A stretch of 64,000 nt of DNA from Armatimonadota bacterium (GCA_031459855.1 JAVKHP010000001.1:1612429-1676428); one strand, 5' to 3'. Shown: positions 1-64,000, numbered from the stretch's first letter. The notes: generated by a model not told the origin, from the letters alone. Translations and numbers: made by a program.

Positions 1-1
1 G

Positions 2-1303
2 ACCGTCATGGTGGGGTACTGGAACCGGCCCGAGGAGACCGCGCACGCCCTGCGCGACGGCTGGCTCCACACCGGCGACCTCGGCTACCTCGACGCGGAC
101 GGCGACCTGGTCGTGGTGGACCGCCGTGACGACCTGATCGTCACCGGCGGCGAGAACGTCTATCCGTCGGAGGTGGAGGCGGTGCTGCGGGCCCATCCGG
201 CCGTGGCCGATGCGGGCGTGTTCGGGGTGCCCGACCCCGAATGGGGCCAGGTCGTGGCGGCGGCAGTGGTCGCGCGCCCCGGCGCGCAGGTGGACGTGGC
301 GGCGTTGCAGGCGTTCTGTGCCGCGCGGCTCGCCCGCTTCAAGGTGCCCCGTCGCATCTGGGTGGTGGACGATCTGCCGCGCTCGACCGGAGGGAAGCTG
401 GTGCGGCGCGCGCTGCCAGCGCAGGTACTCGCGACCTCTGTGCCTGCGGTTGGGGCAGGCGTTGCAAGCAGCGTAGGCGGCCGTGGCCTCCGCGCGGGGC
501 GCGCAGACACCGACGTTTGTCGGGCACAGGAGGTGGCAAGCGGCCGCGCCCACGGTGTGGCGTCGTCCGGGCGGACCGGTGCGCCCGATCTGGCGGCACC
601 GCCTGCGACCCGCCGCGCCTGGGTGCGGGACGCCTTCCACGCGATCGCGGGCCGCTACGACCTCCTCAACCACCTGCTGAGCGGTGGGGCGCACCTGCTG
701 TGGAAGCGCGCGGCGGTGCGGGCCGCAGGTCTGCAGCGGGGTGGCCGCGCGGTCGACGTGTGCTGCGGGACCGGAGATCTGCTGGTCGGGCTCGCCAGGG
801 TCAGCGGCCCCGGCGGCCGGGTCGTGGGCGTGGACTTCGCGCCCGCAATGGTGGCCGCGGCCCGCGCGCGCCTGACGCGCCGGCGGGCCACGGGCGCGGC
901 GGTCGTGCTGGCCGACGCCGAGGCCCTGCCGCTGCGCGACGGGGTGGTCGATGCCGCCACCATCGCCTTCGGCCTGCGCAACGTGGCCCGCCCCGCGCAG
1001 GCCCTGCGCGAGATGCACCGGGTGCTGCGCCCGGGCGGCCGGGTGGTGGTCCTGGAGTTCGGACAGCCCCAACCGGCCTGGTTTCGCGCGCTCTACGACC
1101 TCTTCTCCAGAACGGTCATCCCGCGGCTTGGCGGCTGGCTCTCGGGGCGGCCCGACGCCTACCGGTACCTCCACGACTCCATCCGGCAGTGGCCCGATCC
1201 GGAGCGGTTGAGCGACCTGCTCCGCGAGGCGGGGTTTGCCGACGTGCGCTTCCGACGACTGACCCGGGGGATCGCCGTCCTCCACGTTGCGACCAAGGCC
1301 TGA
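2..1303 (+). CDS. menE-menG: MenE (C-terminal part)-MenG fusion, 5' end outside window
   Basis: Two menaquinone enzymes share one uninterrupted frame that enters from upstream. Counting from the ATG at 8, residues 1-137 are the C-terminal part of an acyl-CoA ligase: TGDLG (22-26), the MenE-like DRRDDLIVTGGENVYP (38-53), and the catalytic Lys in STGGK (K130). After a low-complexity linker (about 140-204), residues 205-431 are a UbiE/MenG methyltransferase with SAM motif VDVCCGTGDL (249-258) and a GLRNV motif. MenE makes o-succinylbenzoyl-CoA; MenG methylates demethylmenaquinone. An AGGAGG at 528-533 overlapping an in-frame GTG leaves separate translation of MenG possible. Family calls are firm; a single fused polypeptide is an inference from the open frame. 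Confidence 0.85.
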   Translation, partial: TVMVGYWNRPEETAHALRDGWLHTGDLGYLDADGDLVVVDRRDDLIVTGGENVYPSEVEAVLRAHPAVADAGVFGVPDPEWGQVVAAAVVARPGAQVDVAALQAFCAARLARFKVPRRIWVVDDLPRSTGGKLVRRALPAQVLATSVPAVGAGVASSVGGRGLRAGRADTDVCRAQEVASGRAHGVASSGRTGAPDLAAPPATRRAWVRDAFHAIAGRYDLLNHLLSGGAHLLWKRAAVRAAGLQRGGRAVDVCCGTGDLLVGLARVSGPGGRVVGVDFAPAMVAAARARLTRRRATGAAVVLADAEALPLRDGVVDAATIAFGLRNVARPAQALREMHRVLRPGGRVVVLEFGQPQPAWFRALYDLFSRTVIPRLGGWLSGRPDAYRYLHDSIRQWPDPERLSDLLREAGFADVRFRRLTRGIAVLHVATKA

Positions 1304-1458
1304 CGCGCCCGGGTACGTGGTCTGCCAGGCGGCACGCGGCCACACGTCGTTCGGCCGGCGGGGCCCACTGCAGGCGGGGAGAGGGTTCGTGTCACCAGGC
1401 GCCGGGGCCGGCCGATGTGGAGCTGCGGAGCTTCGGTGGCCTTGCGACCGTCTGGCGC

Positions 1459-1914
1459 TCAGTGTCCCATCACCGCGGCCACCTTCAGCCGTCCGTGCTC
1501 GCGTGCCAGGCGCAGCGTGACGCGTCGCGGCACGATGAGCGTCGGTTTGTACCCCGTCCAGACGGTCATTTCGACCGATGCGCCGCGGCAGTAGGACGCG
1601 ACGCGTTCGAACCGCGCCTGCTGGAGGTAGGGCGAGAAGATGGCGCGCGCCGGCTCCGCGGGATGCTCCAGCGTCCGGGCATGGGCCGAGGTGGCGACGT
1701 GCGCGAACTCCTGCCAGGGTTGTCGGGCCCAGCTGCGGGTCAGCTGCGCCACGTAGCCCATCACCGCGCGCTCGGCCTCGTACGACGAGGGGCGCGCGCA
1801 GACGAGACCGGGCACGACGTCCGTTCGAAAGCCTAGCACCACCAGGGCAACGCACGCGCTCAGCCCCGCAGGTACCAGCGCATGCCGCCAGGTGGTCCGG
1901 TCCGTGCGCATCAT
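1459..1914 (-). CDS. membrane-anchored hypothetical protein
   Basis: A 151-residue protein I do not recognise. It starts Met-Met-Arg, then a single hydrophobic stretch at about residues 12-28 forms a signal anchor, followed by a soluble domain ending in a basic, beta-rich tail. It stands alone, convergent with the MenE-MenG gene. An upstream in-frame start at 2028 exists, but the added residues are low-complexity Gly/His/Thr, so the tandem ATGs at 1914 and 1911 are preferred. The soluble part resembles small secreted or lipoprotein-like domains only in general composition. Confidence 0.6.
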   Translation of the reverse strand: MMRTDRTTWRHALVPAGLSACVALVVLGFRTDVVPGLVCARPSSYEAERAVMGYVAQLTRSWARQPWQEFAHVATSAHARTLEHPAEPARAIFSPYLQQARFERVASYCRGASVEMTVWTGYKPTLIVPRRVTLRLAREHGRLKVAAVMGH

Positions 1915-2034
1915 GTGTCCCGCCGCCTCTGTGCCCGCGTGCCCGTGGGGGCTCGACGTGCAGCGAGTGGTCGGACGGCAGGCATACCCGCCTCCGTCGC
2001 CGTGCCCGCCCGTGGGGTGTGCCCTCACGCTCGG

Positions 2035-3120
2035 CTACAGAACCCGCACCTCCCGTGGCAGCCGGCTGAGGCGTTCGGGACCGGATGGGGTCACCACGAC
2101 GATCTCCTCCAGGCGTACGCCGAACTCGCCCTCCAGGTAGATCCCCGGCTCGACGCTGAAGACCATGCCAGCCTGCACGGGCATCTGGTTCGTGTGCGTC
2201 ACGGACGGCGGCTCGTGGCCGGTGATGCCGATCCCGTGGCCGGTTCGGTGCGTGAAGTGCTTGCCATAGCCCGCGGCCTCGATCACGCCGCGGGCCGCCC
2301 GATCGACCTCGGCGAGGGGCACGCCGGGGCGAATGACGTCCAGCGCTGCGCGCACCGCCTGCTCCACCACGGCGTGGATCTCACGGTAGCGCGGCGGCGG
2401 CTCGCCCAGGTAGGCCATGCGGGTGATGTCGGAGGCGTACCCGCCCAGCCGACCGCCCAGATCCACCAGCACCGGCTCGCCGGCCTGCAGCGGTCGCTCG
2501 GTGACGGCGTGGTGCGGGAAGGCGGAGTGCGGCCCTCCGGCGACGGTGGCGAACAGGACCTCGGGCACGCCCTGGGCACCGAACGCGTGCCGCACCGCAG
2601 CGGCCACGGCGACTTCGGTAACGCCCGGGCGGCACGCAGCGAACGCGGCGTCCACGGCGACGTCGGCCGTCGCCGCCGAGCGCCGCATGGCCTCGATCTC
2701 GTCGGGGCTCTTGATCATGCGCACCGGCGCCATCACCTCGGCACCCGACACGATGGTGGCGCCCGGCCAGCGCGCCTGCAGCAGCAGCAGGAAGTCGGCC
2801 CGCATCACGTCGCTCACGCACAGCCGCTCCACGGGACCGAGCCGGTCGGCGGCCTGGCGCAGGGCGTTGTCCGGGCCCTCCGCGTCGGTGTAGACCAGCA
2901 GGGGGACGTCGACGTGCGCGCGCGCCTGCCCGGCGTTCAGTTCGGGCACGACGAAGAGCGCGTCGGACTGGGTGAGGAACAGGTAGCAGGGCCGCTCGTC
3001 GGGGTGCGGCGAGTAGCCCAACGCGTAGAACAGGTCGTCCGACGGGGGCAGGGCCAGCACGTCCACGCCCGCCTGCTGCATCTGCGCCCGCACGCGCGCG
3101 ATCCGATCCGGGTGCTTCAT
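2035..3120 (-). CDS. M24 family Xaa-Pro peptidase
   Basis: A 361-residue metallopeptidase of the pita-bread fold, which removes N-terminal residues preceding proline. The N-terminal creatinase-like domain spans about residues 1-135 and the catalytic domain 140-361. The five expected dinuclear metal ligands are present: D220 (VDLGG), D231 (SDITR), H295 (GHGIG), E324 (VEPGIY) and E338 (RLEE). The ATG at 3120 follows AGGAGG about 9 bases upstream, which fixes the start. It has no signal peptide, so it should be cytoplasmic. The divergent neighbour is proline dehydrogenase, so proline freed from peptides could feed that enzyme. Confidence 0.93.
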   Translation of the reverse strand: MKHPDRIARVRAQMQQAGVDVLALPPSDDLFYALGYSPHPDERPCYLFLTQSDALFVVPELNAGQARAHVDVPLLVYTDAEGPDNALRQAADRLGPVERLCVSDVMRADFLLLLQARWPGATIVSGAEVMAPVRMIKSPDEIEAMRRSAATADVAVDAAFAACRPGVTEVAVAAAVRHAFGAQGVPEVLFATVAGGPHSAFPHHAVTERPLQAGEPVLVDLGGRLGGYASDITRMAYLGEPPPRYREIHAVVEQAVRAALDVIRPGVPLAEVDRAARGVIEAAGYGKHFTHRTGHGIGITGHEPPSVTHTNQMPVQAGMVFSVEPGIYLEGEFGVRLEEIVVVTPSGPERLSRLPREVRVL

Positions 3121-3451
3121 CGAACGCTTGCCTCCTGCGCCGGCGATCGACGGTCCCTCCGGTGTTTCGCGCCGGCCCGCGGTCTCTTCCTGCGGCCCGT
3201 GGAGCGCGATCCGTGCCCGGACGGCGAGGCGCAGGTGCCCGGTGCCCGCGCACGGGGCTGCAGGTGAGCCTGCCGACCGCCGTCTCCCGGGCACCGTGCG
3301 GTGTGCCCTGGACCCGGCAGCCGGTGCGGGGCAGGCCGCCAAGTCCACTGCCGACCGCTGTCTCCCGGGCGCGGAGGGCGCGCCTGGCGCCCTCTGGCGA
3401 GACTCCGATCGTCCCGGTACGATGGGGCGGGAGTGGCGCGCTGGAGGAGAC
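3121..3451. promoter_or_regulatory. divergent intergenic region between M24 peptidase and PRODH genes
   Basis: No gene is seen in these 331 bases. A 23-base direct repeat with one mismatch (starting CTGCCGACCGC) lies at 3270-3292 and 3348-3370, 78 bases apart. A perfect inverted repeat GAGGGCGC/GCGCCCTC with a 5-base loop lies at 3374-3394. A -10-like TACGAT at 3418-3423 precedes the GGAGGA ribosome site (3443-3448) of the proline dehydrogenase gene. Confidence 0.55.
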
Positions 3452-4381
3452 GTGGACACGGTCAGCCTCGTCCTGCGGCGGTCGATCCTGGCGGCATCGC
3501 ACAGCCCGCGGCTCGCCCGGTGGATGCGCCGGTACGGGATGCGCCTGGGCGCCAGGCGGTTCGTGGCGGGCGAGACGCTGGAGGAGTGCGTGGCGGTGTT
3601 GCACCGGCTCCAGCAGCAGGGCTTCAAGACCAACACGACGCTGCTGGGCGAGGCGGTGCGGGACGAGGGCACGGTCCGCCAGGTGGCCACAGAGTACCTG
3701 CGCGTGCTCGACCGGATACGACAGGAGGGCCTGCGCACGAACCTCTCGGTGAAGCTCACCCAGCTGGGCCTGGCGATCGCCGAGGACCTGGCGTACGAGA
3801 CGCTGGCGCGGCTGGTGGCACGGGCGGCCGAGCTCGGCAACTTCGTGCGCATCGACATGGAGGAGTCGAGGTGGGTCGAGCCGACCCTGGACATCTACCG
3901 GCGCCTGCGCGCTGCGGGCTTCGACAACGTGGGGGTGGTGCTGCAGGCCTACCTTTACCGCGCCGAGGCCGACCTGCGGGCGCTGCTGCCGTTGCGCCCG
4001 AATCTCAGGCTGGTCAAGGGCGCCTACCTGGAGCCGCCGCACGTGGCGTTCCCCCGCAAGGCCGACGTGGACCGCAACTACGTCCGGCTGATCGAGCTCG
4101 CCCTGCCGAGCGCAGGCTACACGGCCGTGGCGACCCACGACGAGCGCATGATCGAGCATGCGATCCGGTTCGCGCGCGCGCACGACATCGGCACCGACCG
4201 CTTCGAGTTCCAGATGCTCTACGGCGTGCGCCCCCAGCTGCAGCTCGACCTGGTGCGCCGCGGCTTCACGGTGCTGGTGGCGACACCGTACGGCACCGAC
4301 TGGTACCCCTACCTGATGCGCCGCCTGGCCGAGCGCCCTGCCAACGTGCTCTTCCTGCTACGGAACCTGCTGCGGCGTTGA
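3452..4381 (+). CDS. monofunctional proline dehydrogenase
   Basis: A 309-residue FAD enzyme oxidising proline to pyrroline-5-carboxylate, the first step of proline catabolism. Its length matches stand-alone PRODHs of Thermus and Bacillus rather than bifunctional PutA. Family motifs are seen along the barrel: RIDMEES, VVLQAYLYR, LVKGAYLEP, VATHDERMI, FQMLYGVRP and, near the end, YGTDWYPYLMRRLAERP. The GTG at 3452 is chosen because GGAGGA lies 3 to 8 bases before it. An upstream frame extension lacks homology. The M24 peptidase gene is divergent. No pyrroline-5-carboxylate dehydrogenase is in the window. Confidence 0.95.
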   Translation: MDTVSLVLRRSILAASHSPRLARWMRRYGMRLGARRFVAGETLEECVAVLHRLQQQGFKTNTTLLGEAVRDEGTVRQVATEYLRVLDRIRQEGLRTNLSVKLTQLGLAIAEDLAYETLARLVARAAELGNFVRIDMEESRWVEPTLDIYRRLRAAGFDNVGVVLQAYLYRAEADLRALLPLRPNLRLVKGAYLEPPHVAFPRKADVDRNYVRLIELALPSAGYTAVATHDERMIEHAIRFARAHDIGTDRFEFQMLYGVRPQLQLDLVRRGFTVLVATPYGTDWYPYLMRRLAERPANVLFLLRNLLRR

Positions 4382-4437
4382 CCGCACGACGCCGGGCAAG
4401 GCCTGCGGCGCGCGGCAGGACCCGCTGCGTCGTGCGG
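4382..4437 (+). other. stem-loop immediately after PRODH gene
   Basis: The arms CCGCACGACGC (4382-4392) and GCGTCGTGCGG (4427-4437) pair perfectly. The loop holds a smaller CCTGC/GCAGG stem. It begins next to the proline dehydrogenase stop codon and is not followed by a T run, so it is either a U-less terminator or an mRNA-protecting structure. Confidence 0.5.
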
Positions 4438-4453
4438 CGAATGCGCCGGGCCG

Positions 4454-5314
4454 ATGCCCCGCCGGTCGTCCACGCAAGCCCTGGTCCTCCCGACGGCGTC
4501 CCCGGTCTCCGCCCGGGTGCCCCCGGCGTTTCCCACGGGCGAAACCCTCGCGCAGGCCCGCCGGCGCGCGGCACGCATCGCCGCCGAGCTGGCCAGGCGC
4601 TACCCGATCACCCGGGTCCCGCTCCGCCACCGGACGCCGCTGCAGCTGCTGGTGGCCACGATCCTCTCGGCGCAGTGCACCGACGCCCAGGTGAACAAGG
4701 TCACGCCCGCGCTGTTCGCACGCTACCGCACGGCCGAGGACTTCGCCGCCGCCGACCTGTCCGAACTCGAGTCGTACATTCGCTCGACCGGCTTCTACCG
4801 CCAGAAGGCCCGCGCCATCCGGGAGATGGCCCGGGCGCTCCTGGCCCGCTTCGGCGGTCGGGTGCCCGACACGATGGAGGAGCTGCTGCAGCTGCCCGGG
4901 GTGGGGCGCAAGACGGCCAACGTCGTCCTGGGGGCAGCGTTTGGCCAGCCGGGCATGGTCGTCGACACCCATGTGCGGCGTATCGCCAAGCGCTGGGGCC
5001 TCACGACGCACGACGACCCCGCAAAGATCGAGCGCGACCTGATGGCGTTGCTCGACCCCGCCCAGTGGTCGGACTTCTCGCTGCGCGTGATCTACTTCGG
5101 CAGGGAGATCTGCAGCGCCAGGGCCCCCCGATGTGCAGGGTGCCCGCTCAGGCGCCTGTGCCCCTCGGCGCCGTACGCGGGCCGGCCGCCCTGGATGCAG
5201 GCCGGCCCACTGCGGGGACGGCGCGCAGGGCGGGGCGAAGGAAGGGATACGCCCGGCAGATCGTCCGCATCGGGCAGGTCGGGCAGCGAGGTCTCCGGGC
5301 GACGCAGACCGTAG
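4454..5314 (+). CDS. nth: endonuclease III (DNA glycosylase/AP lyase)
   Basis: A 286-residue base-excision repair enzyme removing oxidised pyrimidines. The helix-hairpin-helix LPGVGRKTANVV carries the catalytic Lys (K153), and D171 in VVDTHVRR is the catalytic Asp. The 4Fe-4S ligands are C220, C227, C230 and C236 with the family spacing C-x6-C-x2-C-x5-C. The roughly 25 N-terminal and 50 C-terminal residues exceed the family core. The tail is basic and low in complexity, and its coding sequence lies antisense to the MutY gene for 167 bases, so the tail may be a by-product of that overlap. The start lacks a clear ribosome site; later starts are possible. Confidence 0.93.
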   Translation: MPRRSSTQALVLPTASPVSARVPPAFPTGETLAQARRRAARIAAELARRYPITRVPLRHRTPLQLLVATILSAQCTDAQVNKVTPALFARYRTAEDFAAADLSELESYIRSTGFYRQKARAIREMARALLARFGGRVPDTMEELLQLPGVGRKTANVVLGAAFGQPGMVVDTHVRRIAKRWGLTTHDDPAKIERDLMALLDPAQWSDFSLRVIYFGREICSARAPRCAGCPLRRLCPSAPYAGRPPWMQAGPLRGRRAGRGEGRDTPGRSSASGRSGSEVSGRRRP

Positions 5315-5927
5315 CGCCCAGGTCCATGAGTGCCTGGTTGAAGTCGTAGGCCGCCTGCCGGGGCAGCAGTGCGCCGGCCAGCCGCCACAGCCACCCGTCG
5401 GGCTGCGGCGCCGGCCCGTAGAACACCCGCTGGAGGACCCTGCGCACGTTGACGTCCACCAGCGGCACGCGACGCCCGTAGGCGAACGCGAGGACCGCGC
5501 TCGCCGTGTACGGCCCGATGCCGTCAAGCCCCCGCAGGGTGTCTTCGTCGGCGGGGATCTTCCCGTCGAACCTGGCCACGACCTCGCGGGCGATCGCGTG
5601 CAGTCGCACCGGGCGGACGTTGTAGCCCAGCGGGTACCAGGCCTCGCGCACCTCATCCACCGAGGCCGCGGCCAGCGCGCGGATCGACGGGTAGGCGCGA
5701 AGGAACTCCCGGTACTTGGGGACGACGCGCGACACCTGCGTCTGCTGGAGCATGATCTCCGACACCAGGATGCGGTAGGGGTCGCGCGTACGTCGCCAGG
5801 GCAGGTCACGCTTGTGCTGCCGGTACCAGCGCAGCAGGCGCCGGACGAACGTCCGGCGGCGGCGCAGCGACGGAAGGCGGCGCGGTCCTACGCCTGCGCC
5901 ATCTCCTTCTGGCCGAAGCCTGCCCAC
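5148..5927 (-). CDS. mutY: adenine DNA glycosylase MutY, short form
   Basis: A 259-residue enzyme removing adenine mispaired with 8-oxoguanine. Catalytic E57 is in SEIMLQQTQV, the helix-hairpin-helix is LDGIGPYTASAVL with Tyr where endonuclease III has Lys, and D158 is in LVDVNVRR. The 4Fe-4S ligands are C208, C215, C218 and C224. It stops about 35 residues after the cluster, so it lacks the C-terminal NUDIX-like 8-oxoG recognition domain of typical MutY (about 350 residues). The GTG start at 5927 overlaps the 3' end of the DUF4383 gene by 40 bases with no clear ribosome site, which suggests translational coupling. Confidence 0.9.
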   Translation of the reverse strand: MGRLRPEGDGAGVGPRRLPSLRRRRTFVRRLLRWYRQHKRDLPWRRTRDPYRILVSEIMLQQTQVSRVVPKYREFLRAYPSIRALAAASVDEVREAWYPLGYNVRPVRLHAIAREVVARFDGKIPADEDTLRGLDGIGPYTASAVLAFAYGRRVPLVDVNVRRVLQRVFYGPAPQPDGWLWRLAGALLPRQAAYDFNQALMDLGATVCVARRPRCPTCPMRTICRAYPFLRPALRAVPAVGRPASRAAGPRTAPRGTGA

Positions 5928-6241
5928 AGACCGACGACGCCGAGCACCAGGTGGATCAGGTTGTAGAGGGTGCCCGTCGTGATCCCCAGCGCCGCCAGCG
6001 TGCCCGCGCTAACGAAGCCCAGCAGGCCCACCAGCGTGTAGATCACGCCGAAGACCTGCGCCCCGGTCTTCACCGACTTGTCGGTGAAGCCGAGGTAGGC
6101 CAGGATCACGCCGCTCACCAGGTGGACGAGGTTGTGCGTGGTGGTGAAGGTGAGGGTGAGGAAGCCACCGGGGATGAGGAACCCGAGGATGCCCAGGACG
6201 ATCAGGATGACTCCAACCCACTGGCAATAGGTCTTTGCCAT
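5888..6241 (-). CDS. DUF4383 membrane protein
   Basis: A 117-residue protein with four predicted membrane segments and the repeated pattern HNLVHLVSG...YNLIHLVLG that marks the DUF4383 family. Its function is unknown. The ATG at 6241 follows GGGAGG at suitable spacing. The 3' end overlaps the mutY start, so the two genes are probably co-transcribed. A -10-like TAGTAT on the same strand at 6276-6281 lies about 35 bases upstream of the start codon. Confidence 0.85.
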   Translation of the reverse strand: MAKTYCQWVGVILIVLGILGFLIPGGFLTLTFTTTHNLVHLVSGVILAYLGFTDKSVKTGAQVFGVIYTLVGLLGFVSAGTLAALGITTGTLYNLIHLVLGVVGLWAGFGQKEMAQA

Positions 6242-6434
6242 GGCCGGCCTCCCTTCGTCGTGGTAACTTGTTTGCATACTACTACACCGAAGAAGGCATT
6301 CCTGCACCACGCAGGTTCCTCTACCCGGGCGTTCCCCGGCAGACCATGGACGTGCCGCCGGCGCGCCGGCAGCCGCAGGAGACCCCAGGTGCCGAGGTGA
6401 AGCCATCGACGACAACGCTCGAGGTGATCTCGCC

Positions 6435-8051
6435 ATGCCACACAGCCGTTCGATCGTCGTCGCCCGCCGCGGTATGGTCGCGTCGGGCCATCCCCTGGCG
6501 TCGGCCGCGGGCTTGCAGGTCCTGGCGGCGGGAGGCAACGCCTTCGACGCGGCCGTGGCCGTGGCGGGGGTCCTGGGCGTGGCGCAACCGATGATGAGCG
6601 GCGTGGGCGGCGACACGTTCATGGTGGTCTTCAGCCGCCGCGAGAACCGGGTATGGGCGATGAACGCCAGCGGCCCTGCTCCGGCCGGCGCGACGCGCGA
6701 CTTCTTCATAACGCGGGGGTACACGAAGATGCCGCTGCGGGGGATGCTCTCGCCCTCGGTGCCCGGCGCGGTGAAGGCCATGGAAGTCTGCCTGCAGCGC
6801 TGGGGGAGCGGCAGGTTCACGTTGGGCAAACTCCTGGAGCCAGCGATCCGGTATGCCGAGGAGGGTGTGCCCGTCGCGCGGCGGGTCGCCCACTGGATCC
6901 GCGAGGCCGAGCCGGTCCTGGCGCAGTATCCCTCCTCGGCCAGGATCTTCCTGCCCGACGGACGACCGCCCCAGGAGGGCGACGTGCTGGTCCAGCGCGA
7001 CCTGGGCAGGACGTTGCGGCAGATCGCCGATGGCGGTGCCGACGCGTTCTACAACGGGCCCATCGCCCGCGCGATCGGCGAGTACAGCCAGACCCACGGC
7101 GGGCTGCTCTCGGCCGACGACCTGGCCGGCTACGACGTCGAGGTGACCGACCCCGTCTCGACGACCTACCGCGGGGTCACGGTGTACACCACGCCCCCGC
7201 CGTCCCAGGGGTTCCTCCTGCTGGAGATGCTGAACATCCTCGAAGAGATGCCGCCGGTGCCGTGGGGTTCGGCCGACTGGGTGCACCGCGGCGTGGAGGC
7301 CAAGAAGCTCGCGTTCGCCGACCGGCTGGCCTATGTGGGAGATCCCCGTTTCGTGACGAACCCGCTGGGTGTCCTGCTCAGCAAGGACTACGCCGCGCGG
7401 CGGCGGCGCGACCTCGACATGACCCGTGCGGCCGACGTGCCGGCGGGCGGGCTCACCGAGGTGACCGGCGACACCACGTTCTTCTGCACGGCCGACGTCG
7501 AGGGCAACATGGTGGCGTACATCACGAGCCTCTCGGCATCGTTCGGATGCGGCGAGGTGGTCGAAGGCACCGGCATCATGCTCAACAACCGCGCCGGTCG
7601 CGGCTTCTCCCTGGAGGCGGGTCACCCCAACTGCATCGCGCCCGGCAAGCGCACGATGCACACGCTCTGCCCCTACCTGGCCACCCGGGACGGGGCCCCA
7701 TGGCTGGTCTGGGGCACGCCGGGCGGCGACGCGCAGCCCCAGTGGAACCTGCAGATCTTCCAGAACCTGGTGGACGCGGGGATGGAGCTCCAGGCCGCGA
7801 TCGAGGCGCCCCGGTGGCACAGCTTCCCGGGCACCGATCCGGCCACCGTGGAGCAGCCGTTCGAGCTGCGCATCGAGGAGGGCTATCCGGCCGAGACGCT
7901 GACCGAACTCGCGCGCCGCGGCCACCGGCTCAAGCCGATGGGCGAGATGGAAGGCGGTGGCGGCGCGCAGGCGATCGTGGCCGACCGCGTACGCGGCATC
8001 TACCTGGGAGCCTCGGACCCGCGCGTGGACGGCTGCGCGATCGGCCTGTAG
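6435..8051 (+). CDS. ggt: gamma-glutamyltransferase-family hydrolase
   Basis: A 538-residue Ntn-hydrolase that should autocleave before Thr347 (GDTTFF) to give a large and a small subunit. Family signatures are the early VASGHPLAS and AAGGNAFDAA, SGVGGD, and the late PGKRTMHTLCPYL and WGTPGGD. The family transfers or hydrolyses gamma-glutamyl groups, as in glutathione breakdown. No signal peptide is visible, whereas classical GGT is periplasmic, so a cytoplasmic acylase-type role is possible. The gene is divergent from DUF4383 and convergent with the DUF3048 gene. Confidence 0.9.
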   Translation: MPHSRSIVVARRGMVASGHPLASAAGLQVLAAGGNAFDAAVAVAGVLGVAQPMMSGVGGDTFMVVFSRRENRVWAMNASGPAPAGATRDFFITRGYTKMPLRGMLSPSVPGAVKAMEVCLQRWGSGRFTLGKLLEPAIRYAEEGVPVARRVAHWIREAEPVLAQYPSSARIFLPDGRPPQEGDVLVQRDLGRTLRQIADGGADAFYNGPIARAIGEYSQTHGGLLSADDLAGYDVEVTDPVSTTYRGVTVYTTPPPSQGFLLLEMLNILEEMPPVPWGSADWVHRGVEAKKLAFADRLAYVGDPRFVTNPLGVLLSKDYAARRRRDLDMTRAADVPAGGLTEVTGDTTFFCTADVEGNMVAYITSLSASFGCGEVVEGTGIMLNNRAGRGFSLEAGHPNCIAPGKRTMHTLCPYLATRDGAPWLVWGTPGGDAQPQWNLQIFQNLVDAGMELQAAIEAPRWHSFPGTDPATVEQPFELRIEEGYPAETLTELARRGHRLKPMGEMEGGGGAQAIVADRVRGIYLGASDPRVDGCAIGL

Positions 8052-8169
8052 CCCCGAGCGGCAGGAGCGCCGGCGCCGGGATTTTGGCGGCCCGCGTACA
8101 CGGCAGCCGGACGGACACCCGGTGCATGGGAGAGGTCGGCGCCGGACCCCGGCGGCGGTCTGCGGCCGA

Positions 8170-9180
8170 TTACGGGCGGACGACCCCGAACGGACGACCC
8201 GCGGGGAACAGCTCGATCCACACCGGTCCCCGGGGCACGCTGACCGGCGCGCCGCCGGCCAGCGCGAGGCGGAGAGGACCGCCGGCGGGGCGGCTCCACG
8301 TGCCTTCGTGCAGCCGACCGCGGGTGACGACCGCCAGGCGGCCGCCGCCGACGAGGTCGAGGTGGCTGCTGGGACCGCCGCGGTCGTCCGTCTGCCACCA
8401 GCGGACCACGGCGACGAGGATCGCGGTGGCCGCCACGGGCTGCCCGTCGCTGTCGAGGTGGGGCTGCCCGTCCTGTTCGCGGAAGTAGATCGCGCGGGCG
8501 GGATCGTAGCGGTAGGTCACGGCGTACCGCGGGGCGTAGTCGAGCACCACCGCAGGGGCCTCGGCACCGCCCGGGGGGCCATCGCCGAACTGGTAGGGCA
8601 CGCCGCGGGGCTGCACGTGCGGGTGGCGTTGCCGCGCAACCTCTTGCAGGCTGTCCAGACGCGCGTACAGGTTGTGGGGCGCCCGGCGCGCGGGATCGCG
8701 CCAGAACGGACCGGCGGTCCAGAACTCGTTGATGACCGGGAGGCGTTCGCGGGTGATGCGCGCCCGGGCCTCGGCGCTGTAGCCCGCGTGGACCGTGATG
8801 GCGCCCAGGTCGGCGGCGAGGTCGAGCATGAAGGCCCGGACGCTGCGGATCGGGCCGACCGCCGACGGCGTCGCGTCGCAGAACGCCGCCAGGAACCGCG
8901 TGATGAGCGCCTCGGTGGGCATGGCGAAGACCAGGCACGCCTCGGCCAGACCGGCCTGCGGGCGCGCCTCCGGGGTGTTCTCGACGACGACGAGCAGCGG
9001 GGCTGCGCCGTCTTCGCCCGGCCAGAACGTCTGGCGGGCCCGCGGCATGGGCAGCGACGGCTCGCGCAGCGCCACGCGGATCTCGTCGCGCGGGGCGGCC
9101 AGCCAGGCGACCAGGGCGGCCAGTATGGCAGCGCCTGCCAGGGTCACCGCGGCCACAAGCCAGCGTTGTCGGGAGCGCAT
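8170..9180 (-). CDS. DUF3048 family protein (YerB-like), membrane-anchored
   Basis: A 336-residue protein with an N-terminal hydrophobic anchor (about residues 8-28) and an extracytoplasmic DUF3048 domain. The diagnostic patterns are VVVENTPEARPQAGL near residue 65, then AVGPIRSVR and a C-terminal beta-rich region. YerB-type proteins are predicted lipoproteins of unknown function; this one has no lipobox Cys, so it is probably anchored by the N-terminal helix. A perfect -10 element lies only about 12 bases before the ATG, implying a very short 5' leader. It is divergent from the NDP kinase gene. Confidence 0.85.
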   Translation of the reverse strand: MRSRQRWLVAAVTLAGAAILAALVAWLAAPRDEIRVALREPSLPMPRARQTFWPGEDGAAPLLVVVENTPEARPQAGLAEACLVFAMPTEALITRFLAAFCDATPSAVGPIRSVRAFMLDLAADLGAITVHAGYSAEARARITRERLPVINEFWTAGPFWRDPARRAPHNLYARLDSLQEVARQRHPHVQPRGVPYQFGDGPPGGAEAPAVVLDYAPRYAVTYRYDPARAIYFREQDGQPHLDSDGQPVAATAILVAVVRWWQTDDRGGPSSHLDLVGGGRLAVVTRGRLHEGTWSRPAGGPLRLALAGGAPVSVPRGPVWIELFPAGRPFGVVRP

Positions 9181-9191
9181 CGGTGGGTACC

Positions 9192-9197
9192 ATTATA
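9192..9197 (-). promoter_or_regulatory. -10 element TATAAT for DUF3048 gene
   Basis: Perfect TATAAT on the minus strand, 12 bases before the start codon at 9180. Transcription would begin about 5 bases before the ATG, giving an almost leaderless mRNA. No convincing -35 is seen. Confidence 0.55.
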
Positions 9198-9220
9198 GCG
9201 GCGCGACGTGGAGGTGGAGC

Positions 9221-9814
9221 ATGATCACAGCACGCACGGAACGCACCCTCGTCTTCCTCAAGCCCGACGGCGTGCGGCGCGGGCTGGTGGGGGAGGTGCT
9301 GCGGCGATTCGAGCGGATCGGCCTGCGGATCGTCGGGCTGAAGATGCTGCGGGCGTCGCGCGACCTGCTGGAGCGGCACTACCCCGCCGACGAGGGGTTC
9401 CTGCGGACCATCGGGGGCAAGACGCGGGAAGCGTTCGAGGCGGCGGGCCTCGACGTGCGCCAGGAAGCCGGCACCGACGATCCGCTCGAGATCGGCCGCC
9501 GCGTGCGGCAGTGGCTGATCGAGTTCGTGGCCTCGGGGCCCGTGGTGGCCATGGTGCTCGAGGGGACGCACGCGGTCTCGGTGGTGCGCAAGGTGGTGGG
9601 CGACACCCTGCCCTATCGGGCAGCGCCGGGCACGATCCGCGGCGACTACTCGGCCGACTCGCCGACGGTGGCCAACCTCCAGAAGCGGCCGGTGCGCAAC
9701 CTCGTGCACGCCTCGGGGTCGCTGGAAGAGGCGGCGTTCGAGATCGGCCTGTGGTTTGCGCCCAGCGAGCTCCACGACTACACCCGCGTCGACGAGGACC
9801 TGATCCTGGGATAG
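9221..9814 (+). CDS. ndk: nucleoside diphosphate kinase, enlarged
   Basis: A 197-residue enzyme transferring gamma-phosphate between nucleotides through a phosphohistidine. Present are TLVFLKPDGVRRGL at the N-terminus, SGPVVAMVLEG, the AAPGTIRGDY loop, and the active His in NLVHAS. Usual NDKs have 130-150 residues. Here a charged insert of about 35 residues follows the HYPADEGF region, and about 8 more residues precede the active-site strand. The ATG at 9221 follows GAGGTGGAG closely. It should be cytoplasmic. Confidence 0.93.
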   Translation: MITARTERTLVFLKPDGVRRGLVGEVLRRFERIGLRIVGLKMLRASRDLLERHYPADEGFLRTIGGKTREAFEAAGLDVRQEAGTDDPLEIGRRVRQWLIEFVASGPVVAMVLEGTHAVSVVRKVVGDTLPYRAAPGTIRGDYSADSPTVANLQKRPVRNLVHASGSLEEAAFEIGLWFAPSELHDYTRVDEDLILG

Positions 9815-9871
9815 CCCGGGCCGGTGCGTCGGTGTGGCATGCGCAGGGGCGACGACGTGCGCGGGCGCCGA

Positions 9872-10648
9872 TTATCCGATGGACGGGCCGACTGCGGGCA
9901 GCACTTCTCCCAGCACCCATCCGCTGGCCGCCAGCACGTTGCCCACCCGCGGGGGCACCGGAAGCACCTCACGATCGGTGGCCGCAGGGAGGGTGAGGTC
10001 GGGGGCCACCCCGAGGCGCATCCACCAGAAGGCGGCATCGGTGGCGGTGTTGACGAGTTCACGGGCCTCCACCACGCGGCCGACCACCAGGGCGGTGGCC
10101 TCCATGTCGTCCGCGGCCTCCTCCACGTCGAAGTGGGCGCTCGACGACACCGACGGCAGCGGTGGCCGGTACTCGCGCTCCCTGACGGTCGCGTAGGCAC
10201 CCTCGGTGGGGTAGAGGGTCGCCTCGTGCAGCAGCAGGATGAGGCGCACTACCACCACCGCGCCCTCGCGTAGCCGCCCCGCCACCAGGGCGTAGTTCAC
10301 GACGTCCACCCGCATCGGAAACGCCCCGGAGAAGGGCTCGTCGTCCTCGCTGGGGTTCAGCCAGCCGTCCACCCAGCCCTCCAGGCCGCGCTCGTCGGAG
10401 ACGCCGCTACCAGTGACGGCCAGGCGGTAGGCGTCGTCGGTGGCAAAGAACGGCGTGGCGCTGACCACCTCGCCGGCCGCGTCCGCCAGGGCCCAGATCT
10501 CGGGACCGCCCCCCGGCGCCCAGCGAAACAGAGCATGGCCATCGGCGCTGCCCACGCGCTGGCCGGCAGCGACGGCCCGCTGCCCCAGCCGCCAGTAGTC
10601 GCGCATCTCGCGCACCGGGAAGCCCACGGCGTGAAAGTGGCTCGACAT
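9872..10648 (-). CDS. hypothetical protein
   Basis: A protein of 258 residues I do not recognise, rich in Ala, Val and acidic residues, with no signal peptide or membrane segment. The central region alternates strands and helices, and the C-terminal third ends in LPVPPRVGNVLAASGW. The ATG at 10648 is directly preceded by GGAGAGG. An in-frame GTG at 10741 would add 31 plausible residues, so the start is uncertain. It is divergent from the GH1 gene and convergent with ndk. The frame shows good codon-position bias. Confidence 0.6.
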   Translation of the reverse strand: MSSHFHAVGFPVREMRDYWRLGQRAVAAGQRVGSADGHALFRWAPGGGPEIWALADAAGEVVSATPFFATDDAYRLAVTGSGVSDERGLEGWVDGWLNPSEDDEPFSGAFPMRVDVVNYALVAGRLREGAVVVVRLILLLHEATLYPTEGAYATVREREYRPPLPSVSSSAHFDVEEAADDMEATALVVGRVVEARELVNTATDAAFWWMRLGVAPDLTLPAATDREVLPVPPRVGNVLAASGWVLGEVLPAVGPSIG

Positions 10649-10760
10649 CCTCTCCGCTCGCCTCCGCAGATCCGGCGGCAGGGCCTCCCGCTGCAGGAGG
10701 GACGCCAGGACCGCCGGAAAGCGACCAAGGGCGGATTCCACGCGCCCAGGAGGCGTCCCT

Positions 10761-12011
10761 GTGACGACGACCTTCCCCCCGGGGTTCCGGTGGGGGGTGG
10801 CCACCAGCGCCTACCAGTTCGAGGGCGACAACACCGCCGCCGACTGGTGGGTCTGGGAGCAGCGGGGCCGCATTCGCGACGGCAGCCGGTCCGGCCGGGC
10901 GTGCGACTGGTGGCGTGCGGCCGAGCGGGACTTCGACCTGATCGCGAGCCTGCACCTGAACGCGGTGCGCCTGTCGGTGGAGTGGAGCCGTCTGGAGCCT
11001 TCCCCCGGCCGGTGGGACGAAGCGGCGATGGCCCGCTACCTGGTCATGCTGCGTGGCCTGCGCGACCGCGGGCTCGAGCCCATGGTCACCCTCAACCACT
11101 TCACGCTCCCGCAGTGGGTGGCCGCGCGCGGCGGATGGGCCTGGCGCGGGATCGTCGAGGCGTTCGCGGCGTTCGTCGGCCGCGTCGTGGCGGCGGTCGG
11201 GGAGCTGGTCGACCGCTGGGTCACCCTCAACGAGCCTATGGGCTACCTGCTGAGCGCCTACCTGCTGGGCCAGTTTCCGCCCGGACGCAGGAACCCTGCG
11301 GCGTTCGTGCGGGCGCTGCGCCACTCGCTGCAGGCGCACGCCGCCGCCTACCGGACCGTGCACGCCGCCAGGCCCGCCGCGCAGGTCGGCCTGGCGGCCT
11401 ACCTGCGACCGGTCGACCCTGCCCGTCCCCGGGGCGTCGAGGCGGCGCTGGCCGCACGCCTGGACTACGCGTTCAACTGGCTGTACCTCGATGCGCTGCG
11501 CCGGCAGGTCGACTCGGGCCGCCCGCGGCCGGCTCAGGACGGTGTCGGCCTTTTGGACTTCCTGGGAGTCAACTACTACACGCGCACGCTCCTGCGGCTG
11601 GACCTCCGGCGCCCGCAGACGCTGTTCGTACGCGCCGCGCCTCCCCAGGGGGCGGACCTGGCGGACAGGGGGTTCGGCGAGATGTACCCCGACGGGTTGC
11701 TGGCGGTGCTGCGCCGTGCCCGCGGCTACGCCGTTCCGCTCTACGTGACCGAGAACGGCCTGCCCGACGCCGCCGACCGGCTGCGACCGCGGTTCATCGT
11801 CGAGCACCTGCGGCGCCTGGCCCAGGCCATCGCCGAGGGCTGTCCGGTGCGCGGGTACTACCATTGGTCGATCGTCGACAACTTCGAGTGGAACGACGGG
11901 TGGAGCCTGCGCTTCGGGCTGTACGCGCTGGACGAGCGCACGCAGGCGCGCACCGCGCGGCCCAGCGCGGCCCTCTACGCCGCCATCGCCCGGGCGAACG
12001 CGCTCCCCTGA
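10761..12011 (+). CDS. glycoside hydrolase family 1 (beta-glucosidase type)
   Basis: A 416-residue TIM-barrel retaining beta-glycosidase. The N-terminal FRWGVATSAYQFEG signature is present, the acid/base Glu is E158 in TLNEP, and the nucleophile is E331 in YVTENG. WSIVDNFEWNDG near the C-terminus is the aglycone and substrate-binding loop. It is slightly shorter than the usual 440-480 residues. The GTG start at 10761 follows AGGAGG (10748-10753). No signal peptide, so it acts on imported disaccharides or glycosides. Substrate specificity cannot be read. Confidence 0.95.
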   Translation: MTTTFPPGFRWGVATSAYQFEGDNTAADWWVWEQRGRIRDGSRSGRACDWWRAAERDFDLIASLHLNAVRLSVEWSRLEPSPGRWDEAAMARYLVMLRGLRDRGLEPMVTLNHFTLPQWVAARGGWAWRGIVEAFAAFVGRVVAAVGELVDRWVTLNEPMGYLLSAYLLGQFPPGRRNPAAFVRALRHSLQAHAAAYRTVHAARPAAQVGLAAYLRPVDPARPRGVEAALAARLDYAFNWLYLDALRRQVDSGRPRPAQDGVGLLDFLGVNYYTRTLLRLDLRRPQTLFVRAAPPQGADLADRGFGEMYPDGLLAVLRRARGYAVPLYVTENGLPDAADRLRPRFIVEHLRRLAQAIAEGCPVRGYYHWSIVDNFEWNDGWSLRFGLYALDERTQARTARPSAALYAAIARANALP

Positions 12012-12014
12012 CCC

Positions 12015-12161
12015 GGCGCCACACCGGGTTGCGGCCGGTCCCGCCGATCGAGTACGGACGGGCCCTCTCGCCCTACCGGTGGATCCGACGCCACGCCGCG
12101 TTGCGGTCGGTTGCGCCCGCACGGCCCGGGCCGTCTCGCCCGCACGGCCCGGGCCGTCCGA
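12015..12161. repeat. 72-bp-spaced repeat and 23-bp palindromic tandem upstream of amrS
   Basis: A 25-base element (GGCGCCACACCGGGTTGCGG...) at 12015-12039 recurs with four mismatches at 12087-12111. Then a 23-base unit is repeated head to tail at 12116-12138 and 12139-12161; each copy contains the perfect 14-base palindrome ACGGCCCGGGCCGT. Confidence 0.7.
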
Positions 12162-12165
12162 GCCC

Positions 12166-12174
12166 TGTTACAAT
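12166..12174 (+). promoter_or_regulatory. amrS: extended -10 promoter of amrS
   Basis: TGTTACAAT reads as an extended -10 element 16 bases before the amrS ATG, with GGTGGGAG as the ribosome site in between. The second palindrome copy at 12144-12157 would cover the -35 position. Confidence 0.5.
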
Positions 12175-12189
12175 GCAGGTGGTGGGAGC

Positions 12190-13272
12190 ATGAGCACGAC
12201 CGCCTCGCCGCCTGCCGCCACCGCCGCGCTGGCGGCTGTGCTCGACGCCAGGACGGCGGAAGGTGTGCTCTACGAGCGCCTGGCCGCCGGCAAGGTGCGC
12301 TGCCTGGCCTGCGGGCACCGGTGCGTCATCTTCCCCGGACACCGCGGCATCTGCCAGGTGCGCTTCAATGCCGATGGTGCGCTGCGGGTGCCGTGGGGGT
12401 ACGTCGCCGCGCTCCAGTGCGATCCCACAGAGAAGAAGCCGTTCTTCCACGTGCTGCCGGGGTCCCAGACGCTGACCTTCGGGATGTTGGGCTGCGACCT
12501 GCACTGCCCCTACTGCCAGAACTTCGTCACCTCCCAGGCGTTGCGGGACCCCATGGCGGGCGCGCCACCGCAGGACGTCACGCCCGAGCTGCTGGTGGAC
12601 CTGGCGCTGCGCCATGGCGCCCGGCTGGTCGGTAGCTCCTACAACGAGCCGCTGATCACCGCCGAGTGGGCGGTGGCCGTCTTCCGCAAGGCGAAGGAGG
12701 CCGGTCTGCGCACCTGCTTCGTCAGCAACGGGAACGCGACCCGCGAGGTGCTGACGTTCCTGCGGCCCTGGTGCGACTGCTACAAGATCGACCTGAAATC
12801 GATGAACCCGAAGAACTACCGGTACCTGGGCGGGGTGCTCGACCGCGTCCTGGAGGCCATCAAGATGGTGCACGCCATGGGCTTCTGGCTCGAGGTCGTG
12901 ACCCTGGTCGTCCCGGGATGGAACGACAGCGACGCGGAGCTGCGTGAGGCGGCGGAGTTCATCGCGGCGGTCTCCCCGGACATTCCCTGGCACGTCACGG
13001 CGTTCCACCCCGACTACAAGATGACCGACTACGCTGCCACGCAGGCGGCCACGCTGGTGCGCGCGGCCCGCCACGGGCAGGCCGCGGGCCTGCGCTACGT
13101 CTACGCGGGCAACCTGCCCGGCCGGGTCGGCCCCTACGAGCACACCTTCTGTCCCGGGTGCCGGACGCTGCTGGTGGAACGGGTGGGCTACCAGGTCCGC
13201 CAAAATCGCCTGGCTGCCACCGGCGGGCGGTGTCCGGCGTGCAGCATGGAGATCCCCGGGATCTGGTGCTGA
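12190..13272 (+). CDS. amrS: AmmeMemoRadiSam system radical SAM enzyme
   Basis: A 360-residue radical SAM protein of the PflA-like AmrS family. The 4Fe-4S ligands are C102, C106 and C109 in GCDLHCPYCQNF. An N-terminal zinc-ribbon-like CLACGHRC (38-45) and a C-terminal CPGC...CPAC pair are also family features. AmrS is widespread alongside Memo and AMMECR1 homologues, and its reaction is not established. Those partners are not in the window. The ATG at 12190 follows GGTGGGAG, and an extended -10 precedes it. Confidence 0.93.
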   Translation: MSTTASPPAATAALAAVLDARTAEGVLYERLAAGKVRCLACGHRCVIFPGHRGICQVRFNADGALRVPWGYVAALQCDPTEKKPFFHVLPGSQTLTFGMLGCDLHCPYCQNFVTSQALRDPMAGAPPQDVTPELLVDLALRHGARLVGSSYNEPLITAEWAVAVFRKAKEAGLRTCFVSNGNATREVLTFLRPWCDCYKIDLKSMNPKNYRYLGGVLDRVLEAIKMVHAMGFWLEVVTLVVPGWNDSDAELREAAEFIAAVSPDIPWHVTAFHPDYKMTDYAATQAATLVRAARHGQAAGLRYVYAGNLPGRVGPYEHTFCPGCRTLLVERVGYQVRQNRLAATGGRCPACSMEIPGIWC

Positions 13273-13365
13273 AGGCCACGTTGCGGCCCGTACCGGTGCG
13301 TCCGGCAGACCGAAGGTCTGCGGGCCTCCAGGCTCCTGGAACGTGCGGGCTTCTTGGCTCGGGCG

Positions 13366-13419
13366 TTCACCAAAGATTCACGAGGCGTTCACCCTGGGTC
13401 CACCCGCTGGCCGTATGGT
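13366..13419 (+). promoter_or_regulatory. 11-bp-phased OmpR/PhoB-type operator and promoter
   Basis: TTCAC occurs at 13366, 13377 and 13388, with TCCAC at 13399: four direct repeats exactly 11 bases apart, the arrangement bound by OmpR/PhoB-family regulators. The -10-like TATGGT at 13414-13419 follows, so the last repeats occupy the -35 region. The first gene starts at 13478, and the operon encodes an OmpR-family regulator, so autoregulation is likely. Confidence 0.75.
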
Positions 13420-13477
13420 GGATGGAGAGGGTCTGCTACGGGATGGCCTCGCCGCCATGGGACAGGAGGGATGGGCG

Positions 13478-13879
13478 ATGACAGGTCGAGATGTAGCGGT
13501 GGTGCTGCTGGTCGTGCTGGGCGTCCTGGTCCTGCTGCCTGCGCTTGGCTGGATCGGCATGATGGGTGGGTGGATGGGCCCGGGCATGATGGGGCCGGGC
13601 ATGATGGGCGGTTGGGGCGGCCGGTGGGGCGGCGGATGGGGCATGCCGCTCCTGGGCCTCGTGTTCTGGGCGCTGATCGTGACCGGCATCGTGGTGGGTG
13701 TGGTGGCGCTCGTGCGGCGTCCGGCCCAAGGTGCCGGCGTGACCGGCGCGGTCCCGTCGGCCCCCGCCGGGTCGCAGACAACGGAGACGCCCCTGGCGAT
13801 CCTCAAGCGCCGGCTGGCCAGCGGCGAGATCACCCGCGAGGAGTACGAGGCCTTGAAGAAGGAAATCGCGTCGTCCTGA
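13478..13879 (+). CDS. Met/Gly-rich membrane protein with SHOCT domain
   Basis: A 133-residue protein. One membrane segment spans about residues 7-25, then a Met/Gly/Trp-rich linker with repeated GMMGP units (about 28-52), a second membrane segment (55-76), and a C-terminal SHOCT domain (LKRRLASGEITREEYEALKK). SHOCT is a short oligomerisation or interaction domain. Met-rich extracytoplasmic motifs often bind Cu(I) or Ag(I), so metal sensing is possible but inferred. The ATG at 13478 follows AGGAGGG (13464-13470). It is the first gene of a three-gene operon with a response regulator 2 bases downstream. Confidence 0.85.
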   Translation: MTGRDVAVVLLVVLGVLVLLPALGWIGMMGGWMGPGMMGPGMMGGWGGRWGGGWGMPLLGLVFWALIVTGIVVGVVALVRRPAQGAGVTGAVPSAPAGSQTTETPLAILKRRLASGEITREEYEALKKEIASS

Positions 13880-13881
13880 CG

Positions 13882-14580
13882 ATGGCGCGCACCATCCTGG
13901 TCGTCGACGACGAGCCGGAGATCACCGCGATCCTGCGGCGCTACCTGGAGCAGGACGGGTACCGCGTGGTGGAAGCGCGCGACGGTCGGCAGGCTCTCGA
14001 GGCGTTCCGACGTGAGCGGCCACATCTGGTGGTGCTCGACCTGATGCTCCCCGAGATCGACGGCTGGGAAGTCGCCCGCCAGATCCGGGCTGCGGGGAAC
14101 ACGCCCATCATCATGCTGACGGCGCGCAGCGAGGAGACCGACCGGCTGGTGGGGCTGGGGCTTGGCGCTGACGACTACGTCGTCAAGCCCTTCAGCCCCC
14201 GCGAAGTGGCTGCCCGCGTGCGCGCGGTGCTGCGGCGCGCGACCGGCGAGGTGCCGGCCGAGGTGCTGGCCGTCGGCGACCTGGAGATCGACACAGGGCG
14301 CATGGAGGTGCGTCGCGGCGGCGAGACGATCACCCTGACGCCCACCGAGTTCCGGCTGCTGGCGGCGCTGGCGCGCGCTCCCGGCCGGGTGTTCACGCGC
14401 CTGCAGCTCATCGATCAGGTCTACGGGCACGCCTTCGAGGGCTACGACCGCACCATCGACGCCCACGTCAAGAACATCCGGCAGAAGCTCGAGCCCGACC
14501 CACGGCGGCCGCGCTACCTGCTGACGGTGCATGGGGCCGGATACCGCCTGGCGGATCGCCCTGGCGAGCGTCCGCCGTGA
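13882..14580 (+). CDS. OmpR/PhoB-family response regulator
   Basis: A 232-residue transcription factor. The receiver domain spans residues 1-120 with acidic D9, D10, phosphoacceptor D53 (VVLDLMLPEID), T83 region MLTARSEE and the conserved Lys in VVKPF. A winged-helix DNA-binding domain follows (about 130-227), ending in DAHVKNIRQKLEPDP and TVHGAGYRL. It starts 2 bases after the SHOCT gene and its histidine kinase follows. Family members bind 11-base-phased direct repeats, exactly what lies upstream of the operon. Confidence 0.96.
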   Translation: MARTILVVDDEPEITAILRRYLEQDGYRVVEARDGRQALEAFRRERPHLVVLDLMLPEIDGWEVARQIRAAGNTPIIMLTARSEETDRLVGLGLGADDYVVKPFSPREVAARVRAVLRRATGEVPAEVLAVGDLEIDTGRMEVRRGGETITLTPTEFRLLAALARAPGRVFTRLQLIDQVYGHAFEGYDRTIDAHVKNIRQKLEPDPRRPRYLLTVHGAGYRLADRPGERPP

Positions 14581-14705
14581 CCTCACGCCGATGGCGGGCG
14601 CACGGTGCCAGCGCGGCGACACAGCGGTGGTCCGTGGAAGACCAATGAGCGCCCTGCGCCGGCCGCGGGCGCTCGATGCCGGGCGACGCCTCACCTGTGG
14701 CGGCC

Positions 14706-14815
14706 GCCCCAGGCTGTGTGGCCGTTGGAGCCGTTAGAGGCGGCCCGACGCGGAACTTCCGCGTGCACGTGCGGTGCGCCCCAGGCTGTGTGGTCGTTGG
14801 AGCCGTTAGAGGAGG
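14706..14815 (+). repeat. 38-bp direct repeat before histidine kinase gene
   Basis: A 38-base sequence beginning GCCCCAGGCTGTGTGG lies at 14706-14743 and again at 14778-14815, 72 bases apart with two mismatches. One mismatch turns AGAGGCGG into AGAGGAGG, so only the second copy carries the kinase gene's ribosome site. The 239-base gap between regulator and kinase genes otherwise holds nothing I recognise. Confidence 0.8.
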
Positions 14816-14819
14816 CCGC

Positions 14820-15998
14820 GTGAGCCTGCAGCGCAGGTTGATTCTGGCCTTCGTGGCGGTGGCCGTACTCTCGGTGGCCTGCGTGGCCGCCATCACGAGC
14901 CGGGCTACCCGGACCGAGTTCCAGCGCTACCTGTTCGGCCCGCCGCGGGCCGGCCCCGGCGCGGGCATGCCCCACGCGCGCGACGCCGGCATGCAGGCGA
15001 TGATGCGGCGCATGATGGGCGCCCCCGAGCTGCGGTTCCTGGCCGCGTTGCGGCGGGCGACGTGGCTGGCGGCGCTGGTGGGCGTGGTGGCCGCGGTGCT
15101 GCTGGGCATCGCCGTGACCCGCTACCTGACCGCGCCGCTGCGCCAGATGGCGGAGGCAGCGGGCCAGATCGGTCAGGGCCAGCTGGCGCAGCGGGTAACA
15201 GTACCCGCCGATGACGAGCTGGGGGCCCTTGCGCGCGCCTTCAACGCCATGGCCGCCAACCTGCAGCGGCTGGAAGAGAGTCGGCGACAGCTGGGCGCCG
15301 ACATCGCCCACGAGCTGCGCACGCCCTTGTCGGTGCTGCAGGCCAACCTGGAGGGGATGCTGGACGGCGTGGTGGCGCCGTCGCCGGAGCGGCTGGCCGC
15401 CCTGCACGGGCAGGTCCGTCTGCTGTCACGGCTCGTGGACGACCTGCGCGACCTCTCCCTGGCGCAGGCCGGGCAGCTGCCGCTGCACCGTCGGCCGACC
15501 GACCTGGCGGCGCTGGCGGCGGAGGCGGTGGCCGCCGTTGCAGCAGCGGCCGAGGAGAAGCAGATCCACGTGGACTCCCGCGTGGCAGGGCCGGTGTCGC
15601 CGGTGTCGGTGGACCGCGAGCGTGTCCTGCAGATGTTGCACAACCTGCTCCACAACGCATTGCGACACACGCCACGCGGCGGCCGGGTGACGGTGGGGGT
15701 CGACGCGGGTCCCGGGCGGGTGCAGCTGTGGGTGCAGGACACAGGGCCCGGCATTCCGCCCGAGGACCTCGAGCGCATTTTCGAGCGGTTCGTCCGGCTC
15801 GACGCCTCACGCACGCGGGCGACCGGGGGCAGTGGCCTGGGGCTGGCGATCGTCCGGGCGCTGGCCGAGGCCCATGGCGGCACGGTCACCGCCACCAGCG
15901 CGCCGGGCCAGGGCAGCCGGTTCACGATCACGCTGCCCGTCGTGACAGGCGATGCAAGCGCCGCCGGCCCCGCGCAGGACGGCGCGGACGTCTCGTAG
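14820..15998 (+). CDS. sensor histidine kinase
   Basis: A 392-residue membrane kinase. Membrane segments lie at about 7-26 and 82-100, with a short extracytoplasmic loop between them containing HARDAGMQAMMRRMMG. Then come HAMP (101-153), the dimerisation helix with phosphoacceptor H164 (IAHELRTPL), and an HATPase domain with N-box HNLLHNALRHT, G1 DTGPGI, and G2 GGSGLGLAIV. The GTG at 14820 follows AGAGGAGG. The compact Met-rich sensor loop and the Met-rich SHOCT protein in the same operon suggest sensing of Cu or Ag or another envelope signal, which is inference. Confidence 0.93.
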   Translation: MSLQRRLILAFVAVAVLSVACVAAITSRATRTEFQRYLFGPPRAGPGAGMPHARDAGMQAMMRRMMGAPELRFLAALRRATWLAALVGVVAAVLLGIAVTRYLTAPLRQMAEAAGQIGQGQLAQRVTVPADDELGALARAFNAMAANLQRLEESRRQLGADIAHELRTPLSVLQANLEGMLDGVVAPSPERLAALHGQVRLLSRLVDDLRDLSLAQAGQLPLHRRPTDLAALAAEAVAAVAAAAEEKQIHVDSRVAGPVSPVSVDRERVLQMLHNLLHNALRHTPRGGRVTVGVDAGPGRVQLWVQDTGPGIPPEDLERIFERFVRLDASRTRATGGSGLGLAIVRALAEAHGGTVTATSAPGQGSRFTITLPVVTGDASAAGPAQDGADVS

Positions 15999-16000
15999 CC

Positions 16001-18136
16001 CTACGCCGGCGCCAGCACGTGTTCCAGCAGGACGACCCGGTCCGCCACCGCGTCGTAATGCGGCCAGGCGGTGCTCAGGATCACCTGCCGTTCCTTCGCG
16101 GCGGCCACCAGCAGCGGCAGCATCGCCCGGCGGCGTGCCTCGTCCAGGTGCGCGAACGGCTCGTCCAGGAAGAGCGGCGGCCGTCGGTCGCCCGTCATCA
16201 CGTCCAGCAGGGCCAGGCGTAGGCAGAAGTAGAGCTGGTCGGCCGTTCCCTGCCCCAGGTCCGCCGGGTCGCGCCAGCCGTCCTGTGCGTGTACCACCGG
16301 GCGGAGAGTCCGATCGTCGATCGCGACCCGGGTGAGGGCGCCGCCCGTGGCGGTCGCCAGGTAGGCCGACGCGCGGCGCTCCAGCACCTGCCGGGCGGGG
16401 TAGACCGAGTGCGCGCGGGCTTCCTCGAGCATGCGCAGCGTCAGCGCCGCGACCTGGAGTGCCCGTCGGTCGCGGGCGGCGCGCGCCTCGAGCACGGCGA
16501 TCGCCTCTTCCAGGCTCGCAGCCTCCTCGGCCCGGCCGCGCGCCTCCTCGATGGCGGCCTCCAGGCGCGCGCGACGCTCGCGCAGCTCCTGGAGATCGGC
16601 GTCCAGCCGGCGGACCTGGTGCTCGACGTCGTCGGGGGAGGCGGCCGCACCGCGCGCGGGAGCCGGGATCGCCTCCAGCGCGGCGCGTATGCCCGCCAGG
16701 TCCTGCGCCAGCGCCTCCAGGCGCCGCTCGAGCGCTGCCTTTGGGTCTGGGCCCCACACCGCGCGCAGTGCTGCCCGCAGCTCCTCGCGCTCGCGCAGCT
16801 GCTCCATGTAACTTGAGAACCGCTGCTCCACGTCTTCCAGGCTGGCGCTGCCGATGGCCTGCAGGCGCGCCGTCACGGCCGCCTCGGCCTCGGCGAGCTG
16901 GCCCTGCAGGACGTCGACGCGTCGGCGAAGGTCGAGCACGCGCTGTTCCTGCTGCCGGTAGTCGGTACCCGTCTCGACGATGCGTCCCCGGTAGCGCATC
17001 CCCGTGACGGTGACGCCGCCGGCGGCAGCCAGCACGAGCCAACCCAGCCAGTGCTGCAGCGCGGCGACGATGCCGGCGCCGCCCACCACGCCGATCGCCC
17101 CCGCCGTAACCAGCGCCCACCCTCTGGCGCCCAGCTGGCGGACGGCGTGGTGCGCCGTGGCCAGCCGCTCCAGCACGCGTTCCTCCCGGGCCGCCTGGTC
17201 GCGGGCCGTGGCCAGGTGCTGCTGCACCTGGAGGTACTGCCGCCGCGCCTGGAACAGGCTGGCGACCAGCGCCTCCTGATGCGCGGAGAACGCGGCCAGG
17301 GCGGCATCCAACTCGGCCAGGCGCCGGAGCTGGTCCTCGACGCGGGCCAGCTGCGCGCGCACGTCCGCGGCTTCGCGGGCGAGCGCCTCCTCCCGCTCCT
17401 TGAGCTCGACAGTCTGGCGGAGTGCGCGCAGCAGCGCCGTCTGGGCTGCCAGCTCGCGCTCGGTGGCCGCGGTGCGCTGCGCCAGATCGTCGAGCTCGAG
17501 CTGGTGGCGTCGCAGGCGCTCGTCCTGCTGGCGCAGCGCGGCCAGCTGGGCCCGCAACTCGGCGACGCGCGCGGCGGCGCCGTGCGGCCCGTGCAGGGCA
17601 GCAGTGAGCCGGCTGCGCTGCTCGCCCACCAACTGCATCGCCTCCTGCAGCCGCGCAGTACCCGCGCCGGCGAGCACCCGGGAGAGGTGGGTGGCCAACA
17701 GCCGACGGTCGTCGGTGATCCGCGCCAGGCCGGCGTGCCCCACGAACGCCACCGCCCGGTAGGCGGCCTCGGGGGAGATGCCGATCCAGTCCACCAGGCG
17801 TCGGTGCACGTCGCGGGGTGCCTCGAGACGCTCCGCGCCGTCGGCGCGCTGCAGCAGGATCGTGTCGGCTTCCAGATCGCGGCGCAGCAGCCAGCGCGCG
17901 CCGTCGACCTCCAGGTCGATGGTGATCTCGCCGAGCCGGTCCTGGCCCCACGGCCGCAGCCGCTGGGCCTCCTCGGGACGCACCGGGTGACCGAACAGCC
18001 CGGCGAAGACCGCCTCCAGCACCGTCGTCTTGCCCGCGCCGTTGGGTCCGCGGACGACCGTGAGACCGGGTGCGAAGGTCGCGGTGTAGTCTGCAAACCG
18101 CCGGTACCGCCGCAGGCGCAGCTGTACGATCCTCAC
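16001..18136 (-). CDS. SbcC/YhaN-like coiled-coil ATPase with membrane hairpin
   Basis: A 711-residue SMC/Rad50-type ATPase. Walker A is GPNGAGKTT (30-38), followed by two long coiled-coil stretches (about 165-335 and 390-620), the signature LGQGTADQLYFCLRLAL, and Walker B PLFLDEPFAHLD (about 655). Between the coils, where Rad50 has a zinc hook, is a hydrophobic hairpin (339-380) that could insert in a membrane, as in Bacillus YhaN. The GTG at 18136 follows GGAGG. The neighbour upstream is an SbcD/YhaO-like protein, the usual partner. The pair ends 2 bases from the convergent kinase gene. Confidence 0.88.
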   Translation of the reverse strand: MRIVQLRLRRYRRFADYTATFAPGLTVVRGPNGAGKTTVLEAVFAGLFGHPVRPEEAQRLRPWGQDRLGEITIDLEVDGARWLLRRDLEADTILLQRADGAERLEAPRDVHRRLVDWIGISPEAAYRAVAFVGHAGLARITDDRRLLATHLSRVLAGAGTARLQEAMQLVGEQRSRLTAALHGPHGAAARVAELRAQLAALRQQDERLRRHQLELDDLAQRTAATERELAAQTALLRALRQTVELKEREEALAREAADVRAQLARVEDQLRRLAELDAALAAFSAHQEALVASLFQARRQYLQVQQHLATARDQAAREERVLERLATAHHAVRQLGARGWALVTAGAIGVVGGAGIVAALQHWLGWLVLAAAGGVTVTGMRYRGRIVETGTDYRQQEQRVLDLRRRVDVLQGQLAEAEAAVTARLQAIGSASLEDVEQRFSSYMEQLREREELRAALRAVWGPDPKAALERRLEALAQDLAGIRAALEAIPAPARGAAASPDDVEHQVRRLDADLQELRERRARLEAAIEEARGRAEEAASLEEAIAVLEARAARDRRALQVAALTLRMLEEARAHSVYPARQVLERRASAYLATATGGALTRVAIDDRTLRPVVHAQDGWRDPADLGQGTADQLYFCLRLALLDVMTGDRRPPLFLDEPFAHLDEARRRAMLPLLVAAAKERQVILSTAWPHYDAVADRVVLLEHVLAPA

Positions 18137-18215
18137 AGGGGCCTCCGTCCTTCCAGCTCTTTCTGCGACGTCCAGGCCGTCCGGTACCGGCCCCGCGCAG
18201 CCGGCTGCACGGTCG

Positions 18216-19364
18216 TCATGGGCCCTGCCGTCCTTCCAGCAGCGCCAGGCCCAGCCGTAGCGCCGCTGCTGCGATCCGACGCGCCTCGGGGTCGGGCGCA
18301 CGCTCCAGCTCGCGGCGCGCTACCGTGAGGAAGGCGCTCGCTGCCGAGAGCTCGGGGAACCGGGTGGCGGCCGTCTCTGTGGCAGCCACCGTCGTCTCGT
18401 CCTCCAGGTCCAGCGCCAGGAACGCGTCGCGGGCGCCGGCCAGCGCGCGGTCGAGGTCGATCGGCTGGTCGGCGCGCAGGGCGCCGGTCAGGCGGACCAC
18501 TGCCGCCAGGTCCGGGCTGCCCAGCGCCCGGATGGCCGCGACCAGGTCGTCGGTGTGAGCGTACGCTGCGGCGTCGAGCGTCAGACGCTGGAAACGGCGC
18601 CGGGCCACCGGCACGGGGATCACGTGCGCGTGGTCGTTGCAAAACTCCACCAGCACCGGTCCGCCGTCCCCTTCGACGGGCGCGACCAGCTCCGGGGCCC
18701 CCGGGAAGAGCGCGCGCACACGGTCCGAACCGACCTCCCGGCGCACGGGCGAGTTGCCCAACGCCAGGTAGTGAGCGCCGGAGGCGTCGATCAGCCTCCG
18801 CAGCAGGGCCAGCGCTTCGTCGCTCTCGGGCACCTCCAGGCAGGCCGCGCCTACCAGGTAGGGACGGCGCGGATAGCGTGCCAGGGCCGCGAGGAAGTCC
18901 GCCGACACCGGGGCAGCGCCCCACGAGATCCCCACGATCGTGATGGCGCCGTCGGCGACGTCTATGGCCCGAGGTGCCGCGGGAAAGACGGTGACGCGCT
19001 CGAGGTCGGCGAAGGCGCCCAGGGCGTAGGTGCGGTCGACCACGGGGTCGAGGGGACCCGCGGCGATGAGGACGGGGATGGCCCGGGCGGTGAAGCGCGC
19101 GAGCTGGTCCCGGGCGAACTGCAGGAGGTCCCGCGAGGGGACCGGCGTGCCAAACAGGTTTCCGGTGACGAGGACGGCTGCCGGCTGCAAGTCGATGCCG
19201 GCGTCCACGGCGCGCACGAAGGCCTCGCGGACCTGGCGTCGGTGCGCGGCGCCGGCCTCACCGAGGAAGGGGAACGCTGCGCCCAGCCGGACGTCGGCCA
19301 GGTGGTAGAGGGCCGGCCCGCAGCGGGGCCCGCCGAAGGCGGAAGGCGACGGACTCTGCGTCAT
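18216..19364 (-). CDS. SbcD/YhaO-like protein lacking all metallophosphoesterase ligands
   Basis: A 382-residue homologue of the nuclease partner of SbcC/YhaN. The frame is intact and the fold is traceable, but each catalytic motif is changed: HxADxHxG is HLADVRLG (21-28), GDLFD is GNLFG (68-72), GNHD is GPLD (103-106), the LLHTN-type motif is LVGAACL (170-176), and GHIH is GNSPV (203-207). No Mn-binding set remains, so nuclease activity is unlikely. The ATG at 19364 has a GGAG upstream. The C-terminal part (about 270-380) is helical. I read it as a maintained pseudo-enzyme partner, not a decayed gene. Confidence 0.8.
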   Translation of the reverse strand: MTQSPSPSAFGGPRCGPALYHLADVRLGAAFPFLGEAGAAHRRQVREAFVRAVDAGIDLQPAAVLVTGNLFGTPVPSRDLLQFARDQLARFTARAIPVLIAAGPLDPVVDRTYALGAFADLERVTVFPAAPRAIDVADGAITIVGISWGAAPVSADFLAALARYPRRPYLVGAACLEVPESDEALALLRRLIDASGAHYLALGNSPVRREVGSDRVRALFPGAPELVAPVEGDGGPVLVEFCNDHAHVIPVPVARRRFQRLTLDAAAYAHTDDLVAAIRALGSPDLAAVVRLTGALRADQPIDLDRALAGARDAFLALDLEDETTVAATETAATRFPELSAASAFLTVARRELERAPDPEARRIAAAALRLGLALLEGRQGP

Positions 19365-19462
19365 GCGTGCGCTCCGATGAAGACATCTGGACGGTGCACG
19401 TCGGTCCGGCGCCTGACGCGCCCGCCGCTTCCGCAGAGGATTGTGCCCCAGATGGGGGAAAA

Positions 19463-20362
19463 TCAGGCCGGCGCCGGGATGCCGAAGATGCGCCGGGCGT
19501 TCCCGGCCAGGATCGCCTCGCGGTCGGCGTCGCTCAGCCCCAGGCGGTCCAGCACCTCCAGCTGCTCGGCGAGGATCTGGGTCCGGTAGCCCGACCACCA
19601 GGTCGAGTCGGTGCCGAAGAGGATGCGCTGCGGGCCGAAGGTCCGCAGCGCATCGCGGAAGACCTGCTCGAGGGAGGGCTCGCCCGGGGTGTACAGCCGC
19701 CAGTTGTTGGTGCCCGAGGTGTCCACGCAGATGTTCTCGGTGTGGTAGGCCAGGAACAGCGTCTCCCGCAAGAAGCCCGCGCCGAAGTGGGCGATCACGA
19801 AGGTGATCTCGGGGAAGTCGCGGCCCGGCGCCGACAGCGCCAGCGGGTTGGCGTAGACGAGATCGTAGAAGGCGCCGACGGTGATCCCGAAGTGCACGAT
19901 GATGGGCAGCCCGCACTCGGCCGCGGCTTCGTAGACCGGGTAGAAGAGGCGGTCGTTGAGGTGGGCCTTGTACTGGGGCGCGTACAGCTTGAGCGCCCGC
20001 AGCCCCAGTGAGGGGAACCGTCGGACCGTGCGCGGCGCGTCGGGGTGCGTGGGGTCCAGCAGCGAGCCGCACCCGACCAGCCGGTCGGGCCGCACGCGAC
20101 AGAACTCGGCCAGCTCGTCGTTGACCTCGCCCATGGCGATGAACACCCCGGCCTGGATGCCAGCGGCGTCGAACGCCTGCAGCCAGGTCGCCGCCTGCGC
20201 CGCCAGCGAGACGCCGTCCAGCTCGTCGATGCGGGCCTGGAACGACTGGCCGCGGACGCGGGCCCGCTCCCGCGCCGCCTGCCGCGTGGCCTGCGCGCGC
20301 TGCAGCGTCCGGCGCAGCATGCTGGCGGTCATGAGGTGGAGATGGGCGTCGACGATGCGCAT
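19463..20362 (-). CDS. amidohydrolase-2 family TIM-barrel protein
   Basis: A 299-residue metal-dependent hydrolase or decarboxylase of the amidohydrolase superfamily. The N-terminal HxH is DAHLHL (6-11), with LKLYAP, the barrel His in PIIVHFG, TFVIAHFG, and the terminal Asp in LFGTDSTWW. The family acts on varied cyclic or carboxylated substrates, so the substrate is unknown. The ATG at 20362 follows GAGGAG. It sits 44 bases after the amino-acid ABC ATPase gene and is probably the last gene of that operon, so the imported compound may be its substrate. Confidence 0.85.
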   Translation of the reverse strand: MRIVDAHLHLMTASMLRRTLQRAQATRQAARERARVRGQSFQARIDELDGVSLAAQAATWLQAFDAAGIQAGVFIAMGEVNDELAEFCRVRPDRLVGCGSLLDPTHPDAPRTVRRFPSLGLRALKLYAPQYKAHLNDRLFYPVYEAAAECGLPIIVHFGITVGAFYDLVYANPLALSAPGRDFPEITFVIAHFGAGFLRETLFLAYHTENICVDTSGTNNWRLYTPGEPSLEQVFRDALRTFGPQRILFGTDSTWWSGYRTQILAEQLEVLDRLGLSDADREAILAGNARRIFGIPAPA

Positions 20363-20406
20363 CGATGTCGCTCCTCGAATCGGGCTGCGAGACACCGGGC
20401 GGCGGT

Positions 20407-21165
20407 TCAGTGGAGGATCTTCGACAGGAAGATCCTGGTCCGCTCCTCCCGCGGCTGGCTGAAGAAGACGTCGGGCGGCCCTTCCTCGACGATGACGCCC
20501 TGGTCCATGAAGACGATGCGGTCGGCGACCTCCCGGGCAAACCCCATCTCGTGGGTCACCACCACCATGGTCATGCCGGCTTCCCGCGCGAGCCCGCGCA
20601 TGACGTCCAGCACCTCCTGGATCATCTCGGGGTCCAGGGCGGAGGTGGGTTCGTCGAAGAGCATGATCTTGGGCTGCATGGCCAGCGCCCGGGCGATGGC
20701 CACCCGCTGCTGTTGCCCGCCCGACAGCTGCGCCGGGTAGGCGCCCGCCTTCTCGGGAATCCCCACCTTGGCCAGCAGCTCCCGGGCCACCTGCTCGGCC
20801 TTGCGGCGCGGCCAGCGCCGCACGTGGATCGGGGCCAGGGTGATGTTCTCCAGCGCCGTCAGGTGGGGGAACAGGTTGAACGACTGGAAGACCATGCCGA
20901 CCTCGCTGCGCACCGCGTCGATGTTGCGCAGGTCGTCGGTGAGCTCGATGCCGTCGACGACGATACGGCCGCGGTCGTGGCGCTCCAGGCGGTTGATACA
21001 GCGGATCATGGTGGACTTGCCCGACCCCGAGGGGCCGCAGACCACCACCACCTCGCCCGGCCACACCGTCAGGTGAATGCCCCGCAGCACGTGCAGCCGG
21101 CCAAACCACTTGTGCACGTCCTCCAGCACGATCGCCGGTGGTCCGTCGCGCCGCGCCCCCGCCAT
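20407..21165 (-). CDS. aapP: polar amino-acid ABC transporter ATPase
   Basis: A 252-residue ATP-binding subunit of the GlnQ/AapP group. Walker A is GPSGSGKST, the Q-loop is [12 protein letters not shown], the signature LSGGQQQR, Walker [14 protein letters not shown], and the switch His [22 protein letters not shown] is typical of polar amino-acid importers. It energises the two permeases encoded just upstream, and the complex acts at the inner face of the membrane. Start by frame; an ATG follows the permease gene at a 91-base distance. Confidence 0.95.
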
Positions 21166-21256
21166 CTCCGCTATCCCTCGCCCCTCTCGTGCTGCTGTCG
21201 CGTGCTGTCACATCCCGTGGCGCGTCCTGCTATGGCCTCCCGCCGGCCTCCGCCGT

Positions 21257-22270
21257 CTACCGCTCCCCCAGCCCCAGCCGGCGCTCCAGCACGCGGCTGG
21301 CGTGCGACATGGCGTACGAGAAGACGAAGTACACCACCAGGGCGAAGACGTACACCTCGCGCACGTCGTGCAGGTACTCGGTCAGGGCCAGCAGCGAGCG
21401 GCCCACGCCCAGCAGGTCGGACAGCCCGATGATGACCGTCAGCGACGTATCCTTGAACAGGCTGATGAACTGACCCACCAGCGCCGGGATCATGTTCTTG
21501 AACGCCTGGGGCAGCACCACCAGCCGCATCGTCTGCCACCCCGACAGCCCCAGCGCCCGCGCCGCTTCCACCTGGCCCCGGCCGACGGACTGGATGCCCG
21601 CCCGCATGATCTCGCCGACGTAGGCCGACGAGAAGATCGTCATGCCGATCATGGCGCGCATGACCCGCGGCACCGTCTCGCCCGACAGCAGGCTGACGAA
21701 GATCGAGAACCACAACAGCACCGTAATGAGCGGGATGCCGCGAATGCCCTCGATGTACGCCGTGCAGAACCACCGGATCGCGGGCAGCTGGCTGGTGCGG
21801 CCGATCCCCACCAGGACGCCGATGGGGAACGACGCCGAGATCGACACCGCGGCCAATAGCAGGGTCAGGTACAGGCCGCCGACCTGGTCGAGCCGGATCG
21901 GCGCGAACAGCCAGCCAACGGCCACGAACGTCCCCAGCCACAGGCCGGCCAGGGCCCGCGGCCCCACGCGCGCGGCGGCGCCGATGGCGGTGAGGCCCGC
22001 GGCCGCCACCACCAGCCCGCCGGCCCACCACGCCCGCCAGAGCTGTCCCAGCGGCAGGAGGCCCACGGCCCACAGGCGGACGTTGTGGGTGACCACTCCC
22101 CAGTGGGCGGCCACCGCCCACCGCCACAGCGCCGCAGCCGCCCAGACGACGACGCCCAGCGTCACCAGGGTGAGGACCGTGTTGGCCCACCCGTCGAAGA
22201 GGTTGCGCTGCGCCCATTCTGCAGCCGAGAGGCGGTGGCGCGGGGGCAGCGTCGCGGCGGGCGTGACCAC
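21257..22270 (-). CDS. aapM: amino-acid ABC transporter permease (AapM-like)
   Basis: A 337-residue integral membrane subunit. An N-terminal extension with extra membrane segments (about residues 30-125) precedes the conserved permease domain, as in AapM/BztC. The EAA loop is VEAARALGLSGWQTMRLVVLPQA, followed by QFISLFKDTSL. The GTG at 22270 begins 2 bases after the stop of the companion permease, so the two are translationally coupled. Together with AapQ it forms the channel for polar amino acids. Confidence 0.93.
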   Translation of the reverse strand: MVTPAATLPPRHRLSAAEWAQRNLFDGWANTVLTLVTLGVVVWAAAALWRWAVAAHWGVVTHNVRLWAVGLLPLGQLWRAWWAGGLVVAAAGLTAIGAAARVGPRALAGLWLGTFVAVGWLFAPIRLDQVGGLYLTLLLAAVSISASFPIGVLVGIGRTSQLPAIRWFCTAYIEGIRGIPLITVLLWFSIFVSLLSGETVPRVMRAMIGMTIFSSAYVGEIMRAGIQSVGRGQVEAARALGLSGWQTMRLVVLPQAFKNMIPALVGQFISLFKDTSLTVIIGLSDLLGVGRSLLALTEYLHDVREVYVFALVVYFVFSYAMSHASRVLERRLGLGER

Positions 22271-22272
22271 GG

Positions 22273-23289
22273 CTACGCTCCCGGCAGCGCCAGGCGGGCG
22301 CGGACGGCGTTGAGCACGGCGGAGATCGTCAACGACATGGCCAGGTAGGCCAGGGTGACGAACGTGAACGTCTCCAGGGCGCGGAACGACTGGCTGGCGA
22401 CGGTCATGGCAGACGTCAGCATGTCGGCGAAGCCGATCCCGATGGCCAGGCTGCTGTTCTTCGTGAGGTTGAGGAACTGGTTGCCCAGCGGCGGGATGAC
22501 GATGCGCAGGGCCTGGGGCAGCACCACCAGACGCAGGGCGCGGCCGTAGGACAGGCCGAGGCTGCGCGCGGCCTCCATCTGCCCGCGGGGGATGGCCAGG
22601 ATGCCGCCCCGGATGATCTCGCCGATGAACGCCGAGGTGTAGACCGCGAGGCCCACCACCAGGGCCGTGAACTCGCTGGTCAGCTGGAACCCGCCGTCGA
22701 CGACCAGCCGGCCGAACCGCTCGGTGAGCGTCCCGCCGATGGCCAGTCCCCGGTTGGTGAGGACCACCGTCCCCCCCAGCAGCACCAGGGGTGGGCTGTC
22801 AGGCGCCCCCGTGGGCAACTGGAGGAAGACGCCGAAGTACCAGAAGAACAGCTGGACCAGCAGCGGCGTGTTGCGCAGCACCTCCACGTAGGCGAGGGCC
22901 AGGCGCGCCACCAGCCAGTTGCGCGACAGGCGGGCGATCCCCACGGCCAGCCCCAGGGCGGTGGCGAGCGTGATGCCCGTCACGGCCACCGTCGCTGTGT
23001 TGACCAGCCCCGCGATCATGGCCTCGGCGTAGGAGTCCTCGGGCCCGTAGCGCTTGGGCCGCAGCCGCTCCAGGTCCAGGGTCCAGCCCAGCGCTGTCAG
23101 CTGGAACCCGGCGGGCTGCCGGAAGAACCCCCAGTCGAGCCGGATGTTCTGCCGCACCATGCTCCGCTCGACGGCCGCCTTGGCAGCCCACAGCAGCACG
23201 ACCAGCACCGCGACGAACACGACCTGCGCCGCGATGCGCAGGACGCGGAGGTCGCGCCAGACGGGGGTCGCGCGGGCTGCGCGGCGCAC
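22273..23289 (-). CDS. aapQ: amino-acid ABC transporter permease (AapQ-like)
   Basis: A 338-residue membrane subunit with a first membrane segment at about 18-38, a long periplasmic loop, then the permease core. The EAA motif is MEAARSLGLSYGRALRLVVLPQA, and NQFLNLTKNSSL matches AapQ/BztB. The GTG at 23289 is the first start after the preceding stop; no strong ribosome site is seen, and a strong hairpin separates it from the binding-protein gene. It pairs with AapM to form a heterodimeric channel. Confidence 0.92.
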   Translation of the reverse strand: MRRAARATPVWRDLRVLRIAAQVVFVAVLVVLLWAAKAAVERSMVRQNIRLDWGFFRQPAGFQLTALGWTLDLERLRPKRYGPEDSYAEAMIAGLVNTATVAVTGITLATALGLAVGIARLSRNWLVARLALAYVEVLRNTPLLVQLFFWYFGVFLQLPTGAPDSPPLVLLGGTVVLTNRGLAIGGTLTERFGRLVVDGGFQLTSEFTALVVGLAVYTSAFIGEIIRGGILAIPRGQMEAARSLGLSYGRALRLVVLPQALRIVIPPLGNQFLNLTKNSSLAIGIGFADMLTSAMTVASQSFRALETFTFVTLAYLAMSLTISAVLNAVRARLALPGA

Positions 23290-23320
23290 GGCGGGGCGTG
23301 GGTGCAGGGGCGGCCATGGT

Positions 23321-23347
23321 GGGGGCGGCGCCTGCGGCGCCGCCCCC
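23321..23347 (-). other. 12-bp GC hairpin between aapJ and aapQ
   Basis: Perfect 12-base inverted repeat GGGGGCGGCGCC/GGCGCCGCCCCC with a 3-base loop, 6 bases after the binding-protein stop codon. No T run follows on the transcribed strand. Likely a 3' mRNA stabiliser or partial terminator that lowers permease expression relative to the binding protein. Confidence 0.75.
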
Positions 23348-23353
23348 GGTGCC

Positions 23354-24370
23354 CTAGCGGAACGGGCGGCTGGTCATGGCCCCGCCGTCGCGCGCCAGCG
23401 CGTTGCGGGTCCCCTTGCGGGGGATGGCCGTGGCCTTGGTCGGCCCGAAGTAGCGGTTGTAGACTTCCCCGTAGTTCCCCACGGCGCGCACCGCCCGCAT
23501 CACGGCCCCGTCACCGGCGGTGATCAGCGACTTGGCCACGGGATCCCGGTCGCCGATCTCGCGCAGCCGGCCCTCCGAGCCCGCGGTGATCTGCGTGATG
23601 CCCAGCTCTTCGGCCCCGATCAGGCCCCAGACCGTGTAGTTCACGGCGTCGGCCCAGCGCGAGTCGTTCTCCTGGTACATGGGCGCCAGGGGCTCGTCGC
23701 TGAACTCCTTGCCGACGACCATGAACTCGCGGGGGTTGGGCGCCGTGGCCCGGAACGCCGTGAGCTGGCTGGCGTCGGTGGTCCACACGTCGCACCGGCC
23801 CGCCACGAGCCCGTCGAACGCCTCCTTGGGCTGGGCGAACGTGATCAACTCGAACTTGAAGTTGCGCAGTCGCATCTGGTCGGTGATGTTGCGCTCGCTG
23901 GTGGTGCCGGTCTGGGTGCAGATGCGCGCGCCATTGAGGTCGGCCAGGTCGCGGATCTTGGAGCTGCTGCGGACCAGCAGGCGCTGCCCGTCGTAGAACG
24001 TGACGGGCCCGAAGTCCACCTGCGCGTCGCGGCTGAAGGTCTGGGTGGTCGTGCGGAAGACCACGTCCACCGACCCTGCCACCACGGCCGGGATGCGGTT
24101 GGCCGAGGTGAGCTGCACGAACTCCACCGACGGCACGTTGACGAACGCCGCCAGTGCCCGGCAGAAGTCGGCGTCGAAGCCCACCATCTCGCCGCTGCGC
24201 GGCTCGACGAAGCTGAAGCCGACCGTTGTCCCCGAGATGCCGCAGATCAGGCGCCCGCGGGCCCGTACTACGTCCAGGCGCGAACGCGGCGCCTGGGCCC
24301 AGGCCACGTACGAGAGCGCCGAGGCCACCAGCACGATCACCGCCACCGCCAGAACCAACATCCGTCGCAT
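23354..24370 (-). CDS. aapJ: amino-acid ABC transporter substrate-binding protein
   Basis: A 338-residue family 3 solute-binding protein. The signal peptide is residues 1-25 with cleavage near WAQA. Family motifs include RGRLICGISG, GFDADFCRALAAF and the late YFGPTKATAIPRKG region near the C-terminus. It captures polar amino acids outside the membrane for AapQMP. The ATG at 24370 follows GGGAGGTG at proper spacing. It leads the operon aapJ-aapQ-aapM-aapP-amidohydrolase. Confidence 0.95.
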   Translation of the reverse strand: MRRMLVLAVAVIVLVASALSYVAWAQAPRSRLDVVRARGRLICGISGTTVGFSFVEPRSGEMVGFDADFCRALAAFVNVPSVEFVQLTSANRIPAVVAGSVDVVFRTTTQTFSRDAQVDFGPVTFYDGQRLLVRSSSKIRDLADLNGARICTQTGTTSERNITDQMRLRNFKFELITFAQPKEAFDGLVAGRCDVWTTDASQLTAFRATAPNPREFMVVGKEFSDEPLAPMYQENDSRWADAVNYTVWGLIGAEELGITQITAGSEGRLREIGDRDPVAKSLITAGDGAVMRAVRAVGNYGEVYNRYFGPTKATAIPRKGTRNALARDGGAMTSRPFR

Positions 24371-24674
24371 ACCGCACCTCCCAGGGCGTGGACTGTCGCC
24401 GTGCGCGTCCGTCGGCCGTTGCGTCCCACCGGCGCCGTGCGGCACCCTGCGCCCGCGCGCCGCTCCCTGACACGCGACCCGGACCGTGGCGCGCGGGCAC
24501 CCCGGCGGCGCACTGGTGGGGGAATTGCACGGCACGTAACCGCTTCCTGCTGGTGGGTCCGGGCCTGCGTCCGGTGCCGCATGACCGGTGCGTGGACGAG
24601 GCGCAGGCGGACCCCCTGGGGATGGCGGGAATCGGCGATGCGGTTCCGAGGATGCCGTAGGCTGCTCGGTGGCC

Positions 24675-24704
24675 TTGACGCCGCGCCGCCTACCCTGCTA
24701 CCCT
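24675..24704 (+). promoter_or_regulatory. promoter of riboswitch-terC transcript
   Basis: TTGACG at 24675-24680 and TACCCT at 24699-24704 are separated by 18 bases. The predicted start near 24711 coincides with the first bases of the riboswitch. The remaining upstream stretch from 24371 holds no gene that I can see. Confidence 0.5.
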
Positions 24705-24711
24705 TCGTCTC

Positions 24712-24838
24712 GACGTCGAGGGGAGTAATCGGTGGCCGGCATGCGGCCACGGCGCGGTCGTCAGGACGGCGGGGTCCCCGCCCGGTCGCGCCCAGCGATG
24801 AGACCTCCGCACTGCGTCGGGCGCGGAGGCTTTTTCTT
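24712..24838 (+). ncRNA. yybP-ykoY (manganese) riboswitch
   Basis: The leader of terC carries the conserved blocks of the yybP-ykoY aptamer: GGGGAGTA at 24720-24727, GTCGTCA then ACGG in the middle (24758-24769), and TGAGACCTCCGC near the end. The aptamer's last strand merges into a terminator, a typical OFF/ON expression platform. This class binds Mn2+ and commonly precedes TerC/Alx-type exporters, matching the downstream gene. Confidence 0.85.
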
Positions 24839-24839
24839 T
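24804..24839 (+). terminator. riboswitch-controlled intrinsic terminator
   Basis: The stem CCTCCGC/GCGGAGG is followed by CTTTTTCTTT, one of the few T-rich terminators in the window. It overlaps the 3' strand of the aptamer, so Mn binding should disrupt it and allow terC transcription. Confidence 0.8.
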
Positions 24840-24923
24840 GAGGGGCGGGCGCGGGCCCGCGGCAGGCGCGCACGCGCGACGCCGGCCCACGCCAGGCCTT
24901 CGACGCCCTGAGGAGGACGTCCG

Positions 24924-25928
24924 GTGTTCGAATCGGTCGGCACACCCTGGTTGTGGGGCGGGTTCACCCTGTTCGTGCTGGCGATGCTGGCCCTGGACCT
25001 GGGTGTCTTTCATCGCACCGCCCACGTCATCGGAACGCGCGAGGCGCTGGGCTGGAGCGTCTTCTGGATCGCCCTGGCGCTGGTGTTCAACGCCGGGGTG
25101 TTCCGGTGGTTCGGGCCGGAGCGCGGCCTGGAGTTCCTGACCGGCTACCTGATCGAGAAGGCACTCAGCGTCGACAACATCTTCGTCTTCCTGGTGATCT
25201 TCTCGTACTTCGCCGTGCCCGCCGCCTACCGGCACCGGGTGTTGTTCTGGGGCGTGCTGGGCGCCATCGTCTTCCGCGTGATCTTCATCGTGCTGGGCGC
25301 GGCGCTGCTGGCCGCGTTCCACTGGGTCATCTACGTCTTCGGGGGCCTGCTGGTGGTGACGGGCGTCAAGCTCCTGCGGGCGCCCGACCACGAGGTGCAC
25401 CCCGAGCGCAACCCGGCGCTGCGCCTGGTGCGGCGGCTGCTGCCCGTCACCGCCACCTACGAGGGCCCGCGCTTCTTCGTGCGGCGCGAGGGGCGGTTGT
25501 ACGCGACGCCGCTGCTGCTCGTGCTCGCCGTCGTGGAGGCCACCGACATCGTGTTCGCCATCGACTCGATCCCCGCGATCTTCGCCGTCACCGCCGACCC
25601 GTTCATCGTCTACACGTCCAACATCTTCGCCATCCTGGGACTGCGGGCGCTGTTCTTCCTGCTGGCCGGATTCATCGAGCGCTTCCACTACCTCAAGGTC
25701 GGTCTGGCCCTGGTGCTGGTGTTCGTCGGGACGAAGATGCTCGCCAGCGACGTGTACAAGATCCCCATCGGCGTCTCGCTGGCGGTCGTGGCGGGCCTGA
25801 TCGGCGGGGCGGTGGTGTTCTCGCTCCGGCGGCCGCGGGCCACGGCAGCGGCGCCCGCGACCGGTGGAGTGCCAGGGCGAGCGCCGGGCCGGGGATCGGC
25901 TGCACCAGTCGAGGACGGGCTCCGGTGA
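24924..25928 (+). CDS. terC: TerC/Alx family membrane protein (Mn exporter type)
   Basis: A 334-residue protein with about nine membrane segments. Acidic residues sit in the conserved membrane motifs: ALDLGVFHR (N-term), the EKALSVDNIFVFLVIF block, VEATDIVFAIDSIPAIFAVT, and FIERFHYLKVGLALVLVFVGTKM. Alx and related proteins export Mn2+. The GTG at 24924 follows GAGGAGG. Riboswitch control upstream supports a manganese role. The last 35 residues are a disordered Ala/Gly/Pro tail. It overlaps the amidase gene by 4 bases. Confidence 0.92.
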   Translation: MFESVGTPWLWGGFTLFVLAMLALDLGVFHRTAHVIGTREALGWSVFWIALALVFNAGVFRWFGPERGLEFLTGYLIEKALSVDNIFVFLVIFSYFAVPAAYRHRVLFWGVLGAIVFRVIFIVLGAALLAAFHWVIYVFGGLLVVTGVKLLRAPDHEVHPERNPALRLVRRLLPVTATYEGPRFFVRREGRLYATPLLLVLAVVEATDIVFAIDSIPAIFAVTADPFIVYTSNIFAILGLRALFFLLAGFIERFHYLKVGLALVLVFVGTKMLASDVYKIPIGVSLAVVAGLIGGAVVFSLRRPRATAAAPATGGVPGRAPGRGSAAPVEDGLR

Positions 25929-27364
25929 GCCAGCCGAGCACGTCCATCTGCGACCTGCCCGCCGCCACGCTGGCGGCACAGCTGCGCGCGGGCGCGCTCT
26001 CGGCCGTGGAGGTGGTGGAGGCCCACCTGGCCCGCATCGCGCAGGTGGAGCCCCACGTGCAGGCCTGGGTGCACGTGGACGCGGCGGGCGCCCGGGCCGC
26101 CGCGCGTGCGCTCGACGACGAATACCGGACGGGCCGCGTACGCGGCCCGCTGCACGGCGTACCCGTGGCCCTCAAGGACATCTTCGACGCGGCAGGCCTG
26201 GTGACCACGTCGGGTGCCGCGCCCTTCGCGCACCGCCGACCCGAGGTCGACGCTCCGGCCGTGGCGGTGCTGCGAGCCGCCGGCGCGGTCGTCCTCGGCA
26301 AGACGACGACCACGGAGTTCGCCTACTCCGACCCGACCGAAACCCGCAACCCCTGGAACCTCGCCCACACGCCCGGCGGCTCGTCGGCGGGCTCGGCGGC
26401 GGCCGTGGCCGCGCGCATGGTGCCGCTGGCGCTGGGCTCCCAGACCATCGGCTCGACGCTGCGGCCAGCGGCGTACTGTGGCGTCGTGGGGTTCAAGCCC
26501 ACCTACGGCCTCGTCAGCACCGAGGGCGTGACCCCGCTGGCGTGGAGTCTCGACCACGTGGGCATCTTCGGACGCACCGTCGAGGACGTGGTGCTGGTGC
26601 TCGCCGTGCTCACATCATCCGCTGCGGCGTCCGGTGCCGGCGTGAGGAGCGGCCGCGTCCCGGGCGCGCCCGGCGCGGCGGCGGGCCCCGCAGGCGGTCC
26701 CCGGGCGGATGCCCACGAGTCCGCCGGCGAGGAGGAGAGATCAGGCGGGGTGGAGTTTCCGCGGCTGGGCCTGCTTCGGGCGTTCTATGCCGGCATCGCC
26801 ATGCCGGAAGTGACGGCCCACCTGGACGACGTGGCCGAGACGTTTGCCGGTGCCGGCGCCACGGTCGAGGAGGTCGCGCTGCCGCCCTCTGCCGCCGATC
26901 TCCTGGCCGCCGGGCAGCTGGTGCTGCGCGTCGAGGCCGCGGCCTATCACCGCGCGCAGTTCGAGCGCCACGCCGACGCGTACCGTCCCAAGATTCGCCG
27001 GCTCGTGGAAGACGGGCTGCGCGAGCGCGGGGTGGACTACGTGCTGGCCCAGCGGGTGCGCGCGCAGTTCCGCCAGGAGATGGCACCACTGTTTGCGCGC
27101 TTCGACGCCCTGCTGTTGCCCGTCGCCCCGGCCCCCGCGCCCCCGCGCAGCGAGGGGACGACCGGCGATCCGGTGCTGTGCGCGCCCTGGAGCTTCTGTG
27201 GGTTCCCGGCCATCGCGCTGCCCGCCGGCCTGTCGCGCGACGGCCTGCCGCTGGGGATCCAGCTCGTCGCCGGGCAGGCCGCCGAGGCGCACCTGCTGGA
27301 CGTCGCGCGGTGGTGCGAGGCGCGGCTGGGGGTATCCGCGGCGCCGCCCCTTCAGGGCCGGTAG
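25925..27364 (+). CDS. amidase signature family enzyme
   Basis: A 479-residue amidase. The Ser-cis-Ser-Lys triad is traceable: Lys in VPVALKDIFD, the glycine-rich GGSSAGSAAAVAARM, and the nucleophile Ser in GSQTIGSTLRPAAYCG. It is followed by GFKPTYGLVSTEGV. The canonical DTGGS is QTIGS here. A low-complexity Ala/Gly insert occupies about residues 232-275. The GTG at 25925 overlaps the terC stop (GTGA), so the two are translationally coupled although no functional link is known. Substrate unknown; no GatB or GatC partner nearby. Confidence 0.92.
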   Translation: MSQPSTSICDLPAATLAAQLRAGALSAVEVVEAHLARIAQVEPHVQAWVHVDAAGARAAARALDDEYRTGRVRGPLHGVPVALKDIFDAAGLVTTSGAAPFAHRRPEVDAPAVAVLRAAGAVVLGKTTTTEFAYSDPTETRNPWNLAHTPGGSSAGSAAAVAARMVPLALGSQTIGSTLRPAAYCGVVGFKPTYGLVSTEGVTPLAWSLDHVGIFGRTVEDVVLVLAVLTSSAAASGAGVRSGRVPGAPGAAAGPAGGPRADAHESAGEEERSGGVEFPRLGLLRAFYAGIAMPEVTAHLDDVAETFAGAGATVEEVALPPSAADLLAAGQLVLRVEAAAYHRAQFERHADAYRPKIRRLVEDGLRERGVDYVLAQRVRAQFRQEMAPLFARFDALLLPVAPAPAPPRSEGTTGDPVLCAPWSFCGFPAIALPAGLSRDGLPLGIQLVAGQAAEAHLLDVARWCEARLGVSAAPPLQGR

Positions 27365-27557
27365 ACGCCAGGAGGCGCTCGCGCGCCGAACTCGCGCCGA
27401 AGTGGGTGAGCCCCGCGGCTTCCGCGCGGGCAACGGGGAGCCTCCCCGGGTGTCGCGGCACCACCCGTCGGGTGCGGGAGGCAGCTGCGGACTTTCACGG
27501 GGAGCACAGACCCCACAGGCGCGCCGCCGCGGGCTCCGACAGCCTGCCGGTTCGATC

Positions 27558-28469
27558 TCAGGCGCCGCCCGGCGGCGCGGCCATCAGCGCCGAGCGGACG
27601 ACGTCCTCGTAGCGCACGCTGCTGGGGTCGAACGCCTCGAGGTTTTCGATCAGCCGCTTGAACGTGGTGTCGAACGACGGCAGCGTCTTGCGCGCGCGGC
27701 CCAGCGGCGTCGTCCGCGCCAGGACGAAGGCCTTGACGTAGGGATGCCGCAGGCCCCGACGACGGAGCCTGGCCACGATGTCGTTGAGCACCTCGTCGGC
27801 TGCGCGTACCTGTGCGGCACGCTCCTCGCGGGTCCGCAACGCCGCGGGCAGGGGGAGCCTGAGGAAGCGGTCCACCCGCCGCAGGATCGGCGCGAACGCA
27901 CCGCCGGCGAAGCGCCCGTCGCTCTCGTAACACAGCCCCAGCGTGATGTAGTGGGCGGCCTCGAACTGGAAGGCGTAGTCGTCCTCGGCCGCCCTGGGCG
28001 TCTCGGCGGCCAGCGCCCGGTACATGCCGATGACCTCCAGGGCCTTCTCCTTGAGGTTGTGGGCCTTCTCGGTGTTCAGCGCCAGAATCTGGTAGGCCAC
28101 CATCAGGTCCGGGATGGCGATGGCCGGGACGAGTTCCCCCTGCAGTTTCTCCAGCGCCGCGCGCCGGTGGTTGCCGTTGGGTGTCCAGTAGACGCCGGGG
28201 CCCGGGGAGACGACCACGATGGGGTCGACGAAGCGGCGCAGTTTCCTGATGACCTCCTGGAGGCGCTTGACGTGGGTGGGCGAGAGACGGCGCTGGAACG
28301 GCGTCGGCGCTACCCGGTCCAGTGGCAACAGGCAGAACACCTGCCAGTGGTCGCCAAGCGGCTCCTGGTAGACCGCCAGCACGTGCCCGCCGTCAGCCTC
28401 GATCTGCTCGGCCAGGGCCCGCACCTGGCGCGGCGGCTCACGCTGCGGATACGTGGCCCACGGACTCAT
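27558..28469 (-). CDS. ParB/sulfiredoxin-like domain protein
   Basis: A 303-residue protein. The N-terminal half resembles ParB-like nuclease domains: PLDRVAPTPFQRRLSPTHVKRL, then IVVVSPGPGVYWTPNGNHRRAAL, the expected Gly-Asn-His-Arg loop. The C-terminal half is helical with no recognised helix-turn-helix. There is no ParA or parS-like site nearby, so this is not the chromosome partition protein. Such stand-alone proteins occur in many deep lineages with unknown roles. The start at 28469 has only a weak ribosome site. Confidence 0.7.
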   Translation of the reverse strand: MSPWATYPQREPPRQVRALAEQIEADGGHVLAVYQEPLGDHWQVFCLLPLDRVAPTPFQRRLSPTHVKRLQEVIRKLRRFVDPIVVVSPGPGVYWTPNGNHRRAALEKLQGELVPAIAIPDLMVAYQILALNTEKAHNLKEKALEVIGMYRALAAETPRAAEDDYAFQFEAAHYITLGLCYESDGRFAGGAFAPILRRVDRFLRLPLPAALRTREERAAQVRAADEVLNDIVARLRRRGLRHPYVKAFVLARTTPLGRARKTLPSFDTTFKRLIENLEAFDPSSVRYEDVVRSALMAAPPGGA

Positions 28470-28818
28470 GGCGGCTCGCCGCCCCTGGGTCGGACGCCGG
28501 GCCTCCCGCCCCGGAGCGCGCCAGGGCCTGTCGGCGCGCGGAGCCCCGGCCGCAGGCGCCCGGTATGCCCGTCCACTGGAAGACCCACCGTCGGGACTAT
28601 TCGGATCGCCGGCCCTGGGCTCCCTGCCGGCGGCGCGTCGTCACCGGAGCGCGCTGCGCCAGCACCCCGGGACCTGCGTCGCGCTCGGGTGGCCACGGGG
28701 ACTGCCGCGGGCCGTCTGTTCGAGGCAGTGCGGAACCGTGCGATACGGTGGCCGCTAATATGGGTAAGAGGTTTTTGATCGAGCAGGTTTCCGGCTGGAG
28801 CCCGGAGGGAGGACGAAC
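28470..28818. promoter_or_regulatory. intergenic region before small membrane protein gene
   Basis: No gene or strong repeat is seen in these 349 bases between divergent genes. A -10-like TAATAT lies at 28756-28761 on the plus strand, 58 bases before the next start, without a good -35. GGAGGGAGGA is the ribosome site of the downstream gene. Confidence 0.4.
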
Positions 28819-29082
28819 ATGCAGGCCAACGGGCCAGGGCAGGGGCTGCAGTTCATCTACGTGCTGGCCCACGCCCTGGGACAGGTGATCGTGCGCGGCA
28901 TCCAGACGATCGTGCCGCAGACGCCGATTCCGTCCGACCTGGTCGATCCCATCGGCCTGCTCGCGGTGCTGACGCTCTTCGTGCTGCTCGCGGGCGTCGC
29001 CCGGCGCATCGCCTGGATCATCGTCGTCGTCGGATGGGTCCTGATCGGCGTGCGGATCGCCCTGCTCCTGCTCGGGCGGTGA
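28819..29082 (+). CDS. small membrane protein
   Basis: An 87-residue protein I do not recognise. The first 25 residues are amphipathic; two hydrophobic segments follow at about 43-60 and 65-85, separated by ARRIAW. The ATG at 28819 is preceded by a strong GGAGGGAGGA. Codon use matches its neighbours. It lies 102 bases before the DoxX gene on the same strand. Confidence 0.7.
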   Translation: MQANGPGQGLQFIYVLAHALGQVIVRGIQTIVPQTPIPSDLVDPIGLLAVLTLFVLLAGVARRIAWIIVVVGWVLIGVRIALLLLGR

Positions 29083-29122
29083 CGTGCGCCGCAGGCGCGA
29101 CAAGGTAGACGGTGCCGACCGT

Positions 29123-29136
29123 TCCTGCCGGCAGGA
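29123..29136. repeat. 14-bp perfect palindrome upstream of DoxX gene
   Basis: TCCTGCCGGCAGGA is a perfect palindrome. It covers the -35 position relative to an extended -10 (TGCTAGTAT, 29143-29151), so it may be an operator; alternatively it is a hairpin ending the preceding small gene. A second palindrome GGAGTACTCC follows at 29154-29163. Confidence 0.5.
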
Positions 29137-29184
29137 GCGCTCTGCTAGTATGGGGAGTACTCCACGCTTCTGGAGGTGACGGGC

Positions 29185-29607
29185 ATGGCGACGGCTGGTT
29201 TCGGTGCGTACGCGCTGACGCTGCTGCGCGTGATCGTCGGCCTCACCTTCCTCCTGCACGGCCTGCCCAAATGGGGCAACCTGGGCGGCGTGGCCGGGTT
29301 CTTCGGGAACGTCGGGATCCCCGCGCCCTCCCTGATGGCCCCCTGGGTGGCGTTCCTCGAGACCGTGGGGGGCCTCGCGCTGATCGTCGGTGTGGCGACA
29401 CGCTACGCCGGCGTGCTCTTGGCCATCGAGATGGTGGTGACCACCGTGGTGGTCAAATGGCCCCGAGTGGGTTTCATCGCTCCCCTCGACCGGCCGGGGG
29501 TCGGCGCCGAACTCGACCTCCTGCTGCTGGCAGGCGCGCTGGTGGTGGCGACCCTGGGCCCTGGCCGGCTGTCGGTGGAGGGCGACCTGCTCAAGCGACA
29601 GCTCTAG
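29185..29607 (+). CDS. DoxX family membrane protein
   Basis: A 140-residue protein with four membrane segments. The family pattern LRVIVGLTFLLHGLPKWGNLGG, a PAP-containing loop and FLETVGGLALIVGV are present. DoxX proteins are linked to thiosulfate:quinone reduction in archaea and to redox stress in bacteria; the exact role here is unknown. The ATG at 29185 follows GGAGGT with 8 bases of spacing, preferred over a GTG at 29176. An extended -10 lies 34 bases upstream. Confidence 0.9.
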   Translation: MATAGFGAYALTLLRVIVGLTFLLHGLPKWGNLGGVAGFFGNVGIPAPSLMAPWVAFLETVGGLALIVGVATRYAGVLLAIEMVVTTVVVKWPRVGFIAPLDRPGVGAELDLLLLAGALVVATLGPGRLSVEGDLLKRQL

Positions 29608-29722
29608 CCCCTGACCGCACGCTGACGCGCGGACGAAGCGTTGGCTGGCCGGGACCATCAGCAGGCACCTGACAGTGTGCGGTGCGACACGTACTGCGGG
29701 TGCGTAAAGGGAAGAGGCTCGT

Positions 29723-29797
29723 TGGCTCCGCGGGCAGGATTCGAACCTGCAACCCTCCGGTTAACAGCCGGACGCTCTACCGTTGAGCTACCGCGGA
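29723..29797 (-). tRNA. trnN: tRNA-Asn (GTT)
   Basis: On the minus strand the sequence folds as a cloverleaf: acceptor TCCGCGG/CCGCGGA, D-loop with AGCTCAACGGTAGAGC, anticodon loop CTGTTAA giving anticodon GTT, and T-arm GGTTCGAATCC. The discriminator base is G and CCA is encoded. Length is 75 bases. A good promoter lies 20 bases upstream. Confidence 0.97.
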
Positions 29798-29816
29798 CCG
29801 TACGGGCAGCACCTGC

Positions 29817-29846
29817 ATTCTAGGCAGCACGCGCGCGGCGCGTCAA
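29817..29846 (-). promoter_or_regulatory. tRNA-Asn promoter
   Basis: On the minus strand TTGACG (29846-29841) and TAGAAT (29822-29817) are 18 bases apart, placing the start just upstream of the tRNA 5' end at 29797. It serves as a reference for the housekeeping promoter of this genome. Confidence 0.8.
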
Positions 29847-29936
29847 GGCAGCGAACCCGGGCAGGCGGGGCCTGCCGCGCCCACTGGCCGGACTGCCGTT
29901 CGCAGCCCCTCCCGTCCCGCGGTGGTGGGGTCGTCG

Positions 29937-31085
29937 ATGTGTGACCCGCGGTCGGGGCCAGGGAACGGCGGTGGCGCCCAGAAGTTACACCCCGCGACGG
30001 TCGACCCGGCGGCCCGCGGAGGTGTGCACCTGGCGTCGCGTGCGGAACTGATCGTTGGCACCACGGTCGTCGTCACCACGGCCCTGGCGCTGGTGGGCCT
30101 GGTGCGGCTGCTGGCCGTCGTGGCCGAGGTGCTGGTCATCGTGCTGATCGCCGCCATTCTGGCCACGGGGCTGGCACCGCTGGTCGACCGCCTGGAGCGT
30201 CGGACCTGGAGTCGCCGGCGCTGGCGGCTGTCCCGCACGGCGGCGGCCGGGGTGGTGTACGTGGGCCTGCTGGCGCTGCTGGGGCTCGTCGGCAGCGTGC
30301 TGGTCACGCCGGTCGTGCGCGAGGCCACCGATCTCGCCGCGCGGGCACCGGAGCTCTACGGACAGCTGCAGACGATGATCGCGGACCTGCAGCGGCGCTA
30401 CCCCTGGCTGCCCGACCTGACGGGGCTCGTCGAGCGACTGCCGGAAGAGGCCGGCCGCCTGACGGCGTACGTGGGCCGCGCCACCGGCGTCGCCTTCCGC
30501 GTCTTCGGGGCCGTCGTCTCCGCGGTGACCGTGCTCATCCTGAGCTTCTACATGCTGCTGGAAGGCCCGACGATCAAGGCCGCGTTCCTGCGCCTGTTCC
30601 CCCGCCGCAACCACCGGCAGCTCGAGGCGGTGCTCGCCGAGATCGGCCGCAAGTTCGGGGGCTGGCTGCGCGGGCAGCTGTTCCTGGGGCTGATCGTCGG
30701 GATGGCCGCGGGGGTGGGCACGGCGGCCCTGGGCCTGCCCTACGCGTTCCTGCTGGGGCTCGCCGCCGGGGTCACAGAGCTGATCCCGCTGGTGGGGCCG
30801 GTGCTCGGCGCGATCCCCGCGGTGTTCGTGGCCCTGTTCGGGCCGCCGTGGCGTCTGGTGGCGGTGGTCGTCCTGTTCGTGGTGATCCAGCAGGCGGAGA
30901 ACCACTTCCTGGTGCCGCGGGTGACGCGGCAGACGGTGGGACTGTCGCCGGTGCTGACGCTGATCGCCATCATGGTGGGGACGAAGCTGATGGGCGTACT
31001 CGGGGCGCTGCTGGCGGTGCCGGTCGCCGCCGCGGTGCAGGTCGTGGCCGGCGAGCTGGTGCGCACGTACGGTCCAAACGGCTGA
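29937..31085 (+). CDS. AI-2E family transporter
   Basis: A 382-residue membrane protein of the TqsA/YdiK (AI-2E) family. An N-terminal membrane pair is followed by a periplasmic helical domain and then five or six further segments. Family motifs are ILSFYMLLEGP, GRKFGGWLRGQL, TELIPLVGPVLGAIPA, and QQAENHFLVPRVTRQTVGLSPV. Members export small molecules; substrates vary. The start is uncertain: ATG 29937 is used, with GTG 29922 and GTG 30024 as alternatives; the last would leave only about 6 residues before the first membrane helix. Confidence 0.88.
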   Translation: MCDPRSGPGNGGGAQKLHPATVDPAARGGVHLASRAELIVGTTVVVTTALALVGLVRLLAVVAEVLVIVLIAAILATGLAPLVDRLERRTWSRRRWRLSRTAAAGVVYVGLLALLGLVGSVLVTPVVREATDLAARAPELYGQLQTMIADLQRRYPWLPDLTGLVERLPEEAGRLTAYVGRATGVAFRVFGAVVSAVTVLILSFYMLLEGPTIKAAFLRLFPRRNHRQLEAVLAEIGRKFGGWLRGQLFLGLIVGMAAGVGTAALGLPYAFLLGLAAGVTELIPLVGPVLGAIPAVFVALFGPPWRLVAVVVLFVVIQQAENHFLVPRVTRQTVGLSPVLTLIAIMVGTKLMGVLGALLAVPVAAAVQVVAGELVRTYGPNG

Positions 31086-31384
31086 CGGGCCGCGGCCCCG
31101 CGGCCCGCACGCCGCTGCTCGTCCCTGCCGCACGGTGGTACGCGTCGCCTTCCCTGCCCGGGGCGCGTCACCTCCGTGCCCGGTGCGCTTCGCCTCCCGT
31201 TCCCGGTGCGCGTCGCCTGGCGTGCTCGGGCGGCCGGCAGGCGCACGACCGGCGCGAAGATCCGAAAGGTTTCCAGTGATCCGGCGGCCAACATGCCAGT
31301 GATGCGCACAGCGCGTTTCCAGGCGGCGCGGACGTCGACGGTGCGCGTCGCAGAGACCGGGCACGATCCACGAGGAGGCAGGCG
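31086..31384. repeat. intergenic region with 22-23-bp degenerate tandem repeats
   Basis: Between the AI-2E and DinB genes, a unit with core GCGCGTCGCCT recurs four times at about 31140, 31163, 31185 and 31208, spaced 22-23 bases and flanked by CCCGG. The rest of the stretch holds no gene or clear promoter. Confidence 0.6.
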
Positions 31385-31909
31385 ATGAAGCACCCGGCAG
31401 GTCTACACCCCGCCGAGGCCCACGACTACCTGGTCGTCGCGCGCGGCAAGTTGCTGGACTGGATCCGCCCGCTGGCGTCCGAGCTGTACGCCCGCGAGTT
31501 CCCCTTCGGCCACAAGAGCATCCGCGCCACGCTGGTGCACGTCGCCTCCGCGGAGTGGGGCTACGTGCGACGCCTGCGCGGCGAGCTGGTGCCGCCCATC
31601 GACCAGCGGCCGTTCGCGCGATACGCCGGCGAGCCGTTCGCCCCGCTGGAGGCCGCGTGGGCGGCGCAGGCCGAGGAGACGCGCCGCACCTTGCAGGAAG
31701 TGCGGGACTGGGCGCAGCCGCTGGAGTGGGTGGCGTCGGTGGGCGGGCGGACGCGGCGGTTTCGCACGACGACGGGTGGCGTGGCGCTCCAGCTGCTCTT
31801 CCACGAGATCCACCACCGGGCGCAGGTCATGGCGATGCTCCGCCAGCTGGGGATCGCCGCGGAGAACCTCGACTACTCCGTGCTGGGCTTCCAGGTCGAG
31901 AACGCCTGA
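31385..31909 (+). CDS. DinB family protein
   Basis: A 174-residue four-helix bundle of the DinB/YfiT type. The metal-binding His set is visible: His in VHVASAEWGYVRRL (about residue 52) and two in FHEIHHRAQVMAML (about 139-143). Such proteins act as thiol-dependent transferases or nickel/zinc-binding enzymes of varied function. The ATG at 31385 follows GAGGAGGCAGG. It is a stand-alone gene. A CCCCGG-CTG-CCGGGG hairpin lies 18 bases after its stop. Confidence 0.9.
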   Translation: MKHPAGLHPAEAHDYLVVARGKLLDWIRPLASELYAREFPFGHKSIRATLVHVASAEWGYVRRLRGELVPPIDQRPFARYAGEPFAPLEAAWAAQAEETRRTLQEVRDWAQPLEWVASVGGRTRRFRTTTGGVALQLLFHEIHHRAQVMAMLRQLGIAAENLDYSVLGFQVENA

Positions 31910-32083
31910 CCCGCCCGCCTGGCGCAGCCCCGGCTGCCGGGGCCGCCGGTGCGGGGCGTTGCGGAAGTCCCACAACGCAGGCAGCAGGAACCGCCGCTCC
32001 TGCTGGGGCCGCGCGATCTCTTCCCGCGAGCGGCCCGCGCAGCCGCTCTCCGGTGCCGGGAGTGGGGACGTCCGGGGGGTCCG

Positions 32084-32884
32084 TTACCGCTCGTCGCCCT
32101 CGATCGTCGAGAGGGCCAGCGAGAGCGCAGCGGTCAGGAACGCCGTGGCCTCGTGCTCGCAGAGGTCGTTGAACCCGCGCTTGTCGAGAAAGCCGCGCAG
32201 CGCGGGGATCAGCCGCGCCAGCTTGTGCGCGGTGTACGAGAAGAGGTCCCAGTAGGCTTCCTCCGCGGCCGGGTGCCCCATGCCCGCCCGTTCGGTGAGG
32301 GCCAGGTAGCGGCTGTGCAGGTCGCGGTACTGCTGGTCCTCCTCGTGCTCGGCCCGCAGCCGGTCCACCACGCGCGCGACGTCGGCGTCGTCCATCGCCT
32401 CCTGGGCCAGGAAGCTCATGTCGAGCAGCAGCTCGGCCAGCTCCTCGGTGGGGTGCCCCAGGTAGAGGTCCTTCTTGTGGTGCTCGGCCCCGATCAGCCG
32501 TCGCAGTTCGCGCGAGAGCTCGTCGTCGGCCTTGGGCAGGCGGGGCGGCCGGCTGCCGGGGCCGTTGGGGCGTTCGCGCACCGTGATCCGGCTGAGCAGG
32601 TCGGCCCCGAACCGCTCGGACAGGAAGGCCTCGAGCTGGGCGCGCACCGGGGGCTGCGGGTGCACCAGGGTGACGGCGTCGCCCTTGAACGCCGCGTAGC
32701 GCCAGCCCTCCTTCGCCAGCGCGTCCAGCACCGCCGCCAGCCGGCCGAGCTGCGGGCCGCCGCGGGCCGCCTCGCGGCGCAAGGCAGCCACCAGCGCCCG
32801 CATCGAGCGGCCGCGGAACGCAAAGGGCCGAGGGCGATCGAAGAGGCGAATCTCCAGCTCGGCCACCATGTTGGCGCGGGCCAT
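32084..32884 (-). CDS. hypothetical helical protein
   Basis: A 266-residue protein I do not recognise. The first 100 residues are mixed alpha/beta with FKGDAVTLVHPQPP; the rest is strongly helical and acidic, with ERAGMGHPAAEEAYWDLFSY and a conserved-looking KRGFNDLCEHEATAFL near the C-terminus. No signal or membrane segment. The ATG at 32884 is used (GGAG 13-16 bases upstream); a second ATG is at 32869. It stands alone, downstream of the MDR/M28 operon on the same strand. Confidence 0.65.
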   Translation of the reverse strand: MARANMVAELEIRLFDRPRPFAFRGRSMRALVAALRREAARGGPQLGRLAAVLDALAKEGWRYAAFKGDAVTLVHPQPPVRAQLEAFLSERFGADLLSRITVRERPNGPGSRPPRLPKADDELSRELRRLIGAEHHKKDLYLGHPTEELAELLLDMSFLAQEAMDDADVARVVDRLRAEHEEDQQYRDLHSRYLALTERAGMGHPAAEEAYWDLFSYTAHKLARLIPALRGFLDKRGFNDLCEHEATAFLTAALSLALSTIEGDER

Positions 32885-33022
32885 GGGAAACCCTAGCTCC
32901 AGACGCGCGGGGTCATCTCGGGAGCGGCAGCGACGAGGCTGTGGATGCGCCGTGCAGCTGGCACACCTCTATCCTCGGCGATGGCCGCGCGCTTGTCAAC
33001 CACGCCCGCAGCGCCGGCTGCC

Positions 33023-34096
33023 TCACGGCACCATGACGACCTTGCCGAAGTGCTGGCGCCCTTCCATGATCTCGTGGGCGCGCCGAATCTCGGCCAGGGG
33101 AAGCACCGCGTGCAGCACGGGGTCGATGGCGCCCGCGAAGATGGCGCCCATCACGGCCCGCAGGTCGGAGACGTTGCCCATGGGCGCGCCGATGATGCGC
33201 CGGTGCCGCTGGTAGACCTCGCGGATGTCGAAGTCGGGCCGCTCGCCGCCCGATGCGCCGCAGATCGCCATACGGCCGCCGCGGCGCAGGCTGCGGATCG
33301 TCTGCACCCAGGTGGGCGCGCCCACGGGGTCGGCCGCCAGATGGACGCCGGCGCCGTCGGTGCGCTCGAGCACCACCGTGCTGAACTCGGGCGTCGCGCG
33401 GTGGTCGATGGCGATGGCGCCCAGGGCTGCAGCCCTGCGCGCCTTCTCCGGGCCGCCGACTACGGCGAAGATGCGCCGGGCCCCGGCCATCTTGGCGATG
33501 GCCAGCGCCGCCGTGCCCACCCCGCCGGAGGCGCCCACCACCAGCACGTCCTCGCCCGCCCGCAACCCGCCAGCGGTGATGAGCATCCGCCAGGCCGTGC
33601 AGTAGGCGGCCGGCACGGCGGCCTTCTCGAAGGGCACGTGGTCGGGCAGCCGCAGCAGGTTCTGCGCCGGCGCCACCGCGAACTCGGCCAGGCCGCCCGG
33701 GGTGTGCTCGCCCCAGATGCGGTAGTCCACGCACATCGTCTGCTCGCCGGCCAGGCAGAACTCGCACCGGCCACACGAGAGGATGGGGTTGACGACCACG
33801 CGGTCCCCGGGTCGCCATCCGTCGACCTGCGGCCCGACCGCCTCCACGACGCCCGCGACGTCGCCGCCGGTGGTGATGGGGAAGGTCCGCGGCCGCCAGG
33901 GGAAGATCGGCCGGCCGCCAGGCGGGCCCGACCGCGCCCAGATGTCCATGTTGTTGAGCCCGCAGGCCCGCACGCGGATCAACACCTCGCCGGGGCCGGG
34001 CACGGGCACCGGCACGTCTTCGATCTGAAGCACCTCGGGCGGCCCGTGCCGGTGGATGACGACGGCCTTCATGGTGGCACTGCGGGCGGCGCTCAC
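33023..34096 (-). CDS. zinc-type MDR oxidoreductase lacking catalytic zinc ligands
   Basis: A 357-residue medium-chain dehydrogenase/reductase. The structural zinc loop CGRCEFCLAGEQTMC is intact, and the cofactor motif GASGGVGTAALAIAK is quinone-reductase-like. The usual catalytic His (GHE) is replaced by TTGGDVAG, though Cys in ACGLNNMD remains, so classical alcohol dehydrogenase chemistry is doubtful. The GTG at 34096 overlaps the M28 stop (GTGA); an ATG at 34072 would be the family-like start. It is the last gene of the peptide operon. Confidence 0.88.
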   Translation of the reverse strand: MSAARSATMKAVVIHRHGPPEVLQIEDVPVPVPGPGEVLIRVRACGLNNMDIWARSGPPGGRPIFPWRPRTFPITTGGDVAGVVEAVGPQVDGWRPGDRVVVNPILSCGRCEFCLAGEQTMCVDYRIWGEHTPGGLAEFAVAPAQNLLRLPDHVPFEKAAVPAAYCTAWRMLITAGGLRAGEDVLVVGASGGVGTAALAIAKMAGARRIFAVVGGPEKARRAAALGAIAIDHRATPEFSTVVLERTDGAGVHLAADPVGAPTWVQTIRSLRRGGRMAICGASGGERPDFDIREVYQRHRRIIGAPMGNVSDLRAVMGAIFAGAIDPVLHAVLPLAEIRRAHEIMEGRQHFGKVVMVP

Positions 34097-35865
34097 GACG
34101 CCACCAGCTCCCGGGCCGCGCGCAGCGCGGCGGTCACGCGGTTGCGGCCGCGGACCAGGGCGGTCACCGTCAGGAAGTACTGGTCCGAGTCGGGCGCCAG
34201 GCTCGCCCACGTCCTGGCGGGCGCCAGGTCCGGCAGCGGCGGGACGTCCACGGCGGGGTCGTGCCGGAACCGGCCCGCCCGGGTGTAGTTGATCGGCACC
34301 AGGATGCGCGCCAGCCGCCGCAGCGTGGCGTTGGCTCGCCGGACCTCGGGGTCTGCGGGCGCGCGGCCCACCAGGTGCGCCCGGTCCAGGTACCAGCGCT
34401 CCAGCTCGGCGCGCAGCGCCCGGGCCTCGGCCAGCGGCGCGCTCAGGTCGAACGCCCCGCCGGTGGCGTCCTGGTAGGCCTGCAGCGTGCCCTCCAGTTC
34501 CGCGGCCAGCGCCGTGAAGTCCAGCGGGTGCAGCGTGGCGTTGGCGGTGCGGTACGCGGCGACCAGGTAGACCTTGATGTCGCGCAGCAGGTTGTCCCGG
34601 TCGGCGATCTCGATCGTGTCGTCCTCGGTGTGCCACGCGATGTTGCCGCCGCAGCCGCCCACGGCGTAGTACCCCTTCTCCCTGGCCAGGGCCGGCGGCA
34701 TGGTGGACGACAGCATGTAGAACGTCGAGACCCCGATGTTGCTGAACGACTTGTCGCCGGCGCGCAGCGGGCGGCCGCCCGAGGCCTCCTGGCCGGTCAC
34801 GTCCTTGATGACGGCCCTGGCGATGCCTGCGGCCTCGCTCATCCAGAAGACGTCCTCGTAGACCGTCGCCCACCGGCAGCCCGGCGAGTCGCAGTTGATG
34901 TGGGCGATGCAGTGGGCGTCCAGGTCCAGCGCAAAGGTGTCGGCGTACCAGACCGATCCGGCGTAGCGCCCCTGGGAGTGGCCGGGCCACCACGCGATCC
35001 GGACCGACCGCGCCAGGCGGTGGCGGTGCTTCCACAGGACGCGCGCCAGCTCCAGCAGCGTGGCGTCGCCGGTGGCGTTGTCGCCGATGCCCTGGTGCCA
35101 GCCGTCGACGTGGCCGTGGACCAGCACGAACTCCTCGGGCACCTGCGTGCCCGGGATCTCGGCGACGCACAGGGGGCAGGACATCCACCCCTCCGTGAGT
35201 CGTGTGGAGAGGCGCACCCGCACCGGGCCGGCCTGGGCCAGCTGTCGCAGCCACGCCCCCTCGGTCTTGTTGACCATGACCACCGGGATGGTGGGCTTGC
35301 GGTCCCACGCGTCCAGGTCGGGCGAGCCCCAGATGGTGGTGCAGATGCCCTCGTGGATGCGCTCGCCGGGGCTGATGAAGATCGCCCCGGCTGCACCCGC
35401 CTTCATGAACGCGAAGACCTTGCCCGGCGAGGCGTAGCCTTCGGTGAGGGCGATGCGACCGCGGACGTCGACGCCCGTCCCGCGGGCCGCGGCGAAGATC
35501 TCCCGGATGTCGGCGGCGACGCCGGTGGGGACGTAGACGACCTCGCCGCGCTTCCACCGGCCGCCGGTCGAGGCCGACATCGAGGGCGTCTTGGCCACCA
35601 GCGTCCGGCGTTCCGGGGCCAGCACCTCCAGCCGGGCCCCGCGGGGGAGGCTGATGAACAGCGTCGGCGTGTGGACCACATGGGGCACGCCGAACTGCGC
35701 CAGGCGACCGCTGATGTAGTCGAAGGCCGCACGCTCGTCGGGCGTGCCCGACTCGCGGACGAGGGTCGTGAAGCGCTCGACGAGGGCCCAGGGTTCGTCC
35801 AGCGAGACCTCAGTCAGGAGGGCCTGCTCGTCGACGTCGTTGCGCCAGGTGCTGACTGCCTGCAT
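34093..35865 (-). CDS. M28 family aminopeptidase with PA domain
   Basis: A 590-residue zinc peptidase. An N-terminal part carries a PA-type insert (about 90-210), followed by the catalytic domain: His-x-Asp in GHVDGWHQGIGDNATGD (two ligands), INCDSPG, and the last His in WHTEDD. The Glu-Glu pair normally following (GAEEQG) is GHSQGRYAGS here, so the catalytic base differs. No signal peptide is seen. The ATG follows GGGAGGTCGAGG. It lies downstream of a peptide ABC importer, so it probably trims imported peptides. Confidence 0.88.
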   Translation of the reverse strand: MQAVSTWRNDVDEQALLTEVSLDEPWALVERFTTLVRESGTPDERAAFDYISGRLAQFGVPHVVHTPTLFISLPRGARLEVLAPERRTLVAKTPSMSASTGGRWKRGEVVYVPTGVAADIREIFAAARGTGVDVRGRIALTEGYASPGKVFAFMKAGAAGAIFISPGERIHEGICTTIWGSPDLDAWDRKPTIPVVMVNKTEGAWLRQLAQAGPVRVRLSTRLTEGWMSCPLCVAEIPGTQVPEEFVLVHGHVDGWHQGIGDNATGDATLLELARVLWKHRHRLARSVRIAWWPGHSQGRYAGSVWYADTFALDLDAHCIAHINCDSPGCRWATVYEDVFWMSEAAGIARAVIKDVTGQEASGGRPLRAGDKSFSNIGVSTFYMLSSTMPPALAREKGYYAVGGCGGNIAWHTEDDTIEIADRDNLLRDIKVYLVAAYRTANATLHPLDFTALAAELEGTLQAYQDATGGAFDLSAPLAEARALRAELERWYLDRAHLVGRAPADPEVRRANATLRRLARILVPINYTRAGRFRHDPAVDVPPLPDLAPARTWASLAPDSDQYFLTVTALVRGRNRVTAALRAARELVAS

Positions 35866-35884
35866 CCTCGACCTCCCTTCCCTC

Positions 35885-35902
35885 TGTCAAACCTGTCAAA
35901 CC
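35885..35902 (-). repeat. 9-bp tandem repeat upstream of M28 gene
   Basis: Two head-to-tail copies of CTGTCAAAC-type sequence (plus strand, about 35884-35901) read TTTGACAGG/TTTGACAGA on the coding strand. They resemble -35 hexamers but lie only 20-34 bases before the ATG, too close for a normal promoter of that gene. Confidence 0.4.
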
Positions 35903-35922
35903 GCGTCACACCGCGTGCCGTG

Positions 35923-36849
35923 CTAGACCTTCAAGCGGGGATCCAGGGCGTCGCGCAGCCCGTCGCCCAGGAAGTTGTAGGCCAGCACCGTCAGCAGGAT
36001 CAGGACGCCCGGATACACGGCGAGGCTGGGGGCCGACCACAGGTAGATCTGGGCGTTCTGCAACATGTTGCCCCACGACGGCAACGGCGGGCGGATGCCC
36101 AGTCCCAGGTAGGAGATGGCGGATTCGGTGAGGATGGCGAACGCCACGTTGAGCGTGGCCGCCACGATGACCGACGGTACCACCTGGGGGAAGATGTGGC
36201 GCAGCATGATGCGGGCATCACCGGATCCCAGCGCCCGCGCCGCCTCCACGAACTCGCTGGCCCGCCAGCGCAGGTACTCGGCCCGCACGACCCGCGCCAC
36301 CGGCATCCACGTGGTCAGCCCGATGACCGCCGTGGCGGTCGCCGGGCCACCGCCGAACACCGTCAGCGCCGCCAGGATGACGAACAGCGTCGGGAGGGCG
36401 AGCATGGCATCGGTGAACCGCATGAGGACGGTGTCGGCGCCGCCCCCGAAGTAGCCAGCCACGGCGCCGAGGGCCCCGCCGACGACGACGCTGATGGCCA
36501 TGGCCACGAACCCCACGCTGAGCGACACCCGTCCCCCCAGCAGCAGCCGCGCCAGGACGTCCCGCCCGATCTCGTCGGTGCCCAGCGGGTGCGCCAGCGA
36601 CGGGCCCCGCAGGGCGCCCAGCGGGTTGGCGGTGAACGCGTCCCGAGGGAGCGCCCAGGGCCCGACGACGGCCGCCAGGTGAATGGCGACCAGGAACGCG
36701 AGGGCGGCCAGCGCGGGCGGATTGCGTCGTAACCGCCGGAGCGCGATGGTGCGCAGCGTGCGCGCCGGCGGCGGGACCACCGCGACCGTCGTGCGCAGGG
36801 GGGCCACCCGGGGCGAGCTGCGGGCGCTATCCATTGGCAAAGGGCGCAC
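35923..36849 (-). CDS. dppC: peptide ABC transporter permease (DppC-like)
   Basis: A 308-residue membrane subunit. The N-terminal OppC segment is LRRLRRNPPALAALAFL, followed by HPLGTDEIGRDVLARLL, and the EAA loop VEAARALGSGDARIMLRHIFPQ. The C-terminal NFLGDGLRDALDPRLK is diagnostic. The GTG at 36849 has a GAGG nearby; an ATG at 36834 is an alternative. It pairs with DppB to import di- or oligopeptides. No DppD/DppF ATPases are in this cluster. Confidence 0.95.
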   Translation of the reverse strand: MRPLPMDSARSSPRVAPLRTTVAVVPPPARTLRTIALRRLRRNPPALAALAFLVAIHLAAVVGPWALPRDAFTANPLGALRGPSLAHPLGTDEIGRDVLARLLLGGRVSLSVGFVAMAISVVVGGALGAVAGYFGGGADTVLMRFTDAMLALPTLFVILAALTVFGGGPATATAVIGLTTWMPVARVVRAEYLRWRASEFVEAARALGSGDARIMLRHIFPQVVPSVIVAATLNVAFAILTESAISYLGLGIRPPLPSWGNMLQNAQIYLWSAPSLAVYPGVLILLTVLAYNFLGDGLRDALDPRLKV

Positions 36850-36906
36850 GCGACCTCGGCCGTCGGGTCCTGGGCCGCCTGCATGTCGGCGCGGATCCGG
36901 ACGTGG

Positions 36907-37854
36907 TCACTGGTAGGTGATGCGGGGGTCCAGCCATCCGTAGACGAGGTCCACGGCCAGGCTCGACGCGGTGACCACGATGGCCACCACGACCGTCACG
37001 GCCATCACCACGGGGTAGTCGCGCCCGATGGCGGAGGCGACCGCAAGCTGTCCCATCCCCGGCCACCCGAAGATCGTCTCGGTGATCACCGCGCCGCCCA
37101 CCAGCCGGGGGATGAGCAGGCCCAGCACGGTGACCGTGGGGATCAAGGCGTTGCGCAGCGCGTGGCGGGTGAGCACGTGGGGCTCGGGCAGCCCCTTGGC
37201 CCGTGCGGTCCGCACGTAGTCCTGTCCGAGCTCTTCCGCCAGCGCCGACCGCGTGAAGCGCGTGATGTTGGGCAGGATCACCGTGGCCAGGACCACGGTG
37301 GGCAGGATCAGATGGCTGAGGCGGTCGGCCAGCGAAAACCCGACCCCGACCGTGGCGACGCCCGACGCCGGAAGCCAGCGCAACCACACCGAGAACACCA
37401 GGATCAGGAGGATGGCGAGCCAGAATGCCGGGATCGAGACGCCGACGACGCTGAAGAACGTCACCACGTGGTCGGTCAGCGAGTAGCGGCGGGTGGCCGA
37501 GATCACCCCGGCCGGAATCCCGATCGCCAGGGAGACGACCAGCGCCGCGCCGCCCAGCACCAGAGTGAGCGGAAGCCGCTCCCCGATGATCTCGGCGACC
37601 CGCCGGCGGTCGTTGAAGGAGCGGCCGAGGTCGGCCCGCAGCGCCGCGCCCACCCACTTGACGTAGCGCACCAGCAACGGCTGGTCGAGCCCGAGCTGGC
37701 GCCGCAGCGCCTCTTGCTGCTCGGGCGTCATCTCCATGGTCATCATGATGGCCGGGCCGCCCGGCGCCAGATGCACCATGGCGAAGGTAAGGGTCGAGAC
37801 CACCACGAGGACCACCAGGGCCTGGACCACCCGCTGGAGGAGGTAGCGGCTCAT
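36907..37854 (-). CDS. dppB: peptide ABC transporter permease (DppB-like)
   Basis: A 315-residue membrane subunit. The N-terminal MSRYLLQRVVQALVVLVVV and FAMVHLAPGGPA are family-typical, and the EAA loop is DYVRTARAKGLPEPHVLTRHALRNALIPTVT. It ends in YGWLDPRITY. The ATG at 37854 is chosen by homology; the ribosome site is weak and a strong hairpin lies between it and the binding-protein gene. It forms the peptide channel with DppC. Confidence 0.95.
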   Translation of the reverse strand: MSRYLLQRVVQALVVLVVVSTLTFAMVHLAPGGPAIMMTMEMTPEQQEALRRQLGLDQPLLVRYVKWVGAALRADLGRSFNDRRRVAEIIGERLPLTLVLGGAALVVSLAIGIPAGVISATRRYSLTDHVVTFFSVVGVSIPAFWLAILLILVFSVWLRWLPASGVATVGVGFSLADRLSHLILPTVVLATVILPNITRFTRSALAEELGQDYVRTARAKGLPEPHVLTRHALRNALIPTVTVLGLLIPRLVGGAVITETIFGWPGMGQLAVASAIGRDYPVVMAVTVVVAIVVTASSLAVDLVYGWLDPRITYQ

Positions 37855-37883
37855 GGCGGGGTACGTGGCGCCGGACGATCGCT

Positions 37884-37913
37884 GGCAGGTGGTCGCCGCC
37901 GCGACCACCTGCC
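37884..37913 (-). other. 13-bp GC hairpin between peptide-binding protein and dppB
   Basis: Perfect 13-base inverted repeat (arms 37884-37896 and 37901-37913, loop CGCC) starting 7 bases after the binding-protein stop codon. No T run. Same position and design as the hairpins after the other three binding-protein genes. Confidence 0.75.
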
Positions 37914-37920
37914 CGTCACG

Positions 37921-39510
37921 CTACTCCAGCTTCCACTCGTAGGCCCACTCCAGCGCCGACCGGAGGTCGATGGCCGGCACGCCCTTGAGGCGCTTGGACC
38001 AGGCGCGGATCTCGTTGGGCCACCACAGGTAGAGGTAGGGCAGATCCTCGGCCACCACTTCCTGGAACTTCTTGTAGATGCGCTCGCGTTCGGCGACGGT
38101 GGTGGCCTTCCTGCCGGCCTCCAGCAGCGCGTCGACCTCCTTGTTGCTGTACATCGGCAGGTTGAACCCGCGGTCGGCAGTGCTGGAGTGCATGTAGGGG
38201 AAGAAGTCGGGGTCGTACGGCGTGATCCACCAGCCCATGAGGGCGTCGTACTGCCGCGCCAGCATCTGGCGGATGAAGACGTTGAACTCCCGCCCGTCGA
38301 GCTTGGCCTCGATCCCCACCGCGCGCAGGTACTGCTGCACCAGGGCGGAGAGGGGCTCGAAGTACTGGACCGTGGGGTACATGAGCGTGAAGCTGAACCG
38401 CTCACCACCCTTGGTCAGCACGCCGTCGGGCCCCGGCTGCCAGCCGGCCTCCGCCAGCAGTGCCCGGGCGCGGGCGCGGTCGAACTCGTAGGTCCTGACG
38501 TTGGGGTTGAAGTAGTTCTTCAGCACCGGCGAAATCGGCCCGCTGGCCGGGGTGGCGAACCCTTCCAGGAAGCCTTTGATCATCGCGGGGCGATCCCAGG
38601 CATACATGATCGCCTGGCGGACACGGCGGTCCTGGAACAGCCGGTGACGGTGGCTGGGCGCCATGTAGTAGAAGTTGTTCTGCGGCAGGGTGGTGACCTC
38701 GATGTCGGGGCGGCCCCGGACGGCCCGGACCAGCGCGGGGTTGTCGATGAACACGATGGTCAGGTCGCCGGCCAGCAACTGCGCGATCTGCGCGTTCACG
38801 TCGGGCAAGACCTTGAAGGTGATGGTCTCGATGCTCGGCGTGCCCGCGAAGTAGTTCGGGTTGCGCTCCAGCGTCACGTACGAGCCGGCCACGTACTCCT
38901 TCATCTTGTAGGCGCCGGTGCCGATGGGGTTGCGCTTGTTGAACGCGTCGTGCGTCCACGGGTCGGTGACTCCCGCGAAGGCGTGCCGGGGAATGATCCC
39001 GACGTTGGTGCCGACCAGCGCCACCAGGCTGGCCAGGGGCGACGAGAGCACGAACTGCACCCGCAGCGGATCCAGGACGCGGACCTCGCGCAGCACGGGG
39101 CGGAAGTTGGGACCGAACTGGGCGCCCAGCTGCGGGTTGATGATCGTGTCGAACGTGAACTTGACGTCGTCGGCGGTGAAGTCGCGGCCGTCGTGCCACT
39201 TGACCCCCCGGCGCAGGTGGAAGGTCCAGGTCAGCCCGTCGGGCGAGACCTCCCAGCGCTCGGCCAGGTCTCCCACCCACTGCCCGTTCTTGCCCCACTT
39301 GGTCAGGCGGCTGAACAGCACGCGGTTGACGATGATGGACTCGACGAAGGCCCGCGGGTGCAGTGGGTTGAAGGTCGGGTCCGCCACGATGGGAAACGTC
39401 ACGCCCCTGCCGGGCGCGGGCGCGCCGCCGGCCGGCGCGTACAGGCCGGCGAGCAGTGCCACGCCCACCAACAGTGGCACCACGCGCAGCGTCATTCCTC
39501 GCCTCTGCAT
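37921..39510 (-). CDS. peptide ABC transporter substrate-binding protein
   Basis: A 529-residue family 5 solute-binding protein (DppA/OppA type). The signal peptide spans about residues 1-30. Family motifs include WEVSPDGLTWTFHLRRGVKWHDG and VKFTFDTI near residues 85-120, NPIGTGAYKMKEY, and the C-terminal WPNEIRAWSK. The ATG at 39510 is preferred over 39516 because AGGGGGG is then at good spacing. It heads the operon and delivers peptides to DppBC. The ATPases must come from elsewhere. Confidence 0.93.
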   Translation of the reverse strand: MQRRGMTLRVVPLLVGVALLAGLYAPAGGAPAPGRGVTFPIVADPTFNPLHPRAFVESIIVNRVLFSRLTKWGKNGQWVGDLAERWEVSPDGLTWTFHLRRGVKWHDGRDFTADDVKFTFDTIINPQLGAQFGPNFRPVLREVRVLDPLRVQFVLSSPLASLVALVGTNVGIIPRHAFAGVTDPWTHDAFNKRNPIGTGAYKMKEYVAGSYVTLERNPNYFAGTPSIETITFKVLPDVNAQIAQLLAGDLTIVFIDNPALVRAVRGRPDIEVTTLPQNNFYYMAPSHRHRLFQDRRVRQAIMYAWDRPAMIKGFLEGFATPASGPISPVLKNYFNPNVRTYEFDRARARALLAEAGWQPGPDGVLTKGGERFSFTLMYPTVQYFEPLSALVQQYLRAVGIEAKLDGREFNVFIRQMLARQYDALMGWWITPYDPDFFPYMHSSTADRGFNLPMYSNKEVDALLEAGRKATTVAERERIYKKFQEVVAEDLPYLYLWWPNEIRAWSKRLKGVPAIDLRSALEWAYEWKLE

Positions 39511-39540
39511 CGTCATCCCCCCTTGCCGGGATCAGATCAC

Positions 39541-39562
39541 CGACGCTGAACTCTCAGCGTCG
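39541..39562. promoter_or_regulatory. 22-bp inverted repeat between divergent operons
   Basis: CGACGCTGA/TCAGCGTCG with a 4-base spacer is a perfect palindrome 31 bases upstream of the peptide-binding protein start and 150 bases upstream of the G3E GTPase gene. It may be an operator or a 5' leader hairpin. Confidence 0.55.
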
Positions 39563-39711
39563 CCTACGACGCACGCCCGCGTCAACACGTCAGAACGTAG
39601 CATGCCGGGTGCAGGCGGTCAACGCGACCCGTTACACGCCGGCCAGGAGCCCGGGGCCGACGGCGAGAACTCTCGCGGGCGGACGGCGCGGGTGCAGGTC
39701 CGGAGGCTGTC

Positions 39712-40685
<974 letters not shown>

Positions 40686-40689
<4 letters not shown>

Positions 40690-41873
40690 TCAGCGTCGTG
40701 GCACACAAGGAACGCGTGCGGGCGCGCGCCGCAGGCCCAAAGGGGCAGGCGCTGGTGGCGTTGAGCCGTCGTATCCACGCCCATCCGGAGGTGGCCTTTG
40801 CCGAACACCGGGCCAGCGCGTGGTGCCGCGAGCTGCTGGAGCGCCATGGGTTCGAGACGGCCGTGGTGCCCGGGCTCCAGACGGCCTTCGTGGCCACCCG
40901 GCGCGGGGTCGGGCCCGGTCCCATCATTGGCTTCCTGGCCGAGTACGACGCGTTGCCCGAAATCGGCCACGGCTGCGGGCACAACCTCATCGCGGGGGCA
41001 GCGGTGGGCGCGGGCGTGTTGCTGGCCGACGAGATGCCGGCGCTCCCCGGCACCGTGCGGGTGTTCGGCTGTCCCGCCGAGGAGCGGGGCGCCGGCAAGG
41101 TGCAGATGCTCGCCGCCGGCGTGTTCGCCGACCTGGACGTCGCCCTGACGTTCCACCCCTGGCAGGCCACCGCGCTCCTGCGGGCCTGCAGCGGCCTTTG
41201 CCTCTTCGACCTGGTCTTTCGGGGACGGGCAGCCCATGCGGCCGACGAGCCGTGGCGCGGGGCCAGTGCGCTGGACGGTGTGTTGCTCACGTATGCCAAC
41301 CTCAACGCGCTCCGCCAGTTCATCGGCGACGGCGCGCGGATCCACGGCATCGTCACCGACGGCGGCCAGGCACCCAACGTGATCCCCGAACGCGCAGCCT
41401 GCACCATCGGCGTGCGCGCCGCAGATCCCGCGACGCTGGAGCAGCTCGCGCGGCGGGTGGTGCGGTGCGCGCAGGCCGCCGCCATGGCCGCCGACGTCGA
41501 GCTGGAGGTGCGGGAGGTGCAGCGGCTCGCACCGGTGCGGCACAACGAGACGGTGGGGAACGTGCTGGCCGCCAACCTGCGCGCTCTGGGAGAGACGGTG
41601 GGGGAGTGGCGCGCGATGGCCTCCACCGACTTCGGCGACGTCAGCCAGGCGGTCCCGGCCGTGCTGTTCTCGGTGGGGACGTGGCCGGCCGACGTGGCGT
41701 TCCACACGCGGGCGGCAGCGGCATGCGCCGCAACCGATCGGGCCATGGCGGCCATGCTGGTGGCCGCGCAGGCCATGGCGTGGACGGCCCTGGACCTGCT
41801 GGCCGACAGCGCGGTGGTGGCGGCGGCCCACACCGAGCATCGGGGGCCGGTGCCGGCCCCAACCGGGGAGTGA
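40686..41873 (+). CDS. M20 family metallohydrolase (amidohydrolase)
   Basis: A 395-residue di-zinc hydrolase of the IAA-amino-acid/p-aminobenzoyl-glutamate hydrolase type. Motifs are RRIHAHPEVAFAEHRAS, GFLAEYDALPEIGHGCGHNL carrying Asp and His ligands, CPAEERGAGK with catalytic Glu, and the dimer-domain GRAAHAADEPWRG. It cleaves amide bonds of N-acyl amino acids or related compounds. The GTG overlaps the GTPase stop (GTGA). The C-terminal 25 residues are disordered. Substrate unknown. Confidence 0.93.
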
Positions 41874-41883
41874 GGAGGACGCT

Positions 41884-43596
41884 GTGGGCATCGAGGACGG
41901 CCGGCTCGTGGCCGACACCATCCTGTTCAACGGGAAGATCCTGACGGTCGACGCCCGGTTCTCCATCGCCGAGGCCCTGGCCGTGGTCGACGACAAGATC
42001 GTCGCCGTCGGTACCGACGGCGATATCAAGCGTCTGGCCGGCGCGTCCACCCGACGAATCGACCTCAAGGGAGCCTGCGTCATCCCCGGGATGATCGACA
42101 ACCACACCCACATGCTGCTGGCAGGGCTCGACCAGCCGGAGGTGGGCGTCAAGGTCAACCTGGCCTGGGCCCAGAACATCGCCGAGATCCAGGAGGCCAT
42201 CGCGCAGCGCGCACGACAGGCGCGGCCGGGCGAGTGGATCGTGACGTCGTGCATGTACCGCGGCGCGCTGCGTGACGGCCGGTTCCCCGACCGCCACGAC
42301 CTGGACCGTGTCGCTCCCAACAACCCCGTGTACATCTTCCAGTCGGGGAAGAACGTGATCCTCAACACCCTGGCGCTGCGCCTGGCGGGGATCGATCGGC
42401 ACACCCCCGACCCCGGCGGCGACCCCAACGAGCCCGAAGGGCACATCGTGCGCGACGACAGCGGCGAACCCACGGGCCACCTCATCGCCGGCGCCGGGGA
42501 CCTGGCGCGCCGGCGGCTCTGGGAGCGCATGGGCCTGCCGTTGAAGAAATGGGACTTCCCGCACTACGACACGGCGACGTACGTGCGGGCCATCCAGGCC
42601 CAGGCCCGGCTGCTGAACCAGTGCGGGGTGACGGGCACGCGGGACATGGGGCTCATCCCCGAAGAGATCGACGCGTACATCGAAGCGGACCGACGGGGCG
42701 TGCTGACCGTGCGCACCGATCTGCTCCTGGGCCTGCCGGCGCGCTACATGCGCATCGACGACATCCGCGACTCCCTGCGCCGCTACTTCGGACCCAAGCA
42801 GGGGCTGGGCGGACCGTTCCTGCGGCTGGGCGGGCTGAAGCTGGTGGTACAGAACGACGGGTGGTGGGCCTACTCGCCGGAGAAGCTGCGCACGATGCTG
42901 CTGGAGGCCAACCGGCTGGGGTTCACCATGGCGATCCACGTCGGCACCGGGTACTCCGAGGACTCCACGCAGCTAGTGCTCGACGTCCTGGAGCAGGCGG
43001 ACCGTGAGCGACCGCTGCGCGGGCGGCGGTGCACCTACGAGCACGGCTTCGGGCTGATCCGCCCCGAGTACTACCGCCGGGTCAAGGCGCTCGACCTCAT
43101 CATCGCGGCCAACCCGACGCTGGCCTACTTCGCGGCGGCGCGCTCGTTCCACATGCACGAGGCGATGTCGCGGGTCCGGATCGCCAAGCACCCGCCGTCG
43201 GATCCGTGGGAGCGCACCGTGAAGGACTGGGGACTGCCGGTGCGGAGCTGGCTGCGCGAAGGCCTCGTCGTCACGGGCGGCACCGATTGCCCGGCGGTGG
43301 CGTACGACCCGCAGCGCCCCCTGCTGGGCCTGTACATGGTGACGACCCAGCAGACCCTGGCGGGCAGGCTGCTGCCGGGGGAGGAGATCAGCCGGGAGGA
43401 TGCGCTGCGCCTGTGGACCATCAACGGCGCGTACGCCACGTTCGAGGAGCAGCGCAAGGGGTCGCTGGAAGTGGGGAAGTGGGCCGACCTGGCGGTGCTC
43501 AGCGACGACTACCTGACGGTCCCCGACGATCGGCTGCCGACGATCACGGTCTCCCTCACCATGGTGGGCGGCCGGATCGTGCACGAACGCGCCTGA
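41884..43596 (+). CDS. YtcJ-like amidohydrolase
   Basis: A 570-residue amidohydrolase superfamily protein. The N-terminal beta domain reads DTILFNGKILTVDARFSIAEAL, then GMIDNHTHMLLAG with the metal HxH, central LKLVVQNDG, GTDCPAV near the active site, and the C-terminal SLEVGKWADLAVLSDD. YtcJ-type enzymes act on amides of unknown identity. The GTG at 41884 follows GAGGAGGAC, 10 bases after the M20 gene, completing a three-gene operon. Convergent with the racemase gene. Confidence 0.92.
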   Translation: MGIEDGRLVADTILFNGKILTVDARFSIAEALAVVDDKIVAVGTDGDIKRLAGASTRRIDLKGACVIPGMIDNHTHMLLAGLDQPEVGVKVNLAWAQNIAEIQEAIAQRARQARPGEWIVTSCMYRGALRDGRFPDRHDLDRVAPNNPVYIFQSGKNVILNTLALRLAGIDRHTPDPGGDPNEPEGHIVRDDSGEPTGHLIAGAGDLARRRLWERMGLPLKKWDFPHYDTATYVRAIQAQARLLNQCGVTGTRDMGLIPEEIDAYIEADRRGVLTVRTDLLLGLPARYMRIDDIRDSLRRYFGPKQGLGGPFLRLGGLKLVVQNDGWWAYSPEKLRTMLLEANRLGFTMAIHVGTGYSEDSTQLVLDVLEQADRERPLRGRRCTYEHGFGLIRPEYYRRVKALDLIIAANPTLAYFAAARSFHMHEAMSRVRIAKHPPSDPWERTVKDWGLPVRSWLREGLVVTGGTDCPAVAYDPQRPLLGLYMVTTQQTLAGRLLPGEEISREDALRLWTINGAYATFEEQRKGSLEVGKWADLAVLSDDYLTVPDDRLPTITVSLTMVGGRIVHERA

Positions 43597-43675
43597 CCGC
43601 TCCGCGCCGGGTTCGCCGGGTCGCAGGCGCCGCGTGCCGTGCGACGCCGGGCGGCTGCGCGACGGCCGGGCGTGG

Positions 43676-44416
43676 CTAGCGGACCGGGGCTGTCGCCCGC
43701 AGCTTGGGCGGCAGCGGGTAGGCTTTCTTGCTGTGCCGCAGTCCCGCCCCGATCAGCGCCTCCAGCACCTTCACCGCCGCCAGAACCGGGTTGACGACGG
43801 GCACGCCCACCGCTTCGGCGATGCGGCCGTGGGCCTCGAGGAAGCCCATGCTCATGCAGCCCAGGACCAGCGTGTCGGCACCGTCGTCGTGCACGGCACG
43901 CTGTCCCAGGGCGATCATGCGCTCGATGCTGGCGTCGCGGTCGCGGGCGAGGTCCAGCACCGGAATGTCCACCGCCCGCACCGCGGCCAGTTTGCGCTCC
44001 AGGCCCACGCGCACGGCCAGGTGGCGCAACGGCGCCACCACCGAGTCCAACACCGTGACGATCGCGAAGCGGTGGCCCAGGGTGGCCGCCAGCAGCATCG
44101 ATGCCTCGGCCGGCCCGACCACCGGGATCGCCACCAGTTCCCGGGCCGCGTCCACCCCCGGGTCGCCGAAGCAGCCCACGATGACGCCGTCGTAGCCCGC
44201 CCGTGCCGCTTCCTGCACGCGGCGCAGCGTCCCGGGCACCGCCAGGTACTCCTCGTAGGCCGACTCGATCGACAGCGGGCCGTCGGGCACGTCCACGACG
44301 TCCACGTGGGTGTCCGCGGCGGCCAGGCGCCGCAGGATGCCGCGGCGCCGCTCGATCTCGGCCCGCCCGGCGTCGGAGTGGGAGAGGTTGCCGGGGAGAA
44401 TGTACAGGAGCTTCAT
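43676..44416 (-). CDS. aspartate/glutamate/hydantoin racemase family protein
   Basis: A 246-residue racemase of the HyuE/AroM-like group. The two catalytic Cys are in VIVGCFGDPG (about residue 81) and LVLGCMSMG (about 187), and the fold repeats accordingly. It would interconvert enantiomers of amino acids or hydantoins. The ATG at 44416 follows GAGGAGGC. It has its own promoter with TTGACG and TACAAT downstream of the TRAP transporter genes. Substrate unknown, but the TRAP-TAXI transporter beside it may import it. Confidence 0.88.
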   Translation of the reverse strand: MKLLYILPGNLSHSDAGRAEIERRRGILRRLAAADTHVDVVDVPDGPLSIESAYEEYLAVPGTLRRVQEAARAGYDGVIVGCFGDPGVDAARELVAIPVVGPAEASMLLAATLGHRFAIVTVLDSVVAPLRHLAVRVGLERKLAAVRAVDIPVLDLARDRDASIERMIALGQRAVHDDGADTLVLGCMSMGFLEAHGRIAEAVGVPVVNPVLAAVKVLEALIGAGLRHSKKAYPLPPKLRATAPVR

Positions 44417-44505
44417 GGCGCCGCCTCCTCGCGGAGTCCGTGCGACACGCTCACCGATGTGCAACTGCCTGTGCTGCGGCGTGGCGCTGAGCGAGCGTCA
44501 GTCGC

Positions 44506-44535
44506 ATTGTAGGGATGGTCGGCAGATACCGTCAA
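44506..44535 (-). promoter_or_regulatory. promoter of racemase gene
   Basis: On the minus strand TTGACG (44535-44530), an 18-base spacer and TACAAT (44511-44506) match the tRNA promoter design. The -35 lies within the downstream copy of a 22-base tandem repeat. Confidence 0.75.
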
Positions 44536-44566
44536 TACGACGACCAGATACCGTCAATGCGACGAC
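44523..44566 (-). repeat. 22-bp tandem repeat covering a -35 element
   Basis: CAGATACCGTCAAT(A/G)CGACGAC is repeated head to tail at 44523-44544 and 44545-44566 with one mismatch. A 22-base period is two helical turns, so a regulator could bind both on one face over the racemase promoter. Confidence 0.8.
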
Positions 44567-44580
44567 GCGGCGGCCACCGC

Positions 44581-46557
44581 TCAGGCAGGGCCGGCGCCCG
44601 CGGGCGCTCGTTCCACCGGCCGGAGCACCCGCTGCGCCACGCCCACCGCGGCCAGCAGCGCCAGCCCCGCCACGTCGGTGACCAGCCCCGGCCGGATCAG
44701 CAGCAACGACGCCACGAAGAGCACCGCGCGCTCGAGCAGCGTGGCCCGCCGCGCCAGGTAGCCGATCATCGCCGCGGCCAGACACAGTGTGCCCACCGTG
44801 CCCGTGGTCAGGGCCAGCAGCGTCTCCGGCCACGGCCGCTGCCCGACCAGGATCGACGGGCCGTAGACGAACATGAAGGGCACGATGTACCCGGCCAGGC
44901 CAAAGCGCATCGACTCTACCGACGACTCCCACATGGGCGCCTTGGCGATGCTGGCGGCCGCGAACGAGGCGAAGGCCACGGGCGGCGTGACCGCCGAGAT
45001 GATGGAGAAGTAGAAGATGAACATGTGGGCGGCCAGGGGCACCGCGCCCATCTTGATGAGGGCCGGCGCGAGCACGCTGGCTGCGATGGCGTAGGCGGCC
45101 GTGGTCGGCAGCCCGATGCCCAGGATCAGCGCCGCGAACATGGTGGCCACCAGCCCCGCCAGGAGGTTGCCTCCGGCCAGGTCGATCAGCAACTCCGAGA
45201 ACTTCCCGCCGAGCCCGGTGAGCGCCAGGATGCCGACGATGACACCCGCCGAGGCACACGAGACGCCGATCTCGATGGTGCGCTTGGCCCCTTCTTCCAT
45301 GGCGCCGACGATCTTGGGCAGCGTGAGGCGCGTGTCGGCCCGCACCAACGACGCGACGAACGCCACGCCCAGGGCGTAGAGGGCGGCGCGGGCCGGCGCG
45401 GCGCCACGGCCCATGATCATGTAGAGCAGCACGACGATGGGGAGCAGCAGGTAGCCATGCTGGAGCATCACGTCGCGGAACCGCGGGAGCTCCGCCCGGG
45501 GGAGTCCCCGCAGCCCCTGGGAGGCGGCGTAGAACTCGATCATCCAGTAGGCCGCCACGTAGTAGAGCAGAGCCGGCCCGATGGCCGCTACGGCCACCTG
45601 CGCGTAGGGGATGCCCAGGATGTCGGCCATGAGGAAGGCTGCGGCGCCCATGATGGGCGGGACGATCTGCCCCCCGGTGCTGTTCATCGCTTCGATCCCG
45701 GCGGCCACCGGGCCGGTGAAGCCCGTGGCCTTCATCAGGGGGATGTTGATCACCCCGTCGACCATCACGTTGGCGGCCGACGAGCCGCTGGCGGTGCCGA
45801 ACAGGGCGCTGGTGAGGATGGAGACCTTGGCCGGGCCGCCGCGCCGGCTGCCGGCGACGCTGAGCGCTGCCTGCACGATGAACCGGCCGATGTTGGACGC
45901 TTCGATGAACGCCCCGAACAGGATGAACAGGTAGACGTCCCGGGCCGAGACCTGGATCGGCACGCCGTAGATGCCGTTGTCGCTGAACAGGAACGAGACG
46001 ACGGTGCCAAACGAGAACCCCTTGTGGTGCAGCAGACCGGGCAGGTAGGGGCCCAGGAACGGATAGGCGGCGAACAGGGCGCCCATGACGGGCAGCGACC
46101 AGCCCGTGGCCCGCCGCGCGGCTTCGGTGGCGACGATGATCAGCAGGACCCCGACGATGACGTCCTCCCGCGTGGGGAAGACGCCGGCGCGTCCGGTCAG
46201 CTCCTCGAACACCAGGAAGACGTAGGCCAGGACCACCAGGGCCGCGGCCACCAGCAGCCAGTCCAGCACCGTGGGGCGCTGCTGGCCGCGGCGCGCCGGC
46301 ACCAGCAGGAACGCCAGCACGACGACGAACGTGACGTGGACGGCGTAGAGCTTCTGCGGGTCCGTGACGATGCCAAAGAAGCGGCCGAGCTGCACGATGT
46401 GGTAGATGGCCATGGCTGCGGCGATGGCCCGCACCAGGGCGTGCAGCCGTGGCGAGAGGGCGCGCGTGGGGAGCTCGACGACCTCGCCCACCCGCGCCGT
46501 ATCGACCGGCAGGCCAGCCGGCGCTGCGGGCGCGACGTCGGGTGGCCCGGCGCTCAC
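44581..46557 (-). CDS. TRAP transporter fused permease (4TM-12TM)
   Basis: A 658-residue DctQ-DctM fusion of the type paired with TAXI receptors. An N-terminal region (about 1-130) holds four segments; the large domain holds about twelve. Motifs include FGTASGSSAANVMVDG, TGGQIVPPIMGAAAF, LGIGLPTTAAYAIAA, and FYFSIISAVTPPVAFASF. It drives Na+- or H+-coupled uptake of organic acids. GTG start at 46557. Upstream is the binding-protein gene with a strong hairpin between. Confidence 0.94.
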   Translation of the reverse strand: MSAGPPDVAPAAPAGLPVDTARVGEVVELPTRALSPRLHALVRAIAAAMAIYHIVQLGRFFGIVTDPQKLYAVHVTFVVVLAFLLVPARRGQQRPTVLDWLLVAAALVVLAYVFLVFEELTGRAGVFPTREDVIVGVLLIIVATEAARRATGWSLPVMGALFAAYPFLGPYLPGLLHHKGFSFGTVVSFLFSDNGIYGVPIQVSARDVYLFILFGAFIEASNIGRFIVQAALSVAGSRRGGPAKVSILTSALFGTASGSSAANVMVDGVINIPLMKATGFTGPVAAGIEAMNSTGGQIVPPIMGAAAFLMADILGIPYAQVAVAAIGPALLYYVAAYWMIEFYAASQGLRGLPRAELPRFRDVMLQHGYLLLPIVVLLYMIMGRGAAPARAALYALGVAFVASLVRADTRLTLPKIVGAMEEGAKRTIEIGVSCASAGVIVGILALTGLGGKFSELLIDLAGGNLLAGLVATMFAALILGIGLPTTAAYAIAASVLAPALIKMGAVPLAAHMFIFYFSIISAVTPPVAFASFAAASIAKAPMWESSVESMRFGLAGYIVPFMFVYGPSILVGQRPWPETLLALTTGTVGTLCLAAAMIGYLARRATLLERAVLFVASLLLIRPGLVTDVAGLALLAAVGVAQRVLRPVERAPAGAGPA

Positions 46558-46665
46558 GGACGGGGCCTCGTGTTCGGCGTGCGCATCGGGGCGGGCCTGC
46601 GCCGGCGGGTGACGGTGTCAGGCCGCCACCGGCGCGGCCGCGTGTCCCTCGTGCTCACCGCGGAT

Positions 46666-46696
46666 CCGGGGCGGGCGCCGCCCGCGCCCGCCCCGG
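46666..46696 (-). other. 13-bp GC hairpin between TAXI receptor and TRAP permease
   Basis: Perfect 13-base inverted repeat (arms 46666-46678 and 46684-46696, 5-base loop) 43 bases after the receptor stop codon. No T run on the transcribed strand. Third example of a hairpin after a binding-protein gene. Confidence 0.75.
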
Positions 46697-46739
46697 CGGG
46701 GTGTGAGGTCTGGGTGCCCCGGGCGTCACCAGGTCGGCC

Positions 46740-47747
46740 TCACTTCCTGGCGGCCAGCTCAGGCGGCAGGTGGGCGTCGTCCAGCTTGACCCCCTGCTCG
46801 CGGAAGAAGCGGATCGCCCCGGGGTGCATCGGCATCTTGATGTAGAAGACGTTCACCGGCAGCATCTCGTTGGCCGTCGGGTGCACGGTGGCCAGGAAGT
46901 CGCGGTTGGCGAACATGGTCTTGACCAGCTCGTAGACGAAGTCCTCGGGCGCGTCCTTGTGCACGATGGCGGCGTTCCACATCTGCACCGTGGGGATCGG
47001 CGCGTCCTGTCCCCGGTAGACGCCGCCCCGGATGGCGGCGCGGGCCAGGTAGGGGAACTTCTCGGTGAGCGTTTCGATCTGCTCGGGGGAGAACCCGAAG
47101 AATCGCACCGGCCGCGTCACCGCCGCCTCGACCCAGGCGGGTACCGGCACGCCGATCACGCCGAAGTTGGCGTCCACCACGCCGTCGCGCATGGCGGAGG
47201 CGCCGTCGGCGAACCCGAGGTAGACGATCCGCCGCGGCTTCACGTTGAACAACTGCATGACCCGCTCGCCCACGAACTCGGCCGAGCCGCCGCGGGGCCC
47301 GAGGCTGACGACCTTCCCGGTCAGGTCGGTGACCGAGCGGATGCCGGAGTCGGCGTTGACCATCCAGTGGGCGTAGGAGGTGTACATCGGGAAGATCACG
47401 CGGACAGCATCCATCTTGCGGCCCCGGAACTCGCCGATGCCCTGCAGGGCTTCGTAGAGCGGCCCGGTGGTCGTCATGCCGAGCTCGATCTCCTTGGTCT
47501 GCACCAGCTGGATGTTCTGCACCGGCCCGCCGGTCACGCGGTTGGTGGCCGGGAGGCCCATCTTCTCGCTGATGACCCGCGCCCAGCCGCCGGCCACGAC
47601 GAAGTAGACGCCCCCGATGGAGGCCGAGCCGATCGTCACCGAGCGCGGCCACCCGGCGCGCGGCTGACTCTGCGCCAGCGGGGCGATGCTCGCCACCAGC
47701 AGGACGGCGAGGACCAAACTCCACACAGCGCGCGATCGCAACGCCAT
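46740..47747 (-). CDS. TRAP transporter TAXI-family solute receptor
   Basis: A 335-residue periplasmic receptor. The signal peptide is about residues 1-27, followed by SVTIGSASIGGVYFVVAGGWARVI, the TAXI opening motif, then MTTTGPLYEALQG, KVVSLGPRGGSAEF, and ANFGVIGVPVPAWVE. It captures an organic acid or amino-acid-like ligand for the fused permease downstream. The ATG at 47747 follows GGGAGGG; a TTG at 47753 is less likely. A promoter with an operator-like palindrome precedes it. Confidence 0.93.
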   Translation of the reverse strand: MALRSRAVWSLVLAVLLVASIAPLAQSQPRAGWPRSVTIGSASIGGVYFVVAGGWARVISEKMGLPATNRVTGGPVQNIQLVQTKEIELGMTTTGPLYEALQGIGEFRGRKMDAVRVIFPMYTSYAHWMVNADSGIRSVTDLTGKVVSLGPRGGSAEFVGERVMQLFNVKPRRIVYLGFADGASAMRDGVVDANFGVIGVPVPAWVEAAVTRPVRFFGFSPEQIETLTEKFPYLARAAIRGGVYRGQDAPIPTVQMWNAAIVHKDAPEDFVYELVKTMFANRDFLATVHPTANEMLPVNVFYIKMPMHPGAIRFFREQGVKLDDAHLPPELAARK

Positions 47748-47797
47748 CCGCAATCCCTCCCACGGTGTCCAGCTCCCGACGCTGTCGGGGCGTAAAC

Positions 47798-47873
47798 AGT
47801 GTAGGGGGCCGCAAAGCTCGCACCAATCGGGTTCTTGCCCGATTTTCCCCCATATCTCTATTTGCCATATCTC
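47798..47873 (-). promoter_or_regulatory. TAXI-TRAP promoter with palindrome and direct repeats
   Basis: On the minus strand TTGGTG (47826-47821) and TACACT (47803-47798) are 17 bases apart. The inverted repeat AATCGGG/CCCGATT (47825-47844, 6-base loop) overlaps the -35. Upstream, GAGATATGG is repeated at 15-base spacing (47850-47858 and 47865-47873) in an AT-rich stretch reaching the lacI stop. The palindrome is not like the lacI-type operators found elsewhere and could also act as the lacI terminator stem. Confidence 0.55.
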
Positions 47874-48912
47874 AGATCAGAGATGGAAGACTCCCGCCGG
47901 CGATGGTCGGCGCTCCCCGAAGCGCCCCGCAGGACGCGCGGACCACCAGCCGGGGCTGGAGCACCACGGTGCGTGGCCTGCTGGCGCCGCGCTCCAGGCG
48001 GTCGAGCAGCAGGCTGGCGGCGGTCCGGCCCAGGGCGTAGGAGGGCTGGGCCACGGCGGTCAGCGGGGGGGTCAGGATCGGCGCCCAGTCCATGTCGTCG
48101 AACCCCACGACCGCCATCTCCTCGGGGATGCGCACCCCGGCTTCCTGCAAGCGCAGCAGGGCGCCGATCGTCATGAGGTTGTTGGCGACGAAGATGGCCG
48201 TGGGGCGCTGTCCCTCGAGGAACCGCCCCGCCAGCTCGTACCCGCTCTCCTCCTTGAAGGTGCCCTCCAGGATCCACCGGTCGACGACGGGCAGCCCCGC
48301 GCGGCGCAGCGCCGCCCGGAACGCCGCGAGGCGCTCGCGCCCGGTGTAGACCTGCCGGGGCCCGCTGATCATGCCGATGTGCCGGTGGCCCAGGCGCACC
48401 AGGTGCGCGACGGCCGCGGCCACGCCGGCCCGGTTGTCGCACACCACGGCATCGGCCGGCAGGCCCCGGACCCGGCGGTCCACCTGCACCACGGGCACCC
48501 GGCTGGCCACCAGCGCGCGCAGCAGCGGCGAGGCACCGCGCGAGGGCGAGACGATCACCCCGTCGGCCCGCTTCTGCCGGACCATGGCGATGTAGAGGGC
48601 CTCCTTGGCCGGATCCTCGTCGGTGTTGCACAGCATGATGGCGTAGCCGCGGGCCAGAACCACGTCCTCGATGCCCCGGACGACCGCGGCGAAGAACGGG
48701 TTGGCGTTGTCCGAGACGATCACGCCCAGAGTGTGGGTGCGGCCCTTGATCATGCTGCGCGCGATGGCGTTGGTCTGGTAGTCCAGGGCGCGTGCGGCGC
48801 GCAGCACTCGGTCGCGGGTGGTCGGGCTGACGTGCCCGTAACCGCCCAGGGCGCGGGCGGCGGTGGGCACCGAGACGCCGGCGCGTCGGGCGACGTCCTT
48901 CAACGTGGCCAT
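47872..48912 (-). CDS. LacI family transcriptional regulator
   Basis: A 346-residue repressor. The N-terminal helix-turn-helix and hinge helix are MATLKDVARRAGVSVPTAARALGGYGHVSPTTRDRVLRAA, read here in parts, followed by a periplasmic-binding-protein-like sensor domain with LGVIVSDNANPFFA, VPVVQVDRR, and VVGFDDMDWAPILTPPLT. It binds a sugar-like effector. The ATG at 48912 is fixed by the HTH; the frame is open further upstream through an unrelated molybdoenzyme remnant, which must not be counted in. A palindrome lies 40 bases upstream. Confidence 0.95.
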   Translation of the reverse strand: MATLKDVARRAGVSVPTAARALGGYGHVSPTTRDRVLRAARALDYQTNAIARSMIKGRTHTLGVIVSDNANPFFAAVVRGIEDVVLARGYAIMLCNTDEDPAKEALYIAMVRQKRADGVIVSPSRGASPLLRALVASRVPVVQVDRRVRGLPADAVVCDNRAGVAAAVAHLVRLGHRHIGMISGPRQVYTGRERLAAFRAALRRAGLPVVDRWILEGTFKEESGYELAGRFLEGQRPTAIFVANNLMTIGALLRLQEAGVRIPEEMAVVGFDDMDWAPILTPPLTAVAQPSYALGRTAASLLLDRLERGASRPRTVVLQPRLVVRASCGALRGAPTIAGGSLPSLI

Positions 48913-48951
48913 GTCGGGCTCCAGACCGGGGCCATGGTGGATCCAGGACGA

Positions 48952-48963
48952 GAGAACGTTCTC
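48952..48963. promoter_or_regulatory. LacI-type operator upstream of lacI gene
   Basis: GAGAACGTTCTC is a perfect palindrome with the central CG of LacI/PurR-family operators. It lies 40-51 bases before the regulator start. Its core GAGAACGTT recurs before the sugar operon at 50355. Confidence 0.7.
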
Positions 48964-49050
48964 GCGATCTCGTTCTCCAGGGGCCGGGTGATCCCTGCGC
49001 CCCGGTGGGGAAAGGGACCGGCGCCGCGCAGCCGCGGTTCGGCCACCACC

Positions 49051-49248
49051 CTCGTCCCAGGTGGCCTGCCGCCAGCGCCCGGGGACCCCTTTCTCGCCGG
49101 CGCGGACCAGCGGCGCCTTCACCCGGTGGGGGTCGTAGACGGCGATGATACAGGCCACGCCCTTGGGCCAGAGAGTGCCGCGGTTGAGCGGGTTCCCGGG
49201 GTGGCCCTCGGGCTTGACGATCCGTCCGTTGGTGAGGCGGCAGACCAT
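49051..49248 (-). pseudogene. remnant of molybdopterin oxidoreductase N-terminal domain
   Basis: About 66 codons match the N-terminal region of formate dehydrogenase-like Mo/W-bisPGD enzymes: VCRLTNGRIVKPEGHPGNPLNRGTL, then KGV, YDPHRVKAPLVRAGEKG and WRQATWDE, read in parts. The expected LCPKG is LWPKG, so the fourth Fe-S Cys is lost. There is an in-frame stop just upstream, the first three Cys are absent, and homology ends at WDE. The remainder runs in frame into the LacI gene by chance. A broken fragment with no full copy in the window. Confidence 0.75.
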
Positions 49249-49270
49249 TGACTGGCTCCATTTTCGGATC

Positions 49271-49276
49271 TATATT
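49271..49276 (+). promoter_or_regulatory. -10 element before toxin gene
   Basis: TATATT at 49271-49276 lies 11 bases before the ATG at 49288, giving an almost leaderless message. Two GGATCT copies (49265-49270 and 49278-49283) flank it and may be the antitoxin operator. No ribosome site is seen. Confidence 0.5.
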
Positions 49277-49287
49277 TGGATCTGTAA

Positions 49288-49605
49288 ATGGTCATCGTCG
49301 AGGTGCATCCGGATTGCCTCTCCGAGGACCTCGGAAAGGTGCACGATGAAGAGGTTCTGGAGGGAATCCTCGACAAGATCGCCCTTCTTGAGCGGGAGCC
49401 TGATTTTGGACGACCGCTGAGGGGGCCCTTACGAGGTCATCACCGGATCACCTACGGTCGCTATCGTATTGTCTATCGGTGGGACCGCGCCCGTGACCAC
49501 GTGCTGGTGTGGTACGTGGGTGTGCGCCGTGAGAACCTTTATGAGTTAATCGAGAAGGCCTTGCAACGTCGAGGGATCGGGGGAGTGAGGAGGAGTCGTC
49601 CATGA
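49288..49605 (+). CDS. RelE/ParE-type toxin
   Basis: A 105-residue protein of the RelE/ParE fold: compact basic alpha/beta, with KIALLEREPDFGRPLRG, HHRITYGRYRIVYRW and the C-terminal VLVWYVGVRRENLYE. RelE-like toxins cleave mRNA on the ribosome; ParE-like ones attack gyrase, and the class cannot be separated here. The gene overlaps its antitoxin by 4 bases (ATGA). The toxin comes first, the reverse of the usual order. Local base composition is visibly less GC-rich than the neighbours, suggesting acquisition. Confidence 0.88.
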   Translation: MVIVEVHPDCLSEDLGKVHDEEVLEGILDKIALLEREPDFGRPLRGPLRGHHRITYGRYRIVYRWDRARDHVLVWYVGVRRENLYELIEKALQRRGIGGVRRSRP

Positions 49606-49919
49606 GCTTGACAGCGATGATCGACAAGGTCGTACAGATCAGCGATTTTAAGAAGAATCCATCCCGGTTCTTGGACGAGGTGGCCGCTGGTACGCCCATC
49701 ACCATCACCCGAGGACGGAAGGCCGATGCTATCCTCGTTCCCCGGGAGACGTGGTCCCGCCTGCTGGCCCGCGTGCAGGAGTTGGAAGATGAACTGGAGA
49801 CGCGGGAACTGCTCGCGGATCCCGTCGTCCGCGAGCGGCTGCGGACCGGTCTTCCGGCCAGGGGAGTTCCCCTGGGTGAGGCGCGACAGCGCCTGCGGTC
49901 TCGCCGGCGGCGCCGCTGA
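49602..49919 (+). CDS. Phd/YefM-type antitoxin
   Basis: A 105-residue antitoxin. The Phd/YefM fold is seen in VVQISDFKKNPSRFLDEVAAGTPITITRGRKADAILVP (residues about 10-47, read in parts), followed by a helical C-terminal half that would wrap the toxin, with a very basic end. It should autorepress by binding the promoter upstream of the toxin gene. It overlaps the toxin stop by 4 bases. The order is toxin then antitoxin. Confidence 0.9.
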   Translation: MSLTAMIDKVVQISDFKKNPSRFLDEVAAGTPITITRGRKADAILVPRETWSRLLARVQELEDELETRELLADPVVRERLRTGLPARGVPLGEARQRLRSRRRRR

Positions 49920-50406
49920 CTGCACCCGCGCGGCCGCCCCCTGCGGGTTCGCTCCCTGGTACGCTTCCCCGATGTCCCCCGGACACCACAGACCTCAGAG
50001 ATCCGCAGTCCCGCAGCAGTGGCGGAGTTTCTGGATCAGGAGATACCGTCTTGCACCGCCCGACACCACCGTGCTGGTTGAGATGGACGTCCAGACGCGG
50101 GACCGCTACGGGCAGCTGATCAACCGGGGGATCAGGTGCTGGCGTGGCAGTGGATCGGCGCGAGGTCCGGGCCGGGCATCCGGCGCGGGGTCGGCCAGCA
50201 CCAGCCGGCGGCCACCGCCCAGTTTGCCAGGCCGGGCGGATCGAGCGCAGACCCGATTGCCCCACGCTGCGGTCCTCCGGTAGGCTCGAAGGTGATGCGG
50301 CCTCGGGCCGCCCCGGCAGGAAGTTCGGGAGGGGCCGCGAACTTTTCACGGGTCTGAGAACGTTATCACTACGCCTGCGGCCCGGCGCCGTCTCGGGAGG
50401 GGATCG
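49920..50406. other. intergenic region before sugar operon
   Basis: 487 bases with no gene that I can support. Short open frames are present, one reading around RYRLAPPDTTVLVEMDVQ near 50036-50090, but none shows a family or a clear start. It may hold worn remnants like the fragment at 49051. The operator-like palindrome at 50355 closes the stretch. Confidence 0.4.
50355..50368. promoter_or_regulatory. LacI-type operator upstream of sugar operon
   Basis: TGAGAACGTTATCA is a near-perfect palindrome with one mismatched pair and central CG. It shares GAGAACGTT with the palindrome before the lacI gene and lies 39 bases before the first gene of the operon. Confidence 0.65.
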
Positions 50407-51855
50407 ATGAAGCCACCCAGGGTGGGAGTGCTGACCTTCTCCGACGGCCGTCCCGCCGTCCACCGGGAACTGCTCCCGCTCACCCGCCAGTTCCAGGACC
50501 GTCTGGCCGCGCGCCTGCGGGCGGCCGGATGGGAGGTCGTCGTCGGCCGCGAGATCGTCTGGACCACCGACCTGGCCCAGCAGGAGGCGCGGTACCTCGC
50601 GGCCCAGGGCGTGGAGGTCACGATCTTCAACTACGCCATCTGGGCCTGGCCGCACTACTCTGCCATCGCGGCCCAGTTCGTCCCCGCCCCGATCCTGCTG
50701 TTCTCCAACGTGAACCCGCAGTATCCGGGGCTGGTGGCCATGCTGGCGGCGGCCGGCAGCCTGGACCAGATCGGGGTGTGCTGCGGGCGGGTCTCGGGCG
50801 ACATCGACGACGACGCGGTCTTCCAGCGGGTGCTGCAGTTCCTGCGGCCGGCGGCGGCGCGCAACCGGTTGCGCGGCGAGGTGTACGGTGTGATCGGCGG
50901 CCGCTCGATGGGGATGTACACCGCCGTGCCCGCCCTGGACGTCTGGCGGCGAGAGTTCGGCATCGACATCGAGCACATCGACCAGTTCGAGATCGTCCGG
51001 CGCGCCGCGCGGGTCCCCGACAGCCGGGCCGACGCCGCCATCGCCTGGCTGCAGGAGCACGGCGCGACGATCCACTACGACGGCGAGAAGCTGACCCCCG
51101 AGCTGCTGCGCCGCCAGATCAAGGCCTACCACGCCGTGCGCGAGCTCGTCGACGAGTGGCGATTGGACTTCTGCGGGATCAAGGGCCAGCCCGAGATGAC
51201 CGATCACTTCGTCACCATGGACGTGCCCGAAGCCTTCCTCAACGACCCCTACGACTGGGAAGGCCCCCACGACCCCATCGTCTGCGCCACCGAGGCCGAC
51301 AGCGACGGCGCCCTGACCATGGAGATCTTCAAGCACCTGGCCGGCACCCCGGTGCTGTTCGCCGACGTGCGGCACTACGACGCCGCCGACGACGTGTGGG
51401 ACCTGTGCAACTCGGGCCAGCACGCCACGTACTTCGCGGGCCGATCGTTCGACCCCGCGGCCAACCTCCGGCACGTGCACCTCTACCCGGCGATCCTCTA
51501 CTTTCCCGCGGGCGGTGCCTCGGTGATGCACGTGGCGGCGCCGGGCCCGGTGACGCTCGCCCGCCTGGCCCGCCGCAACGGCCGCTACTGGATGGCCATC
51601 GTCCCCGGCGAGTTCGTCGCCTTTCCGCCGGAGGTCACCGCGCGCAAGGTGGCAGCTACCACGCCGCAGTGGCCGCACGCGTTCGCGCGGCTGCGCGTCT
51701 CGGCCGACGCGTTCCTGGCCGAGTACGACTCCAACCACATCCACGGAGTCTACGGAGACTGGGTGGCCGACCTCGTCTGGTTCTGCCGCATGACGGGGAT
51801 CGAGCCGCGGGTGTTCGGGCCGGCACCGTCTGCGCTGCCCGGCGCCTCTGCGTGA
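50407..51855 (+). CDS. L-fucose/L-arabinose isomerase-family protein
   Basis: A 482-residue sugar isomerase homologue. The N-terminal region is Rossmann-like; the active-site acids are seen in CGIKGQPEMTDHF (Glu) and EADSDGALTM (Asp), and a His is in SGQHATYF. Family members convert aldose to ketose with Mn2+. The ATG follows GGGAGGGG. Downstream is an AraB-like kinase overlapping by 4 bases, so the substrate may be L-arabinose or a similar pentose, although the homology is to fucose isomerase-like proteins. Confidence 0.85.
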   Translation: MKPPRVGVLTFSDGRPAVHRELLPLTRQFQDRLAARLRAAGWEVVVGREIVWTTDLAQQEARYLAAQGVEVTIFNYAIWAWPHYSAIAAQFVPAPILLFSNVNPQYPGLVAMLAAAGSLDQIGVCCGRVSGDIDDDAVFQRVLQFLRPAAARNRLRGEVYGVIGGRSMGMYTAVPALDVWRREFGIDIEHIDQFEIVRRAARVPDSRADAAIAWLQEHGATIHYDGEKLTPELLRRQIKAYHAVRELVDEWRLDFCGIKGQPEMTDHFVTMDVPEAFLNDPYDWEGPHDPIVCATEADSDGALTMEIFKHLAGTPVLFADVRHYDAADDVWDLCNSGQHATYFAGRSFDPAANLRHVHLYPAILYFPAGGASVMHVAAPGPVTLARLARRNGRYWMAIVPGEFVAFPPEVTARKVAATTPQWPHAFARLRVSADAFLAEYDSNHIHGVYGDWVADLVWFCRMTGIEPRVFGPAPSALPGASA

Positions 51856-53612
51856 CGGCGGTGACCACCTACACCGTCGGCGTCGACTTCGGCACGGAGT
51901 CCGCCCGGGCGGTCCTGGTCCGGACCGCCGACGGCGCGCTGGCGGCCACGGCCACCGCCGCCTACCCCCACGGCGTCATCGACCGGACGCTGCCGGACGA
52001 GCCTCGGCCGCTGCCCGCGGACTGGGCCCTGCAGCATCCCGACGACTGGGTGGGCGTCCTGGAGGTGCTGCTCCGCCAGATGGCTGCTGCGGTCCCAGCC
52101 GACGCCATCGTGGGCATCGGCGTGGACTTCACATCGTGTACGGTGCTTCCCACGACCGCCGACGGCGTCCCCCTGTGCACGCTGCCCGAGTACCGCCGCG
52201 AGCCTCATGCCTGGCCCAAGCTGTGGAAGCACCACGCCGCGCAGCCCTACGCCGATCGCATCAATGCGGCCGCGGACCGGCCGGACGCCGGGTTCCTGCG
52301 CTGGTACGGCGGGAAGACCTCGTCGGAGTGGCTGTGGGCCAAAGGGTGGCAGGTGCTGGCGGAAGCGCCTGAGGTCATGGCTGCTGCCGCGCGCTGGATC
52401 GAGGGCGGCGACTGGATCGTCTGGCAGTTGACCGGCCGCGAGGTGCGCAGCGCCTGCCAGGCGGGCTACAAGGCCCACTGGCAGAAGGCAGAAGGGTATC
52501 CCGACGCAGCCTTCTGGGCCGCGCTGGACCCTGCGCTGCCCACGCTGCTCGACCGCCTGGGGCCTCCTCAGCCCGTGGCCACGGCGGCGGGCGCGCTCAC
52601 CGACGCCTGGGCGCGCCGTACGGGCCTGCGCGCGGGCACGCCGGTCGCGGTGGCCGTCATCGACGCCCATGCGGCGGTGCCCGCCGTGGGCGTGCGCGAG
52701 CCCGGCCGGCTGGTGGCGATCATGGGCACCTCGACGTGCCACCTGCTGGTCGACCCGCAGCGCCGCGCGGTCCGGGGTATCGCCGGCGTCGTGGAGGACG
52801 GTATCCTGCCGGGGCTGTTCGGGTACGAGGCCGGGCAGGTCTCGGTTGGCGACATCTTCCAGTGGTACGTGCGCACCAGCGTGCCCGAGCGGGTGGCCGC
52901 GCGGGCGGAGACCGGGGGCGCGGCCCCGGCGGGGCGCGGCGCCGGCGCGCCCGGCGAGGCGGCGCTCTTCGCAGCGCTCGAGGCGCAGGCGGCGACGCTG
53001 CAACCGGGGGAGGCGGGACTGCTGGCGCTCGACTGGTGGAACGGCTGTCGGACGCCGCTGGTGGACGCGGACCTCTCGGGGCTGCTGGTGGGGCTGACGC
53101 TCGCCACCGAACCCCACGAGATCTACCGGGCGCTGCTGGAGTCGACCGCCTACGGCACCCGGCGCGTGCTCGACACGTTCGAGGCAGGCGGCGTGCCCGT
53201 GCGCGAGGTGATCGCGTGCGGCGGCCTGGCCGAACGCAGCCCGCTGCTGCTGCAGATCACCGCCGACGTGCTGGGCCGTGAGGTCCTGGCCTCGCAGGCC
53301 CGCCACGCGTCGGCGGTCGGCGCGGCCATCTACGCGGCCGCGGCGGCGGGCGCGGACCGCGGCGGCGATGGCATGCTGGCCGCCATCGAGCGCATGGGCG
53401 ATCGGCAGTACGTGCCGTACCGGCCCGACACGCGGGCGCACCGGGTGTACGACGTGCTCTACCGCGAGTACCTGGACCTCGCCCGGCATTTCGGCGAGGG
53501 GGGTTCGGACGTGATGCGCCGCCTGCGGGCACTGCGCGCGCAGGCGCGCGGGGCCCGGGAGCGGCGCGCAGAGGTGGCACGAGACCGCGAGCGCGGAGGT
53601 GACGGGAGATGA
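51852..53612 (+). CDS. araB: ribulokinase-like FGGY carbohydrate kinase
   Basis: A 586-residue kinase. The N-terminal phosphate-binding VGVDFGTESARAVLV and the LPADWALQHPDDW and GIGVDFTSCTVLP segments are AraB-type, followed by GTSTCH, DWWNGCRTP, and FGGY signature region GGLAERSPLLLQITADVLG. It phosphorylates L-ribulose or a related ketose. The C-terminal 40 residues are highly basic. A low-complexity insert lies near residues 355-372. The GTG overlaps the isomerase stop. AraD epimerase is not in the window. Confidence 0.9.
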   Translation: MTAVTTYTVGVDFGTESARAVLVRTADGALAATATAAYPHGVIDRTLPDEPRPLPADWALQHPDDWVGVLEVLLRQMAAAVPADAIVGIGVDFTSCTVLPTTADGVPLCTLPEYRREPHAWPKLWKHHAAQPYADRINAAADRPDAGFLRWYGGKTSSEWLWAKGWQVLAEAPEVMAAAARWIEGGDWIVWQLTGREVRSACQAGYKAHWQKAEGYPDAAFWAALDPALPTLLDRLGPPQPVATAAGALTDAWARRTGLRAGTPVAVAVIDAHAAVPAVGVREPGRLVAIMGTSTCHLLVDPQRRAVRGIAGVVEDGILPGLFGYEAGQVSVGDIFQWYVRTSVPERVAARAETGGAAPAGRGAGAPGEAALFAALEAQAATLQPGEAGLLALDWWNGCRTPLVDADLSGLLVGLTLATEPHEIYRALLESTAYGTRRVLDTFEAGGVPVREVIACGGLAERSPLLLQITADVLGREVLASQARHASAVGAAIYAAAAAGADRGGDGMLAAIERMGDRQYVPYRPDTRAHRVYDVLYREYLDLARHFGEGGSDVMRRLRALRAQARGARERRAEVARDRERGGDGR

Positions 53613-54928
53613 GTGGCAACGGGCGTGGGGACGGAAGCGCGATCAGCCGGCGCGCTTTCCTCAAGACGGCCGCGGCGGCGGCGCTGGCGACGTCGGCCGG
53701 AGGGGTGCGGCTGCCCCTGGCGGCCGCCCAGGAGCGGGTGCTCACCCTCGACTACTACACGCTGTTCCACAGCGGCGACGCCGCCGCCATGGAGCGCATC
53801 GTCCGCCAGTTCAACACCGAGCACCGCACGGTGCGGTTGAACCTGCTGCAGGGCCAGTGGGCCGAGTACTACGCGCAGCTGTTCGCGGCGGTGGGCGCGG
53901 GCAACGCGCCGCACATCGGCATCTGCCACTCCAGCCGGGTGATGGACGTCTACCGGGCACTCACGCCGCTGGAGGAGTCGCGGGCGGGCAACCTGCTGGA
54001 GATCGCGGACATCCGGGCGCCGGCCTACACCAAGACGGTGTGGGAGGCGGGCGTCTACCAGGGGAAGCGCTACCTGGTGCCGCTGGACTCGCACATGTGG
54101 GGGCTGTGGTACAACAAGGACCTCTTTCGCCAGGCCGGCCTCGACCCCGACCGCCCGCCGGAGACCCGGGAAGAGTTCGAGCGCGCCTGCGAGGCCCTGC
54201 GCACCCGCACCGGCCGCTTCGCCTTCCACCCGGCCGAGGACGCGCTGCCCCGGAAGATCCGCCGGGCATGGGAGATCCTGTTCTGGGGGCAGGGCGGCGA
54301 GCTGCTCACGCCCGACGGGAAGCGCGCGGCGTTCAACGACGAGCGCGGCCTGCGCGCCCTGGACTACCTGGTGACGATGATCCGGCGCGGCTGGAACCAG
54401 CCCGGCACCGACGGGTTCAAGCAGTTCGCGGCCGGGCAGCTGGGGATGCTGCTGGCGGGGAACTGGTACCTGCCCACGGCCAAGGACAGCCGGGTCAACT
54501 TCGGCTTCCATTACGTGCCGAAGTTCTTCGACCGGCCCGTGACCTGGGGCGACAGCCACAACCTCGTGATCCCGCGCCAGCGGCCGGACCGGGCCAGCAA
54601 CGAGGTGCTGGTGGCGGCGATTCGGGCCATCAAGTGGATCAACGAGCACTCCGACCTGTGGGGGATCTACGGCGGGCACATCCCGGCCTACCTGCCCGCG
54701 CAGCGCTCGCGGGCGCTGCTGGAGTCGGACTCGTGGTCGCTGGCGCTGAAGAAGTTCACGGACATGGCCAACCGGGGCTACGTGCACTACCCGTTGATCC
54801 ACGAGAAGGCCCCGCAGGTCCACGCGGCCATCGAGCCCTACATCCAGGAGGCGTATAACCTGCGGCTGGCTCCTCGTGACGCGCTGGCGCGCGCCGAGGC
54901 CGAGGTCAACCGGGTGCTGGCAGCCTAG
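53609..54928 (+). CDS. sugar ABC transporter substrate-binding protein (Tat)
   Basis: A 439-residue family 1 extracellular binding protein. The N-terminus carries a twin-arginine signal SRRAFLKTAAAAALATSAGG, so it is folded before export. Family motifs include FNTEHRTVRLNLL, VPLDSHMWGLWYNKDLFRQAG, and EILFWGQGGELLTPDGKRA. It captures a sugar outside the membrane. The ATG at 53609 overlaps the kinase stop (ATGA). A large hairpin follows before the permease genes. Confidence 0.95.
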   Translation: MSGNGRGDGSAISRRAFLKTAAAAALATSAGGVRLPLAAAQERVLTLDYYTLFHSGDAAAMERIVRQFNTEHRTVRLNLLQGQWAEYYAQLFAAVGAGNAPHIGICHSSRVMDVYRALTPLEESRAGNLLEIADIRAPAYTKTVWEAGVYQGKRYLVPLDSHMWGLWYNKDLFRQAGLDPDRPPETREEFERACEALRTRTGRFAFHPAEDALPRKIRRAWEILFWGQGGELLTPDGKRAAFNDERGLRALDYLVTMIRRGWNQPGTDGFKQFAAGQLGMLLAGNWYLPTAKDSRVNFGFHYVPKFFDRPVTWGDSHNLVIPRQRPDRASNEVLVAAIRAIKWINEHSDLWGIYGGHIPAYLPAQRSRALLESDSWSLALKKFTDMANRGYVHYPLIHEKAPQVHAAIEPYIQEAYNLRLAPRDALARAEAEVNRVLAA

Positions 54929-55002
54929 CCGGGGCCGGCACGACCTTCTGGGGCGCTGGACCGTGCGGCACCGGGTTATGGGACGACGGCGGCGGGCTGT
55001 AA

Positions 55003-55040
55003 GCGGGCGGGGCGCGGGGGGATCCCCGCGCCCCGCCCGC
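55003..55040 (+). other. 17-bp GC hairpin between sugar-binding protein and permease
   Basis: Perfect 17-base inverted repeat (arms 55003-55019 and 55024-55040, loop GGAT), all G/C pairs, 74 bases after the binding-protein stop. No T run. Probably protects the upstream mRNA or lowers permease expression. Confidence 0.8.
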
Positions 55041-55057
55041 GGCCGTCGAGTTGCCGG

Positions 55058-55969
55058 GTGCGGCGCCCGCGCCCGGACGGCGTGACGCCACGCAGGCGCC
55101 GGCTGCTGCGCGCCGGCGAGATCGCGCTGTTCCTGGCACCCTTCGGGGCGTTCTGGGTGCTCTTTCGGCTGGGCCCGGTGCTCTATGGCGTCGTCATCAG
55201 CCTGTACCGGTGGGATCCCCTGGGCGAGGCCCAGTTCGCCGGGGCCCGCAACTACCTGGCGCTGGCCCGCGACCCCCGCTTCTGGAACGCGTTGGGCAAC
55301 ACGCTGGAGTTCGCGGCGCTCGCGATCCCGCTCATCGTGGGGGTCGGGCTGCTGCTGGCGCTGTTCCTGTTCACGCACCGGGGCACGCGCGTCGCCCACT
55401 GGATGGAGGCGGGGTTCTTCTTCCCGTACCTGCTGACGGTGTCCGTCGTGGGCCTGGTGTGGCGGTGGCTGCTGGATCCCGACTTCGGTATCGTGCTGCT
55501 GGTGCTGCGGGGCTGGGGGCTGCGCCCGCCGGTCTTCCTCAACGAGCCGCGGTGGGCGATCCCGGCCATCGCGCTGGCCACCACGTGGTGGCTGGCGGGC
55601 TACCGCATGGTGCTGTTTCGGGCGGCGCTCGAGGACATCCCCGAGGAGCTCTACGAGGCAGCGCGCATCGACGGGGCCTCGGGCGCCCGCATCTTCGTGG
55701 CGATCATGCTGCCGCTGTTGAAGCCGGCGGTGCTCTTCGCGCTGGTGCTGACCACGATCTCGGGCTTCATCGTCTTCGGCCAGGTGCTCATCATGACCGC
55801 CGGCGGCCCGGGGCGCGCCTCGGAGGTGCTGGCGTTGTACCTGTACCGCTTCGGGTTCGAGTACCTCGAGATGGGCCAGGCCGCGGCGGTGGGCGTAGTG
55901 CTGTTTGCCATCATCCTGGGGCTCACGCTGCTCGCCTTTCGCTGGCTCGGCCTGGGGACGGCGCTGTGA
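55058..55969 (+). CDS. sugar ABC transporter permease (MalF-like)
   Basis: A 303-residue membrane subunit with six segments. The N-terminal ALFLAPFGAFWVLFRLGPVLYG and ISLYRWDPLG are typical, and the EAA loop is LYEAARIDGASGARIFVAIMLPLLKP. The GTG at 55058 is the first usable start; a GTG at 55082 is possible. It forms the channel with the next gene. No ATPase gene is in this operon, so a shared MsmX-like ATPase is likely. Confidence 0.93.
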   Translation: MRRPRPDGVTPRRRRLLRAGEIALFLAPFGAFWVLFRLGPVLYGVVISLYRWDPLGEAQFAGARNYLALARDPRFWNALGNTLEFAALAIPLIVGVGLLLALFLFTHRGTRVAHWMEAGFFFPYLLTVSVVGLVWRWLLDPDFGIVLLVLRGWGLRPPVFLNEPRWAIPAIALATTWWLAGYRMVLFRAALEDIPEELYEAARIDGASGARIFVAIMLPLLKPAVLFALVLTTISGFIVFGQVLIMTAGGPGRASEVLALYLYRFGFEYLEMGQAAAVGVVLFAIILGLTLLAFRWLGLGTAL

Positions 55970-56787
55970 GGGCAGACCGGCTGCTGGCGGGCGTCGTGCT
56001 GGCGGTCATGGCGGGCCTGCTGGCCCTGTGGATCGCACCCATCGCGTGGATGTTCGCCACGGGCGTCAAGCCCGCGCCCGAGATCTTCGCGCTCCCGCCC
56101 CGGTGGATCCCCCAGCAGCCCACGCTGCACCACGTGCAGGTCGTCCTGACCCGCTGGCCCTTCCTGCGGTGGATGCTCAACAGCCTGGTGGTGGCCACGG
56201 CCACCACGGTGCTGTCGACCCTGGTGGCGATCCCCGCTGCGTTCGCCTTCGCCCGCCTGCAGTGGCGCGGGCGCGACGCGCTCTTCCTGGCGTTCCTGTC
56301 GTCGATGCTGATCCCGCTGGAGGTGAACGTGATTCCCCTGTACTTCCTCATGAACCGCCTGCACCTGCTGAACACGTACCCGGCGGTCTTCCTGCCCATG
56401 ATCGGCATGCCCATCGGCATCTTCCTGCTGCGGCAGTTCTTCCTCAACATCCCCACGGAGCTGGACGACGCCGCCCGCGTCGACGGCGCCGGGAACGTGC
56501 GGATCCTGCTGCACGTGATCGTGCCGCTGGCCAGGCCGGCGCTGGCGGCCCTGGTCATCTACATGTTCACCTTCGCGTGGAACGAGTTCTTCTGGTCGAT
56601 GATCGCGCTGTCCTCGCCCCAGATGTTCACGCTGCCCATCGGGCTGCGGGCGCTGCAGGGGGCCTACGACATCGACTACGGGATCCTCATGGCCGGCGCC
56701 GCGCTGGCGGCGCTGCCTGCCCTGGTGCTGTTCCTGTTCCTCCAGCGGTCCATCATCCGCGGCATCGCCATGACGGCCCACCGGTAG
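55966..56787 (+). CDS. sugar ABC transporter permease (MalG-like)
   Basis: A 273-residue membrane subunit. Typical stretches are WMFATGVKPAPEIFALPPRWIP, NSLVVATATTVLSTLVAIPAAFAFARL, and the EAA loop ELDDAARVDGAGNVRILLHVIVPLARP. FAWNEFFWSMIAL follows. The GTG at 55966 overlaps the stop of the first permease (GTGA), so the two are coupled. It completes the sugar channel. Confidence 0.94.
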   Translation: MRADRLLAGVVLAVMAGLLALWIAPIAWMFATGVKPAPEIFALPPRWIPQQPTLHHVQVVLTRWPFLRWMLNSLVVATATTVLSTLVAIPAAFAFARLQWRGRDALFLAFLSSMLIPLEVNVIPLYFLMNRLHLLNTYPAVFLPMIGMPIGIFLLRQFFLNIPTELDDAARVDGAGNVRILLHVIVPLARPALAALVIYMFTFAWNEFFWSMIALSSPQMFTLPIGLRALQGAYDIDYGILMAGAALAALPALVLFLFLQRSIIRGIAMTAHR

Positions 56788-56788
56788 G

Positions 56789-57760
56789 ATGGCCGCCGGA
56801 GTCCTCGCGCGGCGCGCCATGACGAACCCGCTGCCCACGGCGTTCTGCCACGGGGCCACGCTGCTGCCGCTGCCCGACGGCAGCCTGCTGGGCGCGTGGT
56901 TCGGAGGTACTGCGGAGGGGCTCCCCGACTCGGGGATCTACACCGCACGGCTGGCCGCAGGGGCGATGGCCTGGTCGGCTCCCACGTTGGTGGCGCCCGC
57001 CGACGGACACCCGTGCGGGAACCCGGTGCTGTTCGCCGGCGCACCGGGCGTGCTCTGGCTGGCCTACTTTCGCGTCTACGGCGCGTGGTGCACCGGCGGC
57101 AAACCGTGCGCGCGGCTCTCGACCGACGGCGGACAGACCTGGTCGGAGGAACTTCTGCTGTGGGATCGCGCGGGCGTGCTGACCAAGAACAAGCCCCTCC
57201 GCGTGGACGCCACGCTGCTGCTCCCGGTGTACGACGAGGTGCGCTGGCAGGTGGGGATCGCGCGCCTGGACGTCGCGCGGCACACCACGGCGTGGGTATT
57301 CGATGACCTGACGATCGGCGCCGGCACCGGCGTGGCCATGATCCAGGGGACGCTGGCCGAAGCGGCGCCGGGTCGATTGCTGCTGCTCATGCGCACCCGG
57401 GTAGGCCGCATCTGGGCCGCCGAGAGCGCTGACGGCGGGCAGACATGGTCGACGCCGTACCCGACGCCGCTGCCCAATCCCAACGCCGGCATCGACATGG
57501 TGCGCCTGCCCGACGGGCGCCTGTGGCTGGCGTACAACCACACCGACCGCGGGCGGGATCCGATGCAGTGGGAGCTGCGGTACCCCCTCTGCCTGGCCGA
57601 GAGCGGTGATGGCGGCGCGACCTGGACGCGGGTGGCGGTGCTCGAGGAGGGGCCGGGCGAGTACTCCTACCCGGCCATCGTGCTGGACGGCGCTGGCCGG
57701 GTGCACGTGGCCTACACGGCACGGCGGCGGGAGATCCGGCACGTCGTGCTCGCACCCTGA
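56789..57760 (+). CDS. sialidase-like BNR-repeat protein
   Basis: A 323-residue beta-propeller protein. Asp-box repeats are visible: STDGGQTWSE (about 111), SADGGQTWSTP (about 212) and SGDGGATWTRV (about 273). HGATLLPLPDGSLLGAWFGG opens the fold. The family includes exo-sialidases and other exo-glycosidases. No signal peptide, so it would be cytoplasmic. It starts 1 base after the MalG-like permease and belongs to the sugar operon, so it probably releases or modifies the imported sugar. Substrate not readable. Confidence 0.85.
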   Translation: MAAGVLARRAMTNPLPTAFCHGATLLPLPDGSLLGAWFGGTAEGLPDSGIYTARLAAGAMAWSAPTLVAPADGHPCGNPVLFAGAPGVLWLAYFRVYGAWCTGGKPCARLSTDGGQTWSEELLLWDRAGVLTKNKPLRVDATLLLPVYDEVRWQVGIARLDVARHTTAWVFDDLTIGAGTGVAMIQGTLAEAAPGRLLLLMRTRVGRIWAAESADGGQTWSTPYPTPLPNPNAGIDMVRLPDGRLWLAYNHTDRGRDPMQWELRYPLCLAESGDGGATWTRVAVLEEGPGEYSYPAIVLDGAGRVHVAYTARRREIRHVVLAP

Positions 57761-57824
57761 GCGCCGCCGTCGGCGCCGGGCGTCAAGGATCACGTCGGAG
57801 CCGGCCCGTGCAGGGGGACTGGCA

Positions 57825-57853
57825 TTGACTAAGTCATAGACTTAGTTCAAAAT
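57825..57853 (+). promoter_or_regulatory. vapBC promoter with palindromic operator
   Basis: TTGACT (57825-57830), a 17-base spacer and CAAAAT (57848-57853) form the promoter. The perfect inverted repeat ACTAAGTC/GACTTAGT with a 3-base gap (57828-57846) sits between them, the expected site for autorepression. The predicted start is within a base or so of the GTG at 57861, so the message is probably leaderless. Confidence 0.7.
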
Positions 57854-57860
57854 CTTGTGC

Positions 57861-58094
57861 GTGAAGGTGAGCGTCCATCAGGCGAAGACCCACCTCTCCC
57901 GACTCCTGCGGCGCGTGGAGACCGGAGAGGAGGTGGTGATCATGCGGGCCGATACGCCGGTCGCCCGCCTGGTACCCGTCCGACGCAAACCCGCAGCCCG
58001 GCGCCTCGGGCTCGATCGGGGAAAGGTGACCATCGCCGACGACTTCGACGCTCCGCTGCCGGACGAGATCCTCGCCACGTTCGAAGGGGCATGA
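57861..58094 (+). CDS. vapB: Phd/YefM-type (VapB-like) antitoxin
   Basis: A 77-residue antitoxin. The N-terminal fold reads KVSVHQAKTHLSRLLRRVETGEEVVIM then RADTPVARLVPV, in parts, typical of Phd/YefM antitoxins. The C-terminal tail with ADDFDAPLPDEILATFEG would occupy the PIN toxin active site. GTG start at 57861; a TTG two codons upstream is possible. Its stop overlaps the toxin start by 4 bases. Confidence 0.9.
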   Translation: MKVSVHQAKTHLSRLLRRVETGEEVVIMRADTPVARLVPVRRKPAARRLGLDRGKVTIADDFDAPLPDEILATFEGA

Positions 58095-58480
58095 AGATCC
58101 TGCTGGACACCCAGTGCTGGCTCTGGATGGAGGCCGCACCCGAGCGGCTCTCGGCAGAGGCCCGGCGCGTGGTCCAGGACGGCGCCCATGCCCTCTACCT
58201 CTCGGCGGCCAGCGCGTGGGAGATCGCCATCAAACACGCCCTGGGCAAGCTGCGGTTGCCCGTCGCGCCCGAGCGCTACGTTCCCAGCAGGATGCGGCGG
58301 GGCCGCATCCTGCCGCTGCCCGTGCAGGTCGAACACGGGTTGCGCGCCGGCCGCCTGCCGCCGTACCACCGCGATCCGTTCGACCGCTTGCTCGTCGCCC
58401 AGGCGCAACTCGAGGGGCTGACGATCCTCACAGCGGACCCGCAACTGGCCGCGTACGAGGTGCCGCTCATCCGCGCCTGA
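58091..58480 (+). CDS. vapC: PIN-domain toxin VapC
   Basis: A 129-residue PIN ribonuclease. The acidic metal-binding set is D6 (LLDTQCWLW), E44 (SAASAWEIAIK), D95/D98 (HRDPFDRLLVAQA) and D116 (TADPQL). VapC toxins cleave tRNA or rRNA. The gene overlaps the antitoxin by ATGA in the usual antitoxin-toxin order. The pair sits between the sugar operon and the convergent helicase gene. Confidence 0.95.
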   Translation: MKILLDTQCWLWMEAAPERLSAEARRVVQDGAHALYLSAASAWEIAIKHALGKLRLPVAPERYVPSRMRRGRILPLPVQVEHGLRAGRLPPYHRDPFDRLLVAQAQLEGLTILTADPQLAAYEVPLIRA

Positions 58481-58540
58481 GGCCGCGAGCGCAGCCCCTG
58501 GCGCGGCGTGCCCGCCAGGCCCAACGCGCACTGGCTTCCA

Positions 58541-60565
58541 TCAGACGACCGGGGCCCGCAACAGCGCCGCCCGCGCGGCGCGGGCCAGCGCCCGCACCGC
58601 GGGAAAGGGCAGCCCTTCCAGTTGCATGAGGACCTCGGCGGCCTGCAGCACGATGCGCTGCAGGTCGCCTTCTTCCACGTCCACGTCGGCCACCAGCTTG
58701 AGCCACTCGGCGCCCTGGGCCCACGCTTCCACCGCTGCCGCGCGGCGCTCGGCGGGCGACGGCAGTGGCCGCCGTCGCTGGCGGTCCCAGTCGACGCGGA
58801 ACTCGTCGACGACCGGGTCCGCCGGCAGGTGCACCTCGCGCTCGACGCGCGCCACCTCGTGCACGATCTGCGCGAGCCCGCCGAGCCGCGCGTGGGCCCC
58901 ACCGGCCCGCGGCGCCCGCTCGGTCCCCAGGGCGGCCGCCACCGCGGCCAGACGGGGGACGGTGCCCGGCAGGTGCCGCCGCCGGACGAGCTCGGCCAGA
59001 ATCAGCAGCCGCGGATGGCGCAGGCGCATCGCCCACCGGCCCTCAGGCGTCAGGCGCGCGTCCGCGTCGAGGTAGCCGAAGACCTGGAGGACGGCCGCGC
59101 GCAGCAGGAAGACGGCGCTCACCCCGTCCCGCGCGCGCGCCACCGCGGCGGCGATGCGCCCCTCCGGCAGCCGGCGTGGCAGGCGTGGGGGTCGGCCGAG
59201 GAGGTCTTGAAACGCGGCGAGCGACCGCTGCAGTTCTCCCAGCGCGGTCTCGAGGTCGCGGCGGGCAAGCAGGTTGAGCACCTGGGTGTAGGACGGTGTG
59301 AACGCCGAGATCACGGGTTCGGGGTCGGCGTCGGCGAGGCTCAGCCCGAGTTCGGCGTCCTCGCGGGTGAACGCCGGGATGACCACCACGCCAATGCGGT
59401 CGCGTCCCCGCCGGCCGGCGCGGCCCGACATCTGCTGGAACTCCGTGACCGAGAGCGGTACGGGCCCCTGCGGGCTGTTGCGCACCAGCGTGGTGAGCAC
59501 GACCGTGCGCGCGGGGACGTCGAGCCCGCTGGCCAGGGTGGTCGTGGCTGCCACGGCCCGCACGAGTCCCCGCGCCAGCAGGTCTTCGACCGCCAGGCGC
59601 CACCCCATCAGGTGCCCGGCGTGATGGGGGGCGACGCCGCTCTGGATCAGCGTGTGCCGGAAGCGGTGGCCCAGCAGCGTCGGGTACTCGCTCTCCCAGC
59701 GGGCCAGCGCCCGCGCGCGCTCCTCGGCCCCGGGCACCCGCAGTACCGCCAGCTCCCGTGCGGCCTCGTCGCACTGGCGGCGCGAGGGGAAGAACAGGAT
59801 CGCCGGCAGCAGCTGCGCCGCGTCCAGCTGGCGGAACAGGTCGCGCAGCCAGCCCGGGCGCCGCTGCCCCGGACGGATGCGCCCCGCCAACGCCGGCGGC
59901 AGCAGGCGCCCGGCGGCGTCGGCGAGCAGCAGCCGTAGCGGGACCGGTCGCTCGTCCTCGCGCACGATGCGCGGCGGGCGGCCCCGGACGCCGGCCAGCC
60001 AGGCCGCCAGCTCCTCGGCGTTGGGGATCGAGGCCGACAGCAGCAGCAGCCGCGTCGTCGGCGCCGCGAGCAGCAGGATCTCTTCCCAGGCGGTCCCGCG
60101 CTCTTCGTCTCCCAGGTAGTGGGCCTCGTCGAGCACGATCAGCCCGATACCGGCGCCGCCGCCGTAGAGGATGTTGCGCAGGATCTCGGTGGTGCCGACG
60201 ATGAGCGGCGCCCGCGGGTTGATCCGTCGTTCGCCGGTGAGCAGGCCCACGGCGGCTTCGCCGAAGCGGCGCTGGAACTGCCGGAACTTCTGGTTGGACA
60301 GCGCCTTGAGCGGCGTCGTGTACCAGGCGGTCGCACCGCGGGCCAGCAGCGCGGCGATCGCCTCCTCGGCGATCCAGGTCTTCCCGCTGCCGGTGGGGGC
60401 CACCACGAGCACGTCGTCATGGGCGACCGCCGCAAGGGCTTCGCGCTGAAAGCGCGCTGGTACCAGGGGCCCGGGCGGTACCTCGCCGACCTCGGCGAGG
60501 ATCGGCCGCAGCCCCGGATGCAGGGTGCTTGGCGCCGTGGTGGCAGACGCGGGCGGGCGTCCCAT
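58541..60565 (-). CDS. Ski2-like DEAD/DEAH helicase
   Basis: A 674-residue superfamily 2 helicase. Motif I is APTGSGKTWIAEEA (56-70), motif II VLDEAHYLGDE (145-155), motif III LSASIPN, and motif VI QMSGRAGRRGRD. The C-terminal 250 residues are Ski2/Hel308-like helical. It unwinds RNA or DNA. The ATG at 60565 begins 26 bases from a tandem-repeat array on its 5' side. Substrate unknown. It is convergent with vapC. Confidence 0.92.
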   Translation of the reverse strand: MGRPPASATTAPSTLHPGLRPILAEVGEVPPGPLVPARFQREALAAVAHDDVLVVAPTGSGKTWIAEEAIAALLARGATAWYTTPLKALSNQKFRQFQRRFGEAAVGLLTGERRINPRAPLIVGTTEILRNILYGGGAGIGLIVLDEAHYLGDEERGTAWEEILLLAAPTTRLLLLSASIPNAEELAAWLAGVRGRPPRIVREDERPVPLRLLLADAAGRLLPPALAGRIRPGQRRPGWLRDLFRQLDAAQLLPAILFFPSRRQCDEAARELAVLRVPGAEERARALARWESEYPTLLGHRFRHTLIQSGVAPHHAGHLMGWRLAVEDLLARGLVRAVAATTTLASGLDVPARTVVLTTLVRNSPQGPVPLSVTEFQQMSGRAGRRGRDRIGVVVIPAFTREDAELGLSLADADPEPVISAFTPSYTQVLNLLARRDLETALGELQRSLAAFQDLLGRPPRLPRRLPEGRIAAAVARARDGVSAVFLLRAAVLQVFGYLDADARLTPEGRWAMRLRHPRLLILAELVRRRHLPGTVPRLAAVAAALGTERAPRAGGAHARLGGLAQIVHEVARVEREVHLPADPVVDEFRVDWDRQRRRPLPSPAERRAAAVEAWAQGAEWLKLVADVDVEEGDLQRIVLQAAEVLMQLEGLPFPAVRALARAARAALLRAPVV

Positions 60566-61096
60566 CGACGTCCGCTTCCACGGGCCGCGGGACGTTTCCT
60601 ACAGCGCAGCGTTTCCCTGTAGCACAGCGCTTCCCGCAGCGCGGCGTTTCCGACAGCGGGATGTCTCCTCCAGCGGTGTATTGGTGAGCGCCGCCGGCTG
60701 CTGCGAGGGCCAACACCTGCGGGGACCGTAGACCGACGTGGCCTGTGTACGTACTGTTTAAACACCCGGGCGATCTCAATACGAACATGTGTCCGATACC
60801 GGCATAGTGGACGACTGCGCCTCCGATCCATACGCGCGGGCGGCCGGGAGCCTGGGGTGCCCACAGCGCCAGCGACGGCACTTGGACACGCGCGCGGAGG
60901 TGATCGCGCCCAGATGAACCGGTCTGCCCGGTGGACAACACGTCGCCGGCTGGGGCGCACGTGTCGTCCCTGCCCTCTGTGGGTGCAGAGGAATTCCTGC
61001 GGGTGCCCGGACCGTGCGTGCTTTGGCTTGGCGGCTTCTCCCCGAGGTGGACTACCTGGAAGGCGGTGCGGCCCTGGCGAAGAAGACTCCCAGGCG
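60566..61096. repeat. long intergenic region with 17-18-bp tandem array
   Basis: 531 bases between divergent helicase and YbaK genes with no supported gene. Five degenerate units with core GCGTTTCC...CAGCG lie at about 60591, 60609, 60627, 60644 and 60661, each 17-18 bases. Further along is an AT-rich patch with the palindrome GTTTAAAC near 60758. The remaining 300 bases give only unconvincing open frames. Confidence 0.6.
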
Positions 61097-61573
61097 ATGC
61101 GCACGCGCGCCACCCGGGTGCTCGACGAGCTGGGCATCACCTACGAGCTGCGCGAGTTCGAGGCCGAGGCCTACACCGCCGCCGAGGCCGCGGCACGCCT
61201 GGGGCTGGCGCCGGGCCAGGTGTTCAAGACCCTGGTGGCCCGCACGGACGATGGGCGGGTCGCGGTGGCCTGTGTGCCCGGAGATGCTGCGCTCGACCTG
61301 CGGGCGCTCGCCGGGCTCCTGGGCGCCAAGCGGGCCGCGTTGGTCGACGCTACCGAACTTATGCGGCTGGTCGGCTATGTCAAAGGAGCGGTCTCGCCGC
61401 TGGCGCAACGGCGCCGCCATCCCGTGTTCATCGATGCCTCAGCCCTGCGCCACCCGCGGATCAGCATCAGCGCCGGAGTGCGGGGGCTACAGCTGTGGAT
61501 CGACCCGCGCGACCTCGCCCGGGCCACCGGCGCGCAGGTAGTGGTGCTGACCGGCAAGGTGACACGCCCTTGA
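61097..61573 (+). CDS. ybaK: YbaK/ProX-like aminoacyl-tRNA deacylase
   Basis: A 158-residue editing protein that deacylates mischarged Cys-tRNA(Pro). Matches are TRVLDELGITYELREFE, the conserved Lys in VFKTLVARTDDGRVAVACVPG, LVGYVKGAVSPL with Gly-x-x-Pro, and the C-terminal ISISAGVRGLQLWIDP. The ATG at 61097 matches YbaK length; a longer upstream frame is not conserved. It is a stand-alone cytoplasmic enzyme. Confidence 0.93.
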   Translation: MRTRATRVLDELGITYELREFEAEAYTAAEAAARLGLAPGQVFKTLVARTDDGRVAVACVPGDAALDLRALAGLLGAKRAALVDATELMRLVGYVKGAVSPLAQRRRHPVFIDASALRHPRISISAGVRGLQLWIDPRDLARATGAQVVVLTGKVTRP

Positions 61574-61574
61574 T

Positions 61575-61919
61575 CTATGTGGAATCGTCCGCCCCGTCCG
61601 TGACCGCCGACCCTTCCCACAGTGAGGGTAGGCCCGCCAGCCGCCGCCAGCCTTCGCCCTCGCGCACGCGCTCGACCCGCAGCGCCTCGAAGTACTCGTC
61701 CAGCACGGCCGCGCGCTCCATGGCCAGGGGCGGCGAGCAGTAGTCCTCTTCCTCCCACACCGCCTCGCCCGTCTGCGGATCGCGGCGGGCGCCCTCCAGG
61801 GCGCGGGTCAGCGAGCCCCCAAACGGCCGCATGGGGGCAAACTCCTGGCGGTCCAACCGTTCGCGCAGTTCTGTCAGCCGGTCTGGCTTCGGACGGGCGC
61901 GCACCAGGTAGTAGGCCAT
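61575..61919 (-). CDS. hypothetical protein
   Basis: A 114-residue protein I do not recognise. It begins MAYYLVRARPKPDRLTELRERL, then a loop with DPQTGEAVWEEEDYCSPPLAMER and a C-terminal helix. No signal. The ATG follows a strong GGAGGAG (61927-61933 on the plus strand read in reverse). It is convergent with ybaK, whose stop lies 1 base away. The pattern resembles small DUF proteins of thermophile genomes. Confidence 0.7.
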   Translation of the reverse strand: MAYYLVRARPKPDRLTELRERLDRQEFAPMRPFGGSLTRALEGARRDPQTGEAVWEEEDYCSPPLAMERAAVLDEYFEALRVERVREGEGWRRLAGLPSLWEGSAVTDGADDST

Positions 61920-62017
61920 GGGAGTCTCCTCCGGTCCGGCGATCGGATGCGTTCGCCTGACTTCAACCGCGCACGTGTGCGGGGCATTCCCGACCGTGAT
62001 TCCTGCGCCCCGTGCTC

Positions 62018-62196
62018 AGCACCGCGTGGCGCGCGTAGCGCGCCCGTCACGGTCGTGCTTACGGGTGACTGGCGACCCTGCGTCGCTCACTCCAGCACCG
62101 CGTGGCGCGCGTAGCCTGCCCGGCACAACCGTGATTGCAATGACTGAACGACCTGCGCCCCTCACTCCAGCACTGCATGGAGCACGTGGCCTTCAG
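62018..62196. repeat. 75-76-bp tandem repeats including the end of the phosphodiesterase gene
   Basis: The segment AGCACCGCGTGGCGCGCGTAGC occurs at 62018 and 62094, and a diverged copy at 62169 forms the last codons of the phosphodiesterase gene. On the coding strand the copies read ARHAVLE-stop or VLHAVLE-stop. The 3' end of the gene has thus been duplicated downstream twice. Confidence 0.7.
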
Positions 62197-64000
62197 CATC
62201 GCGGGGCGTGGGGATGCCCAGCAGGTGCGCCAGCGTGGGGGCGAGGTCGATCAGGTTGATCGGCTGCTGCGGCCAGACGTGCCTGACCCCGGGGCCCGCC
62301 AGGATCGCGGCCGCATGCATCTCCCGCACCGTGGGGAGCGTCAGGTGGGCACCCGTGAAGTTGTGCAGCAGGCGCGAGGCCTCGAACTTCTCGGTGTTGA
62401 CGATGATGCGCTCGGTGCCGTCACGGTACTTGACGGCGGCGCGGTAGACGTAGGGGTTGGCCATGTACCCGGGCTTCCAGGCGTAGAGCACGTCGCCGAT
62501 GCGATCGTAGCCACGCCCCTCGTGCACGCCCAGCAGACGGGCGTCCTCCTTGCGCACGGCTGCGGCCACGATCGGTTCGCCGGTGACCGGATCGCGCAGG
62601 CGCATCAGGGCGTCGATGATCTCGTCCTGCACCCTGCCGTAGTCCTTGGGGTCCACGCAGCCCTGGGGATCACGTCCCTTGAGGTTGATGAAGATGTGGG
62701 CGTGGCCCGGTTCCAACGGGTAGCACTTGGTGCGCGTCCAGTCGACGAGCATCTCACCGCTTGTTGGGTCCAGCGTGAACGCCATGAGCCCGGCTTCGGC
62801 CAGGCAGTACTTGAGGAACGGAAAGACGTCGAGGTGGGTGAAGCCGTGGTCGGAGACCGCGAGCACCAGCGTGCGCTCGAGGTCCACGGCCTGCAGGATC
62901 CGCGCCACGCCCGCGTCGACCTCGCGGTAGACGTCGCGGATCACCCCCAACCAGCGGTCGGCGCTGGCAGGGTCGTAGGTGCGTGCCCGGGGCTCGATCC
63001 CACCGTACAGGACGTGCTCGACGTGGTCGATGGTCCCCACCCACGAGAAGGCGAGGTCCCAGTCGCAGGTGGTCAGCACGTGGGCCGTGGCCCTGGTCCA
63101 CCAGGTCGTGTGGGCGGTGAGCTGTGCCGTGAACGCCTCCAGGGGAATCCAGCCGTCCATGAACGCCCACGGGTCGTCCACCTCCATGTAGGGACCCGCT
63201 ACGGCCTCCAGGGCCGGCGTGAGCTCGGCCGGGATCGTGTAGGGCTCGGCGGTGTTGATGGCGGTGACGTAGAGCCGCAGGTCGTGGGCGTCGGGGCTGA
63301 GCGCGACGAGCTGGAAGCGGAACCGCCCGCGCCGGCGACCGCTGGCGGTCTCGAACGTCTCGGTGATCCAGTCGCTGAGCTCGCCGACCCGCAGCCGCGT
63401 CACGGCGGCCTGCCCGTCGCGCTGCGGGGCCACGAGGAGCTGGTCGTAGCCGGCGTCTGTAGTGGCCAGGATGGCCACGTGGTAGCGCACCCCGCGGGCA
63501 TAGGTGGGCGGGACGTCGACGGTGATCTCCAGCGGCGGGCGCGTGCTGGGCGGCAGTCCCGTCCAGGCCCGTGCGGGCTCGGGGGTGACCACCACCATGC
63601 GCCCGGGCACCTGGTTGCACGGGAACCGCTGCGTGGCGAAGAACGAGCTGCTGGCGATGTCGAACAGCGGCATGTAGAAGAAGCGAAACGGCGGGTTGAG
63701 GGCGGCCGCCACCTGGACACCGCGCTCGAGCCCCATGGGCCAGGTGACCGGCCAGTTCACCAGCGCCGGCACCTTGCCGGCGCGCAGCCCCGCCTCCCAC
63801 AGCGTCTCCGCCAGCTGGATCCGCCGGTCGAACGAGGTGTGCCACGCGTCCAGCGGTTCTCCGGGCAGGTGCACCATCAGGCTGGGCACGCCGGTGCTCC
63901 CGGGGCCTGCCCCCGTGACGATGGCCGACCACGCCGCTGCGGTCAGGGGCGGAAAGGTGGTCAGGGCGCGGGCGAAGACGCCCCGCCGCATCAGGCCCGC
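62162..64000 (-). CDS. nucleotide pyrophosphatase/phosphodiesterase family, 5' end outside window
   Basis: At least 612 residues of an alkaline-phosphatase superfamily enzyme. The nucleophile Thr/Ser lies in PPLTAAAWSAIVTG near the beginning; metal ligands are in TIDHVEH, VSDHGFTH, and GHAHIFINLKGRD. The family includes nucleotide pyrophosphatases and phosphonate or phospholipid hydrolases. No membrane segment is visible in the part present. The start lies beyond the window. The 3' end merges with the downstream tandem repeat. Confidence 0.88.
   Translation of the reverse strand, partial: AGLMRRGVFARALTTFPPLTAAAWSAIVTGAGPGSTGVPSLMVHLPGEPLDAWHTSFDRRIQLAETLWEAGLRAGKVPALVNWPVTWPMGLERGVQVAAALNPPFRFFYMPLFDIASSSFFATQRFPCNQVPGRMVVVTPEPARAWTGLPPSTRPPLEITVDVPPTYARGVRYHVAILATTDAGYDQLLVAPQRDGQAAVTRLRVGELSDWITETFETASGRRRGRFRFQLVALSPDAHDLRLYVTAINTAEPYTIPAELTPALEAVAGPYMEVDDPWAFMDGWIPLEAFTAQLTAHTTWWTRATAHVLTTCDWDLAFSWVGTIDHVEHVLYGGIEPRARTYDPASADRWLGVIRDVYREVDAGVARILQAVDLERTLVLAVSDHGFTHLDVFPFLKYCLAEAGLMAFTLDPTSGEMLVDWTRTKCYPLEPGHAHIFINLKGRDPQGCVDPKDYGRVQDEIIDALMRLRDPVTGEPIVAAAVRKEDARLLGVHEGRGYDRIGDVLYAWKPGYMANPYVYRAAVKYRDGTERIIVNTEKFEASRLLHNFTGAHLTLPTVREMHAAAILAGPGVRHVWPQQPINLIDLAPTLAHLLGIPTPRDAEGHVLHAVLE

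Follow-up and report, generated by a model that had tools for sequence, protein, structure and literature searches.

Background

What becomes of an Mre11-type protein once the residues that held its catalytic metals are gone, yet its ATPase partner is kept beside it? The locus described here, at positions 16,001 to 19,364 of the window (the whole 64,000-nucleotide stretch of DNA that was analysed), raises this question, since it pairs a YhaO/SbcD homologue with a largely substituted metal site with a YhaN-like ATPase. In Mre11-Rad50 complexes, two Mre11-type subunits dimerise and hold two ATPase heads, ATP engages the heads and clamps DNA, and the nuclease is active in some states only, so that such a complex without its metals would still be left with the clamp. 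Among the relatives of the pair, YhaN of B. subtilis is the protein also called SbcE, with a role in double-strand-break repair as cited in PMC4205851, and yhaONM is presented as an SOS-regulated putative break-repair cluster in PMC3896406; both sources refer the SbcE naming to Krishnamurthy et al. 2010.

An Mre11-fold protein coupled to a YhaN-type ATPase

The yhaO-like gene (18216..19364, minus strand, ATG start) encodes a YhaO/SbcD-fold protein of 382 aa made up of a nuclease domain, a capping domain, and C-terminal helices, with its metal site lost, and the adjacent yhaN-like gene in the same orientation (16001..18136, minus strand, GTG start) encodes a YhaN (SbcE)-type SMC/Rad50-like ATPase of 711 aa. 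In nine relatives the yhaO stop codon directly overlaps the yhaN start, whereas the window junction carries an 83-bp insertion with a coupled 28-aa mini-ORF (18133..18219, minus strand), absent from those relatives, that is joined to the yhaO stop by an ATGA overlap and to the yhaN start by a GTGA overlap.

No Pfam family matched the window YhaO, and a PDB sequence search with this protein as sole query returned no match; Mre11 and SbcD were matched in the PDB with a profile of the YhaO family alignment, and these matches needed the profile rather than the single sequence. The AlphaFold (AF2) model of the protein (pLDDT 88, pTM 0.83) had top Foldseek matches that were all Mre11/SbcD chains, with E values down to 1.1e-14. 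Profile, predicted structure, and Foldseek matches confirm an Mre11/SbcD fold with nuclease and capping domains, as the preliminary description of this locus had proposed from the intact frame and fold landmarks.

Set beside known systems, the pair resembles the YhaO-YhaN (SbcE) pairs of Bacillota in gene pair and order, AAA_27 ATPase, short coiled coils, hydrophobic hairpin, and Mre11-fold partner, but departs from them in having all but one metal-site position of YhaO substituted, a Q-loop His and an LGQG signature in YhaN, and a position outside any recA/repair locus; Monoglobus pectinilyticus (L221), with ligands DHDNHHHH, the hairpin, and an LDD Walker B, was an intact comparison. The Mre11 fold, capping domain, C-terminal helices, and Rad50-like heads are likewise shared with SbcCD and Mre11-Rad50, whereas the window pair is without the Mn ligands and the CxxC zinc hook of those complexes and has much shorter coiled coils.

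Loss of the metal site in a whole clade

Ligand positions were referred to P. furiosus Mre11 (1ii7; D8, H10, D49, N84, H85, H206, and H208) and to intact homologues. At the eight metal-site positions compared (those seven and H173), the window YhaO has D24, R26, N69, P104, L105, C175, N204, and P206, that is, D-R-N-P-L-C-N-P, where intact phylum members have D-H-D-N-H-H-D-H; seven of the eight are substituted, the equivalent of D8 alone is kept, and the two-metal site is absent. By alignment, and all on the minus strand, DxH of motif I has become DVR (19287..19295; D24 kept, His replaced by R26), GD of motif II is GN (19158..19160; N69), NH of motif III is PL (19050..19055; P104 and L105), the His of motif IV is Cys175 (18840..18842), and motif V, GDWH in the order, is GNSP (18747..18755; N204, S205, and P206). 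Two arginines that follow motif V, R208 and R209, are invariant in the dead clade.

The change of His to Ala given for motif IV in the preliminary description is right in that the His is lost in the window, but the residue is Cys; five of the seven orthologues still have His, another has Tyr, and the Cys is the window's own. The change of GHxH to GNSP in motif V gives the window residues correctly, but the ancestral motif of the phylum is GDWH: position 206 is Asp across the phylum, and distant relatives have GHWH. The GDWH site is possibly a variant that is still active. GDWH is also found in the YhaO of a WS6 genome (L112:5992-7110), with Asp in place of Mre11 His206 and the other ligands complete.

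Six of the losses (H10R, D49N, N84P, H85L, position 206 to G or N, and H208P) are common to 7/7 orthologues from four genera, which answers in the affirmative the alignment check suggested with the preliminary description, namely whether homologues share the substitutions. Close relatives with all ligands, which would have pointed to recent decay, turned out to be a different paralogue (copy B, below) or members of other families, and the true orthologues share the loss. In three further genomes of the same family a half-way form of YhaO was found, in which D8, H10, D49, and H208 are kept, motif III has become E(A/N), and position 206 is Gly, so that all four Mn1-type ligands are retained and the Mn2-type ligands are lost. 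Dead and half-way forms make up one clade (100/100), within which the dead forms are a nested clade (100/100). The sequences thus document a stepwise dismantling of the Mn site, apparently with motif III and position 206 first and H10, D49, and H208 afterwards, an order read from the states of dead, half-way, and intact forms and not from reconstructed ancestors. Open frames, replacements common to six other genomes, and dN/dS well under 1 exclude chance or an assembly error as the cause of the altered metal site, and on the aligned sequences the loss is not recent.

The ATPase and its hairpin

The window YhaN scores above the Pfam cut-off for AAA_23 and AAA_27, and its model (pLDDT 82, pTM 0.46) matches Rad50 and SMC proteins in Foldseek, with Lamassu and Jet chains also among the matches. 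Walker A (GPNGAGKTT, 18023..18049) and Walker B (LFLDEPF, 16154..16174), both on the minus strand by alignment, are of the Rad50/SMC type. The preliminary description was accurate for these two motifs, but it also took the signature as kept, and this stretch reads LGQGT (16244..16258, minus strand) rather than LSxG, most relatives having LSQG(T/M) or LSRG; the Q-loop Gln, found by alignment in nearly all homologues, is lost as well (His133; 17735..17737, minus strand). All copy-A orthologues of the window YhaN retain both the Q-loop Gln and the LS of the signature. Walker B is DE (LDEPF) in the dead and half-way pairs, while the phylum's intact pairs, like the majority of distant YhaN proteins, have DD (LDDPF). 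Copy A's shift from DD to the canonical DE could reflect a re-tuning of ATP hydrolysis that went with the loss of the nuclease; independent dead lineages mostly keep DD, however, so the link does not hold generally.

No CxxC zinc hook was found in the window YhaN sequence, which has a hydrophobic hairpin instead (residues ~341-379; 16997..17113, minus strand, from sequence and model), placed in the model between the two coiled-coil helices at their apex. The hairpin reported earlier in place of a zinc hook is therefore real, but intact YhaN homologues carry it too; the idea that it is special to this pair was rejected, and it is an ordinary, family-wide YhaN feature. A membrane location is probable, with hydrophobicity no proof of insertion.

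Two copies of the pair and their loci

Almost the whole phylum, CSP1-3 or Sysuimicrobiota (PMC11604079), carries the pair, which is passed on vertically there; 40 of 43 genomes gave a match to a YhaO-family profile, a few of them weak. A conserved locus of the phylum has the order cinA, recA, recX, UvrD/PD-(D/E)XK helicase-nuclease, yhaO, yhaN, RNase Y, ymdB, selA (e.g., L078, L081, and L085-L087), and of the intact pairs with flanks that were read, nearly all are inside or adjoining it. In one genome (G014) yhaN is split into two frames beside a ligand-complete yhaO (L082:6538-8732), either a real break or an assembly error.

The family of the window genome has a second copy elsewhere (copy A), with an amidohydrolase gene upstream in several genomes, and the ligand-complete copy B of the recA locus is a different paralogue from it. 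Copy B (e.g., G004:C8 and G001:C5) belongs to the same protein families as the window pair but has ligands DHDNHHDH, the recA-recX-helicase/nuclease-RNase Y surroundings, and DD rather than DE in Walker B. Both copies occur in G004, G005, and G007, where copy A is the half-way form; G001 has the intact copy only; and the window genome (G000), G002, G003, G006, G008, G009, and G010 have only the dead copy A. The window pair is thus a diverged second copy of the YhaO-YhaN complex in one Sysuimicrobiota family, and the tree places copy A near family f7 with weak support (85/43).

In the six dead-pair genomes read across the recA locus (all but G009), the helicase-nuclease gene is followed by RNase Y without yhaO-yhaN. 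The slot of the intact pair is occupied in five of the six by an RmuC-like gene of a second type (G002:C3, G003:C113, G006:C41, G008:C13, and G010:C45; L156-L159 and L161), found in three of the four genera, while the window genome has a 384-bp gap there and RmuC elsewhere. RmuC is described in PMC1189080 as a predicted transmembrane PD-(D/E)XK nuclease family. An intact SbcCD hidden in the window genome was looked for and not found: profile searches gave no SbcC/SbcD and no TIGR00619 match, the three metallophosphoesterase matches (one of them YmdB by position) include none in an SbcD-sized frame, and the AAA_23 matches are proteins of other sizes. Genus g3 has an extra, separate SbcCD-like pair.

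Selection on the emptied pocket

Within genus g3, dN/dS (NG86) of the dead yhaO was 0.23-0.31, similar to yhaN (0.22-0.26) and recX (0.25-0.34), with recA at about 0.1; between g4 and g7 the value for the dead form was ~0.34. In the dead clade the loops of motifs I, III, and V reach 93-100% identity, compared with 68% for the whole protein, a conservation equalled by only 2/361 circular shifts of the loop set, while motif IV is relaxed (39%). Eleven positions have one invariant residue throughout the dead clade and a different fixed residue in the intact clade; six of them belong to the metal motifs, and Arg is fixed at 26, 208, and 209. The dN/dS values, the frozen loops, the fixed residues, and the yhaO-yhaN overlap in nine copy-A relatives show a pair retained under purifying selection, with its emptied pocket subject to constraint even now.

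The window lineage stands apart in that pairwise dN indicates yhaO and yhaN evolving ~2x faster than in the sister genera, with no speed-up in the controls RecA, HelNuc, and RNase Y. By these comparisons it is the most derived lineage, and its ATPase is not claimed as normal, given the faster evolution, the Q-loop His, the LGQG signature, and the 83-bp insertion; the faster evolution and the ATPase changes would suit a weakening of selection in this genome.

Repeated loss outside the phylum

A dead YhaO was also found in a genome outside the phylum (G051), and among 30 loci retrieved as its relatives, 16 are without the metal site, in varied ways. YhaO was scored as lost when any of the eight ligands was missing (N or T allowed at 84, H or D at 206), and the history of loss was read from a tree that omitted the ligand columns. 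On it, five changes of the intact/lost label are required. One origin of all degenerate YhaO was rejected, as p-AU was 8.8e-7 for uniting all lost rows in one clade and 6e-6 for uniting the lost rows from outside the phylum, values that serve as guides only since the groups were defined after the sequences had been seen. By sequence, this amounts to about five independent losses of the YhaO metal site in the sample. The degenerate YhaO proteins outside the phylum (L171, L172, L181, L187-L195, and L197-L200) resemble that of the window in their lost ligands and adjoining YhaN gene, but they are independent losses with mostly variable pockets, in which the motif I change of His to Arg recurs. 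In the loci fetched with flanks, the YhaN gene next door encodes the Walker motifs and the hairpin wherever that part is covered. Several of the genomes concerned have no place other than the dead YhaO that matches the SbcD model.

What the pair may do

The pair is best read as a complex with a structural or regulatory role and no Mre11-type nuclease activity, because the metal-site loss is old, common to orthologues, and under selection. The role first proposed, a complex at the membrane with no nuclease activity, is upheld in part: the hairpin is family-wide, and the ATPase is not fully intact here. Since nearly every residue needed for cutting is gone while the pair persists across four genera, and similar losses have occurred several times elsewhere, its task is probably to hold or mark DNA and not to cut it. 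On balance we lean towards a non-nucleolytic, ATP-gated DNA clamp or tether, its coils fixed at the membrane, that holds or marks DNA for separate nucleases. DNA cutting would have been lost, and the dead YhaO, by homology, would act as a dimeric base, linking two YhaN ATPase heads and setting their position; ATP binding by the heads would form a DNA clamp, with the contact between YhaO and YhaN and the binding of DNA assumed from homology, as the structure models are of single chains. The apex hairpin would fix the coiled coils of the clamp to the membrane and so tether DNA there, and the complex could then hold or mark DNA ends or other structures for the recA-locus helicase-nuclease and RmuC-type proteins. 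At a guess, R26, R208, and R209 in the emptied pocket may now bind a DNA phosphate at the spot vacated by Mn2+.

Several other explanations bear on the same data. The pair may have been left without a function once the recA-locus copy disappeared or an RmuC-type nuclease arrived, and may be drifting to loss, most clearly in the window lineage, where both genes have sped up (RecA, HelNuc, and RNase Y have not), the Q-loop and signature have changed, and 83 bp have been inserted at the coupling junction. Recent decay limited to the window genome was rejected for the metal site, but not for this faster evolution. As an account of the pair as a whole, decay is unlikely, though it deserves to be taken seriously: frames are open in seven genomes, dN/dS stays low in g3 and between g4 and g7, the pocket loops are frozen with new fixed residues, partner and coupling are kept, and about five parallel losses elsewhere also kept the partner. 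Another reading makes the altered pocket a sensor of a ligand or of DNA ends, in which the arginines, by binding a nucleotide or phosphate, would gate YhaN, signalling or protecting ends with no tethering of the chromosome. The three arginines invariant in the dead clade, the pocket loops conserved despite lost catalysis, and the recurrent His-to-Arg change of motif I speak for such a sensor, but pockets in other dead lineages are variable and a single, common base change suffices to turn His into Arg, and we regard the sensor as rather improbable.

Hydrolysis by another route, with a single metal, a metal carried by the DNA, or a new site, could appeal to D24 and to the four Mn1-type ligands of the half-way orthologues; it is very unlikely in a clade without any metallophosphoesterase motif, and for a window protein in which Pfam finds no domain. 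Hardly probable at all is an anti-phage defence SMC system of the Lamassu or Jet kind in place of a repair complex. The window YhaN does have partial matches to the profiles of LmuB, MADS Mad3, and PtuA, besides the Lamassu and Jet chains in Foldseek, but these are partial ATPase matches alone, and the full-length match and effector genes of Lamassu/SMC-like defence systems were not found. The window YhaO had no match to the defence profiles, the nearest relatives are Rad50 and YhaN, and vertical inheritance has carried the pair through almost the whole phylum.

Conclusions

The locus appears to encode a nuclease-dead variant of YhaNO that has a clear history of stepwise change and has arisen independently elsewhere, and for which the clamp or tether outlined above is a plausible mechanism. 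More tentatively, and with less than even confidence, the selected core activity of YhaNO at large may be nuclease-free, that of an ATP-gated, membrane-anchored Mre11-fold clamp whose Mre11-type subunit was repeatedly turned into a pseudonuclease, in some cases with arginines where the metals had been. Whether Mre11-Rad50-type complexes are chiefly nucleases or DNA tethers is a long-standing question, and here evolution ran the separation-of-function experiment several times, with the cutting site gone while ATPase, hairpin, and partner stay. The series from intact through half-way to dead forms in one family, together with the empty slot at the recA locus, provides natural test cases for a non-cutting role.
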